This document shows, piece by piece, positions 1-64,000 of a stretch of DNA of 64,000 nt. Location: positions 1-64,000 of the forward strand of contig CAMKNZ010000009.1 in the NCBI GenBank assembly GCA_946414315.1, written 5' to 3'. The first letter of the stretch is position 1, and each line of letters opens with the position of its first letter. The position numbers and the translations under genes are program-made. Under the pieces are notes generated by a model. That model searched no databases and was not told where the DNA came from. It was given only the letters and a program-made list of their open reading frames with translations. This stretch comes from an uncultured Clostridia bacterium (GTDB lineage Bacteria; Bacillota; Clostridia; Christensenellales; Aristaeellaceae).

Positions 1-90
1 GTGGGAGTCAAGCTGGAACCGGAAATCAGGGTATTGGGAGAGGCGCTGCCGTCCGGGAACCGGGGGAGCAGCCCTGAGCCGATCGGATAA
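1..90 (+). CDS. murB: UDP-N-acetylmuramate dehydrogenase, C-terminal end (partial)
   Basis: Frame 1 is open from the window edge to a TAA at 88-90 and gives the last 29 residues of a protein whose start lies outside. The segment VKLEPEIRVLGE resembles the C-terminal strand of MurB, which makes UDP-MurNAc by reducing the enolpyruvyl group in cytosolic peptidoglycan synthesis. The identification also rests on gene order: murB directly precedes rapZ and whiA in many Clostridia. The rapZ start is 52 nt downstream. Only the tail is visible, so the call is moderate. Confidence 0.6.
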   Translation: MGVKLEPEIRVLGEALPSGNRGSSPEPIG

Positions 91-141
91 AAGCAGCTTT
101 GCCTCGGGAGCCAATGAAGGAGTTAATGAAGGAGCGATACT

Positions 142-1044
142 ATGCGCTATCTCATCGTAACCGGTCAGAGTGGTGCGGGAAAGACTGCCTGCGTCCGCTA
201 TTTGGAGGACAAAGGCAGCTTCTGTATGGACAACATGCCTCCGATGATGCTTCCGAAGCTGATCGAGGCCTTTGATTCAACGCCCGGAAAGTACCAGACG
301 GTGACGATCGCCGTGGACGTGCGCAGCGGCGAATTCTTTGACGCCAACGCCGTAGCCAAGATTATCGGCCAGCTGCGGATGATGGACCACCAGATCGAGG
401 TCGTATTCATGGAGGCCAGTGACGAAACGCTGCTGGACAGGTATAAGGAAACCCGCAGGGAACATCCTTTATGCCAGGAAGGCCTGACGCTGACGGAAGC
501 GATCGCTGAGGAGCGGGCCAGACTGCAGCCGCTGCGGGAGATTGCCGGCTATGTGATCGATACCACAAATATGTCCGCGCGGGCCATGAAGAAAGAACTG
601 GACCAGCGCCTGGGCGATCTGTCCGACGCAGAACCGCCGATCCGGGCGGAAGTCATGAGTTTCGGTTTCAAACGGGGACTTCCGCGCCAGGCGGATCTGG
701 TGGCGGACGTTCGCTTCCTGCCGAATCCTTTCTACATTGAATCGCTGTGCAGGCACAGCGGACTGGACGAAGATGTGCGCAGTTTTGTGATGGATCATCC
801 CACTACACAGGAGTTTATGCGCAGATATACGGAACTGCTCGATTTCCTGATCCCCCATTACCGGGAAGAGGGGAAACGCAGGCTGGTGATCGCGATCGGC
901 TGTACAGGAGGCGCTCACCGGTCGGTTGCGATCGCGGAAGCCATTGGCCAGTATCTGCGGGAAAAAGGGCTTCCGACTGAGATCGATCACCGGGACCTGC
1001 AGCTCGAGCAGGCACGCTGGACCACGCCGGTTGAGGAGGCATAA
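142..1044 (+). CDS. rapZ: RNase adapter/nucleotide-binding protein RapZ (YvcJ)
   Basis: A 300-residue P-loop NTPase of the RapZ/YvcJ family, the usual length. The Walker A is GQSGAGKT at residues 8-15, with Gln where most family members have Leu. The C-terminal domain has the family motif IGCTGGAHRSV near residue 253, which in E. coli RapZ belongs to the RNA- and metabolite-binding half. In Bacillota the protein binds nucleotides and is linked to competence and envelope control; its exact partner is unknown. GAAGGAG lies 8 nt before the ATG. The stop overlaps the whiA start by one base (TAATG), so the two are translationally coupled. The yvcK gene that often sits between them is absent here. 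Confidence 0.93.
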   Translation: MRYLIVTGQSGAGKTACVRYLEDKGSFCMDNMPPMMLPKLIEAFDSTPGKYQTVTIAVDVRSGEFFDANAVAKIIGQLRMMDHQIEVVFMEASDETLLDRYKETRREHPLCQEGLTLTEAIAEERARLQPLREIAGYVIDTTNMSARAMKKELDQRLGDLSDAEPPIRAEVMSFGFKRGLPRQADLVADVRFLPNPFYIESLCRHSGLDEDVRSFVMDHPTTQEFMRRYTELLDFLIPHYREEGKRRLVIAIGCTGGAHRSVAIAEAIGQYLREKGLPTEIDHRDLQLEQARWTTPVEEA

Positions 1045-2033
1045 TGCGCACATCGGATACGCGGAGCTTTTCCGCAGGGGTTAAGGAGGAACTGATCAGG
1101 CTTCCCATGGGGAAGCCCTGCTGCATGCTGAGCGAAATTTCCGCCCTGACCCAGACGTCCGGCCATCTGGCTTTCCGCGGCGGCGGATGGATTTCCGTCA
1201 GCTACAGGCTGGACAACGCGGGTACTGCGCGCAGGCTCTTCCAGCTGCTGAAAAAACGGCTGGATGTGGCGCCGAAATTACATTTTGTCCAGACACGCCA
1301 GCTGGGCGGACGGCGAAGCTGTGTGCTGACCCTCGGCACAGAGGATACACGGACACTGCTGAACGCATTGCATATGGCGGAGACGGACGAAGACGGACAG
1401 ATCCACCTGAAGCGGACTGTTCCGCGCCATCCCATGACGCGCCAGTGCTGCCGCCGGGCTTTCCTGCGCGGCGCGTTCCTCGGCGCAGGGACGCTGACCC
1501 ATCCTGAGAAAGGTTACCATTTTGAATGGAAGGCTGAGGATGAGCGGCTGGCGGAAACGCTGGAGAAACTGCTGGAGAAGTGCGATCTGCCTTACAAGAG
1601 TTATATCCGCAAGGGCACCCGGGTGATCTATCTGAAAGGTGCGCAGCAAATCTCAGATATGCTTGCCGTGATGGGCGCCGGAAGCAGCGTGCTGGAAATG
1701 GAGAACATCCGGATCAACAAACAGCTGCGCGCCGCCGCGACCCGGGCCGCCAACTGCGACGAACACAACAGTGAAAAAATGCTGGACGCCGGCCACAGGC
1801 AGGCGGAAGCCATCCGGCATATTTCCATTGCCCGGGGTCTGTTCACCCTGCCGCCCGCCCTGCGCGAAGTGGCCAGACTGCGGGTGGAGAACCCGGATAT
1901 GAGCCTGCAGGAGCTGGGTGAAATGATGGAACCGCCGGTAGGAAAAAGCGGCGTGAATCACCGGCTTCGCCGGCTGATGGAGATCGCCCGGCAGGTGGAG
2001 GAAGAATACGGGAGAGGAGGAAAGAACGGATGA
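1044..2033 (+). CDS. whiA: DNA-binding protein WhiA
   Basis: A 329-residue WhiA homologue. The N-terminal half carries the degenerate LAGLIDADG homing-endonuclease-like fold (CCRRAFLRGAFLGAG near residues 133-147). The C-terminal part carries the WhiA helix-turn-helix, with NCDEHNSEKMLDAG and a second helical region MSLQELGEMMEPPVG. WhiA regulates sporulation septation in actinomycetes and affects division and chromosome segregation in Bacillota. The gene starts inside the rapZ stop and its own stop overlaps the next ATG by four bases (ATGA), which makes a tightly coupled rapZ-whiA-membrane protein operon. Confidence 0.93.
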   Translation: MRTSDTRSFSAGVKEELIRLPMGKPCCMLSEISALTQTSGHLAFRGGGWISVSYRLDNAGTARRLFQLLKKRLDVAPKLHFVQTRQLGGRRSCVLTLGTEDTRTLLNALHMAETDEDGQIHLKRTVPRHPMTRQCCRRAFLRGAFLGAGTLTHPEKGYHFEWKAEDERLAETLEKLLEKCDLPYKSYIRKGTRVIYLKGAQQISDMLAVMGAGSSVLEMENIRINKQLRAAATRAANCDEHNSEKMLDAGHRQAEAIRHISIARGLFTLPPALREVARLRVENPDMSLQELGEMMEPPVGKSGVNHRLRRLMEIARQVEEEYGRGGKNG

Positions 2034-4075
2034 TCGCTTCGCTGATCTATACTTTTCTGTATCTGTATGCCGGCGTGATGACCGTTCGTTTTCTGCTGCC
2101 CCGGCACCGGCCGCTGAACCGGCTGTGGCTTGGCCTGTCTCTCGGCCTGCTTGAAGAAATGTGGCTGCCCGCGATCGGCGCAGTCTTTTTTACCTTTGAC
2201 GCGGAAGCGCATGTTTTCGGCGCCGGGGTTCTGTTTATCCTGACACTTATTGCCTGGATCGTGCGGGACAAACGTGCGCCGGCCGGGTGGGACGAAAAAG
2301 AGGACGCGCTGCTTCGGCAGATCTTTTTGTTCTGCATTCCCCTGACGCTGCTGGCGATCTGGCTGCAGTACAGCCATGTGATGCGGGTGGATGCAGCGGG
2401 AAACTGGCGCGTCGGGCAAAGCACCTACGGCGACCTTCCGATGCACCTGAGTTTTATTACCGGGCTGGTCGGAAAACGATTCCCGGCTGATTACCCCTTC
2501 TTTCCCGGTGCCCGGCTGAGCTATCCTTTCCTGGCGGACAGCCTGAGTTCCACGTTCTATCTGCTGGGATGCAGCCTGCAGGCCGCGGTGATCATCCCCG
2601 CAGTGCTGATGATGGCGCTTTGCTATACCGGCGTGCTCGTGCTGGGACGCGATATGACAAACGGCAGGAAGACGGCACTGCTGGCGGCCGCACTGTTCTT
2701 CCTGAACGGCGGCCTGGGTTTCCTGTACGACTTTGACCTGGCCGGCGGCACATTGTATGTGGATGAAAACGCGTCCTTCCTTGTGCGGATCGGGCAGACG
2801 GTTTCCGGATGGTTCAGTACCGTCGGGGAGCGGATTGCCCATATCCTGACGGGGTACTATAAAACCCCTACAAACCAGCCGGATCCGAACAACCTGCGCT
2901 GGAGCAACGTAATCTGCGATATGATGGTACCGCAGCGAACGCTGCTGGGCGGCTGGTGCATGGTGATTCCGTGTTTCTACCTGTTGAATGCGGAATTCCG
3001 TCCGCGGATGCAGGATTTTGAGAATAAAGGCCGCGGCCTGGTGCTGCTTGGCATCTGGGCCGGCGCGCTGCCGCTGATCCATACCCACAGTTTTCTCGCG
3101 CTGGGCCTGGCTACCTTCGGGGCAATGTGCTACGATCTGATCCACGGCGATCCAAAGGCGCTGACCGTCAGAAGACCCCGGGGGAGGATCCTGGCCCGCT
3201 ATCTGATCTTCGGAGGAATCACCGCAGCCCTGGCGGCGCCGCAGCTGATCGGCTTCACTTTCGTCCAGGCGTTCCAGGGAAACGGCAGGTCCTTTATCAC
3301 GCTTCAGTTCAACTGGGTCAACAATCCTTCCGGAACGGGAATGCGGGATCTGTATCTGTGGTTCTATATCAAGAATATCGGGCTGCCGGTGATCGCCCTG
3401 ACCGCCGCCGTGATCGACAAAAATCCGCGTAACCGGCGGATCTTTGCCATGGCGATACCGATCATCCTGGCGGCGGAATTCATCCGCTTCCAGCCCAATG
3501 AATACGATAACAACAAGCTGTTTTACCTGGCGTGGCTCCTGTGCTGCATGGCCATCGCGGACTGGTGCTCCCGCCTGTGGAAACGGATGGACGGCATGCA
3601 CGGACGCCTGTTCCTTGCGGTGCTGGCTGCGATCGTCACTTTCCTGAGCGCGGGCCTGACAATCTGGCGGGAATGCGTGTCAGACTATGTCGCCTTCAGC
3701 GCCGACGCTGTGGAGGCAGGACAGTATGCAAAAGAAAACACATCCCCGGACGCGGTGTTTATTACCGGAACCCAGCATCTGAACCCGGTGGCTTCGATCG
3801 CCGGGCGGGAGATCGTCTGCGGGCCGAACCTGTGGCTGTACTGGCATGGGTTTGATATCAGCGGACGGGAAGAGGAACTGGCGGAATTCTATGAAGATCC
3901 GCAGGCACATCCGGAAATCCCGGCCAAATACGGTGCAGAATACGTCTATGTTTCCTCCTATGAGCGCAGCAGTTATGACGTGGATCTGGAAGGACTCGAA
4001 AAGATCGGCCTGAAAGTGTTTGAGAACGACGAAGCTGCCATTTACAGGCTTGCTGACGCGCCTGAACCTGACTGA
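2030..4075 (+). CDS. Polytopic membrane protein, GT-C glycosyltransferase-like
   Basis: A 681-residue protein with about a dozen hydrophobic segments over residues 1-545 and a soluble C-terminal part of about 120 residues. The first large loop carries an acidic/His pair in GDLPMH (134-139), placed like the catalytic loop of GT-C lipid-linked-sugar transferases, and the C-terminal soluble tail also fits that fold. No confident family name can be given from reading alone. Its start is fused to the whiA stop (ATGA), so it is co-translated with a division or sporulation regulator; a role in envelope polysaccharide is inference. The alternative is a non-enzymatic YfhO/DUF2298-like membrane protein. 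Confidence 0.6.
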   Translation: MIASLIYTFLYLYAGVMTVRFLLPRHRPLNRLWLGLSLGLLEEMWLPAIGAVFFTFDAEAHVFGAGVLFILTLIAWIVRDKRAPAGWDEKEDALLRQIFLFCIPLTLLAIWLQYSHVMRVDAAGNWRVGQSTYGDLPMHLSFITGLVGKRFPADYPFFPGARLSYPFLADSLSSTFYLLGCSLQAAVIIPAVLMMALCYTGVLVLGRDMTNGRKTALLAAALFFLNGGLGFLYDFDLAGGTLYVDENASFLVRIGQTVSGWFSTVGERIAHILTGYYKTPTNQPDPNNLRWSNVICDMMVPQRTLLGGWCMVIPCFYLLNAEFRPRMQDFENKGRGLVLLGIWAGALPLIHTHSFLALGLATFGAMCYDLIHGDPKALTVRRPRGRILARYLIFGGITAALAAPQLIGFTFVQAFQGNGRSFITLQFNWVNNPSGTGMRDLYLWFYIKNIGLPVIALTAAVIDKNPRNRRIFAMAIPIILAAEFIRFQPNEYDNNKLFYLAWLLCCMAIADWCSRLWKRMDGMHGRLFLAVLAAIVTFLSAGLTIWRECVSDYVAFSADAVEAGQYAKENTSPDAVFITGTQHLNPVASIAGREIVCGPNLWLYWHGFDISGREEELAEFYEDPQAHPEIPAKYGAEYVYVSSYERSSYDVDLEGLEKIGLKVFENDEAAIYRLADAPEPD

Positions 4076-4096
4076 TCAAAAAAATAACATATACCC

Positions 4097-4125
4097 TGTT
4101 CAATGCGGTAAAAATGTGATAATAT
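4097..4125 (+). promoter_or_regulatory. Sigma-A promoter for the coiled-coil lipoprotein gene
   Basis: TGTTCA at 4097-4102 and TAATAT at 4120-4125 are 17 nt apart, about 65 nt before the lipoprotein start at 4189. The -35 is poor and the -10 good. Confidence 0.5.
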
Positions 4126-4188
4126 ATACACAAATATCGGCCGGCGCAAACCGGCTCACGTTTATCAATTGAATAGGAGGAACCGATC

Positions 4189-5070
4189 ATGAAGAAGTCC
4201 AATCCCATCAAGGTACTGCTCATTGCAGCCGCACTCGTGCTTGTTCTTGTATGCCTTACGGCATGCTCTGATAACGGCGCGCTGGACGCCCTGAAGAAAG
4301 AAAAGGACGAATTGCTCGCGAAAGTGGATACCCTGACGGCGGACGCATCCAAGGCCGCGGAAGAAGCCAAGACACAGATCGACGCACTGACAGGTGAAAA
4401 AGACGAGCTGGCCAAGCAGGTGGAAACCCTGACGGCCGACGCCGCCAAAGCTGCGGAAGATGCCCAGGCTCAGATCGACACCATGACAGCCGACGCCGCC
4501 AAGGCTGCGGAAGACGCCAAGGCTCAGATTGATACCCTGACGGCGGACGCTGCCAAAGCCGCGGAAGAAGCAAAGGGACAAATCGACGCATTGACGGGTG
4601 AGAAAGACGAACTGGCCAAGCAGATCGAGACCCTGACGGCCGACGCCGCTAAAGCTGCGGAAGACGCCAAGGCGACGCTGGAAAGCGAAGTCGCCAAAGT
4701 GAAGGATGAAGCTGCCAAAGCTGCTGAAGAAGTCCAGGCTCAGATCACCGCGCTGACGGGCGAGAAGGACGAACTGGCCAAGCAGGTGGAGACGCTGACC
4801 GCAGACGCCGCCAAGGCCGCGGAAGACGCCAAGGCGACGCTGGAAAGCGAAGTCGCCAAAGCAAAGGAAGAGGCCCAGGGCAAGATCGACGAACTGGCCA
4901 AGCAGGTTGAAGAACTCACCAAGTCCCTGGACTTCGGCAATCTGGACGAAGAAGGCATCAAAGGCGTTTTCGAGAAACTGAAGACGAATCCCAAGGTGCT
5001 GACCGTGCTTCCCGATATCCTGAAGGAGTTCGGGATTGAGCTGCCGGGAACTACCGGTGCCGCGGAATAA
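4189..5070 (+). CDS. Secreted coiled-coil repeat lipoprotein
   Basis: A 293-residue protein with an N-terminal hydrophobic segment and a lipobox LTAC (Cys26), so it is probably lipidated and held on the outer face of the membrane. Residues 30-245 are a continuous Ala/Lys/Glu/Asp-rich alpha-helical repeat built from units such as TLTADAAKAAEDAKAQID and ALTGEKDELAKQVE, which predict a long coiled coil. The last 45 residues (FGNLDEEGIKGVFEKL onward) form a small non-repeat domain. AGGAGG precedes the ATG, and a promoter and a terminator frame the gene, so it is monocistronic. The repeat DNA is nearly identical between units and could expand or contract. A rigid envelope spacer is inference. Confidence 0.75.
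   Translation: MKKSNPIKVLLIAAALVLVLVCLTACSDNGALDALKKEKDELLAKVDTLTADASKAAEEAKTQIDALTGEKDELAKQVETLTADAAKAAEDAQAQIDTMTADAAKAAEDAKAQIDTLTADAAKAAEEAKGQIDALTGEKDELAKQIETLTADAAKAAEDAKATLESEVAKVKDEAAKAAEEVQAQITALTGEKDELAKQVETLTADAAKAAEDAKATLESEVAKAKEEAQGKIDELAKQVEELTKSLDFGNLDEEGIKGVFEKLKTNPKVLTVLPDILKEFGIELPGTTGAAE
4330..4900 (+). repeat. In-frame coding repeats of the coiled-coil lipoprotein
   Basis: Repeated blocks encode ADAAKAAEDAKA and LTGEKDELAKQ. Blocks at about 4400-4450, 4600-4690 and 4750-4850 are almost identical at the DNA level, including runs such as gacgccgccaaggc. They are coding tandem or interspersed repeats and not CRISPR: there are no regular unique spacers. Confidence 0.75.
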
Positions 5071-5093
5071 GCAAGCCGGAAAAGCAAATGATG

Positions 5094-5127
5094 TGCCCGT
5101 TTTCCAAATGCGGAAAACGGGCATTTT
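5094..5127 (+). terminator. Rho-independent terminator after the lipoprotein gene
   Basis: TGCCCGTTTTCC pairs with GGAAAACGGGCA around a short loop and is followed by TTTTCC. It closes the lipoprotein unit just before the rplI promoter. Confidence 0.8.
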
Positions 5128-5129
5128 CC

Positions 5130-5158
5130 TTGATTTTTTCATAAAAATGAGATAAAAT
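5130..5158 (+). promoter_or_regulatory. Sigma-A promoter of rplI-dnaB
   Basis: TTGATT at 5130-5135 and TAAAAT at 5153-5158 have a 17-nt spacer. The start codon of rplI follows 29 nt later, after AGGAGGTGG. The -35 begins 3 nt after the T-tract of the upstream terminator. Confidence 0.7.
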
Positions 5159-5187
5159 ATTCATAATATGCAGGAGGTGGGTTTTAA

Positions 5188-5643
5188 ATGAAGGTTGTAT
5201 TGCTGAAAGATGTCAAGAATGTAGGAAAGAGAGATGATATCCTGACGGTCAGCGACGGCTATGCCCGGAACTTCCTGTTCCCCCAGAAGCTGGCGGCGGA
5301 AGCGACTCCCGGCGCGCTGAAAGAAATCCAGCGCAAACGGGCGGCCCAGGATGCCCGCGAAGCGGAAATGCTTGCAGAGGCAAAGGACAAAGCCGCCGCA
5401 CTGAAGGACAAAGTGATCGCGCTGGAAGTAAAGTGCGGTGACAAAGGCAGGCTGTATGGCTCCGTGACCACGGCGGAAGTGGCCGAAGCGCTGGAAAAAC
5501 AGCACGGGGTGAAAGTGGACAAACGCAAGATTGATATCGGGGAGCCGATCCGGGAAACCGGTATACGGACGATCTCCGTGTGGCTGTATTCCGGGGTGAC
5601 GACTCCCATGAAACTGGACGTACAGCCGATCAAGAAGGGATAA
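5188..5643 (+). CDS. rplI: 50S ribosomal protein L9
   Basis: A 151-residue L9, the usual length. The N-terminal rRNA-binding domain has the signature [20 protein letters not shown] (residues 13-32), followed by the long connecting helix (about 43-75) and the C-terminal domain. L9 binds the base of the L1 stalk in 23S rRNA and influences reading-frame maintenance. It has its own promoter and an AGGAGGTGG site, and dnaB begins 3 nt after its stop. rplI-dnaB is a classical Bacillota arrangement. Confidence 0.97.
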
Positions 5644-5646
5644 CAG

Positions 5647-7017
5647 ATGGATATTCGGGAAGAGACGGGCAGCCGGGCGCTGCCCAACAGTACGGAGGCG
5701 GAGATCAGCGTCCTGGGCGCAATGCTGCAGGACAGCACCGCCGTGCTCCGCGCAGCTGAACAGCTGGTTCCCGAAGATTTTTACCATCCGGAGCATAAAG
5801 AGATCTTTACGGTCATGACAGATATGAACCGCCGGCAGACTGCGATCGACCTGGTGACCGTACAGACTGAACTGTCCAACAAGGGTTCCCTGGACGGAGT
5901 GGGCGGCATCAAGTACCTGATGAAGATCATCAGGGATGTGCCCACAACGGCCAACGTACAGGAATATATCAATATTGTCCGGGAAAAAAGTACGCTGAGG
6001 AAACTGATTGCAGCATCCCAGGGTATCATGAAGGACTGCTACGGCCAGAACAAAGAACTGCAGGAAGTTCTCTCAAGCGCAGAGAAATCGATCTTCGATA
6101 TCGTGATGAACCGCCAGGGCGGGGAAGAACTCAGGCCCGTAGGCGAAGCGCTGGAGGTTGCTTACCAGAAAATAGAGGAGCTTGCCAAACTGAAAGGCGA
6201 GCTGGCAGGCGTGCCGACCGGTTTTATCGACCTGGATTCCATGCTGACGGGCCTGCATCCGGGCGAACTGATCATCGTCGGCGCACGGCCGGCCATGGGT
6301 AAAACCTCTTTTGCGATGAACATCGCGGAACACGCCGCCCTGAACAAAGGAAAGACCACCGCGATCTTCACGCTGGAAATGCCGCGGGAACAGATCGCAA
6401 TGCGTATGCTCTGTTCCGATGCTCGGGTGGATATGCAGCGCGTCCGAAAAGGCACACTGCACGATGACGACTGGATCCGTCTGGCAAAAACGCTGGGGCC
6501 GCTTTCCGCGTCGCATATTTATATCGACGATACGGCCGGCCTTTCTCCCACACAGTTGCGGTCCCGGTGCCGCCGGCTGATGATGGACACGGGAAAGCTG
6601 GACCTGGTTGTGATCGACTATCTGGGCCTGATGCGTTCGGACGGACGGGCAGAGAGCCGGAACATGGAAGTCAGTGAGATCAGCCGCGCCCTGAAAGCGA
6701 TCGCGCTGGAGCTGAAGATTCCGATTGTGGCGTGCGCACAGCTGAGCCGCGCCAACAAGGACCGGATTGACAAGCGTCCGGTGCTGAGCGACCTGCGGGA
6801 TTCCGGCTCGATCGAGCAGGACGCGGACGTGGTGATGTTCCTCCATCGCGAGGAATACTACAACAAAGACACGGAAGACAAGAACATCGGTGAAGTGATC
6901 GTATCCAAACAACGGAGCGGTCCGCTGGGCACGGTCAAGCTGGCCTGGCTGAGCGAGTTTACGACTTTCGCAAACCTGGCCAGGGAGAACGGCCCCGGAG
7001 GGGACGCGCCTTTCTGA
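5647..7017 (+). CDS. dnaB: Replicative DNA helicase DnaB
   Basis: A 456-residue hexameric helicase (called DnaC in Bacillus). The N-terminal collar domain (about 12-110, beginning LPNSTEAEISVLGAML) is followed by a linker helix and the RecA-like motor. The Walker A is GARPAMGKTS near residues 211-220, the Walker B region is LDLVVIDYLGLM, and the DnaB-specific segment RDSGSIEQDADVVMFLHR is intact. It unwinds DNA ahead of the replisome and recruits primase. It follows rplI by 3 nt in one operon. Confidence 0.97.
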   Translation: MDIREETGSRALPNSTEAEISVLGAMLQDSTAVLRAAEQLVPEDFYHPEHKEIFTVMTDMNRRQTAIDLVTVQTELSNKGSLDGVGGIKYLMKIIRDVPTTANVQEYINIVREKSTLRKLIAASQGIMKDCYGQNKELQEVLSSAEKSIFDIVMNRQGGEELRPVGEALEVAYQKIEELAKLKGELAGVPTGFIDLDSMLTGLHPGELIIVGARPAMGKTSFAMNIAEHAALNKGKTTAIFTLEMPREQIAMRMLCSDARVDMQRVRKGTLHDDDWIRLAKTLGPLSASHIYIDDTAGLSPTQLRSRCRRLMMDTGKLDLVVIDYLGLMRSDGRAESRNMEVSEISRALKAIALELKIPIVACAQLSRANKDRIDKRPVLSDLRDSGSIEQDADVVMFLHREEYYNKDTEDKNIGEVIVSKQRSGPLGTVKLAWLSEFTTFANLARENGPGGDAPF

Positions 7018-7052
7018 TCAATGAATATGTATAATGTACAATGAGGTAGTGA

Positions 7053-8003
7053 ATGGAGAATTATACGGTCTGCCAGCTGCAGCGGGACATGCGGTATGAA
7101 GGGTTCCTGCTCATCCGCTCCGCGGAGAAACGGAAAGACAGCAAGGGCAACGACTATGTGGATATGAACCTGACCGACCGGACGGGAGAGATTAACTGCA
7201 AGATCTGGAACTGGGATCCGGACGCAGAAACGCCGGAAGCCGGACAGCCGGTCAAAGTCCGGGGAACGATCCAGGAATACAACGGCCGTCTTCAGCTGCG
7301 GGTTGAAAAATGGCGCTTGTGTACGGATGACGATCCGGTGGATATGAACGCGCTGGTACCCTGTGCGCCGAGAAAGCCGGACGAGATGCTCAAGGAAATC
7401 GAGGATACGCTGGAAAGCTTCACGAATGAAGACCTGAAGAAGCTGACCCGCGGCATGCTCAGCATCGCGGGCGACCAGCTGACATGGTTCCCGGCAGCGC
7501 AGCGGATGCATCATGCGGAACGGAGCGGACTGCTGCATCATACGACGGACATGCTCAGGCTGGCACGGGCGCTGCTGGAGATTTACCCCTGGCTGAACAG
7601 GGATCTGCTCCTGGCGGGCGTGATCATCCACGATCTGGGTAAGATCGAAGAGATGAAAAGCGACAAGACCGGAAACGTAACAGACTATACCCGTGACGGA
7701 CAACTGCTGGGGCACCTGGTGCGGGGAATTACGAACCTGAACCGGGTCGCGGAAGAAACGGGTGTTACCGGCGAGAGCCTCGTGCTGCTGGAACACATGC
7801 TCCTGAGCCATCACGGTGAGAGCGAATACGGAAGCCCCAAACCCCCGATGTTCGCAGAGGCGGAAGCGCTTCACTGGATTGACATCATGGACGCGCGGAT
7901 GAACACCATGAAGACCGTGACGGACAAGACGCCTCCGGGAGCTTTCAGCGAGAAGATCTTCAGCCTGGACAGAAGAGTGTATCATCCGGAAATGAATGCA
8001 TAA
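7053..8003 (+). CDS. yhaM: YhaM-type 3'-5' exoribonuclease (OB fold plus HD domain)
   Basis: A 316-residue protein, the size of Bacillus YhaM. Residues 1-95 form an OB-fold nucleic-acid-binding domain (ends GRLQLRVEKWR) and residues 150-290 an HD phosphohydrolase domain, with histidines in GLLHHTTDML and the HD pair in VIIHDLGK (about 189-196). YhaM trims RNA 3' ends and can act on single-stranded DNA. GAGG lies about 7 nt before the ATG. Being just downstream of dnaB is consistent with co-transcription, although a TATAAT-like box occurs at 7029. Confidence 0.85.
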   Translation: MENYTVCQLQRDMRYEGFLLIRSAEKRKDSKGNDYVDMNLTDRTGEINCKIWNWDPDAETPEAGQPVKVRGTIQEYNGRLQLRVEKWRLCTDDDPVDMNALVPCAPRKPDEMLKEIEDTLESFTNEDLKKLTRGMLSIAGDQLTWFPAAQRMHHAERSGLLHHTTDMLRLARALLEIYPWLNRDLLLAGVIIHDLGKIEEMKSDKTGNVTDYTRDGQLLGHLVRGITNLNRVAEETGVTGESLVLLEHMLLSHHGESEYGSPKPPMFAEAEALHWIDIMDARMNTMKTVTDKTPPGAFSEKIFSLDRRVYHPEMNA

Positions 8004-8081
8004 TTCATTTTTTTGAAAGAAGAACCGGAACCAAGATCCGTATCAGATCGTTTAGAGTATGAAGGATGGAGGAATTGAAGT

Positions 8082-8903
8082 ATGTGGAAGAAGAGGATCC
8101 TTTGCCTGGTGCTTGTCCTGTGCGCCGCACTGGCTATGACGGCCTGCAAGCAGAAGGAGACATTCCCGACAACGCCGCAGGAGCTGGCGACAGAGGCGCC
8201 GCAGGATGAACAGAACATCTTCGGCGATACGCCGATCCCCCAGGCTATCGATTTCGACGACGGAAGCTATGATCCGACCCAGGAAGAGGGCGGAGACGAA
8301 GAAGAAGTTGTCGCGGCTGACGTAAATGAGCAGACGCCTGCTCCGACCATGCAGAGTGAATACGCCGGCGCGACGCCTGTGCTGATCGATCCGATCGATA
8401 AGCCCACGCCTACGCCGCTTCCGACGCTGACCTTCAACTATGACAAGTACGAGGCGAAGGCGCTCGGCCTGACTTTTGAAGCGCCTGCGGGATGGCTTGT
8501 GGATGACAGCCAGCCGGACACCTATACGCTGACGAATCCGGATCCGTCCATGGACTACGCTGCGCAGCTGTCCATCCGCCTGGTACCGGTAAGCAAGAAT
8601 TATACGAAGAACGAACTGATCAAGGAAGTCAAGGGCACACTGGACACGCTGGGCAGCGAGGGCTTTAAGAAGTTTGAGCGCTCCAACACCGCAGGCCGTA
8701 AGTTCATGAATTCGGACGCGATCTACGCAAACTATACCGGCACAACAACGGACGGCGTCAAGGTTGCGGGCCGGATCATCATCGCGTGCGTCAACAAGAC
8801 ACTGTATATCCTGCATGTCAGTTATCCCCAGGGATATACCAAGACCTATGTGGACAATGTCTACGACAAGTTCCGCCACACGGTCAAGACGATTTCCCAG
8901 TGA
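8082..8903 (+). CDS. Lipoprotein with low-complexity linker and PsbP-like C-terminal domain
   Basis: A 273-residue lipoprotein with lipobox MTAC (Cys22). Residues 25-115 are acidic, Pro/Thr-rich and probably disordered (ending in PTPTPLPT). Residues 120-273 form a compact alpha/beta domain reminiscent of PsbP/DUF1795-type secreted proteins (FEAPAGWLVDDSQPDTYTLT; ends VYDKFRHTVKTISQ). GGAGG lies 9 nt before the ATG. Its position in front of two large cell-surface genes suggests an envelope role; the function is unknown. Confidence 0.7.
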   Translation: MWKKRILCLVLVLCAALAMTACKQKETFPTTPQELATEAPQDEQNIFGDTPIPQAIDFDDGSYDPTQEEGGDEEEVVAADVNEQTPAPTMQSEYAGATPVLIDPIDKPTPTPLPTLTFNYDKYEAKALGLTFEAPAGWLVDDSQPDTYTLTNPDPSMDYAAQLSIRLVPVSKNYTKNELIKEVKGTLDTLGSEGFKKFERSNTAGRKFMNSDAIYANYTGTTTDGVKVAGRIIIACVNKTLYILHVSYPQGYTKTYVDNVYDKFRHTVKTISQ

Positions 8904-8930
8904 TCGGTTAACTCAAATAATCTCAGACGT

Positions 8931-8961
8931 GACGCGCTCACCGGAATCCGGTCAGCGCGTC
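8931..8961 (+). other. Leader hairpin upstream of the SdrD-B repeat gene
   Basis: GACGCGCT (8931-8938) pairs with AGCGCGTC (8954-8961), with CCGG/CCGG inside. No T-tract follows, so it is not an ordinary terminator. It ends 25 nt before the start codon and could stabilise the message or separate the two cistrons. Confidence 0.45.
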
Positions 8962-8986
8962 GCGCCATGCTGTCTGGAGGCTTTTC

Positions 8987-11900
8987 TTGAAAATGTCAAA
9001 AGCTGGCCGCTGTTTTTCTCTGTTCCTGATCCTTGCTCTGCTGTGCGGATTAATCTGCACGGCCGGTGCGGACGTTGCCTCGCTGGGGATCTATTTCTGC
9101 GGCAAAAAGACCGCGGAAGACGGTACACAGCAGATTGTAAAGCTGGAGGGCCGGTTCCGGGTAACCCAGAACGGTGAGGAAGTCGGCATTATCCAGGCGG
9201 GGGAGGATATCCTGACGCTGAACGGTACAGAACGGATCAGGATCGAACCGATACCGGAAAGCGTCGTGCCGGAATGGGACCTCAGTACTGTAGCCAGGGA
9301 AGTGTTTCCCGAGGCCGGCGGAACGACGACCGTTTCGATCGTGGTAGAACCGCTGAAGACAGACTATTCAATTCCTACGCCGGAACCTACGCCGGAACCC
9401 ACACCTGAACCCACCCCGGAACCGACCGGCGAACCGACCGCTGAACCGACTTCGGTTCCCGAGATCCCGACGGAAGAAACGGAGATTCCTTCAGAACCGG
9501 ATATTCCGGAAGAACCCGAAACAGAACCGGAAGACGATGAAGCATCTATCCTCTCTGAACCGTTAGTTACGCCGACATTGCCGCCGTATGATCTTTCATC
9601 ACTCAAACCCACGCCGGAACCGGAATGGATCACACTGGAGTCCGGGAGCGGAAATGTTTCTGTTCTTGCGTATTATGACAGGAACAGGAACGGACAGACA
9701 GAATGGGATGAAGCCGCGGTTTCGGATGTAACCGTCTGCCTGCTTACGGAAGACGGTCAGGCGATCTCTGCGGTGGCCACTGGGGGAGACGGCATCGCCC
9801 GGTTTGACAACCTGCCTGAAGGGAACTATCGGATCAAGGCGATCCTTCCTGAAGGCTGGGCGTTTTTCCTGCAGGAATCCAAAGACGTACCATACCCCTG
9901 TGTGATCGGCGCCTACTATGAAGGAGAAGCAACGAGCGACGCGTTTACGGTCAGGGCAGACAGCACCGTCACGCCCGTGATCCCGATTGGCCGCTGCCTG
10001 CATGCCAGTGGGACCTGCTGGTTTGATGAAACGATTGACGGGCTGTGGGACAAAACGGAATCCGGGATTCCCGGTGTAAAGATTGAACTTGACGGCGAAA
10101 AGAACGGCCTTCATTTTGAAACGGTTTCCGATGAAAACGGCCACTGGCTGATCGACAGGCTCCCGGCGGCCGGCTATCAGATGACGGTATATGTGCCGGA
10201 CGGGATGATGTTCACGAAGGCAGCGAACAGTAACGGAAGGAGGACCGTGATCGCAAGGGACGGCGTTAGCGTCGCTTCGCGCAGGGTCGACCTGAACGAT
10301 AAGGAAAGCAAAGACAATCTGTATGTCGGCTTCACCTGGACCGGACAGATCAGCGGTATCTGCTTCCAGGATGCAAACTATAACGGCATCTATGACGAAG
10401 GCGACCTGCCCATGCCCGGCGTGAAGGTGACCGCGATCAAACAGACCAAGAATGAGGAAGCGGCCGTTGCAATCTCCGGCGAAGACGGCACCTATGTGCT
10501 GACCGGCCTGCGGGCGAACACCTACAGAATGCGGGCCCTTCTGCCGGATGACGGCAGCGACTTTACCAAAGTCGTCCGTGATCTGCAGGGCAACCATTTT
10601 GAAGCGCGGGTCGGCAGAAGGGAAAACTTCTGGAAGGACTTTGTTCTCCGGACAGCGGAACAGAGGACCATGAACGTCGGCGTGATCTATCCGGCGAGCG
10701 TGACCGGCTATGTCTATCAGGATGAAGATTTCTCCGGGACGCTGACCGGAAATGAAAAGATCGTATCGGGATACCTGGTCAAGCTGTATGACGAGAACGG
10801 TGAGCTCGCGGCCATGGACAAGACCAGCGTCAAAGGAAAATATGAGCTGACCAACGTTCCGCCCGGAAATTACACCCTGGGCGTGACCGCACTGAAGGGA
10901 TATGCTTTCACCAAACTGGGCGAAGGCAACGTGATCCTGAACCGGACAAACGGCGAAGGTTATTCCGAAGTATTCCACCTCGGCCTAAAAGAAAACAGGA
11001 CCGGCATGGACATCGGTATGATCCTGCCCGGGACGGTCCGGGGTTCCGTGTTTGCGGATAAAAACGATAACGGCATCCGTGACGACGGAGAGAACGGCCT
11101 GCCCGGCGTGATTGTCCGGCTGATGGGCGAGGAAGGCGAAGCTTTCAGCGCCGAAATCGGAACAGATGGCAATTATCTCTTTGACGCGGTAATGCCCGGG
11201 AATTATTACCTGGAATACACCCTGCCGGAGAACGCGGTTTTCGCGCGGGTTGTTGACGGCGGAAACACTGTTTCCGGCGATCATGTCGGCCGGAGTGAAT
11301 CCTTTGGCATGTCCTCCGGGATCGAGAAGACCGGACCGGCCTGCGGCGCGCTGACCCTCGGCCGTATCGAAGGCACCGTTTTCCAGGATCACGACGGCGA
11401 CGGCATCCGCGCAGGAGACGAGGAAGCCACTGCCGGCCTGACTGTGACACTGACGCCTTCCCGTACGGACCTGGAAGCAATCTCAGTAACCACCGGTGAA
11501 GACGGCACCTTTGCGCTGGAAGCGCTGCGGCCGGATGAATACACCCTGACTGTGACCTGTCCTGACCGGCATGTACTGAGCCGCACAGACAACCTGAAAC
11601 TGCCGCTGAACGCAGGAAAGGATACCCAGAGCGTACAGCTTACCGTTGCGATGGGTGCGGAATGGAACGACCAGGCCCTCGGCACAGTTATTCCTGCGGG
11701 ACTGAAAGGACAGATCTGGCTGGATGAAAACAACAACGGCCTGTTTGACGCCGGCGAGGCTACACCTGCCGGATATGAGATTACCGTAACAGACGACCGG
11801 ACGGGCAAAGTCTTTGATATCCTCCGGACAGATGAAAACGGAGACTGGTCCACCTTTGGTATGATCCCCGGCAGTTTCACGCTTTCCTTCCCGCTGGATG

Positions 11901-12793
11901 CCCGGACCATTGCCCCCAAGCCGGGCAACAGTGACTTCCAGGAGCAGGACGGACAGCTGGTCCTTTCCGGCATCGTGCTGAAAGAGGATGAATCAAAAGA
12001 CGGCCTGCTGCTCGGTATCGTCCGGTATACGTCGATCGGCGGAAGCGTCTGGATCGACCGTGGCGGGAATGTGGAAACACTGGCCGGCGCAGAAGTCGTG
12101 CTGAAAGATAAAGAAGGAACAGAACTGGATACCCAGATTACCACATCGGACGGCGCCTACCGCTTTGACAAACTGATGCCCGGTGTCTATCAGCTGGAAG
12201 CGACGATGCCGGAGGGCTGTGTGATTATCGAGCCCGGCGACCACCGCCTGAAAGGGGAACAGATTTCCGTCATGACGGACACCCTTAACCGCACCGGCGC
12301 CTCCGATATGATCGACCTGAAGATGGCAAAAGACCTTCTGAAGATGGATATCGGCTGCGTGCTGCCCGGACGGGCAGGTGACCTGTGCTGGCTGGATCTG
12401 GACGGAGACGGTCTGCAAGGTATGGATGAACCGGGTATTCCCGGTGTGAAGATCACACTTCTGTGTGACGGGGAGGTTGTGGCGGAGACAGTATCCGACC
12501 AGTACGGCTTCTACCGCTTCAGCGATCTGTATCCGGCCTATTACACGCTTCAGGTTGCGCCTCCCGGACAGGTCAAACCGACAAAGCACCGCACAGATAT
12601 TCCCATGATCTCCTCCATCCTGGAAGAAACAAGTGAAAGCACATGCGTATCCGTTGAATTCCAGGTGGAAAGCGACAAAGCAAATTACAACGTGGACCTG
12701 GGCTTTGTCTGCCGCCAGGACGGCGTTTATCCCGAGGGAACCGGCGAAGGAAAGACCCAGAAATGGAAGAACGCTCCGGTATCGGAAGACTGA
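8987..12793 (+). CDS. Large secreted SdrD B-repeat surface protein
   Basis: A 1268-residue exported protein. A TTG start at 8987 is favoured because GGAGG ends 6 nt upstream; the ATG at 8993 is the alternative. A signal peptide (about 1-27) is followed by a short N-terminal domain, a Pro/Glu/Thr linker at about 128-213 (TPEPTPEPTPEP), then nine SdrD-B/Cna-B-like modules that each begin with a Ca-binding-like D-x-D-x-N-G-x-x-D signature (examples DKNDNGIRDDGENGLPGV and DLDGDGLQGMDEPGIPGV). There is no LPxTG-like motif and no C-terminal membrane helix, so it is not sortase anchored in the usual way. The next gene is an L,D-transpeptidase with wall-binding repeats. An adhesin or wall-scaffold role is inference. 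Confidence 0.85.
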   Translation: MKMSKAGRCFSLFLILALLCGLICTAGADVASLGIYFCGKKTAEDGTQQIVKLEGRFRVTQNGEEVGIIQAGEDILTLNGTERIRIEPIPESVVPEWDLSTVAREVFPEAGGTTTVSIVVEPLKTDYSIPTPEPTPEPTPEPTPEPTGEPTAEPTSVPEIPTEETEIPSEPDIPEEPETEPEDDEASILSEPLVTPTLPPYDLSSLKPTPEPEWITLESGSGNVSVLAYYDRNRNGQTEWDEAAVSDVTVCLLTEDGQAISAVATGGDGIARFDNLPEGNYRIKAILPEGWAFFLQESKDVPYPCVIGAYYEGEATSDAFTVRADSTVTPVIPIGRCLHASGTCWFDETIDGLWDKTESGIPGVKIELDGEKNGLHFETVSDENGHWLIDRLPAAGYQMTVYVPDGMMFTKAANSNGRRTVIARDGVSVASRRVDLNDKESKDNLYVGFTWTGQISGICFQDANYNGIYDEGDLPMPGVKVTAIKQTKNEEAAVAISGEDGTYVLTGLRANTYRMRALLPDDGSDFTKVVRDLQGNHFEARVGRRENFWKDFVLRTAEQRTMNVGVIYPASVTGYVYQDEDFSGTLTGNEKIVSGYLVKLYDENGELAAMDKTSVKGKYELTNVPPGNYTLGVTALKGYAFTKLGEGNVILNRTNGEGYSEVFHLGLKENRTGMDIGMILPGTVRGSVFADKNDNGIRDDGENGLPGVIVRLMGEEGEAFSAEIGTDGNYLFDAVMPGNYYLEYTLPENAVFARVVDGGNTVSGDHVGRSESFGMSSGIEKTGPACGALTLGRIEGTVFQDHDGDGIRAGDEEATAGLTVTLTPSRTDLEAISVTTGEDGTFALEALRPDEYTLTVTCPDRHVLSRTDNLKLPLNAGKDTQSVQLTVAMGAEWNDQALGTVIPAGLKGQIWLDENNNGLFDAGEATPAGYEITVTDDRTGKVFDILRTDENGDWSTFGMIPGSFTLSFPLDARTIAPKPGNSDFQEQDGQLVLSGIVLKEDESKDGLLLGIVRYTSIGGSVWIDRGGNVETLAGAEVVLKDKEGTELDTQITTSDGAYRFDKLMPGVYQLEATMPEGCVIIEPGDHRLKGEQISVMTDTLNRTGASDMIDLKMAKDLLKMDIGCVLPGRAGDLCWLDLDGDGLQGMDEPGIPGVKITLLCDGEVVAETVSDQYGFYRFSDLYPAYYTLQVAPPGQVKPTKHRTDIPMISSILEETSESTCVSVEFQVESDKANYNVDLGFVCRQDGVYPEGTGEGKTQKWKNAPVSED

Positions 12794-12809
12794 GCTGAAA
12801 AGCACATCG

Positions 12810-12836
12810 GCGGCTGCCACACGGCAGCCGCTTTTT
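12810..12836 (+). terminator. Rho-independent terminator after the SdrD-B repeat gene
   Basis: GCGGCTGCC and GGCAGCCGC form a 9-bp stem with loop ACAC, followed by TTTTT. Confidence 0.85.
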
Positions 12837-12849
12837 GATGAGAAAAAAC

Positions 12850-12878
12850 TTGCAAATACATTACAAAAATATTAAAAT
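12850..12878 (+). promoter_or_regulatory. Promoter of the L,D-transpeptidase gene
   Basis: TTGCAA (12850-12855) and TAAAAT (12873-12878) have a 17-nt spacer in an A-rich stretch. The chosen start codon at 12940 lies about 60 nt downstream. Confidence 0.55.
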
Positions 12879-12939
12879 AAATATGATACGCCGAAATAAA
12901 AATTTGCGGCGATCAAGCTTTACTGCCGAGGTGGTTCGG

Positions 12940-14757
12940 ATGAAAAGAGTACTGAGTATCCTGCTGATCCTGGGTCTGGTTTTTTCTGTCTGTGCGATCG
13001 CAGAAACAAAAGACACAGACGCGATGCCTGCTGCTCCCGTACCGGAAGAGGCGGATGAGACCGAAGCTATGCCGACCGAGGATGATGACGGAGACGACTC
13101 CGAGCCTGAACCCATTGATATCATTGATATGATGGAAGAAGAAGCGCTTGATGACGGCGAGGAGATCCTGCAGGGGCGGGTCCTGCAGAACAAAGACCAG
13201 GGCGAAGACGTTCTGGCCCTGCAGACCCGGCTTAAAGATCTCGGTTATTATTCCGGGAAACTGTCCGGACAGTTCGGAGACGCGACGCAGAAGGCCGTCC
13301 GAAAATTCCAGGAGGATTATGACCTGGAAGCCACCGGTATCGCCGACCTGCGGACCCTGTCGATTCTTTTTTCGACGCTTCACCGGACCCTCCGGTACGG
13401 ATCCGGCGGTGAGGACGTGAAGGCCCTGCAGACCCAGCTGACAGAACTGGGATACTATAAAGGCAAGATCAGCGGCGATTACCTGGAAGGTACCCGGAAA
13501 GCGGTGGAAGAGCTTCAGAAAAAAAACGACCTGGAAGTGACAGGCGTCGCCGACTCAAACCTGCAGGACCTGATCGAAGCCGGGAAGGTCCTGGCCAAAA
13601 GCGATAAGCCGGACGATACAAATACTCCCGCGCCGGATCTGTCCAACTATCTGGTGGACGAAAACGAAGACGGGGTACGGGTGGCAGACGAACCGGTAGC
13701 CTTTACCAAGAAACTGAAAAACGGTTCCTCCGGCAAACTGGTCAAACAGATGCAGGAGCGACTGACTGAACTCGGCTATTATGAAGGCCCGCTGAGCGGA
13801 AACTTCCAGAAATATACGACCCGCGCCGTGAAAAGCGTCCAGACCCAGAACGGACTGCCTTCTACCGGCGTTGTTGACGAAGAAACCTGGAACCTGATCT
13901 TTAACGATGCCCATATTGTCCTGCCCAATGCGACGCCCAAACCCACGCCGGAACCCACACCGGTTCCGTTCCACATCGTGGTGGACGTGGCCAACCAGGT
14001 CACTTCCGTTTACGGCAGGGATGAGAACGGTGAATACACCGTAGTCGTCCGCCAGATGCTTTGTTCCACGGGTATGAGGTCTACGCCAAGTGACGTCGGA
14101 GACTGGGTGCTGAACGGACGGCACGCCACCTGGTGTATCTTCCCGAAGTGGGGAAACAGTTACGCCCGGTACTGGACCCGGATCAACGGAAGCATTGCTT
14201 TCCATTCCCCGATCTATACGGCTGTGAGCAACTCCGCTATGAAGATCAGCAGTTACAACAAGCTTGGCCAGCGCGCCAGCCACGGCTGCATCCGCCTGGC
14301 AGTATGGGACGCCAAATGGATCTATGACAATATCGGCGCAGGCACGGTGGTTTCCATTGTGGAAGGGATGGATCCGGATCCGGAACTTCGCGACGCGCTG
14401 AAGCTGCCACCGCTGGACAAACAGTACTGCACGCCTCTCAATACGCCGGTGCCGACAGCCGAACCGGAATACAGCATTGACAATCCGCCGGATATCGGAA
14501 AGCGCCAGCTGAGCGAAAAGAGCACCGGTCCCGAAGTCTACTGGGTACAGCGGACACTGAAAGACCTGGGCTTTTATGACACTAAATGCACCGGCAAATT
14601 CCTGAAGAAAACCCTTAACGCCGTGAAGGCGTTCCAGAAGGCTTACGGTCTGAGAGGGAACGGCAGTGTGAGCCAGGAAACCATCGAAGAGATGGTGAAG
14701 GCTGTCAAGAACCTGTCCAAAGCTGAACCGGAAGCTGTTCCGACGCCGGCACCATAA
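12940..14757 (+). CDS. Secreted L,D-transpeptidase with four peptidoglycan-binding repeats
   Basis: With the ATG at 12940 (GAGGT lies 5-8 nt upstream and a signal peptide follows directly) the protein has 605 residues. The frame is open further upstream but that part lies over the promoter. Layout: signal peptide 1-21; acidic linker; PG_binding_1 repeats at about 85-145, 150-210 and 258-322; a PTPEPTP linker; a YkuD L,D-transpeptidase domain at about 347-485 with the active site SHGCIRL (His448, Cys450); and a fourth PG-binding repeat at about 525-588. Such enzymes make 3-3 cross-links or attach proteins to meso-diaminopimelate. A dedicated terminator follows. Attachment of the neighbouring B-repeat protein is possible but unproven. 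Confidence 0.93.
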   Translation: MKRVLSILLILGLVFSVCAIAETKDTDAMPAAPVPEEADETEAMPTEDDDGDDSEPEPIDIIDMMEEEALDDGEEILQGRVLQNKDQGEDVLALQTRLKDLGYYSGKLSGQFGDATQKAVRKFQEDYDLEATGIADLRTLSILFSTLHRTLRYGSGGEDVKALQTQLTELGYYKGKISGDYLEGTRKAVEELQKKNDLEVTGVADSNLQDLIEAGKVLAKSDKPDDTNTPAPDLSNYLVDENEDGVRVADEPVAFTKKLKNGSSGKLVKQMQERLTELGYYEGPLSGNFQKYTTRAVKSVQTQNGLPSTGVVDEETWNLIFNDAHIVLPNATPKPTPEPTPVPFHIVVDVANQVTSVYGRDENGEYTVVVRQMLCSTGMRSTPSDVGDWVLNGRHATWCIFPKWGNSYARYWTRINGSIAFHSPIYTAVSNSAMKISSYNKLGQRASHGCIRLAVWDAKWIYDNIGAGTVVSIVEGMDPDPELRDALKLPPLDKQYCTPLNTPVPTAEPEYSIDNPPDIGKRQLSEKSTGPEVYWVQRTLKDLGFYDTKCTGKFLKKTLNAVKAFQKAYGLRGNGSVSQETIEEMVKAVKNLSKAEPEAVPTPAP

Positions 14758-14767
14758 CGGTCATAAA

Positions 14768-14800
14768 AAGAAGCAGTGCTGTAACGGCACTGCTTCTTTA
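14768..14800. terminator. Bidirectional terminator between convergent genes
   Basis: AAGAAGCAGTGC pairs with GCACTGCTTCTT around TGTAACG. The A-rich 5' flank and T-rich 3' flank serve both the plus-strand transpeptidase gene and the minus-strand Sel1 gene. Confidence 0.8.
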
Positions 14801-14813
14801 TTGGATTTACAGG

Positions 14814-15827
14814 TTATTTGCGGAAAGCATTCCAGACGATGTATGCGTTGGGGTGGCCGGCTATGGCGGCTTTTTCATACCAGCGGAGCGCTTCCTCCAT
14901 GCTGACTTCAACGCCCTGGCCGCACTGATACGCATAACCGAGGGCATACATGCTGCGGGCGTTGCCAAGCTCCGCGGCTTTTTTGTACCATTCAAGCCCT
15001 TTCGCAGTATCCTGCGGAACGAGGGAACCGGTCATATAAAGGTATCCGACATAATCGCAGGCCAGCGCACTGTCAAGGGAAGCGGCTTTTTCATAATATT
15101 CCAGTGCCTTTGCGGGATCTGCGTCCATGCCCTTGCCGTGAAGGTAGAAATAAGCGATGCTCATCCAGGCGTCAGCATCACCCTTTTCCGCGGCCATATG
15201 GTAATAATCCAGCGCCATGGCATAGTTCTGTTCCACGCCGGTGCCTTCTTCATAGAAAGAGCCGAGATACCAGTACGCTTCAGCATTTCCGAGTTCCGCT
15301 GCCTTCTGGTAGCATTCCAGCGCAAGAGCGTAATCCGGCATGACTGCGATCCCGGCGTCATAGAGTTTTCCCAGGTATAACCAGGCGGGCGAATATCCGG
15401 CGTCTCCGGCTTTGCGGAAGCAATCGACAGCCTTGTCAGCGTCCGGCGCCAAGCCGATACCCTTTTCATAATACCGGCCGAGACGGGTCAGATAGACCGG
15501 ATCTCCTGTGGAAGCAAGATAATGGACGGCGGAGAAAGCGGCCTGCATCCGGGAATCATCCGCTTCTTTCGTGAGCGAGGCGGTTTTTTCCAGGCCGCAG
15601 TTCATACAGGCGTCGGACAGATTCCGGGTGCCGCATTCAATGCACATCCATACGCCGCGGGTTTCCCCGCAGACAACGCAGGAACTGCCGGTGGACTCCT
15701 GTCCGCATTTAAGACAGACCCAGGTTTCCTCCTGCTGCGTGTCGGCCAATGCGGAGGAAAAGAGCAGAACCAGGGAGAGAAGGAGAACGATGAACCTTTT
15801 TAATTCACAATTCATAAATCGCATCAT
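14814..15827 (-). CDS. Exported Sel1-repeat protein with two zinc ribbons
   Basis: A 337-residue protein with a signal peptide (cleavage near SSALA-D), then two CxxC...CxxC zinc-ribbon-like knuckles (WVCLKCGQ...CVVCG and WMCIECGT...CMNCG), then about six Sel1/TPR-like repeats (units such as LECYQKAAELGNAEAYWYLG). Sel1 repeats are protein-interaction scaffolds; exported zinc ribbons are uncommon. It is the last gene of the minus-strand run, 20 nt after trpS. No good ribosome binding site is visible before the ATG at 15827, and an AATTCATAA-type short repeat lies across the start region, so the start (15827, 15824 or 15812) is uncertain. Confidence 0.75.
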   Translation of the reverse strand: MMRFMNCELKRFIVLLLSLVLLFSSALADTQQEETWVCLKCGQESTGSSCVVCGETRGVWMCIECGTRNLSDACMNCGLEKTASLTKEADDSRMQAAFSAVHYLASTGDPVYLTRLGRYYEKGIGLAPDADKAVDCFRKAGDAGYSPAWLYLGKLYDAGIAVMPDYALALECYQKAAELGNAEAYWYLGSFYEEGTGVEQNYAMALDYYHMAAEKGDADAWMSIAYFYLHGKGMDADPAKALEYYEKAASLDSALACDYVGYLYMTGSLVPQDTAKGLEWYKKAAELGNARSMYALGYAYQCGQGVEVSMEEALRWYEKAAIAGHPNAYIVWNAFRK

Positions 15828-15847
15828 ATCGGATCGTCAGGAAGAGT

Positions 15848-16855
15848 TCAGGCACGGGGCGCGAAGCCGATCTTCTTCTGGACCTTGCGCAGGGTTTTTG
15901 TCGCCAGATAGGAGGCTTTCTGTGCGTTATCCGTCAGGACTTTCATCAGGTAATCCTTGTCGGCAATGAGGCGTTTGAATTCCGCCTGCAGCGGCTCCAG
16001 GGCGGCAATGGCGCAGTCCGCGGCGCGATTCTTCAGCGCGCCGTAGCCCTGGCCGTTCAGTTCGGCGCAGACGCTGTCGATGCTCTCTCCGCTCAGCGCA
16101 GAAATAATGCTCAGCAGGTTGCTGACGCCGGGCTTGTTTTCCGGATCGAAGCGGATCTCGGTCTCGGAATCCGTGACCGCGCGCTTGATCTTCCGCCGGA
16201 TGGTGTCAGGATCGTCCAGCAGGAATACGGACCCGTCGCCGACGTCGCTCTTGCTCATTTTTTTATCCGGCTCCTGCAGGCTCATGACCCGGGCGCCGGT
16301 TTTGCTGATCAGCGGTTCCGGGATCGTAAAGACGTCGCCGTAAACGCCGTTGAAACGCTGGGCGATATCCCGGCAGAGCTCCAGGTGCTGCTTCTGGTCC
16401 GCACCGATCGGAACATAGTTCGTCTGGTAAAGCAGGATGTCGGCAGCCATGAGCACCGGATAGGTGAACAGGCCGGCGTTGATGTTTTCCGCATGTTTGG
16501 CGGACTTGTCCTTGAACTGGGTCATCCGGCTAAGTTCACCCATATAGGTATAGCAGTTCAAAATCCAACCCAGTTCGGCATGGGCGCTGACATGGCTCTG
16601 GCAGTAAAGGATCGATTTTTCGGGATCCAGTCCGCTGGCGATATACAGCGCAATCAGTTCCAGGCAGCGGCGGCGCAGATCCGCCGGATTCTGGCGTACA
16701 GTGATGGCGTGTTCGTCCACGACGCAGTAGATGCAGTCGTAGTCGTCCTGCAGCTGGGAGAACCGGCTCAGGGCGCCGATGTAGTTACCGATGGTCAGCA
16801 TGCCGCTGGGCTGTATGCCTGAGAAAATGACAGGCTTTCGTTCGCTGTTTTCCAT
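15848..16855 (-). CDS. trpS: Tryptophan--tRNA ligase
   Basis: A 335-residue class I synthetase. The N-terminal Rossmann region begins [19 protein letters not shown], whose TIGN is the HIGH-equivalent, and KMSKS is present (segment [14 protein letters not shown]). It charges tRNA-Trp in the cytosol. The start is set at the ATG at 16855, which has GAGG 9 nt upstream; an upstream TTG at 16870 is less likely. It begins 21 nt after the potD stop with no terminator between them, so it is probably read through from the polyamine operon. No T-box leader is present. Confidence 0.95.
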
Positions 16856-16876
16856 AACAGTATTCCTCAAATATCT

Positions 16877-17923
16877 TTATTGCATTTTGACTTTGATCAG
16901 CAGCTCAGGCGTTTCCTCCTGGAGCAGCTTGACATACTGATAGATCTCGTCTTTTTCGTAACCCATCCGGGGCAGGTATCCTTCAACACCGTCAAACTCA
17001 CCGCCGGGAGCTGTTACTTCCTCCAGCACTTTCGCGTTGGGAGAGGTGTAGCAGGTTTCTACGGTGATCATCATGGCGTTCTCATAATCCAGCACGTAGT
17101 TGATGAACTGGTTGGCCAGTTCCGGATTGGCGGCGTTGGAGGGGATGAACATACAGTCGATGGCGATGTTGGTGCCCTGTTCGGGCGCCCAGACGGCCAG
17201 CTTTTCATTTTCCATGCTGGCATAGGCAGCATCGCCGCTGTACATCATGGCGATCCATTTTTCCCCCTGGGCCATGCCGTCGATCATCTCGTCGGTCACA
17301 AAGGAGGGATGGATGGTTTGCTTCATTTTGACGAGCCACTCATAGGCGGCCTGCAGTTCGTCCGGGTTGTCGGTGTTCGCGGAATAGCCAAGCGCCTTGA
17401 AGGCCATCATGAACACGTCGCGGGGAGACTCATAGATGAACATGTGGCCGTCCAGCGCCGGATCCAGGAGGATGTCCCAGCCTTTTTCCTCCACATCTTC
17501 CGGATTGATCTTCGTGGTGTCGTAGCAAAGCACCACGTTCTGCCACAGGTACGGCGCACTGTAGGTGTTGTCCGGATCGAAATACAGGCCTTTCATGCTG
17601 TCGGAAAGCTGGTCCAGGTTGGTGACAATGCTCTTATCCAGCGGCAGGATTCGTTCTTCCTTGATCAGCCGGTCGATCATATAGTCGCTGGTAACCACCA
17701 CGTCGAAAGACACACCGGTCTGCAGTTTGGTATACATTTCTTCGGGGTTGCTGTTCAGGGAATAATTGACCTTGACGCCGAATTCCTTTTCAAAATTGTA
17801 AAGCACCTGTTCATCAATATACTCGCCGTAATTGAATACGTTCAGCGTACCGTCGGCAAAAGAGCACACGGGCAGCAGCGCCAGGCAGGCGAGGAGCAGG
17901 ACAGCGATCAGTTTTTTAAGCAT
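16877..17923 (-). CDS. potD: Spermidine/putrescine ABC transporter substrate-binding protein
   Basis: A 348-residue type 1 extracellular binding protein of the PotD/PotF family. A signal peptide (to about SFA-D24) is followed by the family opening LNVFNYGEYIDEQVLYNFEK and the conserved WQNVVLCYDTTKI region. The mature protein binds polyamines outside the membrane and hands them to PotBC. There is no clear lipobox Cys at the cleavage site, which is unusual for a Gram-positive binding protein; Cys20 in LLPVCSFA is the only candidate. The start overlaps the potC stop by 8 nt. Confidence 0.93.
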   Translation of the reverse strand: MLKKLIAVLLLACLALLPVCSFADGTLNVFNYGEYIDEQVLYNFEKEFGVKVNYSLNSNPEEMYTKLQTGVSFDVVVTSDYMIDRLIKEERILPLDKSIVTNLDQLSDSMKGLYFDPDNTYSAPYLWQNVVLCYDTTKINPEDVEEKGWDILLDPALDGHMFIYESPRDVFMMAFKALGYSANTDNPDELQAAYEWLVKMKQTIHPSFVTDEMIDGMAQGEKWIAMMYSGDAAYASMENEKLAVWAPEQGTNIAIDCMFIPSNAANPELANQFINYVLDYENAMMITVETCYTSPNAKVLEEVTAPGGEFDGVEGYLPRMGYEKDEIYQYVKLLQEETPELLIKVKMQ

Positions 17924-18728
17924 TTTGGGTTTCCTCCTTTTGGGCTTTTTTATCTTTGATCCACGGGATCAGGTTCGCAAGGATCAGGACCAGCGTCACA
18001 GTGACAACGATCAGTGTGGACATGGCGTTGACGCTGAGGTTATACCGCTTCATCGAATAAACGTACATGGAGATCGTGTTGATCCCGACGCCGGCGTTGA
18101 AATAGGAAACAACGAAATCGTCCAGAGACATGCTGAAGGCGATCAGCGCACCGGAGAGGATCGCCGGCATAATCTGGGGAATGATGACCTTGGTCAGCGC
18201 TTTCCAGGGTGTGGCGCCCAGGTCCAGCGCGGCTTCCGCCACGTTGTCGTCCAGCTGGCGGAGCTTCGGCATTACCGTCAGGATCACGTAGGGGATACAG
18301 AATGAAATATGGCTGAGGATCAGCGTCACGATGTTCGGCTGGATCTTGACGGAAATGAACAGGAGCATCAGCCCGATGGCCGTGACGATGTCCGGGTTCA
18401 TGACCGGCAGGTTGTTAACCTCCAGCACCATGGTTCGCACGATCCGCTTTGCCTTGGACAGGCCGATGGCGGCAATGGTGCCGACGACCGTGGAAACCAC
18501 CGTAGCGATACCTGCAACCAGCAGGGTGGTCCAGATGCTCTGGAGCATGGAAGCTTCCTTGCTGAAGAGGTTCTCATACCAGCGCAGGGAAAAACCGGAG
18601 AAGTTGGTCATGGATTTTCCTTCGTTGAAGGAAAACAGGATCAGGTAACCGATGGGCAGGTAGATGAACAGCAGGATCAGGATCAGGTACCCGGAGGTGA
18701 AGAATTTCGAAAGCTTTCTTTTCTTCAT
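17916..18728 (-). CDS. potC: Spermidine/putrescine ABC transporter permease PotC
   Basis: A 270-residue permease with six membrane helices. The ABC-2 'EAA' loop is EAALDLGATPWKALTKVIIPQIMPAI (two adjoining pieces, near residues 163-188), which contacts the PotA ATPase. The N-terminus is typical of PotC (GYLILILLFIYLPIGYLILF). It lies 3 nt after potB and overlaps potD by 8 nt, so the four genes are one transcript. Confidence 0.93.
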   Translation of the reverse strand: MKKRKLSKFFTSGYLILILLFIYLPIGYLILFSFNEGKSMTNFSGFSLRWYENLFSKEASMLQSIWTTLLVAGIATVVSTVVGTIAAIGLSKAKRIVRTMVLEVNNLPVMNPDIVTAIGLMLLFISVKIQPNIVTLILSHISFCIPYVILTVMPKLRQLDDNVAEAALDLGATPWKALTKVIIPQIMPAILSGALIAFSMSLDDFVVSYFNAGVGINTISMYVYSMKRYNLSVNAMSTLIVVTVTLVLILANLIPWIKDKKAQKEETQNA

Positions 18729-18731
18729 TTC

Positions 18732-19511
18732 TCAGTCCTCCTGCGCGCTGCGGTCCAGCTTCTTGGTCGCCCACATGGCCGTGATGATGATCAGTGCCAT
18801 GATCAGGGAGATCGCGCTGCCGAAGTTCCAGTCGCCGGTCTGCTGGAAATAGATTTCGATCAGGTTGCCGATGAGCACATAGTTGCCGCCGCCCAGCATC
18901 TTCGGGATGACGAAGGAGGAAACGGCCGGCAGGAAAACCAGCGTGATGCCGGAGATGATGCCCGGCACGCTCAGGGGCAGGGTCACCTTCAGGAAGGATT
19001 TGACGTTGTTCGCGCCCAGGTCATGGGCAGCAACCAGCAGGTTCGGATCCAGCTTGGCAATGGAGGTGTGGATCTGGATGATCATAAAGGGCAGGAAGTC
19101 ATATACCATGCCGATGAACACCTTGAGCTCGCTGGAGAAGTCGAAATTCAGCAGGATGCCGCGCCAGGCGTAGGTCTTCAGCAGCATGTTGATCCACATG
19201 GGCAGGGTCATCAGCAGGGTCATCAGGGTCTGGGCCCTGTCCGACAGGTTTGCGATGAACAGCGCCGCCGGGTAGCCGATCAGCAGGCAGAAAACCGTGG
19301 TAAACAGCGCGATGCGCAGGCTGGTCAGCAGCACCTTGATAAAGTCCGGATCGGAAAAGAACCGGGAAAAGTTGTCCAGCGTGAACTGGAAGGTGAGGGT
19401 ATTATTGCCGGTGCGTGTTATGGCGTAGAGCAGGATCATAAACATCGGCGCGACGATGAAAATCCCGATCCAGAGGATATAGGGATAGCTCATCCGGAAG
19501 AAAGATTTCAT
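18732..19511 (-). CDS. potB: Spermidine/putrescine ABC transporter permease PotB
   Basis: A 259-residue permease with six predicted helices and an EAA-type loop ([20 protein letters not shown], near residues 159-178). It forms the membrane channel with PotC. Its start overlaps the potA stop by 4 nt (ATGA), which gives translational coupling to the ATPase. Confidence 0.93.
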
Positions 19512-21088
19512 ACGCTGCCTTCCTCCTTGTGCATCACGTGGATGTCATCCGGCCCGAAGAACAGGCCGACCTTGTCGCCCACTTCGTGGTGGGAGGTGGT
19601 TTCTACTTTGTATTCACGGCCCTGGGTGGCAAAGGTAATATCGTAGGAACCTTCCTTGATATCAGCGGGATCAAAGTCAAACTTGACGTCCGTGATATCG
19701 ATGGAGGAGTCATCCTGCAGGTTCCAGGCTTCGGCGCTGGCCCAGGTCTTCAGGTCTGTGGAGATGGCCATGGATTCCTGGATTTCGTCCGGGGTGATGA
19801 AGAAGTCCAGGGCGCTGATACCGATATTGTGGCGGGCGTCTTCCACGTATTCCGGATGGACGACGTAGACCTTGACGGTGACCTCGGTATGTTTATCTGT
19901 GCCGAAGGTGATGGAATAGACGCCGGGCCGGTTCTCAATATTATGGCTGACATGGGTCAGGGAGATGTCGCGGTTTTCTTCGTCCCAGGCCTGGGCGTTG
20001 GCGATGGAGATGAAGTCCTGGTCTGTCATCTCCTTGTTCTCCAGGTCGTCGGAGTCCACATAGAAGTCGTTGGCGGAGATCTTTTCGCCGGCCTGGTCGT
20101 TGACGATGTCGTGCTGAGTGACCACGTGCATCTTGACGGTCTTGCTGGTACCGGTTTTGGTCTCTACCATCATTTCATAGTGAACGCCCTTGAACAGTAC
20201 GCTCTTGACCTCGCCGCGCATGACGCCTTCCCGGGGTTTTACGACCTTGAAGTCTTCGGGACGGATGAGCACGTCCACCGGCTCGTTGGGCTTGAAGCCG
20301 AAGTCCACGCACTCGAAGTTTTTGTCATCGAAACGGACCTTGTAGTCCGACAGCATCACGCCGTCCATGATGTTGCTCTCGCCGATAAAGCGGGCGACGT
20401 AGGCATTGGCTGGCTCGTTGTAGATTTCCAGCGGGGTGCCGATCTGCTCGATCGCACCGGCATTCATGACCACGATCTTGTCGCTCATGGTCAGGGCTTC
20501 TTCCTGGTCGTGGGTTACGAAGATAAAGGTGATGCCGACCTCCTGCTGGATACGCTTGAGTTCGCGCTGCATTTCCTTGCGCAGTTTCAGATCCAGGGCG
20601 CCGAGGGGCTCGTCGAGCAGCAGGACGTTCGGCTCGTTCACCAGGGCGCGTGCGATGGCCACGCGCTGCTGCTGGCCGCCGGAAAGCTTGGTGACGTTGC
20701 GCTTTTCATAGCCTTCCAGGTTGACCAGGGAAAGCATACGGTTGACCTTCTGGGAAATGATATCATTGCCCAGCTTTTTGATGCGTAGGCCGAAAGCGAT
20801 GTTCTCGAAAACGTTCAGATGCGGGAACAGGGCATAGCGCTGGAACACGGTGTTGATTTCCCGCTTATAGGCGGGGACATTGTCGATACACTGGCCGTCA
20901 AAGATGACGGTGCCTTCGTCCTGCTCCAGAAAACCGCCGAGGATGCGCAGAAGGGTTGTTTTTCCGCAGCCGGAAGGACCCAGAAGCGTCACAAACTCAT
21001 TTTCATAAATGTTCAGATTGACACCCTTGAGGACAACCTGTCCGTCAAAACTTTTGACGATGTTCCTGAATTCGATCAGCTTGCGCAT
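19508..21088 (-). CDS. potA: Spermidine/putrescine ABC transporter ATPase PotA with Ig-like insertion
   Basis: With the ATG at 21088 (AGGAG about 10 nt upstream) the protein has 526 residues; PotA is normally about 350-380. Residues 1-235 are a standard ATPase: Walker [10 protein letters not shown] (37-45), Q-loop, signature LSGGQQQR (135-142), Walker B LLLDEP (156-161) and THDQEEA. The TOBE region starts at about 270, is broken after MMVET (310) and resumes at about [15 protein letters not shown] (493). Between them about 180 residues hold two repeated beta-sandwich-like units, each ending in PGVYSITF- or GSYDITF-type strands as in bacterial Ig-like (DUF5011-like) domains. It energises polyamine uptake. 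The inserted module is odd for a cytosolic subunit. Confidence 0.92.
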
Positions 21089-21135
21089 TGGCTTCGTTCT
21101 CCTTACATCCGAGTCTACATAAAAATGCAATATAC

Positions 21136-21163
21136 ATCATACACGAAACAGGGAAATCTTCAA
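21136..21163 (-). promoter_or_regulatory. Promoter of the potABCD-trpS-Sel1 operon
   Basis: On the minus strand TTGAAG and TATGAT are separated by 16 nt, about 48 nt upstream of the potA ATG. Confidence 0.6.
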
Positions 21164-21237
21164 TAGATTGGAACAAGAAAATACAATAAAAGGGAACGCA
21201 TAACAGCGTCGATTTGCTTTTATTCGGAAACGTTGTA

Positions 21238-21246
21238 TGGTACAAT
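21238..21246 (+). promoter_or_regulatory. Extended -10 promoter of the 1178-residue secreted protein
   Basis: TGGTACAAT fits the extended -10 pattern TGnTATAAT. No good -35 is present at the correct distance. The gene starts at 21300. Confidence 0.5.
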
Positions 21247-21299
21247 GAAAAAAACGTTGAAACAAAACATTTCCGGCTGAACAATCAGGGGGTATCTTT

Positions 21300-24200
21300 A
21301 TGGAGAACAGGCATATGTTCCGGATCATTGCACTGATTGCGATGACAGTCCTGATGCTGTGCGCGGCTATCGCCGCATCCGCGATGGAAATCACGGTGAT
21401 CGAGCATCATTCCCCCTCGGAAGACCTGGTTGGTCCGGGGGAAGGGATCTCCTATGCGGATAACGGAAACGGATCCTTTAACGAAGTGATCCCGACGCCG
21501 GCGCCGGCGGATTACAGCAGCCTGTGGATCGGGGAGTACGTCCTGGCAGATGAACCGGATTCCACGCTGAGCATTACTCCCGGAGAAAACGGCAAACTTC
21601 ATATGTCTGCGTTCTTCCTGCGGATGACCGGCATCGAGGCAGAGATCATCCCGTATGACGAGCTGGGGATCCGGTTCGAGGATAACGACGGCGCTTATTA
21701 CGGCGGAATCCACCGGGAGAAGGACGGATCAATCCGGCTGGCTGTTTGCGGCGGCAGCGACCTGGGACCGGACAGCGCGATGCGCGAGTTCTTCCTGATG
21801 AATGATTTCTACTTTGTGAAGGAAGGACAGGAATGCAAAGCGGACCCCGGGGACAAACTGCGCAGGATGACCGGGGAAGGGCTGACAAACGCAGGGCGTG
21901 AAGGCGAAAAATACAAGGAAACAGATCGGTATCACATCAACGAAGAAGGTTCCATCGTGTTGTGGGAACATACGGAATATGACGAGGACGGATACCGGAC
22001 CATACAGCGTTCCGGCGACCATATGACCGTCGAAGAGTTTGACACGGAAAGACGCAAGACCAGGAGAACGGAATATGACTCCGGCGTGATCCGCAGCTCG
22101 GAAATCTATTCCTATAACGCTGACGGCAAGCAGACTTGTATGCACAAGATTGAATATGAAAGAGACGGACTGAAACACTCCTTCGATTATTTCGATTACG
22201 ACGCGGAAGGATGCCAGACGGCCACAAGGAAGTATAACAGCGAAGGCCGGGGTGGCATCTACGAAAAGTATGAATATTTTGACGACGGATCAAAAGTAAT
22301 CAGGTATTATACGATTTACGGAGCGGAAGCCGGGAAGCTGAACGGTGAGGCCTGGTTTGACGCCGGGGACCGGATGACCAGGTCGGTTGCCTACGTTGAC
22401 GGCGAGGTTTACACTTCGAATGAAACGGAATACACGCTGGACATGAACGGGAAGGTAATCCGGGAATCCTTTGTGAGAAGGAGCGGGGACGGAAAGGAAT
22501 ATCATACCGTCAGGGAAATGGAATATGACAAAAACGGCAGGCTGATCCGGCAGACAGAGAAAAGTCCTGAAATGGGAGTCAGCGCTGTAGGCGAATACTT
22601 CAGGAACAGCAAAGGCCAGACGATCTGCCAGTACAGCCTGAACGAGTACCTTGTCGGTGAGAATTCCAGCATTTCCGCTACGGATACGGAATATGAGTTT
22701 GATGCCTCAGACGTCAGGCAGCTGACCTCGCGGCATTACGAGTATTCATCAGCCTTATATGGCAGGCTCAGGCATCTCGATTACACCTACTATTATCTTT
22801 ACGAAGGGGACCAAGGCACGCGGCTCGGGATCAGCCCGCTGCCCATGCAAGGGAACGGTGAGATCCATTCCCTGATTCCGGACGATTTTATCTACGCACT
22901 CCGGGAGATGACCCGAGAGGACGTGACGATCACTTTCCATGCGCGGAAGGTAGGAGAATGCATCTACGATTCAGAAGACCAGTTTGAACTGGGCGGATAC
23001 ACCGGCGCCCTGCGATTTGTCTTTGAAAGCCGCGGGTCAAACCGGCTGCAGAGTGTCTGGTGGGTCTGCAGCGGAGATCCTGAAGCCGCCTACAGCCTGA
23101 AGAGCAAACTCGCGGGGGAAGGAGTCGAATGGAGCCAGTCAAGCGGATGGGACAAACCGGATGCGCTCGGGCTGACTGAAACGACCGGAACGATCGGCGA
23201 CAGCGGCGGCATCAGGCTGGTAAGCGGCTCCCGGGGAGGGCAGGCACTGGCCTATGTGACCTGCCATTATGTCTGGTACGAGCCGGAGGAAGGGCTGGCT
23301 ATGCCGTGGGAGCAAAACGGCAATCGCGCCTATCTTTCTGATACCGAATCAGAATACGGAACAGGGATAGCCGAAACACCGGCGGAGGAAAATCGGGAAG
23401 CGGATGTTAATGAACCCGAACCGGAATCTGAGCCGGAACCGGAGATCGCCGCTGAACCTGAACCGGAGGTCACAGCCGAGCCTGAAACTGATCCGGAGAT
23501 CACAGCCGAGCCTGAACCTGAACCGGAAACAGAGCAGGAATGGACGGACAATGCGGAATGGACCGGATACTGGATGAGCGGCGGCGACGAACAGGGCGAG
23601 ATGGTCACAACGGTTGATGAAAACGGAGCCCTGCGGATGAAGGCCATGTTCATGCGGACATTTGATATTGAAGCGGAACTGAAGCGGCAGGATAATACCC
23701 ACTGCACTTTTGAAACGGAATACGGCCACTACAGCGGCGTCGTGACCCGGATCAGTGACCGGGAACTGCATTTTGCGATTACCGGCGGTATGTCGATGGA
23801 GGACGACGAGAACGAATGGTATTATCTGTTCAAAGACAGGGACTATACGTTTGAACCTGCAGATTATGCCGACCTTTGGTACGAGGAGCCGGCGGACGGG
23901 CCGGAGGACGACAACGACTGGACAGGCAACTGGACAGCTCATGGGGAGGGAATGACCTCCGGGATCCGGATCATCCGGGGTGTGCAGGGGAACTTTATCA
24001 TACAGCTGACCTTCAGCAACGGTTATATGATTGCAGGTGAGCTGGAGCGGGTGGACAGCCGGAGAATGGATTTTGACGCGGAGGAATTTGGCGCTGTCCT
24101 GACGCTGAACCGGAAACACCGGACCATTCTGATGACTGACCTCGGATCCATGGACGAGGCTGCCAGCGAGGCCCTGGACGCATTCCACTATATCCTTGAG

Positions 24201-24836
24201 TTTGTACCGGAAGAAAACGGCACAGGGATCCAGCCCACCCGGGAAGAACCGGCGAAACAGCCGGATCCCGAACCGGCGCCTGCACAGCCGGAATTTTCCC
24301 TGATTCCGGAAGTGGAAGCGATCCCGATCAACGGAAAACCGGGATACGAATATATTCCGGTCAACCTGACGGATTCCACCAGCTATATTGTCGGCAAAGA
24401 TCCGGAAGCTTATATACCATTCCGCATGATCGACGGCGACGAGAAGACCTGTTACCAGTTCTCCACGAAAGAGTCGAAGCTGGGCGAGGCGTATGTGTAT
24501 TTCTTCTTTGAAACCTGCGGATCCTTCGATGAAATCTGGATCAAAAACGGGTTCTGGAAGAAATCGGACGGAAAGGACCAGTACCTTCGCAACAGCCGGG
24601 TGAAGACGATGACCGTTGAGTTCAGTTATCCGGACGGAGACGGGTACCGGGACGCTGTCTCCGTATCCCTGAAAGATGACAAGAAACGGAAAGACTGGAC
24701 CGTGATCAGCCTGGATCATAAAACACAGGTGCATGCGGTCCGCTTCCGGATCGACTCGATCTACCAGGGGACAAAATTCAAGAACGACGTATGTATCTCC
24801 GAGGTTATGTTCGTAAAGAGAACGGATCACGAATAA
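21300..24836 (+). CDS. Large secreted protein with YD-like repeats and C-terminal glycan-binding-like domain
   Basis: A 1178-residue exported protein. A signal peptide (cleavage near ASA-M29) is followed by an N-terminal module at about 70-180. A related module (SGYW/GEYV...IEAEL...FEDNDGxYYG pattern) recurs after the linker at about 750-850 and again near 870-960. Residues 195-480 are short YD/RHS-like repeats (EYDEDGYRTIQRSG, FDYDAEGCQTATRKYNSEGR). A Glu/Pro linker lies at about 695-745. The last 160 residues, with MIDGDEKTCYQF, DEIWIKNGFWK, LRNSRVKTM and NDVCISEVMF, match the NADase-type glycan-binding (discoidin-like) pattern. Substrate and function are unknown. Divergent from potA, with its own promoter. 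Confidence 0.75.
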   Translation: MENRHMFRIIALIAMTVLMLCAAIAASAMEITVIEHHSPSEDLVGPGEGISYADNGNGSFNEVIPTPAPADYSSLWIGEYVLADEPDSTLSITPGENGKLHMSAFFLRMTGIEAEIIPYDELGIRFEDNDGAYYGGIHREKDGSIRLAVCGGSDLGPDSAMREFFLMNDFYFVKEGQECKADPGDKLRRMTGEGLTNAGREGEKYKETDRYHINEEGSIVLWEHTEYDEDGYRTIQRSGDHMTVEEFDTERRKTRRTEYDSGVIRSSEIYSYNADGKQTCMHKIEYERDGLKHSFDYFDYDAEGCQTATRKYNSEGRGGIYEKYEYFDDGSKVIRYYTIYGAEAGKLNGEAWFDAGDRMTRSVAYVDGEVYTSNETEYTLDMNGKVIRESFVRRSGDGKEYHTVREMEYDKNGRLIRQTEKSPEMGVSAVGEYFRNSKGQTICQYSLNEYLVGENSSISATDTEYEFDASDVRQLTSRHYEYSSALYGRLRHLDYTYYYLYEGDQGTRLGISPLPMQGNGEIHSLIPDDFIYALREMTREDVTITFHARKVGECIYDSEDQFELGGYTGALRFVFESRGSNRLQSVWWVCSGDPEAAYSLKSKLAGEGVEWSQSSGWDKPDALGLTETTGTIGDSGGIRLVSGSRGGQALAYVTCHYVWYEPEEGLAMPWEQNGNRAYLSDTESEYGTGIAETPAEENREADVNEPEPESEPEPEIAAEPEPEVTAEPETDPEITAEPEPEPETEQEWTDNAEWTGYWMSGGDEQGEMVTTVDENGALRMKAMFMRTFDIEAELKRQDNTHCTFETEYGHYSGVVTRISDRELHFAITGGMSMEDDENEWYYLFKDRDYTFEPADYADLWYEEPADGPEDDNDWTGNWTAHGEGMTSGIRIIRGVQGNFIIQLTFSNGYMIAGELERVDSRRMDFDAEEFGAVLTLNRKHRTILMTDLGSMDEAASEALDAFHYILEFVPEENGTGIQPTREEPAKQPDPEPAPAQPEFSLIPEVEAIPINGKPGYEYIPVNLTDSTSYIVGKDPEAYIPFRMIDGDEKTCYQFSTKESKLGEAYVYFFFETCGSFDEIWIKNGFWKKSDGKDQYLRNSRVKTMTVEFSYPDGDGYRDAVSVSLKDDKKRKDWTVISLDHKTQVHAVRFRIDSIYQGTKFKNDVCISEVMFVKRTDHE

Positions 24837-24938
24837 GTGTTTTCTTCGGCGGCGGAATCTGGTATACTGATAAAAAAGAACCGGCGCTGAACGGCCGGAC
24901 ATATATAAGAAAAGAAAGAAACACAGGAGGGATTGACT

Positions 24939-26405
24939 ATGGCAAAAAAAGGAAAGCGCAAGATCGCCTTTGTCGGATCGGAATGTTATCCGTTTGTGAA
25001 GACAGGCGGCCTGGGCGACGTGATGTACGCACTGCCCCGGGCGCTGGTGAACGAAGGGTGCGAGGTACGGGTCATTCTTCCGCTGTACGCCTGCATTCCC
25101 CAGAAGTATAAAGACCAGCTGGAATACAAAGGCTCCTTCATGATGGACCAGACGCAGGAAGGCCGGACCTTCTTTGTTGGCATCATGGAGATGAAGATGG
25201 ACGGGGTAACCTATGACTTCGTCGAGAACCGGGAGTTCTTTGACTGGGGCAATCCCTATACAGGCCTGTGGGAAGACATCCCGAAGTACTGCTTCTTTTC
25301 CAAAGCCTCCCTGGCAATCCTGAACTACCTGAAGTGGGCGCCGGACGTGATCCATTGCCACGACTGGCAGGCGTCCCTGGTCCCGCTGTATAAGCGGACC
25401 AAGTTCTGGGATACACCGGTGGGCGCGGCAAAGACGGTCCTGACGATCCACAACCTCCGGTTCCAGGGCATATGCGGTATCCAGCACCTGAAGTACTGGA
25501 GCGGCCTGCGGGACGACCTGTTTGACTACCCGGTGCTGAAATGGAACGAAGATGAAGCCAACATGTTCAAAGGCGGCCTTGCCTTTGCAGATATGATCAC
25601 CACGGTCAGCGAGACCTACGCCCAGGAGATCCAGACCGGCGCCTTCGGCGAAGGGCTGGACGCGCATCTGCGCTACCACAGCCCGCGGCTGCACGGCATC
25701 GTGAACGGTATTGACGTGGGGCAGTGGGATCCGGCGGCAGATCAGCTGCTGGCCGCACAGTATAACGCCGACACCGCTGTTGAGCAGAAAAAGATCAACA
25801 AGGGTGCCCTGCAGGAGAAGCTCGGCCTGGACCAGGATGAACACAAGATGGTGATCGGCCTGGTCTCCCGCCTGACGGACCAGAAAGGCCTGGACCTGGT
25901 GGATGCGATCTTCCCGAAACTGATCGACGGCAATACGCAGGTGGTCGTCCTCGGAACCGGCGATCCGCGGTACGAGAACGCCTTCCGCTATTATGAAGGC
26001 GAATACAAAGGCAGCGTATGCGCCTATATCAGCTACAATGAAACCCTGGCGCACCTGATCTACGCAGGCGCGGACGCCTTCCTGGTGCCGAGCCTGTTTG
26101 AGCCCTGCGGCCTGACCCAGCTGATTGCGATGCGATACGGCACGATTCCGATTGTACGGGAGACCGGCGGACTGAAGGATACCGTGGCGCCGTTCCGCCG
26201 CGACCTGAACGACGGGAACGGATTCACCTTTGACAGGTATGACGCAGGCCTGCTGCTCGACGCGGTGAACAACGCCAAGACAGTGTATTTCACCGAGAGA
26301 TGGGCATGGGATGAGATGGTGAAGCGGAACGCGCTCAAGGACGTTTCATGGGACGGCAGCGCAGCGAAGTATCTGGAGCTGTATGACGAGCTGATCAAAG
26401 GATAA
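24939..26405 (+). CDS. glgA: Glycogen synthase (ADP-glucose type)
   Basis: A 488-residue GT5 glucosyltransferase that extends alpha-1,4-glucan from ADP-glucose. The N-terminal donor loop KTGGLGDV (about 18-25) is intact, and the C-terminal nucleotide-binding half has PSLFEPCGLTQLIAMRYGTI. The ATG at 24939 has AGGAGG 8 nt upstream and is preferred to the TTG at 24933. No other glycogen gene is nearby, so this copy stands alone beside rnz and uvrB. Confidence 0.95.
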   Translation: MAKKGKRKIAFVGSECYPFVKTGGLGDVMYALPRALVNEGCEVRVILPLYACIPQKYKDQLEYKGSFMMDQTQEGRTFFVGIMEMKMDGVTYDFVENREFFDWGNPYTGLWEDIPKYCFFSKASLAILNYLKWAPDVIHCHDWQASLVPLYKRTKFWDTPVGAAKTVLTIHNLRFQGICGIQHLKYWSGLRDDLFDYPVLKWNEDEANMFKGGLAFADMITTVSETYAQEIQTGAFGEGLDAHLRYHSPRLHGIVNGIDVGQWDPAADQLLAAQYNADTAVEQKKINKGALQEKLGLDQDEHKMVIGLVSRLTDQKGLDLVDAIFPKLIDGNTQVVVLGTGDPRYENAFRYYEGEYKGSVCAYISYNETLAHLIYAGADAFLVPSLFEPCGLTQLIAMRYGTIPIVRETGGLKDTVAPFRRDLNDGNGFTFDRYDAGLLLDAVNNAKTVYFTERWAWDEMVKRNALKDVSWDGSAAKYLELYDELIKG

Positions 26406-26429
26406 GGAATAAACCGGAGGTGAAGACAG

Positions 26430-27371
26430 ATGCTTGAGTTTTGTACGCTCGGGACAGGCGGAACGCTGCCGATCCCGGAGCGGGCGCTGTCTTCCCTCTA
26501 TGTCCGTGTAAACGGAAAGAGCATGCTGATCGACTGCGGCGAAGGCACACAGGTCGGGATCCGGAAACTGGGATGGGGATTCCGATGCATGGACGGTCTG
26601 CTTCTGACCCATTATCACGGAGACCACTGTACGGGACTGGCAGGGCTCCTGCTGAGCCTGGAGAAGGCGGGACGGGACGAACCGTTCCATATCTGGGGTC
26701 CGAGAGGCCTGAAACGGGTTGTGGAAGGGCTGTGCGTTATCGTACCGCCCCTTTCCTTTGCTGTGATGCTGCATGAGCTGCCGGCTGAAGGCGGCGAGCT
26801 GGAACTGATTGGCCTGAAGATTCGCGCTTTTCCGGTGGATCACGGGGGAATCCCGTGTTTCGGTTACCGGATGACGCTGGAGCGCGGCGCGGCTTTTGAT
26901 CCGGGAAAGGCAAAGGCGCTGGGCGTACCGGTGCAGGATTGGAAGCGCCTGCAACAGGGCGAAACGGTCAAAACAGGACAGCAAAAGATCCGCCCGGCAG
27001 ATGTGACCGGCAGGGAACGGAAAGGGATTACGCTGGTATTCTCCACGGATACACGGCCGTGCGAAACCCTGGAGAAATACTGCACTGACGCAGATCTGCT
27101 GATCCTCGAGGGAATGTACGGATCAGAGGAGAAAATGCCCCAGGCACTGAAAAACCACCATATGCTCTTTGAAGAAGCGGCGAAAACCGCCCGGAAAGCG
27201 GATGCCGGCGGCCTGTTGCTGACCCATTTCAGCACGAGCATGGAGGATCCGGAAGAATTCCTGCCTGCTGCCAGGGCGGTTTTCGAAAAGACCTGGATCG
27301 CGAAGGACGGAGAGACCGTCACAATGCGATATCCGGAAAAAGAGGAAAAAGCATGGACCAGTTTGTGCTGA
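26430..27371 (+). CDS. rnz: Ribonuclease Z
   Basis: A 313-residue metallo-beta-lactamase-fold tRNA 3'-endonuclease of the short RNase Z class. The two-zinc motif HYHGDH is at about 61-66, with later ligands in FPVDHGG, FSTDTRP and LLLTHFS. It removes the 3' trailer of tRNA precursors. GGAGGTGA precedes the ATG. The stop overlaps the uvrB start by 19 nt. Confidence 0.93.
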
Positions 27372-29374
27372 AGGCGCCCTATGCGCCTTCAGGAGACCAG
27401 CCCCAGGCGATTGAAGCCCTTGCGGAAGGTGTGAAGCGGGGACTGAAGGATCAGATCCTGCTGGGTGTGACAGGCAGCGGAAAGACCTTTACCATGGCTT
27501 CCGTTATCGAAAAAGTGCAGAAACCCACGCTTGTCATTGCCCATAACAAGACGCTCGCTGCGCAGCTGTGCAGCGAGCTGAAAGCATTTTTCCCGGACAG
27601 CCGGGTGGAATACTTCGTCAGTTACTATGACTATTACCAGCCGGAAGCATATATCGCTTCCTCGGATACGTATATCGAAAAAGACGCGTCGATCAACGAT
27701 GAGATCGACCGCCTCCGCCATTCCGCCACGGCTGCGCTGAGAGAGCGGAAAGACGTAATCATTGTAGCCTCGGTCAGCTGCATCTATTCCATGGGTGATC
27801 CGAGCGAATATGAGGGGCAGATGATCTCACTGCGGCCGGGAATGACTTACAGCAGGACGAAACTGATCCGTGATCTGGTCGATATTCAGTATGAGCGCAA
27901 TGACATCGATTTTGACCGGGGGACCTTCCGAGTCCGGGGAGATACAATCGAGATCATACCTGCCGGTGAAAACCAGAAAGCGCTGAGGGTGGAACTGTTC
28001 GGAGACGAGATAGAGCGGATTTCCGTCATCGAAGCGGTGAGCGGTCATGCGCTGGCGACGCTGGAGCACGCGGCACTTTTTCCCGCAACCCATTATGCGA
28101 CAGATCCGGCGCATATGGAAGAACACATTGGCGAGATTGAGCGGGACCTGAAAAAACGCATCGAAGAATTTGAAAACGCCGGCAAACTGCTGGAAGCCCA
28201 GCGGATTGCCCAGCGGACCCGGTATGATATCGAGATGATGCGGGAGATTGGCTACTGCCAGGGAATTGAAAACTATTCCAGGTATTTCGACGGCCGGAAA
28301 CCCGGCGACGCACCCTATACGCTGCTGGATTATTTTACCGGGGATTTCCTGGTCATGATCGACGAGAGTCATGTGACTGTGCCCCAGATCCGGGCGATGT
28401 ACAACGGCGACCGGGCCCGGAAAAACACGCTGGTCGAATACGGTTTCCGCCTGCCCAGCGCCTATGATAACCGGCCGCTGCTCTTTGAGGAATTTGAAAA
28501 ACGGATCGGCCAGACGATCTTTGTATCCGCGACCCCGGGACCGTACGAACGGGAACGGGCGGGGCAGGTGGTGGAGCAGATCATCCGTCCGACAGGCCTG
28601 CTGGATCCGGAGGTGATCCTGCGGCCGGCTACGGGCCAGATCGACGATCTGGTCGGGGAGATCCGGAAAGTGACGGAAAAAGGCGAACGGGTCCTGGTGA
28701 CCACGCTGACCAAGCGGATGGCGGAGAGCCTGACGGACTACCTGAAGGAACTGGATATCAAAGTACGTTATCTGCACAGCGACATCCAGACGATTGAACG
28801 GATGGAACTGTTGCGGGACCTGCGGCTGGGTGAGTTTGACGTGCTGGTGGGTATCAACCTGCTGCGAGAAGGACTGGATCTGCCGGAGGTCGCACTGGTG
28901 GCGATTCTGGATGCGGATAAGGAAGGATTCCTGCGGAGCGAGACGTCGCTGGTGCAGACGATCGGCCGCGCTGCGCGGAATGTCGACGGGCGGGTGATCC
29001 TTTACGGGGATCAGCTGACGGAAAGCATGGCCCGGGCTGTGTCCGAGACAAACCGGAGACGCGCGATCCAGGAGGAATACAACCGCGTCAACGGGATCAC
29101 GCCGGAAAGTGTCCGCAACGCAATCAGAAGCGTGCTCGAAATTACACGCCGGGTGGAGGAAAGTGCCCCTGCCGCGTTGAATGAAGAAGAACGGGCCGCA
29201 CTGATGCGCCAGATTGAAGACGAGATGATCAGCGCGGCGAAGGAACTGGAATTCGAACGCGCCGCGAAGCTGCGCGACAGGCTGCTGGAGCTGCGGGGTG
29301 AAGCGCCGATGAAGGACGATACCCAGAGCCGGCGTCACAGACGAAGGGAGAGAACGAGAAAGAGTGAGCACTGA
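27353..29374 (+). CDS. uvrB: UvrABC system protein B
   Basis: A 673-residue UvrB of normal length. Walker A GVTGSGKT (about 38-45), the beta-hairpin damage-clamping region with [11 protein letters not shown], the helicase motif region [11 protein letters not shown], motif [11 protein letters not shown], and the C-terminal UVR/UvrC-binding motif ([20 protein letters not shown]) are all present. It loads onto lesions from UvrA and recruits UvrC. A very basic tail ([11 protein letters not shown]) ends the protein. It starts inside rnz; uvrA and uvrC are not in the window, and no LexA-type box is visible. Confidence 0.97.
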
Positions 29375-29522
29375 GCGTAAGAACCGCGGAAAGGGAAGAT
29401 GGCTGCTTCCGCTGCTGTTTGCACTGCCGTTTCTCGCTGCGATCGCGTTTGCAGTGATCCGCTTCGGTCCGCGTCTGCTTGAAATCATCAATGTTGCGAT
29501 CAAGGGGGCGGTGGTTTCATGA
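29364..29522 (+). CDS. Small single-pass membrane protein (52 residues)
   Basis: A GTG at 29364 inside the end of uvrB opens a 52-codon frame with a basic N-terminus ([11 protein letters not shown]) and one hydrophobic helix ([19 protein letters not shown]). Its TGA overlaps the next ATG by four bases (ATGA). The coupling at both ends (11-nt overlap with uvrB, 4-nt with the next gene) supports translation. It probably works with the four-helix protein downstream; the function is unknown. Confidence 0.6.
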
Positions 29523-30373
29523 AGAAGATCATTGCCATCCTGCTTGCGTTTATGCTGACCGGGGCCCTGATCCTCTTCGGTGTAAGCTTTCTCGGCCGGC
29601 AGATCATCCTGCCTGCCATGGATGAAGACGGTGCACAGGTGAGCGACGCCGTCATCAGGGAGGAACAGCAGCTGGCGCAGGAACGGGTCACAAAGCTTGC
29701 CGGCTTATATGGGTTTGATGCTGAACCGGTCATCAGCCTGATTGGTGAAGAAACCATCCGGGAACTGAACAGCCAGGCATCCAGGTGGTGGAGTACGCTG
29801 CTCCAGGACGGGAAAACCGGGGAAACGCTTCACTGGGATACCGATGAACTGGAACAGGTACTGGCTTCGGATCCCCGGCTGGCAGAAAACAACGACGCGG
29901 AACGGGAAGAATACCTGGAGCTTTCGGCAGCTGAAGATATACGGAACAGCATCCTGCATATGGTTCTTCCCATGCGGATACAGGTGATCAGGCTGGGCAT
30001 GCAGGAAATCGGCAAAAGGATAGACCTGCCGAACATCGTCACTTTTTTCCTGGGCGTTCCCTGGGCTGCACTGTCACTGTGCGTTCTGCTTGCGGGCCTG
30101 ATTGCCCTGCTTCAGGGAAAGAAATTCCATGACGCGGCGCTGTATATCGGTTCTGCAATGGGGGCCGCAGCGCTTGTGCTTGCTGCCCTGATGATCCTGT
30201 ATCTGTGCGCCGGAATCCAGCCGATGATCCGGGAAGCCTCTGCGGGACTGACGATTCAGTACCGGAGCGTAGTTTCCGGAACCATGATCCGTGCAGGTGT
30301 CCTGGCCGCAGCCATGGCGGCGGGCTGTATCCTGTGCCTGGCCGGAAAACGAAAGAGCGGAAAAACGGTATGA
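29519..30373 (+). CDS. Uncharacterised four-helix membrane protein
   Basis: A 284-residue protein with an N-terminal helix (about 5-25), an extracytoplasmic region of about 150 residues rich in Glu and Asp, and three more helices at about 178-198, 207-232 and 257-280. No catalytic motif or family is recognised. It is coupled by ATGA overlaps to the 52-residue membrane protein upstream and to the metallophosphoesterase downstream, so the three are made together after uvrB. Confidence 0.65.
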   Translation: MKKIIAILLAFMLTGALILFGVSFLGRQIILPAMDEDGAQVSDAVIREEQQLAQERVTKLAGLYGFDAEPVISLIGEETIRELNSQASRWWSTLLQDGKTGETLHWDTDELEQVLASDPRLAENNDAEREEYLELSAAEDIRNSILHMVLPMRIQVIRLGMQEIGKRIDLPNIVTFFLGVPWAALSLCVLLAGLIALLQGKKFHDAALYIGSAMGAAALVLAALMILYLCAGIQPMIREASAGLTIQYRSVVSGTMIRAGVLAAAMAAGCILCLAGKRKSGKTV

Positions 30374-31074
30374 AACGGATCAGGACAGAATATACCTTCC
30401 GGACGAACCGAATCGAACGGACGCTCCGCTTTGCAGTCTGTTCCGACCTGCACAGCGACAGGTTTGACGACGTACTGGATGAATTCAGCCGCTGCGACGC
30501 AGTACTGATCCCGGGAGACCTGGTGGACAGGCACCGCAGGAACAATGAAAACGCACTGCGCTTTCTGGAAACGGTGCCGGAGATCTTACCGGTATTCTAT
30601 TCCGTCGGGAATCACGAGCGGAAGTTCAGACAGCGGGAAGCCTACATGCAGAAGGTGTCGGAAAGCAAGGCCATTCTGCTGGACAATGAAAGCACGGACT
30701 TTCACGGCGCCCGGATCGGCGGCTTATCCAGTTCATGGCACAAAACACCGGATATGGCGTTCCTGGAACGGTATGAAAAAGAAAGCGGTTACCGGCTGCT
30801 GCTGTGCCATCATCCGGAAATGTACCGGGATTATGTGCGCGGGCGCGACGTTGACCTGACGCTGTGCGGACATGCCCACGGCGGGCAGATCCAGTTTTTC
30901 GGCCGGGGACTGTATGCACCGGGGCAGGGACTGTTTCCGAAGCTGACCCACGGGCTGCACGACGGGGGAAAGATGCTGATTTCCCGGGGAATGACCAACG
31001 GCGCAAAACCGAGGGTTCCGCGGATCAACAATCCCTGTGAACTGATTATCATCAACCTTGAGAAAGAAGGATAA
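30370..31074 (+). CDS. YkuE-like metallophosphoesterase
   Basis: The ATG at 30370 overlaps the upstream stop (ATGA) and gives 234 residues; the frame is open further upstream but the MPE fold begins here. The calcineurin-like metal-ligand motifs occur in order: SDLHSD, PGDLVDRH, VGNHER, CHHPEM and GHAHGGQ. These bind two divalent metals and hydrolyse phosphoesters. YkuE-type enzymes are often near the membrane, but this copy has no leader of its own. The substrate is unknown. Confidence 0.88.
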   Translation: MKRIRTEYTFRTNRIERTLRFAVCSDLHSDRFDDVLDEFSRCDAVLIPGDLVDRHRRNNENALRFLETVPEILPVFYSVGNHERKFRQREAYMQKVSESKAILLDNESTDFHGARIGGLSSSWHKTPDMAFLERYEKESGYRLLLCHHPEMYRDYVRGRDVDLTLCGHAHGGQIQFFGRGLYAPGQGLFPKLTHGLHDGGKMLISRGMTNGAKPRVPRINNPCELIIINLEKEG

Positions 31075-31078
31075 ACAA

Positions 31079-31237
31079 ATGGAAAAAGAAGATATCAAGC
31101 TGCTGCTGGACTGGTTTGAGGAGCATAAGGATGATAAACTGAATTTCCTTGCCAAAGAGGCAATCAAGTTTGAGGTCAAAAAGGCCAATACCGTCGGGGA
31201 TCTGCTGAAAACCGCACTTGACCTGCTGAAAAAATAA
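31079..31237 (+). CDS. Small charged protein (52 residues)
   Basis: An ATG at 31079 with GAAGG 8 nt upstream opens a 52-codon frame (MEKEDIKLLLDWFEEHKDD...DLLKTALDLLKK), predicted as two amphipathic helices. It begins 4 nt after the metallophosphoesterase stop and ends in the -10 of the greA promoter. No family is recognised. Start signal, spacing and helical composition favour a real gene. Confidence 0.6.
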   Translation: MEKEDIKLLLDWFEEHKDDKLNFLAKEAIKFEVKKANTVGDLLKTALDLLKK

Positions 31238-31246
31238 GGGTATAAT
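31218..31246 (+). promoter_or_regulatory. Strong sigma-A promoter of greA-lysS
   Basis: TTGACC (31218-31223) and TATAAT (31241-31246) have an ideal 17-nt spacer. The -35 lies within the 3' end of the 52-codon gene. The leader contains a hairpin (GAAACACC 31270-31277 with GGTGTTTC 31299-31306) that is not followed by a T-tract. Confidence 0.75.
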
Positions 31247-31329
31247 CCCATTCATCCTCAGAAGATCCTGAAACACCTTGTACCGGGAGCGGAAGCAGGG
31301 TGTTTCTTGTGTATGAAAGGAGTCCCATC

Positions 31330-31806
31330 ATGGCTGAAGGAACGATCCTGACCGAAAGCGGTCTGAAAAAACTGGAAGAAGAGCTGGATTATCTGGTGTC
31401 CGTGCGCCGCAATGAGATCAGCGAGCAGATCGCTGTGGCCCGCGGTTTCGGAGACCTGAGTGAAAACGCCGAGTATGACGAGGCCAAAAAAGAACAGGCC
31501 AAGGTAGAGGAGCAGATCACGAAGCTGCAGCAGACGATCCGCACCGCTACCGTTGTCGCGGATGATGAGATCACCACGGAGAAGGTATCCATCGGCACCG
31601 TTGTCAAGGTCAAGGACCTGGATGACGGCGAGACTTATGAGTACGCCATCGTCGGCGCGAATGAGGCGGATCCCATGGAGAACAAGATTTCCAATGAGAG
31701 CCCTGTCGGCGCCGGCCTGATCGGCATGAAAAAGAACCAGACCGCGACCATCGTGATCCCCGCGGGCACGCTCCGCTACAAGATCATCTCCATCAAGAAG
31801 AACTGA
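31330..31806 (+). CDS. greA: Transcription elongation factor GreA
   Basis: 158 residues from the ATG at 31330, which has AAGGAG upstream. The N-terminal coiled coil (about 1-75, with LSENAEYDEAKKEQAKVEEQ, the acidic tip) and the C-terminal FKBP-like domain (about 80-158) are both present. GreA enters the RNA polymerase secondary channel and stimulates cleavage of backtracked RNA. It is 33 nt ahead of lysS under one strong promoter; greA-lysS is a common Bacillota pair. Confidence 0.97.
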   Translation: MAEGTILTESGLKKLEEELDYLVSVRRNEISEQIAVARGFGDLSENAEYDEAKKEQAKVEEQITKLQQTIRTATVVADDEITTEKVSIGTVVKVKDLDDGETYEYAIVGANEADPMENKISNESPVGAGLIGMKKNQTATIVIPAGTLRYKIISIKKN

Positions 31807-31839
31807 CGCCTGAACGATACAGAGAGGGAAGATACCGCT

Positions 31840-33336
31840 ATGGCAGATATGGAAGTCCAAAACCTGAACGAACTGCTCCAGATCCGCAGGGACAAGCTCA
31901 AGGAACTGCAGGAAGCGGGCAGGGATCCCTTCGTCATCACCAAGTATGACGTAACGCATCACAGTGCGGATGTGAAGGACAATTATGACGAGATGGAAGG
32001 CAAAGAAGTCTCCATTGCCGGACGTCTCATGTCCAAACGCGTGATGGGTAAGGCTTCCTTCTGCAATATCCAGGACCTGAAGGGCGGCATCCAGTGCTAT
32101 GTGGCCCGCGATGCAGTAGGCGAGGAATCCTACAAGGATTTCAAGAAGATGGATATCGGCGATATCGTCGGCCTGAAGGGCACCGTTTTCAAGACGAAGA
32201 CGGGCGAGATTTCCATCCACGCCTCCGAACTGACGCTGCTGTCCAAGAGCCTGCAGATCCTGCCGGAGAAGTATCACGGCCTGACCAATACCGATCTGCG
32301 GTACCGCCAGCGTTATGTTGACCTGATCATGAACCCTGAGGTGAAGGACACCTTCATTAAGCGGTCGAAGATCATCAGCACGATCCGCCGTTACCTGGAC
32401 GCCCAGGGCTTCATGGAAGTGGAGACGCCCATGCTGGTTTCGAACGCCGGCGGCGCTGCCGCACGTCCCTTTGAAACGCATTTCAACGCACTGGACGAGG
32501 ACTTCAAGCTGCGGATTTCCCTGGAACTGTACCTGAAGCGCCTGATTGTAGGCGGCCTGGAACGTGTATATGAGATCGGCCGCGTATTCCGGAACGAAGG
32601 CCTGGACACAAGGCACAATCCTGAGTTTACCCTGATGGAACTCTATCAGGCCTATACCGATTATCACGGCATGATGGACCTGACCGAGAATATGTACCGT
32701 TACGTAGCACAGGAAGTGCTCGGAACGACCAAGATCGTTTATAACGGCATTGAGATGGACCTGGGCAAACCCTTTGCGCGGATCACCATGGTAGACGCCG
32801 TGAAACAGTATGCGGGGGTGGATTTCAACGAGATCCATACGCTGGAAGAAGCCCGGGCCGCCGCCAAAGCGCATCATGTTGAATATGAAGAACGGCATGG
32901 AAAGGGCGACATCCTGAACCTGTTCTTTGAAGAATACTGCGAAGAACACATGATCCAGCCGACCTTTGTCATGGACCATCCGATCGAGATTTCTCCGCTG
33001 ACCAAGATGAAGCCCGGTCATCCGGATTATGTCGAACGCTTTGAGTTCTTCATGAACGGCTGGGAAATGGCCAATGCCTATTCCGAACTGAACGATCCCA
33101 TCGACCAGCGCCGCCGCTTTGCCAAGCAGGAGGAACAGTTCGCAGCCGGCGACGAGGAAGCCAACCATACCGACGAGGACTTCCTGAACGCCTTGGAGAT
33201 CGGTATGCCGCCTACCGGAGGCATCGGTTTCGGCATCGACCGGATGTGTATGCTGATGACAGATTCCGCCGCCATCCGCGACGTTCTGCTCTTCCCGACG
33301 ATGAAGCCTGTAGCGGCTGGAGACGTTGAAAAATAA
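31840..33336 (+). CDS. lysS: Lysine--tRNA ligase, class II
   Basis: A 498-residue class II synthetase. An N-terminal OB-fold anticodon-binding domain (about 60-150) is followed by the catalytic domain with motif 1 ([10 protein letters not shown]), motif 2 ([17 protein letters not shown]) and motif 3 ([17 protein letters not shown]). It charges tRNA-Lys. AGAGGGAAG precedes the ATG. A clear terminator follows. Confidence 0.97.
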
Positions 33337-33414
33337 GGCTTCTCGGATAGGGGAAAACGCAATTTACATCAAATTTACATCATTTTGGCGAAAAAGCAGT
33401 AAGAGATGACAATG

Positions 33415-33442
33415 ATCCGGCCTCGAAAGAGGCCGGATTTTT
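33415..33442 (+). terminator. Rho-independent terminator of greA-lysS
   Basis: ATCCGGCCTC pairs with GAGGCCGGAT around a GAAA tetraloop, followed by TTTT. Confidence 0.9.
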
Positions 33443-34040
33443 ACGTGAATGTTGATATTATTGGGGTTAAAGGGCCTGTTTCGTGATGTGATACACGGCA
33501 AAACAATGAAGAACATCTGATGGCTGAGAGCATTGAGAAATAAGGAATTCTTGTTGATGTAGAGGCCCTTGAAAAGTGGGTTTACAGCTGATTATGTTGC
33601 GTTTTGTGGGATTTTGTAGCTTTTTGGACTTCACTTTTCTCTCGGATTTGTCCAATCTGGTATTTTCAACAAAGAGTACCTTTGAGCTTTTCCCGGATCA
33701 TTTTTTCGATCTTCCGGCTGTCTTTGATGATTTGGGAGTAGGAGACGCTCCAGATCCTGGCAAGCTCTGTATAGGTGGTTCGTCCGGCTCCGCCGCCGGC
33801 AAGCTGCAGCATAGCCTGGTAAACAGCCTTCAGTCTGGGGGATAGGCTTGCTTCGATTTCGCGGAGAGCATAGATATCGTCCGGGAGATCTGTGCCGAAG
33901 GGATCCTCTGACGGAGCGGCAAGGAATTCTTCCGGACATCATCTGTCAACAGAGAAAATGTTTTTTAGAAGTAAGAATATTTTGAATATCACTGCCATCG
34001 CGGAAATGCCGTGCGTATATACAGATATATGAACAGGCGC
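33443..34040. other. Degenerate intergenic region with no intact gene
   Basis: About 600 bases without a convincing intact gene. It is more A+T-rich than its neighbours and holds a decayed DNA-binding-protein fragment on the minus strand (33666-33936). The first 220 bases (33443-33662) show short open frames on both strands, none with a ribosome binding site or recognisable protein pattern. It looks like the scar of a lost mobile or regulatory gene. Confidence 0.5.
33666..33936 (-). pseudogene. Remnant of a sigma-factor-like/HTH DNA-binding protein
   Basis: On the minus strand an open frame without a start codon runs from a TGA at about 33939 to a TGA at 33666-33668. It encodes EEFLAAPSEDPFGTDLP, then EASLSPRLKAVYQAMLQLA and TTYTELARIWSVSYSQIIKD, a composition typical of a sigma-70 region 4-like or other winged HTH C-terminus (ends RKIEKMIREKLKGTLC). 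The N-terminal part is missing. An ATG just upstream leads into a different frame that gives nonsense composition. I read this as a 5'-truncated gene; the family name is tentative. Confidence 0.5.
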
Positions 34041-34153
34041 AGGAGCCCGGGAAAAGGACTTCTCTCCTGATTCCATATAGTGTATAATCAGTGTAACCGC
34101 AAGTAAATGAGCCGGCAAACGGCTGAACAATCAAACAGAGGAGGAACATCAAC

Positions 34154-34681
34154 ATGAAAAAGATTCTGGCAATCGTTATGGCCCTTGCAATGGTATTCAC
34201 GGCAGTGACCGTACTGGCGGAGGAAAACGCTTTCACCTTCCGCAGCGGCGTAACCTTCGGCATGAACATGGACCAGGTTATGGAAACGGAAACAGGCCTG
34301 TACGAGATCGACAGCGAGCATACCCGCGGCCCGGTAACATTTGATGAACTGGAGTATGAGCACGTCAGCGTCAACGACAAGCCCGCTGATCTGACTTACC
34401 TCTTTGTGGGGAATGAGCTGGTTGCTATCCGGATTGACCTGGAAGAGTATGCAGCTACCTTCGACCAGGTAAAAGCAGATCTGACCGCGAAATACGGTGA
34501 GTCCGCCCCGGTGGATCTGGCCAGGCTGGGGAACGGCATCTATGCTGTGGACGATAACGGACGTTTTGAGGGAAGAGCGGAAGCGATCATTTCCGGCAAC
34601 GTGATGATCATCATTGAAGCGGATGAGGAAGATGTTAACGTGATCTACGTTGACCTGAACGCGGCCTATATCAATGTCTGA
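34154..34681 (+). CDS. Small secreted protein of unknown function
   Basis: A 175-residue protein with a signal peptide (cleavage near VLAEE, about residue 22) and a mature part beginning FTFRSGVTFGMNMDQVMETE. This resembles small exported BLIP/SmpA-like proteins whose first helix follows 'FGM..DEV'. AGAGGAGG precedes the ATG, and a TATAAT-like box lies at 34083-34088. It has its own terminator. The function is unknown. Confidence 0.65.
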   Translation: MKKILAIVMALAMVFTAVTVLAEENAFTFRSGVTFGMNMDQVMETETGLYEIDSEHTRGPVTFDELEYEHVSVNDKPADLTYLFVGNELVAIRIDLEEYAATFDQVKADLTAKYGESAPVDLARLGNGIYAVDDNGRFEGRAEAIISGNVMIIIEADEEDVNVIYVDLNAAYINV

Positions 34682-34743
34682 CCTGAACGGTCCGGCCGGC
34701 GGCGCGTCAAAGGGCCGCTTACCGAGCATCTGGCAGACCATCG

Positions 34744-34776
34744 GCAAACCTCTGGTAACAGGGGTTTGTTTTTTTC
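34744..34776 (+). terminator. Rho-independent terminator after the 175-residue secreted protein
   Basis: CAAACC-CTG pairs with CAG-GGTTTG around GTAA, followed by seven T. Confidence 0.85.
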
Positions 34777-34853
34777 TTGTCCATAGGGATTAAAGCGCTT
34801 TTTTCACAAAAGCAGGGAGGAAGAGGGGACACCCGGACCGCACAGGATACGGA

Positions 34854-35477
34854 TCATGCGTTTATTTCTTTCAGGATCCAGGCAAAGCCTTTGGCGGTTC
34901 TCCGGTCGGGATCCATGAAATGATTTCCTTTGTTCCATTCCAGGCAGCAGGATACACCCTGCTGCGCCAGACGTTCGTGCAGTTCCCGGATCCGGTTGCC
35001 GACGGCAGCCAGGACCGGGTTCTTTGTTTTTTCCTCCCGGTCCCCCAGACTGAGATACACCTGTCCGGTATGCAGCGGATGGGACAGCGTATATTCCGCG
35101 AACCCTGGAAACCAGACGGAAGGGGAAACAGCTGCCACCCCGGCAAATGTATCGGTCTGATACGCTGCCCAAAGGGCGAAAAGACCGCCCATGGAATAGC
35201 CGCCGAGAACATATTGTTTCCCGGGCTCCATGGTCAGCTTCAGGATTCTTTCCAGCGTTTCCTGCGCTCCGTCGCCGAAGGCTGTATTCCCGAACGCCGG
35301 AGGCGCTGTCCAGGGGGAGAGGTCCCGGAACCAGTCGACTGCAACAGCGCGCAGCAGGAAATCATCTCCGGCAAGCTCCCGGATGATTTCCGCCTCATTT
35401 GCCATCCCTTCAACGGTGTGGATCGGCTCAATCAGCACGACAGAAGCGCCCGGATTTCCGAATTCATACGTCTGCAT
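34854..35477 (-). CDS. Alpha/beta-hydrolase (esterase-like)
   Basis: A 207-residue alpha/beta-hydrolase. The nucleophile elbow GGYSMGG (near residue 94) gives the catalytic Ser, an Asp lies in the region after GDREEK, and a His is in KGNHFMDPD (near 188), in the order Ser-Asp-His. Composition resembles the small esterase/D-family hydrolases; the substrate is unknown. Its ATG lies inside the end of the small SHOCT-like gene upstream (14-nt overlap), so the two are translationally coupled. Confidence 0.8.
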   Translation of the reverse strand: MQTYEFGNPGASVVLIEPIHTVEGMANEAEIIRELAGDDFLLRAVAVDWFRDLSPWTAPPAFGNTAFGDGAQETLERILKLTMEPGKQYVLGGYSMGGLFALWAAYQTDTFAGVAAVSPSVWFPGFAEYTLSHPLHTGQVYLSLGDREEKTKNPVLAAVGNRIRELHERLAQQGVSCCLEWNKGNHFMDPDRRTAKGFAWILKEINA

Positions 35478-35637
35478 TTTCCATTCCCATCTTCTTCGTC
35501 AGGTCACCAAGCGATTTGTCGTACTGCGCCTGAGAGATGGCACCCCGTTCCAGGAACAGGTCCAGCATATGCTTCTGGTCCAGATAAAGCGTCTTCAGCT
35601 GTTCTTCATGAGACGGCCGCTTATCATTTTCGCTCAT
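35464..35637 (-). CDS. Small SHOCT-like protein (57 residues)
   Basis: An ATG at 35637 preceded by GAGGGCAGG opens a 57-codon frame on the minus strand (MSENDKRPSHEEQLKTLYLD...). The segment LDLFLERGAISQAQYDKSL matches the pattern of the short SHOCT helical hairpin (hydrophobic, G-x-I-S/T-x-x-x-Y/F). It overlaps the esterase start by 14 nt. SHOCT domains are oligomerisation modules; a partner role for the esterase is inference. Confidence 0.6.
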   Translation of the reverse strand: MSENDKRPSHEEQLKTLYLDQKHMLDLFLERGAISQAQYDKSLGDLTKKMGMENADV

Positions 35638-35734
35638 AACCTGCCCTCATCTTTGAAGTTGTGCCAGTCTTCGTATTTATATTTCTTGCAGACTTTGTCA
35701 AATTCCTTTTATGGAACCATGTCTCCTCTACGAC

Positions 35735-35763
35735 TTGTTTGATCGGACTGTATATGATATGAT
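35735..35763 (+). promoter_or_regulatory. Promoter of the 196-residue exported protein
   Basis: TTGTTT (35735-35740) and TATGAT (35758-35763) have a 17-nt spacer. Confidence 0.55.
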
Positions 35764-35802
35764 TACTGCACAATGATCCAGACAAAAAAGGGGATTCCGG
35801 CC

Positions 35803-36393
35803 GTGAAAAGAATGACGCTTATCCTGCTGGCATTTGTGATGCTCTGTTCCTGCGCACTGGCTGAGACAGCCGAAAAAACCGTTTATGATTTTGACGATTT
35901 CACCATCGAATGGTATAAGGAAACACCCTGCAAGACGGGGTACAAGGTTGAAGGGCAGTCCTATCTTGATATTTTTCCGGCCGGGAACAACACAGTGGAC
36001 GCCTATCCGCATTTCAATGTCGTCTGGTCCTCTGCTTCAGCGGATATTGAAAACATTGCAGACAAGGAACTCGAAGAACTGGCCAGGGAGTATGAGGCGG
36101 AGGTCAGCAGCAAGTTTGTAGCTGAAGAGCTCAAAATCAGCCGGCTGGACATTACGGAATACGGCAAGAATATGGTTGACGGCAAACCGGCACTGTACCT
36201 GAAAGCCCTGATGCGGATCGACTACAGCGGCATGGGGGAACAGTATGAAGGCGTTGTAAGGGATCTGATCATGTGCCAGTGGGTTGTCTATCCCGAAAAC
36301 AAGGGCTGCTATACGTTTACGGGCACAGCCGTCAGCCAGCAGGATATCAGCCGGTGGATCCTTCCGCTGATGGATTCGATCCGCTGGAAATAA
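35803..36393 (+). CDS. Small exported protein of unknown function
   Basis: The GTG at 35803 (AAGGGG about 10 nt upstream) gives 196 residues with a compact signal peptide (MTLILLAFVMLCSCALAE). An ATG at 35773 is possible but lacks a ribosome site. The mature part begins TVYDFDDFTIEWYKETPCKTGYK and looks like a secreted alpha/beta domain with a C-terminal 'F..I..SIRWK'-type ending, related in style to the secreted proteins at 8082 and 34154. The function is unknown. Confidence 0.6.
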   Translation: MKRMTLILLAFVMLCSCALAETAEKTVYDFDDFTIEWYKETPCKTGYKVEGQSYLDIFPAGNNTVDAYPHFNVVWSSASADIENIADKELEELAREYEAEVSSKFVAEELKISRLDITEYGKNMVDGKPALYLKALMRIDYSGMGEQYEGVVRDLIMCQWVVYPENKGCYTFTGTAVSQQDISRWILPLMDSIRWK

Positions 36394-36470
36394 AAAACGG
36401 GGAACCAAATGACACTTTACAGCGTCATATAGAATGATCAATTCAATAAAACAAGCAGGAGGGAAAGAAC

Positions 36471-36854
36471 ATGAAAAAGATGGTTGCTTCAATGATGGCG
36501 ATGCTGCTGGTCCTGGCGCTCTGTATGACGTCGGTTTCAGCGGAACAGCTGATGGGCGGCTGGGAGATCCCTGCGGCGGAAGCCGGCCCGCTGACTGAAG
36601 AAGCGCAGGCTGCTTTTGACAAAGCGATGGAAAAACTGGTCGGCGCGAACTATACGCCTGTCGCGCTGCTGGCTACCCAGGTCGTGGCCGGAACAAACTA
36701 CTGCATCCTGTGCCAGACGACGCCTGTTGTTCCAGACGGAAAACCGCACTGGACGCTGGTCTACATCTACGCGGACCTGCAGGGAAACGCTGAGATTATG
36801 AACGTTTATGACCTGGACATCAGTCTTTACGCCTATCCGGAAGAAGCGGAATAA
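36471..36854 (+). CDS. Cystatin-like secreted protein
   Basis: A 127-residue protein with a signal peptide (cleavage near SVSA24-E). The mature 103 residues reproduce the three contact sites of the cystatin family of cysteine-protease inhibitors in order: an N-terminal Gly pair (Gly29-Gly30), the loop QVVAG at 70-74 (cystatin QxVxG), and a P-x-W hairpin at Pro92-His93-Trp94 in KPHWTLVYIY. A helix (about 41-56) precedes the QVVAG strand as in cystatins. AGGAGG lies 8-9 nt before the ATG. Inhibition of host, dietary or own papain-like proteases is inference; some bacterial cystatin-fold proteins are not inhibitors. Confidence 0.72.
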   Translation: MKKMVASMMAMLLVLALCMTSVSAEQLMGGWEIPAAEAGPLTEEAQAAFDKAMEKLVGANYTPVALLATQVVAGTNYCILCQTTPVVPDGKPHWTLVYIYADLQGNAEIMNVYDLDISLYAYPEEAE

Positions 36855-36883
36855 AACCGATCAACGAAAAGGAGAGGAAACCG

Positions 36884-37225
36884 ATGCCGTTTATCGACAC
36901 AAAGGTGACCATGAAGGTTGCTCCGGAAAAGAAAGAGATCATCAAGCAGGAACTGGGGAAGAGGATCTCCGCGCTGAACAAGACCGAAACTTATCTGATG
37001 GTCGGCATTGAAGACGGATACGATCTCTGGTTCGGCGGGGAAAAGCTGGACAAGGGCGCCTATGTGGCTGTCAGCCTGCTGGGGGACGCCCCGAAGGACT
37101 GTTATGAAAAGATGACGGCGGAGGTCTGCGAACTGATGGCCGACCAGCTGGGCATTCCCGGGAACGCTGTTTACGTAACCTATCATCCCGTCAGAGACTG
37201 GGGCTGGAACGGAAGCAATTTCTGA
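36884..37225 (+). CDS. MIF-like tautomerase family protein
   Basis: 113 residues, close to macrophage migration inhibitory factor (about 114). The mature protein would start with the catalytic Pro (MPFIDTKV). The strand YLMVGIEDGYDLWFGG and the C-terminal VYVTYHPVRDWGWNGSNF parallel the corresponding MIF segments (…VYINYYD…WN.STF). Family members are homotrimeric ketonase/phenylpyruvate tautomerases. There is no signal peptide. The gene begins 29 nt after the cystatin-like gene with a GGAG site, so co-transcription is likely. A terminator follows. Confidence 0.85.
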   Translation: MPFIDTKVTMKVAPEKKEIIKQELGKRISALNKTETYLMVGIEDGYDLWFGGEKLDKGAYVAVSLLGDAPKDCYEKMTAEVCELMADQLGIPGNAVYVTYHPVRDWGWNGSNF

Positions 37226-37252
37226 TCTTTACACCGGTCTTTCGGATGTTTT

Positions 37253-37294
37253 CGCCGTCTGAACTGCTTACGCAGACGAGACGGCGATTTTTTT
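37253..37294 (+). terminator. Rho-independent terminator after the MIF-like gene
   Basis: CGCCGTCT pairs with AGACGGCG around an 18-nt loop with its own short stem; seven T follow. Confidence 0.8.
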
Positions 37295-37396
37295 ATCAGA
37301 CGGGGCATGGTAACTTTCGGACAAGTATGATAAAATAGGCACGCTGTTCAATGGAAATAAAAGATCGTTCCGGGCAGGAACGGGGAGGAGAATAAC

Positions 37397-37987
37397 ATGA
37401 AAAGCTCACTGACGCGGTCCGCGGCCGCAGGCATCCTGATCTGTATGGGCTGCATTGTTAACCTGAAGGTCGGCGGCGGAATCCCGGGAGCGGTGCTTTT
37501 CAGCGCCGGCCTCTGGTTTGTTGTGAACTTTGACGCCGAACTGTTTACCGGCCGGGTAACAAGGGCGGATTATGATCCTCTCCAGAAGGTGATCATGCTG
37601 GTGATGAATGTTATCGGCGCCGGCGTATGCGGTATCCTTGCCTCCATCTGCCTGCCGGACATTAAGGAAGCAGCGGTAAAGATCACCGCAGCGTACCGGG
37701 ATCCCCTGAAGGTGATCTGGCAGAGCGTTATGTGCGGGATCTGCATGTATCTGGCGACGACGCCGCCGAAGAACAAGGATATCAGCCGCCTGCCTTTTGT
37801 AGTATACGGCGTGGCGCTGTTCATCCTGTCCAGCTACGCCCACTCGATTGCCCTGGCCGGATACGCGGCCATCGCGCAGGGCATCGCCTGGTGGGTGATT
37901 CCGCTGGCTGCTGCCGGAAACGCGGCAGGAAGCTACCTGATGAAATTCCTGCTTACATTTCAACCCCATAAGGGAGAAACAAAATGA
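37397..37987 (+). CDS. Short formate/nitrite transporter (FNT)-like membrane protein
   Basis: A 196-residue protein with about six hydrophobic segments. The region GILICMGCIVNLKVGG and the segment GLWFVVNFDAELFTGR match the FNT signature in which a short loop follows 'F..G...V...GAELFTG'. FNT channels are usually 250-280 residues; this one lacks the first part and the usual conserved channel Thr/His segment cannot be placed with certainty. Its stop overlaps the ABC exporter start (ATGA). Transport of a small monovalent anion is inference. Confidence 0.65.
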   Translation: MKSSLTRSAAAGILICMGCIVNLKVGGGIPGAVLFSAGLWFVVNFDAELFTGRVTRADYDPLQKVIMLVMNVIGAGVCGILASICLPDIKEAAVKITAAYRDPLKVIWQSVMCGICMYLATTPPKNKDISRLPFVVYGVALFILSSYAHSIALAGYAAIAQGIAWWVIPLAAAGNAAGSYLMKFLLTFQPHKGETK

Positions 37988-39759
37988 GTGAAAACGCAGG
38001 TGCCAAGCGGAGCCGGAAGGAGACCGCCGGCCTGCTGAAACGGTTCATCTCGTATTACAAACCGCATAAAAAACTGTTTGCCATGGACATGACGGCAGCG
38101 TTATTTGTGTCGGCCATCGGAGTTGTATATCCGATGATTACCCGAACCATGCTGAACACACTGATCCCGGAACGGAACTACAGGATGATCGTAATCTTCG
38201 GCCTGATACTGCTGCTGCTCTATTTTGTCAAAATGGGACTGAATTACTTCATTCAGTACGAAGGACACATGATGGGCGTGTATATGCAGGCGCGGATGCG
38301 GACGGATATGTTCGCACACCTGGAGACGCTTCCTTACAGCTTCTATGATACCCATGAGACCGGGAAGATCATGACCCGGATGACGAACGACCTGTTCGAA
38401 GTGAGCGAGCTTGCACATCACGGCCCGGAGAATATTATCATCTCCGTGCTAAGTATCGTGATCTCATTTATTTACCTGAGCACAATCGATATCCGGCTGA
38501 CACTGATCATTTTCGCCTGCGTTCCGTTCCTGCTGATTATTTCTTACAGCCTGCGGAAAAAGATGCGACAGGCTTTCCGGGACACCCGTTCCGCCATGGC
38601 GGAAATCAACGCGAGCATGGAAAGCTCCATCTCCGGTATCCGGGTGACCAAAGCCTTTACCAATGCGGACAAGGAGCAGGAAAAATTCGAGGTTGGAAAC
38701 GACAAGTTCCAGAAGGCCCGGAAAGTCGGCTACAGCGCGATGGGCCGCTTCTTCTCCGGCAATACGTTTGTGACGGACGTGTTCAACGTGGTGGTGCTGA
38801 TCGCCGGCGGGTTCTTCCTGTATAACGGACAGATTAAGTTCGGTGATTATTCCGCTTTCATTGTTTCCGTGAATATGTTCATCGCCCCGGTGATGACGTT
38901 GATAAATTTTATGGAGCAGTTTGAGAACGGTATTACCGGTTTTGAACGGTTCTGCGAGATTATGGACGCGAAGCCGGAGACCGACAGCCCGGACGCCCGG
39001 GACGCCGGACAGCTGGAAGGCCATATCGAGTTCCGGGACGTCAGCTACGCCTATGACGAAGACAAGAACGTGCTGCGGCATGTGAACCTGAATATCGAGA
39101 AGGGGAAGACCTATGCGCTGGTCGGCCCTTCCGGCGGCGGAAAGACGACGATCTGCCACCTGATCCCGCATTTCTACGACGTGGAAAGCGGGGAGATCCT
39201 GCTGGACGGAAAAGAGATCCATCAGCTGACGCTGGAAAGCGTGCGTCGGAATATCGGCATCGTGCAGCAGGACATCTACCTGTTCAACGACAGCATGAAG
39301 GAAAACATCCGCTACGGAAAGCTGGACGCTACGGACGAGGAGATTGAACTGGCGGCGAAGCGAGCGAATATCCACGACTATATCATGTCGCTGCCCAACG
39401 GATACGACACGAACATCGGCGAGCGCGGCGTGAGGCTGTCCGGAGGGCAGAAACAGCGGCTGTCCATTGCCCGTGTGTTCCTGAAGAACCCGCCGATCCT
39501 GATCCTGGACGAGGCAACGAGTGCGCTGGACAATACGACGGAGATCCTGATTCAGCAGGCGCTGGACGAGCTGTGCAAGGGAAGGACTACGCTGGTGGTG
39601 GCCCACAGGCTGAGCACGATCAAGAACGCGGATGAGATTGCCGTGGTGGCGGACGGAATGATCACCGAACAGGGCACCCATGAGGAACTGATGGCGAAAC
39701 AGGGGATGTATTACGACCTGTATCAGCTGCAGTTCAGGGCCAACAGCGGAATAATGTAA
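37984..39759 (+). CDS. ABC transporter, fused membrane and ATPase domains
   Basis: A 591-residue type IV (MsbA/LmrA-like) exporter half-transporter. Six membrane helices (about 30-320) are followed by the nucleotide-binding domain with Walker A GPSGGGKTT (about 380-388), signature LSGGQKQR, Walker B ILILDEATSALD and the H-loop AHRLST. It works as a homodimer or with an unseen partner. It is coupled to the FNT-like gene by a 4-nt overlap. The substrate is unknown. Confidence 0.92.
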   Translation: MSENAGAKRSRKETAGLLKRFISYYKPHKKLFAMDMTAALFVSAIGVVYPMITRTMLNTLIPERNYRMIVIFGLILLLLYFVKMGLNYFIQYEGHMMGVYMQARMRTDMFAHLETLPYSFYDTHETGKIMTRMTNDLFEVSELAHHGPENIIISVLSIVISFIYLSTIDIRLTLIIFACVPFLLIISYSLRKKMRQAFRDTRSAMAEINASMESSISGIRVTKAFTNADKEQEKFEVGNDKFQKARKVGYSAMGRFFSGNTFVTDVFNVVVLIAGGFFLYNGQIKFGDYSAFIVSVNMFIAPVMTLINFMEQFENGITGFERFCEIMDAKPETDSPDARDAGQLEGHIEFRDVSYAYDEDKNVLRHVNLNIEKGKTYALVGPSGGGKTTICHLIPHFYDVESGEILLDGKEIHQLTLESVRRNIGIVQQDIYLFNDSMKENIRYGKLDATDEEIELAAKRANIHDYIMSLPNGYDTNIGERGVRLSGGQKQRLSIARVFLKNPPILILDEATSALDNTTEILIQQALDELCKGRTTLVVAHRLSTIKNADEIAVVADGMITEQGTHEELMAKQGMYYDLYQLQFRANSGIM

Positions 39760-39791
39760 GGAAATTCAAAATTGACAATTGATGAAAAGCA

Positions 39792-39821
39792 TTGAAAAAA
39801 CAACAGGGAATGTGCTATTAT
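39792..39821 (+). promoter_or_regulatory. Promoter of the sensor-GGDEF gene
   Basis: TTGAAA (39792-39797) and TATTAT (39816-39821) have an 18-nt spacer. A second TTGACA lies at 39772. Confidence 0.55.
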
Positions 39822-39872
39822 ATTTATGTATGAAATAAAACTCGATAGAACAAGCTTAGGCAAAGGAGCTTT

Positions 39873-41801
39873 ATGGAACGCAAAAAGATCGCTGTTTTCA
39901 TTTCCGCTCTGTATGAAGACATGGTTTCGGAAACAGTGGCGGGATTGCTGAAAGCAGCCGAGGAAGAGAACGTAAAGATCATTCTCTTTACGAGTTTTGC
40001 GGACAATCATACCAGCCGCACCTATGACCGATATCAGGACTATGATACCGGCGATTTTGTGGTGTATCTGCTGCCGGACATGAAGGAATACGACGGCCTG
40101 ATCTCCTTTGATACCTATATGACCGGTTCCTTTATCGAACCGATTGACCGGCTGAAAAAAGCGGTGCACTGCCCGGTTGTTACGCTGGGAACGGTCAAGG
40201 AAGGAACCGTCAGCATCATTAACGATCAGGAACGGTCTTTTTCCGAAGTGATCGAACACCTGATCGAATTCCACGGCTGCAAGGACATCGTCCATATTGC
40301 CGGTCCCGTTGAACGCTCGTTCTGCATGGAACGCATCAATATCTATAAAAAAGTGATGGCGGAACATGACCTGCCCTGCGGTGAGGACCGGTTCTATTAC
40401 GGCACCCTCCGGCCGGAATGCGGCGAAGAAATCGTTCCGCAGATCCTGGCTGACTATGCGGCCAAGGGCAGAAAGAAGCTGCCGGACGCCATCGTCTGCG
40501 TAAACGATTATACAGCCATCGGTGTGATCCAGGCACTTGAGAACCAGGGCTTCAGAGTGCCGGATGACGTGATCGTGACCGGGTATGACGACATCCTGCG
40601 GGCCCAGTTCAACGAGCCGTCCATTACCACATCCGCGCAACCCTTCTTCCGAGTGGGCCAGACCGGTATGGAAGAGCTGATGAAGATCCTGCACGGGGAA
40701 GATGTAAAGCCGGTGACAGCCGTCCCCGGCGTCCTGTGCCGACGCCAGTCCTGCGGCTGCGAACGGATGAACGTGTATAAAAAGGATATGATCCGTGACG
40801 ATTATATCCAGCGGGTTTCCAATCTGGAAAGTCTGACCCTGTCCAACACGAATCTGGTCCTCGGCGGGGCCGTGGGCGAGACCGCGGATGAGATTTACCA
40901 GGAGATAGAGGACGGCTGCCTGCGGGAGACCGGTTTCAAGGATGCCGTCCTGTGTCTGATCGACGGATGGGAACAGCGGAAGCTGATACAGCACCGTTAT
41001 ACCCTGAAGAAAGAGACCTTCAACGTGGTCTGCGGCTTCTGGAACGGGAAACCGGTGAAGCGCCAGCGGATGCGCACGGGCCAGCTGCTGCCGGACGAGA
41101 TGATGGATGACGATAAGCCATATTATATCTTTCCGGTTCATCATATGCAGTACTTCCTGGGATACTTCATCGTCAACCCGGAACTCAAGGGCATGGAACA
41201 GCTTCATATCAAATCCTGGCTGGTGTCCATCAGCACGGTACTGGTGAACTGGTTCTTCCGGAACCAGCTGAAAGACACGGTGGATGAACTTGAAGTGCTT
41301 TATCAGACGGATATGCTGACCGGGCTGTATAACCGCCGCGGATACTACCGGTTCTTTGAAAGCTATTATGAAGAGTGCCGCAGCGCGGGAACGGAGCTGG
41401 CTGTCTTCCTGATCGATATGAACGGCATGAAGAAGATCAACGACCGCTACGGACACGCGGAAGGCGACTTCTGCCTGTGCACGATTGCCGAGGCTATGAA
41501 GAAGAGCGCGATTCAGGATGAGATCTGCGTCCGTACCGGCGGCGACGAATTTGTAGTGCTGGCAAAGCATTATGACCAGCAGAAAGAGCAGCAGTTCAAG
41601 CGCAGCATCCGGGATCATATCGATCAGGCGCTCCGCCGGGCCGGAAAGAATTACCGGTTCTCGGTCAGCATGGGCTGCTGCCGGAGGATACCGGATCCGG
41701 ATGATACCGTATCCATCCAGAGCGAGGCTGAACAGTTCCTGAGGAATGCAGATCAGACGATGTATGAAGAAAAACAGGCCAGAAGCGACAGAAGGGAATA
41801 A
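39873..41801 (+). CDS. Cytoplasmic LacI-type sensor domain fused to a diguanylate cyclase
   Basis: A 642-residue protein without a signal peptide or membrane helix. Residues 1-300 are a type I periplasmic-binding fold as in LacI repressors (VCVNDYTAIGVIQALENQGFRVPDDVIVTGYDD), but the N-terminal helix-turn-helix is missing. A Cys-containing linker (CRRQSCGC), a middle GAF-like region (about 330-460) and a GGDEF domain (about 475-640) follow, with DMLTGLYNRRGYYRF, DMNGMKKINDRYGH and TGGDEF near 555-560. The RxxD inhibitory site is not evident. It likely makes cyclic di-GMP in response to a cytosolic ligand. It has its own promoter. Confidence 0.88.
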   Translation: MERKKIAVFISALYEDMVSETVAGLLKAAEEENVKIILFTSFADNHTSRTYDRYQDYDTGDFVVYLLPDMKEYDGLISFDTYMTGSFIEPIDRLKKAVHCPVVTLGTVKEGTVSIINDQERSFSEVIEHLIEFHGCKDIVHIAGPVERSFCMERINIYKKVMAEHDLPCGEDRFYYGTLRPECGEEIVPQILADYAAKGRKKLPDAIVCVNDYTAIGVIQALENQGFRVPDDVIVTGYDDILRAQFNEPSITTSAQPFFRVGQTGMEELMKILHGEDVKPVTAVPGVLCRRQSCGCERMNVYKKDMIRDDYIQRVSNLESLTLSNTNLVLGGAVGETADEIYQEIEDGCLRETGFKDAVLCLIDGWEQRKLIQHRYTLKKETFNVVCGFWNGKPVKRQRMRTGQLLPDEMMDDDKPYYIFPVHHMQYFLGYFIVNPELKGMEQLHIKSWLVSISTVLVNWFFRNQLKDTVDELEVLYQTDMLTGLYNRRGYYRFFESYYEECRSAGTELAVFLIDMNGMKKINDRYGHAEGDFCLCTIAEAMKKSAIQDEICVRTGGDEFVVLAKHYDQQKEQQFKRSIRDHIDQALRRAGKNYRFSVSMGCCRRIPDPDDTVSIQSEAEQFLRNADQTMYEEKQARSDRRE

Positions 41802-41829
41802 GATCAAGAATAAATAATGATCAATGAAA

Positions 41830-41864
41830 AGAAGACCTTGGCTGAATCTCAGTCAAGGTCTTCT
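41830..41864. terminator. Bidirectional terminator between convergent genes
   Basis: GAAGACCTTG and CAAGGTCTTC form the stem; AAAA lies on the left and TTCTG on the right. The minus-strand YolD-like stop codon is inside the hairpin. Confidence 0.7.
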
Positions 41865-42313
41865 GTGATGATTCCGGAGATATCAAGTATTCTGTCCAGG
41901 CTCAGGCTGATCTCTTCCGGCGGGGTACCGCTGCCGAGGAGAATCAGCTTTTTTTCGACCGGATCCAGGCGTTTGGCCCGGCCGGCTGCGGCCTCGTAGC
42001 AGCCGCCGGCTTTATGGGTGTCCGGAATAAAAACCAGGGCGGATATTTCCGGCTGCTGACCGGCGGACAACCGGGCGGAAAGACTGCGGAAGATCCGGTC
42101 CAGCCGGTCCAGATCCGATTCTCCCGGAGTGATCTGACGGTCTGTCAGGCGGGCCTCTTCATCCACCATTTCGTCATATCCCACGAGCGCTGCAAAAGGT
42201 GCGAACTGTGCCGCACGGTCGTGAAGGGACATGTGTTTCCGCTTTGCGGACTGATGATGGGGAAGGTCGATGATGTCTGCGTAGACGGTACGCGGATCAG
42301 GTTCTTTTGACAT
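41849..42313 (-). CDS. YolD-like/RAAQFAPFAAL protein of the Y-polymerase cassette
   Basis: A 154-residue protein with the segment SLHDRAAQFAPFAALVGYDE (48-67), which is characteristic of small proteins encoded next to UvrX/ImuB-type Y-family polymerases in Clostridia. The rest is acidic, ending IITEDLD. It lies 20 nt downstream of the polymerase gene on the same strand. Its molecular role is not known; modulation of the polymerase is inference from the constant neighbourhood. Confidence 0.72.
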   Translation of the reverse strand: MSKEPDPRTVYADIIDLPHHQSAKRKHMSLHDRAAQFAPFAALVGYDEMVDEEARLTDRQITPGESDLDRLDRIFRSLSARLSAGQQPEISALVFIPDTHKAGGCYEAAAGRAKRLDPVEKKLILLGSGTPPEEISLSLDRILDISGIITEDLD

Positions 42314-42333
42314 AATGCCTCCTGCTCATACGA

Positions 42334-43914
42334 TCATGCTCTGTGACCGCCGACCTGGCCGTTGCGCTGGATGGTTGTGCCGTTCTCTTCCAGGTTCATG
42401 CCCTTGACCATGGCATTTTTGCCGAAACGCTCCTGAATATTGAGCGCTGCTTCCTGCAGGCGTTTCTCCCGGGCGTCGTCGGCAGCTTCCGTTTCCATTC
42501 GCCGGGTCAGTTCTTCGTAATCCGTGAACAGATCCAGCTGGATCGGGCTGTCCGCCGGGACGTCATTTTCCCGGAGCAGGTCTGCCGCGACCACATAAAC
42601 ACGGCGGACCAGCAGGTCAGGGAAGACGATGCGGTCATAAAGATCCAGGACTGCATCCCCGATACGCCGGGTGCTGCTGGTCCAGCGTTCCAGGTTGACG
42701 GTTCCGTGGGCGTGCTTCGGGATCACACGGCCGTAAAAATCCACGGCCAGGGGACCGGTGTATACCTCGCCGCTGGAAGCAACCTGAAAGACGGTGTCCT
42801 GTACCGTACGGCCTTCATGTTTTATTTTCAGGCTTTCCCGATCATAACAGACGGTGAGTTCCATCTTCCGGGTGACCAGCTTTTTACGGACCAGGTCGAG
42901 GGTCAGGAGGTCTGTCATCTCCCGGACGATCAGGCGGCCTTTCCGGGTGTCACAGGCTTCGGACAGCACCTGGCCGCTGCTGAGGCTGTTGGACTCCGGA
43001 CGATAGGTCTTAATCTCACGGATGACGGTTGGTTCCCAGCCCCAGGCATGGTCAATCAGCAGTTCTGCATTGATCCCGAAAGTTTTGTAGAGGAGATCTT
43101 CGTCTTTCAGGCTCAGCCGGGCAATGTCTCCCATGGTATGGCAGCCCAGTTTCTCCAGCCTTCGGGCAATCCCGTGACCCACGCGCCAGAAATCCGTCAG
43201 CGGCTGATGACACCAGAGCAGTTCCCGGTAGCGGGTCTCGTCCAGTTCTGCGATCCGGACGCCGTCCCGGTCAGCCGGAACATGCTTGGCCACGATATCC
43301 ATGGCGATCTTGGCCAGATACATATTGGTGCCGATTCCGGCGGTGGCGGTGATGCCGGTATTGTACAGCACGTCCCGGATCATGGTCATGGCGAGTTCGC
43401 GGGCGTTCATTGCATAGGTCTCCAGGTAGCCGGTGACATCCATAAAGCACTCGTCTATGGAATAGACGTGAATATCCTCATCGCTGATATATTTCATATA
43501 GATGGAGAAAATCTTCGTGCTGATATTCTCGTACAGTTTCATCCGGGGAGGGGCGACGATATAACCCAGTTCCAGAGAGGGATCCGCTGCCAGTTCCCGG
43601 GCGTCCGCGGAAACACCGGAGAAATGATACGCGCCGTCCGGGCCACGGGAGACTTTTCCTTGCCGGATGGCGCTGCGCAGGCGGTCCGCGTTGATCTCTT
43701 TTATTTTCCGGACAACATCAAAAAGCCGCACACGGCCGGGAATACCGTATGCCTTGAGACTTGGGGTGACGGCAAGACAGATGGTCTTTTCCGTCCTGGA
43801 GGAATCCGCCACGATCAGGTTCGTGGAAAGCGCATCCAGATTCCGGACAGAGCACTCCACGGAGGCATAGAAGCTTTTCAGATCGATGGCGATGTAGGTC
43901 TTTTGAAAATTCAT
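42334..43914 (-). CDS. Y-family DNA polymerase (UvrX/UmuC-like)
   Basis: A 526-residue translesion polymerase. The palm motif YIAIDLKSFYASVEC (7-21) supplies the first catalytic Asp, and the second motif is VYSIDECFMDV with Asp and Glu. The thumb HhH region (GHGIARRLEKLGCHTMGDIA) and little-finger domain (about 290-430) follow, and a charged extension continues to 526. Such enzymes copy damaged DNA with low fidelity. The gene is the middle member of a three-gene minus-strand cassette. No bacterial LexA box (CGAAC-N4-GTTCG) is visible. Confidence 0.93.
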   Translation of the reverse strand: MNFQKTYIAIDLKSFYASVECSVRNLDALSTNLIVADSSRTEKTICLAVTPSLKAYGIPGRVRLFDVVRKIKEINADRLRSAIRQGKVSRGPDGAYHFSGVSADARELAADPSLELGYIVAPPRMKLYENISTKIFSIYMKYISDEDIHVYSIDECFMDVTGYLETYAMNARELAMTMIRDVLYNTGITATAGIGTNMYLAKIAMDIVAKHVPADRDGVRIAELDETRYRELLWCHQPLTDFWRVGHGIARRLEKLGCHTMGDIARLSLKDEDLLYKTFGINAELLIDHAWGWEPTVIREIKTYRPESNSLSSGQVLSEACDTRKGRLIVREMTDLLTLDLVRKKLVTRKMELTVCYDRESLKIKHEGRTVQDTVFQVASSGEVYTGPLAVDFYGRVIPKHAHGTVNLERWTSSTRRIGDAVLDLYDRIVFPDLLVRRVYVVAADLLRENDVPADSPIQLDLFTDYEELTRRMETEAADDAREKRLQEAALNIQERFGKNAMVKGMNLEENGTTIQRNGQVGGHRA

Positions 43915-44002
43915 AATTCAATATAATGTTTGTCTCCACGTGTGATCGTCGCAGCCGCTCTGACTTCGTTTACACTCGTCAATCGCGGGCTCCTGTAACA
44001 TG

Positions 44003-44037
44003 GGAGCCATTCGCCGTGCTAAAGCACGGATGGCTCC
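44003..44037 (+). repeat. Hairpin repeat, copy 1
   Basis: GGAGCCAT pairs with ATGGCTCC and an inner CCGTGC pairs with GCACGG around TAAA. The flank TGTAACATG is also shared. The same element occurs at 57011-57045 with a C-to-G/G-to-C pair swap in the outer stem. This copy covers the stop codon region of the 86-residue gene on the minus strand. Confidence 0.75.
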
Positions 44038-44279
44038 ACAAACCATCTGCCCGGTGAGCAGGAGAAAGGGCCGGTGCAGTGTTCAAAGAAGAGACGGCGC
44101 TCTTTCCCATGGATGATGACGGTATAACAGTCCAGCGTGTGTTTTTCGTCGAAAGGACGGAAGGAACGGACGTCGTCAATGGGGAAACAGCGCCCGTCCG
44201 GCCAGGCGATGGACCGGGGCTTCATATAGCCGGTGGGATCAAAGTCGGAAGTGACTTTTACATAAACGCGGTCCGGCAT
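44019..44279 (-). CDS. Small protein of the Y-polymerase cassette (86 residues)
   Basis: An 86-residue protein (MPDRVYVKVTSDFDPTGYMKP...AWPDGRCFPIDDVRS), a pattern recurrent for small genes upstream of UvrX-type polymerases in Clostridia. It has its own strong promoter and an inverted repeat upstream, and is the first gene of the minus-strand run. The last eight codons (FVEPSVL) are read through the hairpin repeat at 44003-44037, so the C-terminus may have been altered when the repeat arrived. The function is unknown. Confidence 0.65.
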   Translation of the reverse strand: MPDRVYVKVTSDFDPTGYMKPRSIAWPDGRCFPIDDVRSFRPFDEKHTLDCYTVIIHGKERRLFFEHCTGPFSCSPGRWFVEPSVL

Positions 44280-44311
44280 GATACAGACGTCCTTTCCATT
44301 CGTTTTTCTGT

Positions 44312-44340
44312 ATCATAGCACAATGGAAAGATATTATCAA
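44312..44340 (-). promoter_or_regulatory. Promoter of the Y-polymerase cassette
   Basis: On the minus strand TTGATA and TATGAT have an ideal 17-nt spacer, about 33 nt from the ATG of the 86-residue gene. Confidence 0.7.
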
Positions 44341-44346
44341 TATAAA

Positions 44347-44365
44347 AGCACAAAAATATTGTGTT
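44347..44365. promoter_or_regulatory. Inverted repeat upstream of the Y-polymerase promoter (possible operator)
   Basis: AGCACAA-AAATA-TTGTGTT is a near-perfect inverted repeat about 9 nt upstream of the -35. It does not fit a known LexA consensus. It could bind a regulator of this cassette or of the hemolysin III gene whose stop is nearby. Confidence 0.4.
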
Positions 44366-44369
44366 ATTC

Positions 44370-45020
44370 TTAATACAGGAAGAAGTAGATTCCGAACCAG
44401 TGGACAACTGCTCCGAAGAAAACAAAGAAATGCCAGAGGAAATGAGCGCCTTTCCGTTTCAGCGCGAAGGGAATGACGCCCACGGTGTAGATGATCCCGC
44501 CGGTCAGAATAAAGAGGAAAAGGGGCAGGTTTTCCCGGACCATGCGGGGCAGGAAAACCAGGCCGACCCAGCCGAGCACCACAAAAAGAACGGGATGGAG
44601 GGCCCGGGGTCTTCCGGGGCCGAAGACAGCCACGAAAATGATGCCAAGCAGGATCAGCGCCCATTGGGCAATGCAGAAAGCTATTCCGGCCTGCCCGCCC
44701 CAGAAAAGCAGCCACATGGGCGTAAAGGTGCCGCCGATCAGCAGATAGATGGAAATATAGTCGAACCGCCGCCAGAGGCGCTTGACTTTAGTGCCCCAGC
44801 GGAAGGAATGGTACAAACAGGACATGAGAAACATCATCAGAAGGCAGATGCCGTAGACAAGGGCACAGATAAGGCCGGTGGAGGTCTGCGCTTTCAGCAG
44901 GAGCAGTACAAGCCCGGCCACGGCAAACAGCGCGCCGACGCCATGAGTGACAGCATTGCCGACCTCTTCCAGAACGGAGCGCTTCGGCGGTTCATTCATC
45001 GTCCGGCGGTCCTTGTCCAT
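44370..45020 (-). CDS. Hemolysin III/YqfA family membrane protein
   Basis: A 216-residue seven-helix protein of the HlyIII/PAQR superfamily from the ATG at 45020 (GGAG 10 nt upstream; an ATG at 45026 is the alternative). The family metal-site residues are present: EEVGNAVTHG at the N-terminus, SCLYHSF in helix 2-3, and the C-terminal pair of His in HFLWHFFVFFGAVVHWF. Homologues are probable membrane hydrolases or transport-related proteins; 'hemolysin' is historical. It stands alone on the minus strand, divergent from guaB. Confidence 0.9.
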   Translation of the reverse strand: MDKDRRTMNEPPKRSVLEEVGNAVTHGVGALFAVAGLVLLLLKAQTSTGLICALVYGICLLMMFLMSCLYHSFRWGTKVKRLWRRFDYISIYLLIGGTFTPMWLLFWGGQAGIAFCIAQWALILLGIIFVAVFGPGRPRALHPVLFVVLGWVGLVFLPRMVRENLPLFLFILTGGIIYTVGVIPFALKRKGAHFLWHFFVFFGAVVHWFGIYFFLY

Positions 45021-45102
45021 GCACATTCATCTCCGTTAAAACGATACAGAAAGAATACCACAAAACACAGGTATAATCTAATCAAATACGGATTCAAAAC
45101 AA

Positions 45103-45132
45103 TTGACAGAAAAGAGACTGATTTGATAAAAT
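45103..45132 (+). promoter_or_regulatory. Promoter of guaB
   Basis: TTGACA (45103-45108) and TAAAAT (45127-45132) with an 18-nt spacer, 34 nt before the guaB start. No purine riboswitch is seen in the short leader. Confidence 0.7.
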
Positions 45133-45162
45133 AATCGTTAATATTACAGGGGGAGGATATGA

Positions 45163-46623
<1,461 letters not shown>

Positions 46624-46652
46624 GGAATTCACTGCGTTCCGAATGACAAAAG
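46624..46652. repeat. Fragment of a dispersed 'CHSERSE'-type intergenic repeat
   Basis: On the minus strand the bases encode, in one frame, the peptide-like CHSERSEFL that marks a common bacterial intergenic repeat (GTCATTCxGAxCGxAGxGAA). Only one partial copy is present, between guaB and the acyltransferase gene. Confidence 0.4.
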
Positions 46653-46666
46653 AACGAGGTGCTTAA

Positions 46667-47332
46667 ATGGGAAAGCGGTTTTATAAACTGGCGGGAGCCA
46701 CGGTCAGGCTCTTCAGTCCGCGGATGAAAACGGAATGGGAAGTTCCTTTTGAGGACGGCCCCTGCGTCTTTGTCGTGAACCATGCCGGCTCCAGCGGACC
46801 GGTGGATATGTGCGCCAAATTCCCGCTGCGGGATAAGATCCATCCCTGGGTCAACAGCGAAATGCTGTCCGCAAAGGAAGTGCCCGCCTATGTCCGGAAG
46901 AGCTTCTGGTGGAAACCGGACAGCTTCTTCGCCCCGCTGAAGAACGTGACGGTGCCGTATATTGCAGCTGCGCTGATGCCCCCGTTCCTGCGCAGTACAC
47001 CGAATATCCCGGTTTACCGAGATCAGCGGATCATGCTGACCCTTCGCCAGAGCATCCGTATCCTGCAGAAGGATCACTATTTGCTGCTGTTTCCGGAACT
47101 GCCGGCACCCGGAAAAAACAGCCACCGGCGGATCAATACCGGGTGGCTGCGCCTTGGACAACTGTGGTACAAGTCCAGCGGCAGGGCATTAAAGATGTAT
47201 CCTGTACATGTGGATTACAAAAAGCATGTGTTCAAGGTCGCCGCACCTGTCAGTTACGATCCAACCCGCCGCTTCAGCGAGCAGGAAAAGGAACTGGCCG
47301 AGAAACTGACCAGGGGCCTGCGGGGAGAATAA
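46667..47332 (+). CDS. PlsC-like acyltransferase family protein
   Basis: A 221-residue protein with the architecture of 1-acylglycerol-3-phosphate acyltransferases. VVNHAGSSGPVD (36-47) stands where PlsC has NHxSxxD, and FPELPAPGKNS (about 144-154) where it has FPEGTRS. The strict H-x4-D spacing is absent, so the catalytic motif is degenerate and the acyl acceptor is uncertain. GAGG precedes the ATG. It lies 43 nt after guaB and a terminator follows. Confidence 0.7.
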   Translation: MGKRFYKLAGATVRLFSPRMKTEWEVPFEDGPCVFVVNHAGSSGPVDMCAKFPLRDKIHPWVNSEMLSAKEVPAYVRKSFWWKPDSFFAPLKNVTVPYIAAALMPPFLRSTPNIPVYRDQRIMLTLRQSIRILQKDHYLLLFPELPAPGKNSHRRINTGWLRLGQLWYKSSGRALKMYPVHVDYKKHVFKVAAPVSYDPTRRFSEQEKELAEKLTRGLRGE

Positions 47333-47346
47333 ATAACAGTAAAAAT

Positions 47347-47371
47347 GAGCAGCCTTACGGCTGCTCGTTTT
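47347..47371. terminator. Terminator between convergent genes
   Basis: GAGCAGCC pairs with GGCTGCTC around TTAC, followed by GTTTTG. The stop codon of the minus-strand gene at 47355 lies in the loop. Confidence 0.75.
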
Positions 47372-48014
47372 GCTGTTCGCCTTGTCCGAGGGGTTCATTG
47401 ATCATGTCACGGCAGATGATCCGCATGAATTTCGCTGCGTTTTCCTGGTTCCTGCCTGTGACCGGCATACACAGATAGCCGTCTGTTGCATAGGCGTACA
47501 GACTGAGGCCGGAGAGCCTGCTTTGCGGAATGCCGTAGAGATGAGTTTCACCGGTTTTCGTATCCCTGCGCCAGCCGCTCTGAAGACTGACGCCGCTGCT
47601 GTCGAAGAGCGCCATCAGTTCCGGATCGTTCTCAAGCGGGATCATGGAACCGTCTGACGCATAGGTCAGGAAGGTATCCCTTGACAGAAGATACAGATCT
47701 CCTTCACCGGCGCTGAAATATGTCATCAACTGCATCGGGCCATAGGTGCTGTCGTCCAACATCCGGACGCTGGAGATCTCTTCCATATCGGCCAGTTCCG
47801 TTTCCCGGATATTCTCCAGGTATGACGTCAGTTTGAGATCGTCCGTGTAGCCGTACACATACAGTGAAAGCGTTTTTTCCCTCGGCGGATGATAGGCAGT
47901 GACCGTGTACAGCAGATCCACCAGGCCGAAACCTAGCAGGACGATCAGAAGGTATTTCCACCAGTTATACCTGAAATGCTCTTTCAGCCTGGCTGAAGTG
48001 ACGGGTGTTTTCAT
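47355..48014 (-). CDS. Membrane-anchored extracytoplasmic protein of unknown function
   Basis: A 219-residue protein with one N-terminal membrane helix (about 19-40, YLLIVLLGFGLVDLLYTV) after a short basic cytoplasmic segment. The outside part has an alpha/beta composition faintly like the C-terminal lobe of binding proteins (GEGDLYLLSRDTFLTYASDG). No family is recognised. It stands alone, divergent from the cytidylate-kinase-like gene and with an AATTCATAA repeat block in the shared upstream region. Confidence 0.65.
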   Translation of the reverse strand: MKTPVTSARLKEHFRYNWWKYLLIVLLGFGLVDLLYTVTAYHPPREKTLSLYVYGYTDDLKLTSYLENIRETELADMEEISSVRMLDDSTYGPMQLMTYFSAGEGDLYLLSRDTFLTYASDGSMIPLENDPELMALFDSSGVSLQSGWRRDTKTGETHLYGIPQSRLSGLSLYAYATDGYLCMPVTGRNQENAAKFMRIICRDMINEPLGQGEQQNEQP

Positions 48015-48031
48015 AGAAACTCCGTTCCGAT

Positions 48032-48066
48032 CAATTCATAATTCATAATTCATCATTCAGAATTAT
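48032..48066. repeat. AATTCATAATTCA short repeat tract
   Basis: Three near-copies of AATTCAT(A/C) lie in a row. Single or double copies of the same motif occur at about 15804, 43912, 54884, 58362, 60325 and 61207, all between genes. Confidence 0.55.
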
Positions 48067-48238
48067 GTGTACTTGACCAACAACAAGAAGCATATCACGG
48101 AACGATAGGAAAAACAAGGAGACACAGAAAAGTAAAAGCAGGAAAACAAAGCATGGAAAGCGAATAAAATAATAAAGAGATAAGAGGAACACATTCCTTA
48201 AGACAGCCGTTATAAAAACAGAAGGGGAGGGAGCTTTC

Positions 48239-48889
48239 ATGAAGTATCAGCCGATCATCACCGTAGGGAGACAGTACGGATCCGGCGGCCGCTATGTGGC
48301 CAGACTGCTGGCGGAGAAACTGAACATCCCTTTCTATGACAAGGAACTGCTGGCAGAAGCGTCCCGGGACAGCGGGATCTGCCAGGAACTGCTGGAAAGC
48401 TACGATGAAAAACAGGGGAAGAACCTTCTGTTTTCCCTGATCAGCGGCGCACAGCCCCGGGGAGAAGCCGGGACGATGTATATGGATATGCCGCTGAACC
48501 ACAAGATCTTCCTGGCACAGTTTGACACCATCCGCAGGATTGCAGACGAAGGTCCCTGTATCATCGTCGGCCGCTGCGCGGACTATGTGCTGCGGGATCA
48601 TGAGAACGTCATCAACGTGTTCGTCAAGGCGAGCACTGAAGACAGGATCCAGCGTATTATCAAGTATAACGGCGCAGATCCGGTCAAGGCGGAGGAGATC
48701 CTGCGCAAAGCCGACAAACAGCGCGCCGCCTACTATAACTATTACGCTACCGGTACCTGGGGAGACGTGAACAACTATGACCTGTGCGTCGATACAGGCA
48801 CCCTGGGGATCGAAGGCTGCGTGGATCTGATCTGCAAATGCGTTGAGATCAAGCAAAAACAGGCTGAGGAAGAAGAAAAAGAATGGTAA
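48239..48889 (+). CDS. Cytidylate kinase-like P-loop kinase
   Basis: A 216-residue protein of the cytidylate-kinase-like family. The P-loop is the family variant GRQYGSGGRYVA (11-22), followed by FYDKELLAEASRDSG. The NMP-binding and lid regions follow (IIVGRCADYVL, RIQRIIKYNG). It probably phosphorylates a nucleoside monophosphate or a related small substrate; it is not the main Cmk type. GGGGAGGG precedes the ATG. Its end overlaps the next gene by 7 nt. Confidence 0.85.
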   Translation: MKYQPIITVGRQYGSGGRYVARLLAEKLNIPFYDKELLAEASRDSGICQELLESYDEKQGKNLLFSLISGAQPRGEAGTMYMDMPLNHKIFLAQFDTIRRIADEGPCIIVGRCADYVLRDHENVINVFVKASTEDRIQRIIKYNGADPVKAEEILRKADKQRAAYYNYYATGTWGDVNNYDLCVDTGTLGIEGCVDLICKCVEIKQKQAEEEEKEW

Positions 48890-49653
48890 GACGGATATGC
48901 GCGCTGCTGGCGGTTCTCCTCCTGCTGATAACCGGAAGCAGTCTCGCCGATCTGAAACTGAGAGATAAAACCCCCGCCCAGAAAATGCTCGCAACCTATA
49001 TCGGCAATGTGAACGGATTTTTGGCGGATAACGGGGAAATGGAACTCAATCGGATCTTTGACGAACAGAACAGCGTGGTAGAACTCGGGATCACCAGTTC
49101 GGATGAAGATTTCGAGCCTGATATTGTTGCAGACATTTATATGAGATACGACAGCCTCCATTATCTGGTGCTTCGAGTCAACAGCACAGATCGTTTTCCG
49201 GCTGTTGCCGGCGCTTTTCTGCGTGCGCTGAACCCGAAGACCATGACGCAGGAGGAGTCCCTGAAAACACCGACGGAACGGGCCAAAAAAGCAGCCGCAA
49301 ATCCGAACGATTCCTTTTCGGACCATGAGTTCGATATTTACGCCGAGAAGGAGCAGGAAATCCTGAACGGCGAAAAGCCGCAATCTTTCTATGCCTATTA
49401 CCCGAATCAGTATCACAACGGAGAAAACTGGCTTCAGCTGATGATCATATTCCCGCTGGACGGTTACTGGAATGAGGAATCAGGCGTGATCAACGATGAG
49501 GCCCAGCCCAGAACGCCGGACCGTGACAGCGATCAGGACAAGGAATATGACGGATATTACGCTACAGATGACTATGAGCATCTGAGGGTTTTTACCACAG
49601 CGACGCCCGAACCGGATTCCGCGGCGGCGGAATATAACGAATTCTTCAAATAG
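48883..49653 (+). CDS. Exported protein of unknown function
   Basis: A 256-residue protein with a signal peptide (cleavage near SSLAD, about 22). The mature part is acidic and ends in a Thr/Pro/Glu/Asp-rich tail (TTATPEPDSAAAEY), the same style as other exported proteins in this window. No family is recognised. Its ATG lies inside the end of the kinase-like gene, so it is translationally coupled. Confidence 0.62.
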   Translation: MVRRICALLAVLLLLITGSSLADLKLRDKTPAQKMLATYIGNVNGFLADNGEMELNRIFDEQNSVVELGITSSDEDFEPDIVADIYMRYDSLHYLVLRVNSTDRFPAVAGAFLRALNPKTMTQEESLKTPTERAKKAAANPNDSFSDHEFDIYAEKEQEILNGEKPQSFYAYYPNQYHNGENWLQLMIIFPLDGYWNEESGVINDEAQPRTPDRDSDQDKEYDGYYATDDYEHLRVFTTATPEPDSAAAEYNEFFK

Positions 49654-49748
49654 TTGTTTCTGTGTTGTTTTTTGCCGGCCTGCTTGTATCTCTCTGCCTG
49701 AAGGAATAAAATTCACAGGACAGAGAGTTTTTTGATGAGGAGACAGCC

Positions 49749-50948
49749 ATGAGCAAGATTCAGATGAAAACGCCGCTGGTGGAGATGGACGGGGACGAAA
49801 TGACCCGGATTCTCTGGGCGGAGATTAAAAAAGAACTGCTTGAACCGTTTGTGGACCTGAAAACCGAATACTACGACCTGGGACTGAAACACCGGGACGA
49901 GACCAACGACCAGGTGACGGTGGACAGTGCGAACGCAACGAAAAAATACGGCGTGGCGGTTAAGTGCGCCACGATCACGCCCAACGCGCAGCGGGTGGAG
50001 GAGTATAACCTGAAGGAAATGTGGAAGAGCCCCAACGGCACCATCCGCGCGATCCTGGACGGTACCGTATTCCGCGCACCGATCCAGGTGAATGGCGTGC
50101 ATCCCACCGTCAGGACCTGGAAAAAGCCCATTACGATCGCCCGTCACGCCTATGGCGACGTGTATAAGAATTCGGAGATCCGGGTTCCCGGCGCCGGGAA
50201 GGCGGAACTGGTGTTCACCGGCGCGGACGGGAAAGAAATCCGGCAGACGGTCTTCGATTTCAAAGGCCCCGGAATCATCCAGGGAATCCATAACCTGGAC
50301 AGTTCCATTACATCCTTTGCCCACAGCTGCTTCCAGTATGCGCTGAGCGTGAAGCAGGATCTGTGGTTCTCCACCAAGGATACAATCAGCAAAACCTATG
50401 ACCACCGCTTCAAGGATATCTTTGCGGAGATCTTTGAGAAAGAATATAAAGAAGCTTTTGAAAAAGCCGGCATCACTTATTTCTATACTCTGATCGACGA
50501 CGCAGTGGCGCGGGTGGTCCGCTCTGAAGGCGGGTTTATCTGGGCCTGCAAGAACTATGACGGCGACGTGATGAGTGATATGCTGGCCACGGCTTTCGGT
50601 TCTCTGGCAATGATGACTTCCGTGCTTGTCAGCCCAAACGGACAGTTTGAATATGAAGCGGCCCACGGCACCGTGACCCGCCACTATTACCGCTACCTGA
50701 AAGGCGAGGAGACCAGTACCAACCCGGTAGCCACGATCTTTGCCTGGAGCGGCGCACTGCGCAAGCGCGGCGAGATGGATGATCTGCCGGATCTGCAGAC
50801 CTTTGCCGACAGGCTGGAGAAGGCAACGCTGGACACGATCAACGACGGTGTCATGACCAAGGATCTGGCTTTGCTGTACGAAGGCGAAGCAAAGGCCGTG
50901 AACAGCAAAGAATTCCTGGCTGAGATCCGGAAACGGCTGGAAAAATAA
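49749..50948 (+). CDS. icd: NADP-dependent isocitrate dehydrogenase (eukaryote-type)
   Basis: A 399-residue enzyme of the homodimeric type that begins with the eukaryote-like [15 protein letters not shown] and includes [14 protein letters not shown] and the substrate/metal segments [10 protein letters not shown] and [11 protein letters not shown]. It oxidatively decarboxylates isocitrate to 2-oxoglutarate and NADPH. It lies in the cytosol. GAGGAGAC precedes the ATG. It is monocistronic with a terminator. In an anaerobe it supplies glutamate carbon. Confidence 0.96.
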
Positions 50949-50961
50949 AACGAATCAAACG

Positions 50962-50993
50962 ACAGCGGAGATAACGACTTCTCCGCTGTTTTA
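50962..50993 (+). terminator. Rho-independent terminator of icd
   Basis: ACAGCGGAGA pairs with TCTCCGCTGT around TAACGACT, followed by TTTT. Confidence 0.8.
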
Positions 50994-51006
50994 CTGCGGG
51001 TTGTAC

Positions 51007-51035
51007 TTGACTGACAATACCACTGGGGATATAAT
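51007..51035 (+). promoter_or_regulatory. Consensus promoter of a structured RNA
   Basis: TTGACT (51007-51012), an exact 17-nt spacer and TATAAT (51030-51035) form the best sigma-A promoter in the window. It has no coding gene downstream on its strand before a terminator. Confidence 0.85.
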
Positions 51036-51041
51036 AAAGAC

Positions 51042-51260
51042 AGACATCCTGGGGTTCGCGACAGCTTTTCGGTTTTCCCCACATTTCACAAAATGGAGCC
51101 CGGGTCCAGTGAACGATATGCCATGCCCCCGTTTTTAACGCCAGGGGACGGCAGAAGCGTTCGGCAGGGCACCAGCCTGCTTTACAGAGCGGGTGAAAAA
51201 ACGAGGGCATCGGCTCCCTGGGGTTCAGAAAAAGACCTTCCGCATTACGGAAGGTCTTTT
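51042..51260 (+). ncRNA. Stand-alone structured RNA, unknown class
   Basis: About 220 nt between the consensus promoter at 51007-51035 and a terminator hairpin at 51231-51259. Helices visible by eye: ATCCTGGGG (51046-51054) with CCCTGGGGT (51216-51224) closes the molecule; GGAGCC (51095-51100) with GGCTCC (51212-51217) competes with it; ATGCCC and CGTTTTT (51123-51136) pair with AAAAACG and GGGCAT (51197-51210) as a long inner helix; two hairpins sit inside (ACGC/GCGT and GCAGG/CCTGC). No ribosome site or coding frame is convincing. It does not show the SRP, tmRNA, RNase P or 6S hallmarks that I know. Confidence 0.7.
51231..51260. terminator. Bidirectional terminator of the RNA and the MotAB-like operon
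   Basis: AAAGACCTTCCG pairs with CGGAAGGTCTTT around CATTA, with A-rich and T-rich flanks on the two sides. Confidence 0.85.
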
Positions 51261-51270
51261 CAATACATGC

Positions 51271-51753
51271 TTATTTGCCCAGCGTCAGCTTCGTTGTGAA
51301 AGGAATGCCCCAGAAATAATAGGAGACGGTCGCTTCGCGGACGGAATGCATCGCGCGATCAGTCAGGATTGTTGCAGACAGATCCATCTGTTTTCCGGAA
51401 GGAAGATCATATGCGGATTCTTCTCCGATCTGGAGGACGTCGCCCTGCATCGGGGAGATGCGGATTTCAATCACTTCTGCTTTCAGGAAAGAGTGATTGT
51501 TGAAATGAAGCGTATAGGTCAGGAACTGATACTGGTCCGCTGTGGTCAGGTCGTCATTTGTATAGCGTGTGCCGACGAAGGTCGAAGCGCTGACCTTTGA
51601 TTTCAGATTATCAAAGAAATCAATCTGGGTGATCCCGTCGGTGGCAATGCATTCCCTGAAAGTGATATCCAGTTTCGCGTTCAGATAAAGATATCCCACC
51701 GCAACTACGGCGACAAGCACCAGAATGATTAAGATAATACCAAGGGGTTTCAT
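51271..51753 (-). CDS. Membrane-anchored third component of the MotAB-like operon
   Basis: A 160-residue protein with one N-terminal membrane helix (5-25, GIILIILVLVAVVAVGYLYL) and an extracytoplasmic beta-rich domain (about 30-160) with the alternating pattern of LEA14/WHy-like sandwich domains. The family is not certain. It lies 21 nt downstream of the MotB-like gene on the same strand and before the shared terminator, so it is the third gene of the operon. Having its domain on the outside, next to the wall-binding MotB-like subunit, suggests a partner role, which is inference. Confidence 0.68.
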   Translation of the reverse strand: MKPLGIILIILVLVAVVAVGYLYLNAKLDITFRECIATDGITQIDFFDNLKSKVSASTFVGTRYTNDDLTTADQYQFLTYTLHFNNHSFLKAEVIEIRISPMQGDVLQIGEESAYDLPSGKQMDLSATILTDRAMHSVREATVSYYFWGIPFTTKLTLGK

Positions 51754-51774
51754 AATGCCAACTCCTTAAGATCA

Positions 51775-52728
51775 TTACTGGCCGGAGAGAATCTGGTTCA
51801 TTTCCTCGATCATTTCCGAATCCTTCAGACTGAACTTGAATTCCACCCGGCGGGAGGCGCTTTTGTCTTCCACGCCGTCCACATAAACCGGATCGGATTC
51901 GCTGCGTCCGGTTGCGGTCATGATTTCCTGCAGCTTGGCTTTCTGGGCGGAGGTGAGGGAAGGCATATTCAGGCAGTACAGCGAAACCTGCAGCGCGCGG
52001 TTCTGGCTCAGCTTCAGGTTGGATTCATAGGAACCGTCCGTATCTGTGTGGCCTTCGATGATGATTTCGCCGAGATAATCCGCATACTCGGGCCGCAGCA
52101 GCACATCCAGGTAGACGGGGATAAAGCTGTTCAGCAGTTCCTGACCTTCCGGCCGGATGGTGGAACTCCCTGTTTCGAACAGGACGGAACTGTCCAGTTT
52201 GATATCGCCGCTGTTCGGATCCACCGCAGCTTTCAGGTTGGCGGCGGAAAGTGTGCTGGACAAATCCTGGATCATCGTGGACCGGATGCCGATCAGCTTG
52301 TCAATCCGTTCCGCCTGGGTGGCAAGCAGGTCCTTCTGTTCCTGCAGTTTCAGGGTGGCGGCTTCCAGGTCTGCTTCCCTGGCGGAAAGGACGATCTTCA
52401 GATCTGCCAGGGACTTTTCCTGTTCGTCCAGCTTTACTTTCAGATCATCCAGATTACCCTGGATGATAACCAGCGTAGCTTCCTTTTCGTCCAGTTCGTC
52501 CCGGGCCAGCCGCAGGTCGATGGCCTGCTGGTCCAATACGATCTGCTGGTCGTTCAGCTCCTTCGTCTTGGTTTCCAGCATGGTAAAATATTGGTAAAGA
52601 CTGTAGGTGAGGATCAGGACAAAGATGAGCAGCAGGGCGGCCATCATATCCGAATAGCTGATCCAGCTGGCGCCGGTTCCGGAAGAGCCTCTCCCGGCAC
52701 GTCGGTTATGGATACGTTGACGCGCCAT
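51775..52728 (-). CDS. MotB/OmpA-family (ZorB-like) wall-binding stator subunit
   Basis: A 317-residue protein. A short basic N-terminus is followed by one membrane helix with the stator-type Asp (Asp27 in SWISYSDMMAALLLIF), as in MotB and ZorB proton-carrying helices. Residues 55-150 are a long coiled coil built from Leu/Asp/Glu heptads. Residues 170-310 are an OmpA-like peptidoglycan-binding domain with EGHTDTDGS and the N-x-x-L-S-x-x-R-A motif (SNLKLSQNRALQV). Its start is 2 nt after the MotA-like stop. There are no flagellar genes in the window, so this is not a classical flagellar stator. Confidence 0.85.
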   Translation of the reverse strand: MARQRIHNRRAGRGSSGTGASWISYSDMMAALLLIFVLILTYSLYQYFTMLETKTKELNDQQIVLDQQAIDLRLARDELDEKEATLVIIQGNLDDLKVKLDEQEKSLADLKIVLSAREADLEAATLKLQEQKDLLATQAERIDKLIGIRSTMIQDLSSTLSAANLKAAVDPNSGDIKLDSSVLFETGSSTIRPEGQELLNSFIPVYLDVLLRPEYADYLGEIIIEGHTDTDGSYESNLKLSQNRALQVSLYCLNMPSLTSAQKAKLQEIMTATGRSESDPVYVDGVEDKSASRRVEFKFSLKDSEMIEEMNQILSGQ

Positions 52729-52730
52729 GA

Positions 52731-54020
52731 TCAGGCCTCCTCCGACAGACGGGCGAGGGTATCGGAAACGGTTTTCACCTGGTCGTTCAGGCCGGTCATC
52801 AGAGCGCGGATCTCTTCAAGAGTTTTGTCCGCAGAGGAACCGTCGGGAACGGAAAGGCCCTGCATTTTTTCAGTCAGGCCGCTGATCAAAGCCGTCATAT
52901 CCTTGCTCTCCCGGCGCATTTCACCGAGCAGTTCGGCTGCGTTCTTCTCAAAGTTTTCATCCCGGTCGCTGACTTTGTCGATCCGGGTCATATAGCTGTC
53001 AAACTGGTCCAAGGCATGGGAGGTGACCTCCTGCAGGGAACGGGCGTTGCGCACGATGCCTTCCGCGGCGGTAAGGTTTTCACCGGTGGCGGCGGCGGCG
53101 CGAAGCTGGCTCTGTTCCAGGTTGCCCATGGTCTGGGCAAGGGAGGAGAACTGGTTTCCCAGACTCCGGTCCATTTCAGACAGGAAGCGGCTGACGATAT
53201 GGTTGACGCCCTCGATCTGGTTGCGGGTCGTGCCGACGATGAAGCGGTCCATGGACTCGGCCACAGGATTCATGGTCATGGAAATGGAGCGGCTGACGCT
53301 GTCCGCCAGGCGGTCCACCAGTTTGTCGTTGATGCCCTGGAGCATGAAGTTCCGGTCCTGATTCTGGATGATCATCTGGACGTCGTTATCCAGCGGACGG
53401 GACATGGCCAGTTGGGTGAAGGAGGACACAAAGTCATCGATCGCCCGGTAGCTGGAGCCCTGGGAGATCCGGTTGATCATGTTGAAGATTAGGCTGCAGC
53501 TGATACCGGCCACAGAGGTGCCGAAAGCGAATTTCATGCCGCTCAGCAGATCCGGGATGCCCTGGATCAGCTGAGTGGAATCGGCAAAGTTCAGGGAGGA
53601 AAGACCGCGGGACAGGCCCATGAATGTACCCAGGATGCCCAGGGAGGTCAGCAGGCTCGGGATCAGTTCAGCCAGGCCGGCATTACCGGGACCGTGGGTT
53701 ACCGTATCGTCGTTGATATAGTCCTCCACGTTAGTGGGAAGACCGCGGCGGTCCAGCTGTTCCGCGTTCTGGAGGAAACGGAGCCAGCTGCCTTTCAGGC
53801 GCTTGCCGACAAAACGGGCTTCCTGCCAGACGGGTTTCTCCAGCTGCTTGCCGGCATTTTCCTGCAGGCGGGTGATGGCCCGGCGCAGGGCAGCGGTGGT
53901 TCGCCACAGCGGGATCAGACACTTGAACAGACCGATCAGCGTGACAACCGCAATGGCACCGTATACAACATAATCAGCGATGTTCGGAAGGATCGCCGTT
54001 ACTTTCGAAAGATCAGGCAA
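52731..54020 (-). CDS. MotA/TolQ/ExbB-family (ZorA-like) proton-channel subunit with long tail
   Basis: A 429-residue protein. A first helix (about 15-35) is followed by a cytoplasmic loop and by the two channel helices LIPSLLTSLGILGTFMGL (about 118-138) and GMKFAFGTSVAGISCSLIFN (about 163-183), with the conserved Gly/Thr positions of the MotA/TolQ/ExbB fold. A cytoplasmic helical tail of about 240 residues (190-429) with coiled-coil character follows. Such a long tail is the feature of Zorya ZorA and is not found in ExbB. It is the first gene of a minus-strand operon with an extended -10 promoter at 54054-54062 and a terminator upstream. Confidence 0.85.
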   Translation of the reverse strand: MPDLSKVTAILPNIADYVVYGAIAVVTLIGLFKCLIPLWRTTAALRRAITRLQENAGKQLEKPVWQEARFVGKRLKGSWLRFLQNAEQLDRRGLPTNVEDYINDDTVTHGPGNAGLAELIPSLLTSLGILGTFMGLSRGLSSLNFADSTQLIQGIPDLLSGMKFAFGTSVAGISCSLIFNMINRISQGSSYRAIDDFVSSFTQLAMSRPLDNDVQMIIQNQDRNFMLQGINDKLVDRLADSVSRSISMTMNPVAESMDRFIVGTTRNQIEGVNHIVSRFLSEMDRSLGNQFSSLAQTMGNLEQSQLRAAAATGENLTAAEGIVRNARSLQEVTSHALDQFDSYMTRIDKVSDRDENFEKNAAELLGEMRRESKDMTALISGLTEKMQGLSVPDGSSADKTLEEIRALMTGLNDQVKTVSDTLARLSEEA

Positions 54021-54053
54021 GGTATTCGCCTCCCTTTGACAAAGGATGGAGTG

Positions 54054-54082
54054 ATTATATCATAAATGACACAATAATGAAA
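54054..54082 (-). promoter_or_regulatory. Promoter of the MotAB-like operon
   Basis: On the minus strand TGATATAAT forms an extended -10, with a weak -35 (TTTCAT) 17 nt upstream. The ATG of the MotA-like gene lies about 34 nt downstream. Confidence 0.65.
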
Positions 54083-54109
54083 CGATTAAGTAATAAGTAT
54101 TGTTCCGAT

Positions 54110-54137
54110 AAAAAACAGGAAGGCAGACGCCTTCCTG
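54110..54137 (-). terminator. Terminator of the Sir2 gene
   Basis: On the minus strand CAGGAAGGC pairs with GCCTTCCTG around GTCT, followed by six T. It separates Sir2 from the MotAB-like operon. Confidence 0.85.
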
Positions 54138-54152
54138 CAGGAAACAGCGGAA

Positions 54153-54869
54153 TCAGGTAAGTGAAGAGAGGACCTCTCCGACTTTGTCGTGGATGACAAG
54201 GTCACACTGGCTGTCCATGGGGGTTGAATCACGGTTGATCAGCACCAGGTGCTTTCCCCGGAAGTACCGGACCAGACCTGCAGCGGGATAGACCGTGAGG
54301 CTGGTGCCTGCAATGATCATCAGATCCGCCTTGGAGATGGCACTGACCGCGCCGGAAATCACGTCGTTATCCAGACCTTCTTCATACAGCACAACATCCG
54401 GTTTGAGCCGGCCGCCGCAGGAACAGACCGGGATACTGTCTTTGCTGTCGCGGATGTATTCTGCCGGAAAGAACTTGCCGCATTTCATGCAGTAGTTCCG
54501 GTGGACGCTGCCGTGGAGCTCATAGACCTTTTTGCTGCCGGCGGCCTGGTGCAGGCCGTCGATGTTCTGGGTGACCACAGCCAGGAGTCTGCCTTCCTTT
54601 TCCCACTCGGCCAGCTTCAGATGGGCTTTGTTGGGCTTCGCATCCAGGGGCAGCATTTTGTCCCGGTAGAATTTGAAGAATTCTTCGGGCTTCTTCATGA
54701 AAAAGGTATGGGACAGGATGGTTTCAGGCGGATAATCATATTTCTGGTTATACAGGCCGTCCACACTGCGGAAGTCCGGAATACCGCTTTCGGTGGAGAC
54801 ACCGGCACCGCCGAAAAAGACGATCCGGGAACTTTCGTTCACAATTTTCTGAAGTTCTTCGTAGGCCAT
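54153..54869 (-). CDS. cobB: NAD-dependent protein deacylase (sirtuin)
   Basis: A 238-residue class M/U sirtuin of normal single-domain length. The NAD pocket has GGAGVSTESGIPDFRS (about 20-35) and TQNIDGLH, the catalytic His is in YELHGSVH, and the zinc site is YCMKCG with CSCGG. It removes acetyl or acyl groups from Lys using NAD+. The terminator after it argues that it is not part of the MotAB-like operon. The start ATG has GGAGG upstream. Confidence 0.95.
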   Translation of the reverse strand: MAYEELQKIVNESSRIVFFGGAGVSTESGIPDFRSVDGLYNQKYDYPPETILSHTFFMKKPEEFFKFYRDKMLPLDAKPNKAHLKLAEWEKEGRLLAVVTQNIDGLHQAAGSKKVYELHGSVHRNYCMKCGKFFPAEYIRDSKDSIPVCSCGGRLKPDVVLYEEGLDNDVISGAVSAISKADLMIIAGTSLTVYPAAGLVRYFRGKHLVLINRDSTPMDSQCDLVIHDKVGEVLSSLT

Positions 54870-54925
54870 GGGAACCTCCGGTTCATAATTTATTATTCAC
54901 AAATAATGCTGAGATTGTGAAAAGA

Positions 54926-55663
54926 TCACACTTCGGATTCGGGAGCATCGGTCTCGGGAACGGCGGATTCGGATTCGTCAGGTTCCGCCGGCGGTGCTTC
55001 GGGAACAGGGGCAGGATCCGGAGCAGGCGACGGGGCGGGAACGGGGTCGGACTGTATTTCTGCAGCGGTCTTTTTCCGGATTTTCCGCTTGAGAAGCAGA
55101 AAGACAACGATATCCAGCACGGCTTCAACGGTCAGCAGGATGCCGATGACCAGTTCCTTCTTATCTCCGAGGAAAGCCGGATTCAGCAGGGAAATGACAC
55201 CGAGGATGATCGAGAAGGCGGCCAGGATCAGCAGAATCCACCATTTTTCAGCCCCGAGGGATTTCCGGTCAAAGGCGTACTGGATCTTCAGGAAACCGCC
55301 GAAGAGCAGCGCCAGGCCCCAGGCATAGGGCAGGAGATCCTTCAGCGATTCCGGGCTGAAGGCGAGCATGGTGCCGGCGACCAGCAGGATCAGGCCGACG
55401 GCGAGTTTTGCCTCGACAATCCGAGCCATCGGTGTGGACCGGATGTATTCGATGATCAGCCAGCCGCCGTAGATGATCAGCATGGCTGCCAGCACATAGC
55501 CGGTAATTGTCATGGTCAGGTTTTCAAGCAGGATGAGCAGCAGGCCGCTGATCAGGCAAAAGACGATGGGGAACAGCATCGGTCTTCCGATTTTTTCTTT
55601 GCTGCTGTCGGATTCGTTTGGACCCTGAACATGTTCAGACGTATTACGCTTGAAGAATTTCAT
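54926..55663 (-). CDS. DUF308 (HdeD-like) membrane protein with acidic Pro-rich tail
   Basis: A 245-residue protein with six or seven short membrane helices in pairs (about 27-195), the DUF308/HdeD pattern (GYVLAAMLIIYGGWLIIEYI; AWGLALLFGGFLKIQYAFDR). The C-terminal 45 residues are a disordered repeat of Pro, Ala, Asp and Glu (PAPSPAPDPAPVP). The function of the family is unknown; E. coli HdeD is acid-stress linked. It is followed by the Sir2 gene after 57 nt. Confidence 0.82.
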   Translation of the reverse strand: MKFFKRNTSEHVQGPNESDSSKEKIGRPMLFPIVFCLISGLLLILLENLTMTITGYVLAAMLIIYGGWLIIEYIRSTPMARIVEAKLAVGLILLVAGTMLAFSPESLKDLLPYAWGLALLFGGFLKIQYAFDRKSLGAEKWWILLILAAFSIILGVISLLNPAFLGDKKELVIGILLTVEAVLDIVVFLLLKRKIRKKTAAEIQSDPVPAPSPAPDPAPVPEAPPAEPDESESAVPETDAPESEV

Positions 55664-55754
55664 GTATCTGTATCCTCCGCTTTTTCGGTATAGATGATTT
55701 CCACGAATTCATCCAAAAATCCTGCATTTCAGTTGTTCGGAACGGCAGAATCGG

Positions 55755-55783
55755 TTGACACAGGGGGGTACCCATGGTAATAT
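55755..55783 (+). promoter_or_regulatory. Strong promoter of asd
   Basis: TTGACA (55755-55760) and TAATAT (55778-55783) have a 17-nt spacer, with TG one base before the -10 box. Confidence 0.8.
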
Positions 55784-55795
55784 GCTTTGTAATCA

Positions 55796-55815
55796 CGGGC
55801 AGCGCCCGGTTTTTT
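55796..55815 (+). terminator. Short terminator-like hairpin in the asd leader
   Basis: CGGGC-AGC-GCCCG is followed by GTTTTTT, about 8-25 nt downstream of the predicted transcription start and 21 nt before the ATG. It could be an early attenuator or a chance stem. Confidence 0.45.
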
Positions 55816-55835
55816 GCTAGATGGAGGGTACCGCA

Positions 55836-56930
55836 ATGAATCAGTATCGCGTCGGAATCATCGGAGCAACAGGTATGGTAGGGCAGCGTTTTATCTCCCT
55901 GCTGAAGGAACATCCCTGGTTCAAGGTGACCTGTCTGGCGGCTTCTGCCCGCAGTGCCGGCAAGACTTACCGTGAGGCGGTAGGCGAGCGCTGGGCTTTT
56001 GACTGGCCGATCCCGGATTACGCCGCGGATATGACCATCGTGGACGCTTCCGATATCGAAGCGGTAGGCGCGAAGGTTGATTTCTGCTTCTGTGCCGTGG
56101 ATATGAAAAAGGACGAGATCCGCGCGCTGGAAGAAAACTACGCGAAGCATGAGATCCCGATCGTGAGCAACAACAGCGCTTGCCGCGGAATCGAAGACGT
56201 GCCTATGGTGGTTCCGGAGATCAACGCTTCCCATCTGGCGGTGATCGATACCCAGCGGAAACGCCTGGGCAGCAAGTACGGCTTTATCGCCGTAAAGCCC
56301 AACTGCTCCATTCAGAGCTATGTGCCCGCCCTGACGCCCCTGCTGGATTTCGAACCCACTCAGGTGAGCGTATGTACTTACCAGGCGATCAGCGGCGCCG
56401 GCAAGACCTTCAAGAGCTGGCCGGAAATGGTGGACAACGTGATCCCCTATATCGGCGGCGAAGACGAGAAGAGCGAGAACGAACCCCTGAAGCTGTGGGG
56501 CAGCCTGGAAGACAAGGGCAACGGGCCGGTGATCGTCAATGCGGCGGAGCCGGTGATCAGCGCACAGTGCCTGCGTGTTGCCTGCAGTGACGGCCATATG
56601 GCGGCTGTGAGCGTGAGTTTCCGCAAGAAGGTCACAAAGGAACAGATCCTGGAACGCTGGGCCAATTACGAGACCGAAGCCCAGCGGCTGGAGTTGCCCA
56701 GCGCGCCCAAGCCCTTCCTGCAGTATTTTGAGGATCCGTCCCGTCCCCAGACCCGTCTGGACCGGGATTTCCAGAACGGCTTCGGCGTGAGCATCGGCCG
56801 GCTTCGCGAAGACAAGATCTTTGACTGGCGGTTTGTGTGCTTGAGCCACAACACCATCCGCGGCGCCGCCGGCGGCGGCATCCTGACAGCAGAGCTGCTG
56901 TGCAGAAAAGGATATATTCAGGCGAAATAA
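55836..56930 (+). CDS. asd: Aspartate-semialdehyde dehydrogenase (fungal/archaeal type)
   Basis: A 364-residue enzyme from the ATG at 55836, chosen because TGGAGGG lies 7 nt upstream; an in-frame ATG at 55821 overlaps that site. The NADP-binding GATGMVGQRF (9-18), the catalytic Cys in PNCSIQ (near 155) and the substrate His region are present; the sequence is nearer to the fungal/archaeal branch than to the E. coli one. It reduces aspartyl phosphate for lysine, threonine and diaminopimelate synthesis. It stands alone, with no lysine riboswitch. Confidence 0.93.
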   Translation: MNQYRVGIIGATGMVGQRFISLLKEHPWFKVTCLAASARSAGKTYREAVGERWAFDWPIPDYAADMTIVDASDIEAVGAKVDFCFCAVDMKKDEIRALEENYAKHEIPIVSNNSACRGIEDVPMVVPEINASHLAVIDTQRKRLGSKYGFIAVKPNCSIQSYVPALTPLLDFEPTQVSVCTYQAISGAGKTFKSWPEMVDNVIPYIGGEDEKSENEPLKLWGSLEDKGNGPVIVNAAEPVISAQCLRVACSDGHMAAVSVSFRKKVTKEQILERWANYETEAQRLELPSAPKPFLQYFEDPSRPQTRLDRDFQNGFGVSIGRLREDKIFDWRFVCLSHNTIRGAAGGGILTAELLCRKGYIQAK

Positions 56931-57010
56931 AACGAATCTATTCGTATTGCGATCGCTGTTACCAAAGTACCGTTCATCTTTGATTCCGGTACTTTGACAG
57001 CTGTAGCATG

Positions 57011-57045
57011 GGAGGCATGAGCCGTGCTGAAGCACGGATGCCTCC
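57011..57045 (+). repeat. Hairpin repeat, copy 2
   Basis: GGAGGCAT pairs with ATGCCTCC and the inner CCGTGC with GCACGG around TGAA; it is preceded by TGTAGCATG. The outer stem differs from copy 1 by a paired C/G exchange, so the secondary structure is kept. It ends 5 nt before the THF riboswitch. Confidence 0.75.
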
Positions 57046-57050
57046 GCAAC

Positions 57051-57147
57051 GCAGAGTAGCGTTTTCCGCGTAAAGTGTTCATGAACGGGGAGTTGTCATG
57101 AAACGAAACGGCGAAAGCCGTGCGGTGGAGGATGCGCATCCCGCTGC
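57051..57147 (+). promoter_or_regulatory. THF (tetrahydrofolate) riboswitch aptamer
   Basis: The segments AGAGTAGCG, GCGTAAAGTGTT, GGGAGTTGTC, CGAAACGGCGAAAGCCGTG and GCATCCCGCTGC follow the THF riboswitch consensus in order. The ends GCAG (57051-57054) and CTGC (57144-57147) close the aptamer, and the CGGC-GAAA-GCCG hairpin is at 57109-57120. It sits in front of folT, the classical genomic location. Confidence 0.92.
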
Positions 57148-57157
57148 TATTTACAGC

Positions 57158-57213
57158 AAGAGCCTCTGCGAATCACAGGAACTTTCTCTTGAGATTGGAA
57201 GGAGGCTTTTTTC
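57158..57213 (+). promoter_or_regulatory. Expression platform of the THF riboswitch
   Basis: AAGAGCCTC (57158-57166) can pair with GAGGCTTTT (57202-57210), hiding the AGGAGG ribosome site of folT (57200-57205), and the stem is followed by TTTTTTC. So folate can act through translation, termination or both. Confidence 0.75.
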
Positions 57214-57747
57214 ATGCAGAAAAACATGACGAAACGGCTGTGCGTCATCGCAGTGCTGATTGCGATGCAGATTGTGCTGGGACGGATCGCTGCAATCAAC
57301 GTGGGAAGCTATCTGAAGATCAGCTTCGGATTTATTCCGATCGCGGTATGCGGGATCCTGTGCGGACCTTTGTGGACCATGCTGATGGCGGCGATATGCG
57401 ATATCCTGGGTGCGCTGCTGTTCCCGAGCGGGGCTTTCTATTTCGGGTTCACCCTGGTGGCGATTGCCGGCGGGCTGATCTACGGCCTGTTCCTGTACAA
57501 CCAGAAGGAGAATATCATCCGCTGCCTGCTGTGTACGCTGACGGTGGCCCTGATCTGCAATATCCTGCTGAACACCATATTCCTGATCCAGATCGGCGCG
57601 ATGGTCGGACCCGGGAATGAAGGCTTCTGGTCGGTAATGTGGACCCGCGTTATCAAGAACGCGGTCCAGTTCCCCGTGAACGGTATCATCCTGTTTGGCG
57701 TATGGAAAGCGCTGAAGCGGATTCCCGCGCAGCTGAGGACATTCTGA
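57214..57747 (+). CDS. folT: Folate-specific ECF transporter S component FolT
   Basis: A 177-residue integral membrane protein of the S-component class with six helices and the FolT-type N-terminus (MTKRLCVIAVLIAMQIVLGR) and G-x-G-P-L-W loop (CGILCGPLWTMLMAAICDIL). It binds folate and works with the energising ECF-AAT complex encoded elsewhere. The call is made strong by the THF riboswitch upstream. Its stop overlaps the nth start by one base (TGATG). Confidence 0.92.
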   Translation: MQKNMTKRLCVIAVLIAMQIVLGRIAAINVGSYLKISFGFIPIAVCGILCGPLWTMLMAAICDILGALLFPSGAFYFGFTLVAIAGGLIYGLFLYNQKENIIRCLLCTLTVALICNILLNTIFLIQIGAMVGPGNEGFWSVMWTRVIKNAVQFPVNGIILFGVWKALKRIPAQLRTF

Positions 57748-58370
57748 TGAAGAAAGAACAGAAACTTGCGATCCTGGCAAAGCTGGAGGAGACATATCCG
57801 GATGCAAAGGCAGAGCTTGTCTTTTCCAATCCCTATGAGATGCTGGTGGCGACGATGCTGTCCGCCCAATGCACCGACAAGCAGGTAAACAAGGTTACGC
57901 CGGCGGTTTTCAGCCGCTGGCCGGACGCCAGCGCTATGGCGGAAGCAGAAGTGGAAGAACTGTTTCCGATGGTGAAGAGCTGCGGCTTTAAAAGCAAGGC
58001 AGGGAACATCATCGCGGCCTGCCGGATTATCAAAGAGCAGCACGGCGGACAGGTGCCGGACACCATGGAGGCACTGACCGCGTTGCCCGGCGTTGGGCGG
58101 AAAACGGCTAACGTGGTGCTTTCAAACGCTTTCGGAATTCCCGCCTTCGCGGTGGATACCCATGTGTTCCGGGTGAGTAACCGGATGGGACTCTGCAAAG
58201 CCGATACGGTGGAAGAAACGGAAAGGCAGATGACGAAACTGATCCCGCGGGAAAAGTGGGGAATGGCGCATCACTGGCTGATCTGGCACGGAAGAAGACT
58301 GTGCAAGGCGCAGCGGCCGCTGTGTGATGAATGCCCGCTGCAGGCAATGTGCAGTTATCACAATTCATAA
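57747..58370 (+). CDS. nth: Endonuclease III
   Basis: A 207-residue DNA glycosylase/AP lyase for oxidised pyrimidines. The HhH motif LPGVGRKTANVVLS (about 112-125) with the catalytic Lys and the downstream Asp in VDTHVFRVSNR are present, and the [4Fe-4S] cluster loop CKAQRPLCDECPLQAMC fits C-x6-C-x2-C-x5-C exactly. It starts on the folT stop and so is translated with the folate transporter. A terminator follows. Confidence 0.96.
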   Translation: MKKEQKLAILAKLEETYPDAKAELVFSNPYEMLVATMLSAQCTDKQVNKVTPAVFSRWPDASAMAEAEVEELFPMVKSCGFKSKAGNIIAACRIIKEQHGGQVPDTMEALTALPGVGRKTANVVLSNAFGIPAFAVDTHVFRVSNRMGLCKADTVEETERQMTKLIPREKWGMAHHWLIWHGRRLCKAQRPLCDECPLQAMCSYHNS

Positions 58371-58385
58371 TTCAGCATTAAAACA

Positions 58386-58420
58386 GGGCGTCCGGTTTCC
58401 GGACGCCCTCAGTGTTTTTT
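58386..58420. terminator. Terminator between convergent nth and secreted-protein genes
   Basis: GGGCGTCCGG pairs with CCGGACGCCC around TTT; TCAGTG and seven T follow. Confidence 0.9.
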
Positions 58421-58424
58421 TGGA

Positions 58425-60008
58425 TTATTCGAAGAAGAGATAGTCGAAACCGGGGTAGGAGACGGTACCTTCTTCGGACTGGATCTCATAAGGACCGGTG
58501 CAGGTGCCGTAAATTTTCACTCTGCTTTCAGTGACAAGGCCGGGATCTTCGTCAGCCATGTAGATCAGGTAATTGGAATACTTTTTGCGGTTCAGTTTCT
58601 GCGCCGCAGTGATCATCCACTGATCACCGACCTGCTTTACGTCAGTCACATACACATCGAAGACGATGGTCTGGCCGAAATAAGTATCGATCTTCTTCAC
58701 CAGCGTGTTATAATTGACCTTTTTCGCACTATTGGAGATATTGGCTTTGTTGTCCGCTTCAGTAAATGTACGGGTTGCCTTCCGGGTGATCCGCTCAGTG
58801 GAAAGGTTCTTCTTGGAGAAGACCAGTGTGATATCGTATTCACCCTCAACTGCTGTCGGCACCTTAAATTTGAATTTGCCGGTTCCGTTTGTCTTGACGG
58901 ATTTGATCGGGATATTTGTGCTGCCAAGATTTACGAGACACTGGATTTCAACGTTTTTCTCCGTGGTGCCGGATATGACCAGTTCATCGGAAGTCAGTTT
59001 CTCGGGAATTTCCGCATCCAGGCTGTAAGGCAGGACGGATTTGTTGAAGGTGACCGAATTCAGTACAGCATCCGCTACAGTGGAGTTGTTGATGCACATA
59101 TTGACTGTGACCTGGTAGAGACCTTCATCCGGCAGAGTGACCTTAGAGGAGAATTTTCCGTTGTTGCCTGCGACGGCAGGGAAACGGTAGGCGGAGCCAG
59201 ACCAGCGCATCGCAACAACGATTACCTCAGAACCGGGATAGGCGGTCCCTTCGACTGTGAAGACGCCGGTGTTTGTCTTTTCAGGGGGCTGAACGGTTAC
59301 GCTGAGCGTGTTGGCGGCGCCGGCAGGAATGCTGGGATCGGCGGCGCTTTCGGGGGTTCCTTCTCCGGAGGCAGTTGATGCAGGGGCAACGGAGGCGGCC
59401 TGCTCAATCACGACAGTGTTGATGATGTGACGGATACGGTCCTCGTCAGACTTACGCGGTTTACGCTGATATGCCTGGTAATCTACACACAGCGTGTAGC
59501 CGTTCCGGACGATTTTGCGGATGTAGCCGCGGTGTTCTGTTCCTTCGCCTTTGAAGAGATACTCGAATTCAACATAATTGCCGCTTTTTCCGTGGTTTTT
59601 GATGATCGGATCAAAAACAGCGTAACCGGCCTGCTTTGCTTCGGAAATCACATCGGTCATGTACTGCTTGCGGTCTGCCCGGGTCTGCGCTTCTGTATCA
59701 AAGTATTTTGCGGAGAGCTCGTCCTGGATCAGGATTACCTCGACACAGGTCTTCTGGTCTTTGGACCAGGCCTGGAACAGGACACCGCGGGTGTCCATAT
59801 CAGCTCGCAGTTCATCTGCGGATTTTCCAAGGGTCTGGAGCAGGTCCGGATGCTCGGAAAGCGTTCCGGGCGTCAGCACGATAAATGTACCTTCATCAAA
59901 GGACATTTTACCGGATACAGCCTCCAGGGGGTATTCCGTTTCAGCAGCAGCGCAGGCACATAATGCCGTAAGCAGCAGTACCAGGATCAGCAGTAAAGCT
60001 TTCCGCAC
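58425..60008 (-). CDS. Exported protein with Ig-like domains
   Basis: A 527-residue exported protein. A signal segment ends ALCACAAAE and could be a lipobox (Cys17/Cys19) or an ordinary cleavage site. Residues 25-200 form an alpha/beta domain (FIVLTPGTLSEHPDLL; YIRKIVRNGYTLCVDYQAYQ). A Ser/Thr/Ala linker at 205-230 leads to two Ig-like beta-sandwich modules (about 233-325 and 330-415; GEYDITLVF-type strands), then a C-terminal OB-like part (FDVYVTDVKQVGDQWMI). No enzymatic motif is seen. It is convergent with nth. Confidence 0.68.
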   Translation of the reverse strand: MRKALLLILVLLLTALCACAAAETEYPLEAVSGKMSFDEGTFIVLTPGTLSEHPDLLQTLGKSADELRADMDTRGVLFQAWSKDQKTCVEVILIQDELSAKYFDTEAQTRADRKQYMTDVISEAKQAGYAVFDPIIKNHGKSGNYVEFEYLFKGEGTEHRGYIRKIVRNGYTLCVDYQAYQRKPRKSDEDRIRHIINTVVIEQAASVAPASTASGEGTPESAADPSIPAGAANTLSVTVQPPEKTNTGVFTVEGTAYPGSEVIVVAMRWSGSAYRFPAVAGNNGKFSSKVTLPDEGLYQVTVNMCINNSTVADAVLNSVTFNKSVLPYSLDAEIPEKLTSDELVISGTTEKNVEIQCLVNLGSTNIPIKSVKTNGTGKFKFKVPTAVEGEYDITLVFSKKNLSTERITRKATRTFTEADNKANISNSAKKVNYNTLVKKIDTYFGQTIVFDVYVTDVKQVGDQWMITAAQKLNRKKYSNYLIYMADEDPGLVTESRVKIYGTCTGPYEIQSEEGTVSYPGFDYLFFE

Positions 60009-60095
60009 GGGATCACCGTCTTTCTCAGTTAAAATCGTCGATCAGTACGTAAACACTGATAAAATACCACAGATAAATATACCATAAAACGGGAA

Positions 60096-60308
60096 TCATT
60101 GGCAAGATTCCGGCTGTTCAATGCCACGGGAAATGACAGCTTTCCGGCGGCGAAGGAAGCTTTCGCGATCCAGCATAACAATCCTGCCACAGCCGCTGCA
60201 GCGGATCTTGATATCAGCTCCGGTGCGGATCACCGTCCATTCACTGGACCCGCAAGGATGGGGTTTTCGGGTTGTGATCACGTCTCCGATAAGGATCTGC
60301 TCAACCAT
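60096..60308 (-). CDS. DUF951 family small zinc-ribbon-like protein
   Basis: A 70-residue protein from the ATG at 60308 (GAGG 9 nt upstream). The family pattern is clear: IGDVITTRKPHPCGSSEWTV, then RTGADIKIRCSGCGRIVM, with three Cys that can bind a metal. DUF951 proteins are common in Bacillota near ychF or rpsF genes; the function is unknown. Here it is divergent from murI. Confidence 0.85.
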   Translation of the reverse strand: MVEQILIGDVITTRKPHPCGSSEWTVIRTGADIKIRCSGCGRIVMLDRESFLRRRKAVISRGIEQPESCQ

Positions 60309-60396
60309 GATGAACCTCGTTTCCAATTCATAATTTATCATGACAGATGGTTCCACAAGATAATGATAGTTCATGGAGGAGGAAAAATCAACGAGG

Positions 60397-60425
60397 TTTA
60401 CAGGACAGGGACAATTTGATAAAAT
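60397..60425 (+). promoter_or_regulatory. Promoter of murI
   Basis: TTTACA (60397-60402) and TAAAAT (60420-60425), 17-nt spacer, 35 nt before the murI start. Confidence 0.65.
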
Positions 60426-60459
60426 ACCTGCAGACGAACGGGACAGAAGAGGAACGAGA

Positions 60460-61215
60460 ATGAACCAGAAACGCGATCCGATCGGGGTTTTTGACAGCGG
60501 GGTGGGCGGTATCAGCACCCTGCAGGAAATGATCCGCGAACTTCCGGAAGAGCGTTTTATATATTTTGGCGATACCGCTAACGCCCCCTACGGTACAAAG
60601 AGTACGGAAGAAGTAATTGCCTGTGTCCGCGGAGTGGTTGACCATCTGCTTCATCAGCATATCAAAGCATTGGTGATCGCCTGCAATACAGCGACCGGCG
60701 CTGCTGCCGCCACCCTGCGACAGCAGCTGAGCATTCCAGTCATCGGAATGGAGCCGGCGCTGAAACCGGCTTCCAAGATCCGGAAGAACGGCAGCGTGCT
60801 GGTACTGGCCACGCCGCTGACCCTGCACCAGGAAAAGTTCGAAAACCTGATGAAACAGTATGGCCAGGGCGCCGTGAAGGTTCCATGCCCCGGGCTGATG
60901 GAACTGGTGGAGTCGGACGACCAGGCCGGAATACGGCGATACCTGGAAGAACTGTTTAACCGGTATCCGCCGGAAAAGGTGGACGCGGTCGTCCTGGGAT
61001 GCACGCACTATGTGTTCCTGAAGGACATGATCCGGGAAATGCTGCCGGAGCGCATTGCCATCACCGACGGCAACGCGGGTACCGCGCGGCAGCTGAAACG
61101 GGTCCTGGAGCGGGAAGGGCTGCTGAATGACGAAGGCCCGGGCAGCGTAGAGCTGGAAACCAGCGGCACGGAGAGAGATATAGCCCTGATGAGAAAGATG
61201 CTCATCAATTCATAA
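60460..61215 (+). CDS. murI: Glutamate racemase
   Basis: 251 residues from the ATG at 60460 (AGAGGA 7 nt upstream); the frame is open upstream but that part lies over the promoter. The family motifs are intact: FDSGVGGIS with the Asp, YFGDTANAPYG, the first catalytic Cys in ACNTATG (near 73), and the second in LGCTHY (near 184). It makes D-glutamate for peptidoglycan. It is monocistronic between DUF951 and the EF-G-like gene. Confidence 0.95.
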   Translation: MNQKRDPIGVFDSGVGGISTLQEMIRELPEERFIYFGDTANAPYGTKSTEEVIACVRGVVDHLLHQHIKALVIACNTATGAAAATLRQQLSIPVIGMEPALKPASKIRKNGSVLVLATPLTLHQEKFENLMKQYGQGAVKVPCPGLMELVESDDQAGIRRYLEELFNRYPPEKVDAVVLGCTHYVFLKDMIREMLPERIAITDGNAGTARQLKRVLEREGLLNDEGPGSVELETSGTERDIALMRKMLINS

Positions 61216-61275
61216 TCCATCATTTCCAATCAAGTATTGAATGGTGTGAATCTGACCGAAAAACGCATTTTTTGC

Positions 61276-61304
61276 TTTTCATTTGCTGATCAATATGGTA
61301 TAAT
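61276..61304 (+). promoter_or_regulatory. Extended -10 promoter of the EF-G-like gene
   Basis: TTTTCA (61276-61281), a 17-nt spacer and TATAAT (61299-61304) with TGG directly before it. A GC-rich leader hairpin (CCCGC/GCGGG, 61323-61350) follows. Confidence 0.65.
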
Positions 61305-61391
61305 TACATTTAGCTTTTGATTCCCGCGTTTCGCGAATTCGGAAAGCGGGATGATCTTCGTTACGAAGAAAAATGAGGAGGAATGACAACC

Positions 61392-63479
61392 ATGGCTGAA
61401 TTCGCAACCGGAAACATTCGTAATATCGCCCTCATGGGGCATGGCAGCGAGGGCAAGACCACGCTGACCGAGGCGATGCTCTTCGCTGCCGGCATGACAG
61501 ACCGTCAGGGCAAGGTGGAAGACGGCACCACCGTATCCGACTTTGATCCCGAAGAGAAAAAGCGCGGTTTTTCCATCAGCGCTTCCTACGCTCCGATTCC
61601 CTGGGCGGGAAAAGTAATCAACGTGATCGACGTCCCCGGATACTTTGACTTTATCGGCGAACAGATGGGACCCCTGCGCGTGATCGAGACCGCGGTCATC
61701 GTGGTCGGCGGCGTGAACGGACTGAGCGTCGGCGCCGAGAAGGCGTGGGACAACGCCGGCAAGGCCGGCCTGGGCCGCATGTTCATCGTGAACCAGATGG
61801 ACCGCGAGCACGCTAACTTTGAAAAGGTCGTCGCCCAGCTGCGTGAAAAGTACGGCCCCAGCGTTGTGCCGATCCTGCTGCCCCTGGGACAGGGCGCCGG
61901 TTTCAAGGGCGTTGTGAACGTCCTTGAAAAGAAGGCCTATGAAGGCTCCTACAAGAAGAGCACCGAAGTGCCAATGCCCGCCGACCTGGAAGGCGAAGTC
62001 AACGAAGCCTATGAAAACCTGACTGAACAGGCGGCTTCCGCGGATGAAGAACTGATGGAGAAGTACTTCGAAAACGGCGAACTGAGCCATGAAGACGTTA
62101 TGGCCGGTTTTATCAAGGGCATGAAGGACGGCAGCATCGTTCCCGTCGTGGCCTGCTCCGCCCTGACGGGCGTGGGCATCGCCCGGACGCTGGACCTGAT
62201 CGCCAAGTACCTGCCTTCTCCCGGCCATGAAGGCCTGACCCAGAAAGGCAAGAACCCGAAGAGCGGCGAAGAGATCGAGCGCGCCTGCAAAGATGACCAG
62301 CCCTTCTCCGCACTGGTGTTCAAGACCATCGCTGACCCCTTCGTCGGCAAGCTGAGCCTGTTCCGGATCTTCTCCGGTATGCTCACTTCCTCCACCCCCC
62401 TGTATAACGCCAACAAGGAAAAAGCTGAAAAGGCCGGCGGCCTGTTCACCCTGAAGGGCAACAAGCAGACCAACGTTGACAAGCTCCACGCGGGCGATAT
62501 CGGCGCCCTGGCAAAGCTGCAGATCACCTCCACCGGCGACACGCTGTGTGATCCGAACAACCCGATCATCTATCCCGAGATCGAGTTCCCGGCTCCCTGC
62601 ATCTCCAAGGCTGTCTTCGCCGCAAAGCAGGGTGAAGAAGACAAAGTCTTCAGCGGCCTGAACCGCCTGGCGGAAGAAGATCCTTCCATCAAGATCGAGA
62701 AGAACACCGAGACCACCGAGACCGAACTGAGCGGCCAGGGCGAAATGCATCTGGAAGTCATCAAGAACAAGCTGGCCTCCAAGTTCGGCGCCAATGCCGT
62801 GCTGCAGGATCCCAAGATCCCGTACCGTGAGACCATCCGCAAGACCGTGAAGGTCCAGGGACGCCACAAGAAGCAGACCGGCGGCCACGGCCAGTTCGGC
62901 GATGTGTGGATCGAGTTCAGCCCCATTACCGACAGCGACGCGGAATTCGAGTTTGAAGACGCGGTCGTCGGCGGCGTGGTACCGAGGAACTTCATCCCCA
63001 GCGTTGAAAAGGGCCTGCGTGAGAACATCGTGAAGGGCGTTCTCGCCGGTTATCCGATGGTTCACCTGCATGCGAAGCTGTACGACGGATCATACCATCC
63101 GGTCGACTCTTCCGAAATGGCCTTCAAGACCGCTGCCCGTATCGCCTACAAGAAGGGCTGTATGGACGCGAGCCCCGTTCTGCTCGAGCCGATCATGCAC
63201 GTCGAAGTGCTGGTTCCCAACGAGTACATGGGCGACATCATGGGCGACATGAACAAGCGCCGCGGCCGCATCATGGGTATGAACCAGGTGAACGGCATGC
63301 AGCAGCTGGAAGCGGAAGCGCCCCTGGCTGAAATGTTCAAGTACGCCACTGACCTGCGTTCCATGACGCAGGCGAGAGGTTCCTTCTCCATGAAGTTTGA
63401 ACGTTATGAAGAAGTGCCGCAGGTCGAAGCCCAGAAGATCATTGCCAACGCGAAGATCGAAGACGACGACGAGGAATAA
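61392..63479 (+). CDS. Elongation factor G-like GTPase (EF-G2 type)
   Basis: A 695-residue five-domain translational GTPase. The start is placed at the ATG at 61392 (GAGGAGG 10 nt upstream) and not at the ATG at 61383, which is 1 nt from that site. The G1 motif is GHGSEGKTT (16-24), unlike AHIDAGKTT of normal EF-G, G3 is DVPGYFDF and G4 is NQMD. This pattern is typical of the second EF-G paralogue in Bacillota and Actinobacteria, which is usually not the main translocase. Domains IV (GHGQFGDVWIEFSP) and V are complete. It has its own promoter and terminator. Confidence 0.88.
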   Translation: MAEFATGNIRNIALMGHGSEGKTTLTEAMLFAAGMTDRQGKVEDGTTVSDFDPEEKKRGFSISASYAPIPWAGKVINVIDVPGYFDFIGEQMGPLRVIETAVIVVGGVNGLSVGAEKAWDNAGKAGLGRMFIVNQMDREHANFEKVVAQLREKYGPSVVPILLPLGQGAGFKGVVNVLEKKAYEGSYKKSTEVPMPADLEGEVNEAYENLTEQAASADEELMEKYFENGELSHEDVMAGFIKGMKDGSIVPVVACSALTGVGIARTLDLIAKYLPSPGHEGLTQKGKNPKSGEEIERACKDDQPFSALVFKTIADPFVGKLSLFRIFSGMLTSSTPLYNANKEKAEKAGGLFTLKGNKQTNVDKLHAGDIGALAKLQITSTGDTLCDPNNPIIYPEIEFPAPCISKAVFAAKQGEEDKVFSGLNRLAEEDPSIKIEKNTETTETELSGQGEMHLEVIKNKLASKFGANAVLQDPKIPYRETIRKTVKVQGRHKKQTGGHGQFGDVWIEFSPITDSDAEFEFEDAVVGGVVPRNFIPSVEKGLRENIVKGVLAGYPMVHLHAKLYDGSYHPVDSSEMAFKTAARIAYKKGCMDASPVLLEPIMHVEVLVPNEYMGDIMGDMNKRRGRIMGMNQVNGMQQLEAEAPLAEMFKYATDLRSMTQARGSFSMKFERYEEVPQVEAQKIIANAKIEDDDEE

Positions 63480-63491
63480 GACACAAATCAA

Positions 63492-63526
63492 AGCAACTCC
63501 GGCAGCAATGCCGGGGTTGCTTTTTT
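63492..63526 (+). terminator. Rho-independent terminator of the EF-G-like gene
   Basis: AGCAAC-CCGGCA pairs with TGCCGG-GTTGCT around GCAA, followed by six T. Confidence 0.88.
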
Positions 63527-63531
63527 GTATG

Positions 63532-63561
63532 AAAAAGCCCCGCTGCGGGAGGCAGCGGGGC
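63532..63561 (-). terminator. Terminator of the minus-strand flavoprotein gene
   Basis: On the minus strand GCCCCGCTGC pairs with GCAGCGGGGC and is followed by TTTTT. Confidence 0.82.
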
Positions 63562-63579
63562 AGGGAACCAACCTATGAA

Positions 63580-64000
63580 TTACTGTTCATTCGCGATAGT
63601 GTTCGCAGCGGTACGGCCGGAAACGAAGATCTCAACGATCGCGTTGCCGCCCAGACGGTTACCGCCGTGGATACCGCCGGTGACTTCGCCCGCAGCGTAG
63701 AGGCCGGGGATAATGTTGCCTTCTTTGTCCAGCACATGGCGCTGAGTATCGACGACGATACCGCCCATGGTGTGGTGCGTAGAGGGAGCCATCAGACGGA
63801 CGATCAGGTCAGCGCCTTCCAGATCATAGGTGGAAGGATCATACTTACCGTTTTCATCCTTGGCGCAGTTGCCGATGGTGCGGGAAGCGATACCCTTGCC
63901 GACATCCGGGAACTCACCCTGGCCCATAACCGCCTGGTCGTAAGCCTTGATGGTTTCCAGCATGGTGGCCGCGTCCGCGGTCACGCCTTCGAACTCGGGA
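63580..64000 (-). CDS. Fumarate reductase/FAD-dependent urocanate-reductase-like flavoprotein, C-terminal part (partial)
   Basis: The frame runs off the window edge; the last 140 residues are visible. The tail has the FAD-binding signatures of the FrdA/flavocytochrome c/UrdA family: [39 protein letters not shown] and the closing [13 protein letters not shown]. In the family the His and Arg of this region help bind the dicarboxylate or urocanate substrate. Such enzymes act as extracellular or cytosolic electron sinks in anaerobes. The N-terminus and any FMN-binding domain are outside the window. Confidence 0.85.

Follow-up and report, generated by a model that had tools for sequence, protein, structure and literature searches.

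A near-core ZorA/ZorB-type gene pair with a third, single-pass membrane protein and no Zorya effectors found nearby in one family of Clostridia

In the open-licence literature that we found, ZorAB is the core of a phage-defense system. A 64,000-nucleotide stretch of DNA from an uncultured Clostridia bacterium (the window) carries a ZorAB-like gene pair followed by a third gene for a membrane protein, and the locus raises the question of whether such a pair belongs to a Zorya system, to another known ion motor, or to a machine with a resident job in the cell. Among the open-licence papers that our searches listed, none described such a three-gene unit. The window comes from a genome bin of 2.24 Mb that is 60% complete and contains one match to the MotA_ExbB family.

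The initial annotation had proposed three minus-strand genes that form one unit, and the list of open reading frames (ORFs) and the sequence placed all of them where they had been described. Specifically, gene 1 (52731-54020; 429 aa, TTG start) encodes a ZorA-like channel subunit of the MotA/TolQ/ExbB type, gene 2 (51775-52728; 317 aa) encodes a ZorB-like subunit, and gene 3 (51271-51753; 160 aa) encodes a single-pass membrane protein. The frames of genes 2 and 3 were kept in 32 of 37 genomes of the genus, which ruled out chance ORFs. A contig scan with gene 1 confirmed 96 relatives, and the best 80 were kept. In the loci from these best 80 of 96 relatives, the gap between genes 1 and 2 was -56 to 6 bases in 75 of 76 cases, and genes 2 and 3 overlapped by 4 bases in 22 of 76, which suggested coupled translation.

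A shared terminator had been placed at 51231, and an intrinsic terminator hairpin was present 3' of gene 3 at 51229-51261 on the minus strand (-21.7 kcal/mol; z of -6.3 versus 200 shuffles), though it was not in the output of a simple terminator scan. The unit's own promoter, placed at 54054, turned out weaker than claimed. A perfect TATAAT seen by eye at 54054-54059 (minus strand) is a possible -10 element, but the -35 element is weak; the promoter is tentative because a consensus promoter scan gave none on the minus strand near this position. Further upstream, a terminator-like site found by scan (54115-54138, minus strand) lies 3' of the sirtuin gene sir2 and sets that gene apart from the unit. 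On the other side, icd (49749-50948) points toward the unit.

The neighboring genes appeared to be housekeeping genes (guaB, a cytidylate-kinase-like gene, icd, sir2, asd, nth, murI, and fusA); these names came from reading the translations, and Pfam confirmed only SIR2 and a DUF308 protein. As the initial annotation had noted, no flagellar gene was seen nearby, in this case in the ORFs read at 39723-64000. When 10 neighbors were scanned with PADLOC for linkage to a defense island, 8 had no match at 1e-3. The other two were the nth-like protein, with a match to a nicking-enzyme model (6.6e-15), and the kinase, with a match to a kinase fusion (1.6e-5); both matches were taken as shared domains, and no convincing defense gene was found among the 10.

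In the case of gene 1, the PADLOC models ZorA2 (8.7e-23) and ZorA1 (4.5e-22) matched, the NCBIfam ZorA_2 score (89.7 bits) was below its cut-off of 100, and the Pfam MotA_ExbB score (21.9 bits) was below the threshold of 22.9, with a value of 22.9 in a genome-wide search. The best matches of the gene 1 structure model were ZorA proteins, with low confidence in the model itself (mean pLDDT of 65.4, tail included). A MotA/ExbB-type channel with a cytoplasmic tail of about 240 residues had been described; the channel and the long tail held, but the model put the tail past the last membrane helix at about 225 residues. The gene 1 product is a ZorA homologue with a channel core and a long cytoplasmic tail. 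Its membrane core (residues 1-270) is conserved and its helical cytoplasmic tail (residues 205-429, approximately) evolves faster; within the genus, median identity to the window protein is 83% in the core and 49% in the tail. A conserved core with a divergent tail suggests that the motor stays fixed while its inner partner changes.

Gene 2 matched the PADLOC ZorB1 model (1.1e-68) and Pfam OmpA (51.2 bits, above the cut-off), and its NCBIfam ZorB1 score of 77.8 bits was far under the cut-off of 400. The protein has a transmembrane helix with Asp27, a coiled coil at about residues 50-165, and an OmpA peptidoglycan-binding domain at about residues 180-300, in agreement with its earlier description as a MotB-type subunit. 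When it was aligned to solved ZorB, the wall-binding residues were conserved, and D27, D229, R244, and R294 were invariant in an alignment of 36 sequences. The product is a ZorB homologue with the channel Asp and a domain predicted to bind the wall.

The results of profile searches, structure comparison, and tree building put the pair with ZorA/ZorB and not with flagellar stators or Ton/Tol motors, as the long tail and the wall-binding partner had indicated. Trees were built from 40 A and 54 B sequences, with 20 of the best-80 loci and the window representing the family. The family grouped with its paralogues apart from Zorya I and II, at support values of 99 (A) and 98 (B). In the B tree, 14 MotB-like sequences, labeled by reading, formed their own branch (support of 87). 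Several deep branches were poorly supported, and one paralogue (L222) was placed differently in the A and B trees. In the accessible part of one study of such motors, ZorAB was shown for comparison but left out of the phylogeny as remote (PMC12505986).

The possibility that the pair is the flagellar stator of a motile strain was examined with FlhA, which was absent from all 23 genus genomes searched and matched in 4 of 14 control genomes. Omp85 was absent from the same number of genus genomes (23/23) and matched in 7 of 14 control genomes. Each search sampled 14 genomes from other families of the order, one of which (G041) has FlhA. The absence of FlhA and Omp85 is in line with a cell that lacks flagella and an outer membrane. 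A stator for some unrecognized form of surface motility, such as gliding, could be proposed because the related pair AglRS serves gliding, according to the part of PMC12505986 that is accessible. However, no motility gene was present in the nearby ORFs read (39723-64000), and with FlhA absent from the 23 genus genomes we consider such a role highly improbable.

To decide whether the locus is a Zorya system, we searched for the effectors ZorC, ZorD, and ZorE, which had been reported absent from the surroundings of the pair. Models of the three gave no matches in the best 80 of 96 related loci, up to 6 kb on each side, with some of these loci cut by contig ends within the flanks. The models were built from genes of Zorya-type loci, so these training genes were recovered by construction; five ZorC, one ZorD, and two ZorE genes of the training set were checked with PADLOC, and some of them also with Pfam. 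Beyond the training genes, the models recovered L213 and L216 (ZorC and ZorD) and L215 (ZorE), and the custom ZorD model also matched a generic helicase of L219. In whole genomes, the NCBIfam ZorD model matched in 25 of 37 genomes, none above the cut-off (the best reached 240 of 1500 bits), and it also matched 11 of 14 ordinary control genomes. ZorE gave a weak match in 2 of 37 genomes, one of them in the genus (1/23), and none was credible. Cognate ZorC and ZorD, or ZorE, were not found at the loci, and the genus search gave no ZorD above the cut-off and no credible ZorE; a distant, unlinked effector may lie in the missing 40% of the window's own genome. Our verdict was that the unit encodes a ZorAB-type motor and is not a Zorya system by the defining effectors.

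A cut-down phage-defense sensor had also been suggested. In such a reduced and domesticated system, ZorAB would sense phage disturbance of the envelope and act alone as an ion leak or via an unlinked effector. The sequence and the model are nearest to ZorA/ZorB, and the accessible part of PMC8565338 describes type III Zorya, in which ZorAB works with other partners. In addition, an SNF2 helicase matching the helicase half of ZorD was present in 22 of 23 genus genomes, and the copy examined, that of L219, matched PADLOC ZorD1 at 2e-119. This helicase nevertheless scored better against DpdE (3.7e-139) and contained the bacterial SNF2_assoc domain in Pfam, and the ZorD-like helicase was far from the three-gene unit in G022. 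It was absent from the window's own 60% complete genome, and, as noted above, all ZorD matches were far under the cut-off and most controls matched too. The accessible parts of two studies also speak against this reading: ZorAB alone was insufficient for defense (PMC8565338), and component deletions in Zorya point the same way (PMC11890865).

The distribution of the unit bears on the same question. We searched 61 genomes, of which 37 belong to the genus (the window's own genome included). Gene 2 was matched in 32 of the 37 and gene 3 in the identical 32; the genomes without them (G015, G021, G026, G028, and G032) are 54-87% complete. Gene 1 was matched in 22 of 23 genus genomes searched, with a distant match in G021. 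The idea of a distinct system depended on a third gene that is conserved next to the pair in relatives, and gene 3 lay directly after gene 2 in 31 of the 32 genus genomes with both. The exception was G023, in which about 4.1 kb holding cellobiose-phosphorylase-like and phosphomannomutase-like genes (named by reading) separates genes 2 and 3; both inserted genes are on the opposite strand, so gene 3 is outside the operon there.

In a sample of 297 genomes from the order, 22 of 23 family genomes had gene 1, and 2 of 274 others gave weak matches. Gene 3 was likewise present in 22 of 23 family genomes, with weak, N-terminal matches in 2 of the 274, and across 398 genomes of the phylum it gave three weak matches besides the window's own genome. 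The genes were together in 19 of 23 family genomes, 12 by loci that were read and 7 by coordinate spacing, with gene 2 unread in the latter (G061, G148, G176, G189, G201, G224, and G277); the four exceptions were G235, G298, G308, and G255. The best 80 of 96 relatives from the contig scan were labeled Clostridia or Clostridiales (one Christensenellaceae), and many came from ruminant gut sites. Gene 3 was 3' of gene 2 in 76 of the 77 assessable loci in this set, one of them with a 4.1-kb insertion, when three loci cut before the gene 3 position (L159, L168, and L169) were left out. The best-80 sample favors close relatives, so 19/23 is a fairer linkage figure than 76/77, and the best-80 set and the genome surveys share some contigs and are not independent. 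L173 was the sole assessable locus without gene 3 after gene 2. At this locus (L173:7391-10091), genes read as M50-protease-like and scpA-like follow gene 2 instead.

We also examined 20 larger genus loci, 17 of which hold all three genes. In 10 of the 17, the unit lies between icd and one of sir2, DUF308, or asd; among the remaining 7, some had murI and fusA close by and others had a single one of these neighbors or none. The nearness to asd, murI, dapA, and dapB is probably that of one ancestral neighborhood. Within its family the unit is thus near-core and probably vertically inherited, and the order sample showed no convincing copy elsewhere. This is not the patchy distribution that PMC11890865 describes as typical of anti-phage systems. 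A near-core unit that often occupies one place, in a housekeeping setting in 10 of 17 loci, without ZorC, ZorD, or ZorE and with no convincing defense gene among the 10 neighbors scanned, weakened the suggestion of a defense sensor rather than disproved it, and we regard a defense role as distinctly unlikely.

The gene 3 product was modeled by AlphaFold2 (mean pLDDT of 93.5) as a helix at residues 2-25 followed by an Ig-like beta sandwich, which agreed with the initial annotation of a single-helix protein with a beta domain. The Ig-like domain is presumed to be outside the cell membrane. The window protein matched no family in Pfam, PADLOC, or NCBIfam, and the statement that it is no known Zorya part stood in that it matched no PADLOC model. 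Gene 3 is not strictly tied to the pair, since in three family genomes the pair lacks an adjacent gene 3 and in one gene 3 stands alone. In G235 and G298, gene 3 is elsewhere in the genome, beside a gene read as polA-like; in G308, a ZorAB-like pair is present and no gene 3 match was found; and in G255, gene 3 is present and no ZorA-like match was found. Another single-helix protein follows the pair in G235, G298, and G308. It is conserved among the three and has no convincing Pfam match. That it takes the place of gene 3 in three genera suggests that the outer module is exchangeable.

The alternative single-helix protein is located at L234:3177-3767, L235:2480-3076, and L237:9737-10300, and in L234 and L237 a coiled-coil protein with a membrane helix is encoded further downstream. 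The gene 3 homologue of G255 (L233:2687-3181) adjoins a gene for a UvrD-type helicase.

Some genomes also carry paralogous pairs. G006 and G033 have a second pair with a longer A subunit (496 aa) and B subunits of 699 and 667 aa, that of G033 containing two OmpA stretches by Pfam, and related second pairs were seen in part in G288 and G298. No gene 3 was found beside the second pairs that were read. Second ZorAB-like pairs with a long B subunit are located at L077:2351-5841, L076:6674-10260, L220:17305-19889, and L222:3223-5713; the L077 pair lies after fusA, and Pfam found two OmpA stretches in its B subunit. In a distant genome of the phylum (L211:4632-7652), the gene after a small ZorAB-like pair encodes one protein with both a cell-wall hydrolase and a peptidoglycan-binding domain, as identified by Pfam. 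In another genome of the phylum (L207:9576-13492), a ZorAB-like pair adjoins an NYN-domain protein and is perhaps a further Zorya-like arrangement.

The three-gene unit resembles Zorya I and II (PDB entries 8qyd, 8vvn, and 8vvi) in its channel core, channel Asp, OmpA domain, long helical tail, and A-B gene order. In contrast to these systems, it has no ZorC, ZorD, or ZorE that we found beside the pair, it is near-core in one family, it forms its own clade in trees, and its third gene encodes a single-pass Ig-like membrane protein. With Zorya type III (ZorA, ZorB, ZorF, and ZorG), it shares a ZorAB pair that has partners other than ZorC, ZorD, and ZorE. Type III is marked by ZorF and ZorG (DUF3348 and DUF2894) next to ZorAB, whereas the unit here has one partner gene, not two, and gene 3 matches no Pfam or PADLOC family; ZorF and ZorG were compared by description only. 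MotA/MotB belong to the same 5:2 ion-motor superfamily and have a wall-binding B subunit, but the genus described here lacks FlhA (23 genomes) and the B subunit falls outside the MotB-like branch. ExbB/ExbD and TolQ/TolR serve an outer membrane. In contrast, no Omp85 was found in 23 genus genomes, and the B subunit of the unit has an OmpA domain.

We think it rather probable that the unit encodes an ion-driven 5:2 motor of the ZorA/ZorB kind that is anchored to the wall, inherited vertically, and equipped with a third subunit specific to the lineage, likely for wall or envelope upkeep and not for phage defense. By homology, five ZorA-like proteins would surround two ZorB-like helices, ion flow past Asp27 would turn the ring, the OmpA domains would fix the axle to peptidoglycan, and the bundled ZorA tails would pass motion into the cytoplasm. 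The third protein would lie between the membrane and the wall, near the ZorA collar and with its Ig-like domain outside, and it may act as a gate for the motor or link it to a partner in the wall or envelope. The motor would serve to maintain the wall or envelope of a gut lineage that has a single membrane and no flagella.

The same parts could instead form a sensor of wall damage or turgor and not a force generator; the wall-anchored ZorB-like protein and the Ig-like protein would sense strain and open a path for ions, and the ZorA tail would pass on the signal. The solved ZorAB complexes are thought to be closed and blocked by the collar, as stated in the accessible part of PMC11890865, and a variable tail on a conserved core would suit a lineage-specific signaling end. 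However, neighbor clustering in 50 loci found no conserved signaling gene beside the unit. Sequence alone cannot separate a sensor from a motor, and we consider the sensor unlikely.

Two features suggest a wall role for the proposed motor. One is the wall-binding B subunit; the other is that, in 7 of 80 loci (from the best 80 of 96 relatives), gene 3 is followed on its own strand by a gene for a D-Ala-D-Ala dipeptidase. Two copies of the dipeptidase were scanned and matched Pfam Peptidase_M15 (138.9 and 130.9 bits). The gene starts at about 9002-9035 in L161, L162, L164, L165, L166, and L167 and is located at 7018-7764 in L163, with an overlap between its longest frame and gene 3 in six of the seven loci. 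The dipeptidase link was limited to one branch. A non-flagellar machine for wall or envelope work, the other role that had been suggested for the unit, fits these results better than defense does, and its wall function is one that we infer.

A near-core ZorAB pair with a new third subunit and without adjacent effectors suggests a resident job in single-membrane bacteria. On a broader reading, which we hold to be plausible without counting on it, the unit would be a core, non-defense, ion-driven rotary machine of a single-membrane family, built from ZorAB and an exchangeable single-pass outer subunit and acting on or through peptidoglycan, and Zorya would be a mobile offshoot or cousin of such resident envelope motors. 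The ZorA/ZorB profiles of defense finders can catch genes that may be housekeeping, and this calls for caution. The unit bears on the question of where Zorya originated, and it is a natural system for asking what a wall-anchored rotary motor does without flagella, an outer membrane, or nucleases.
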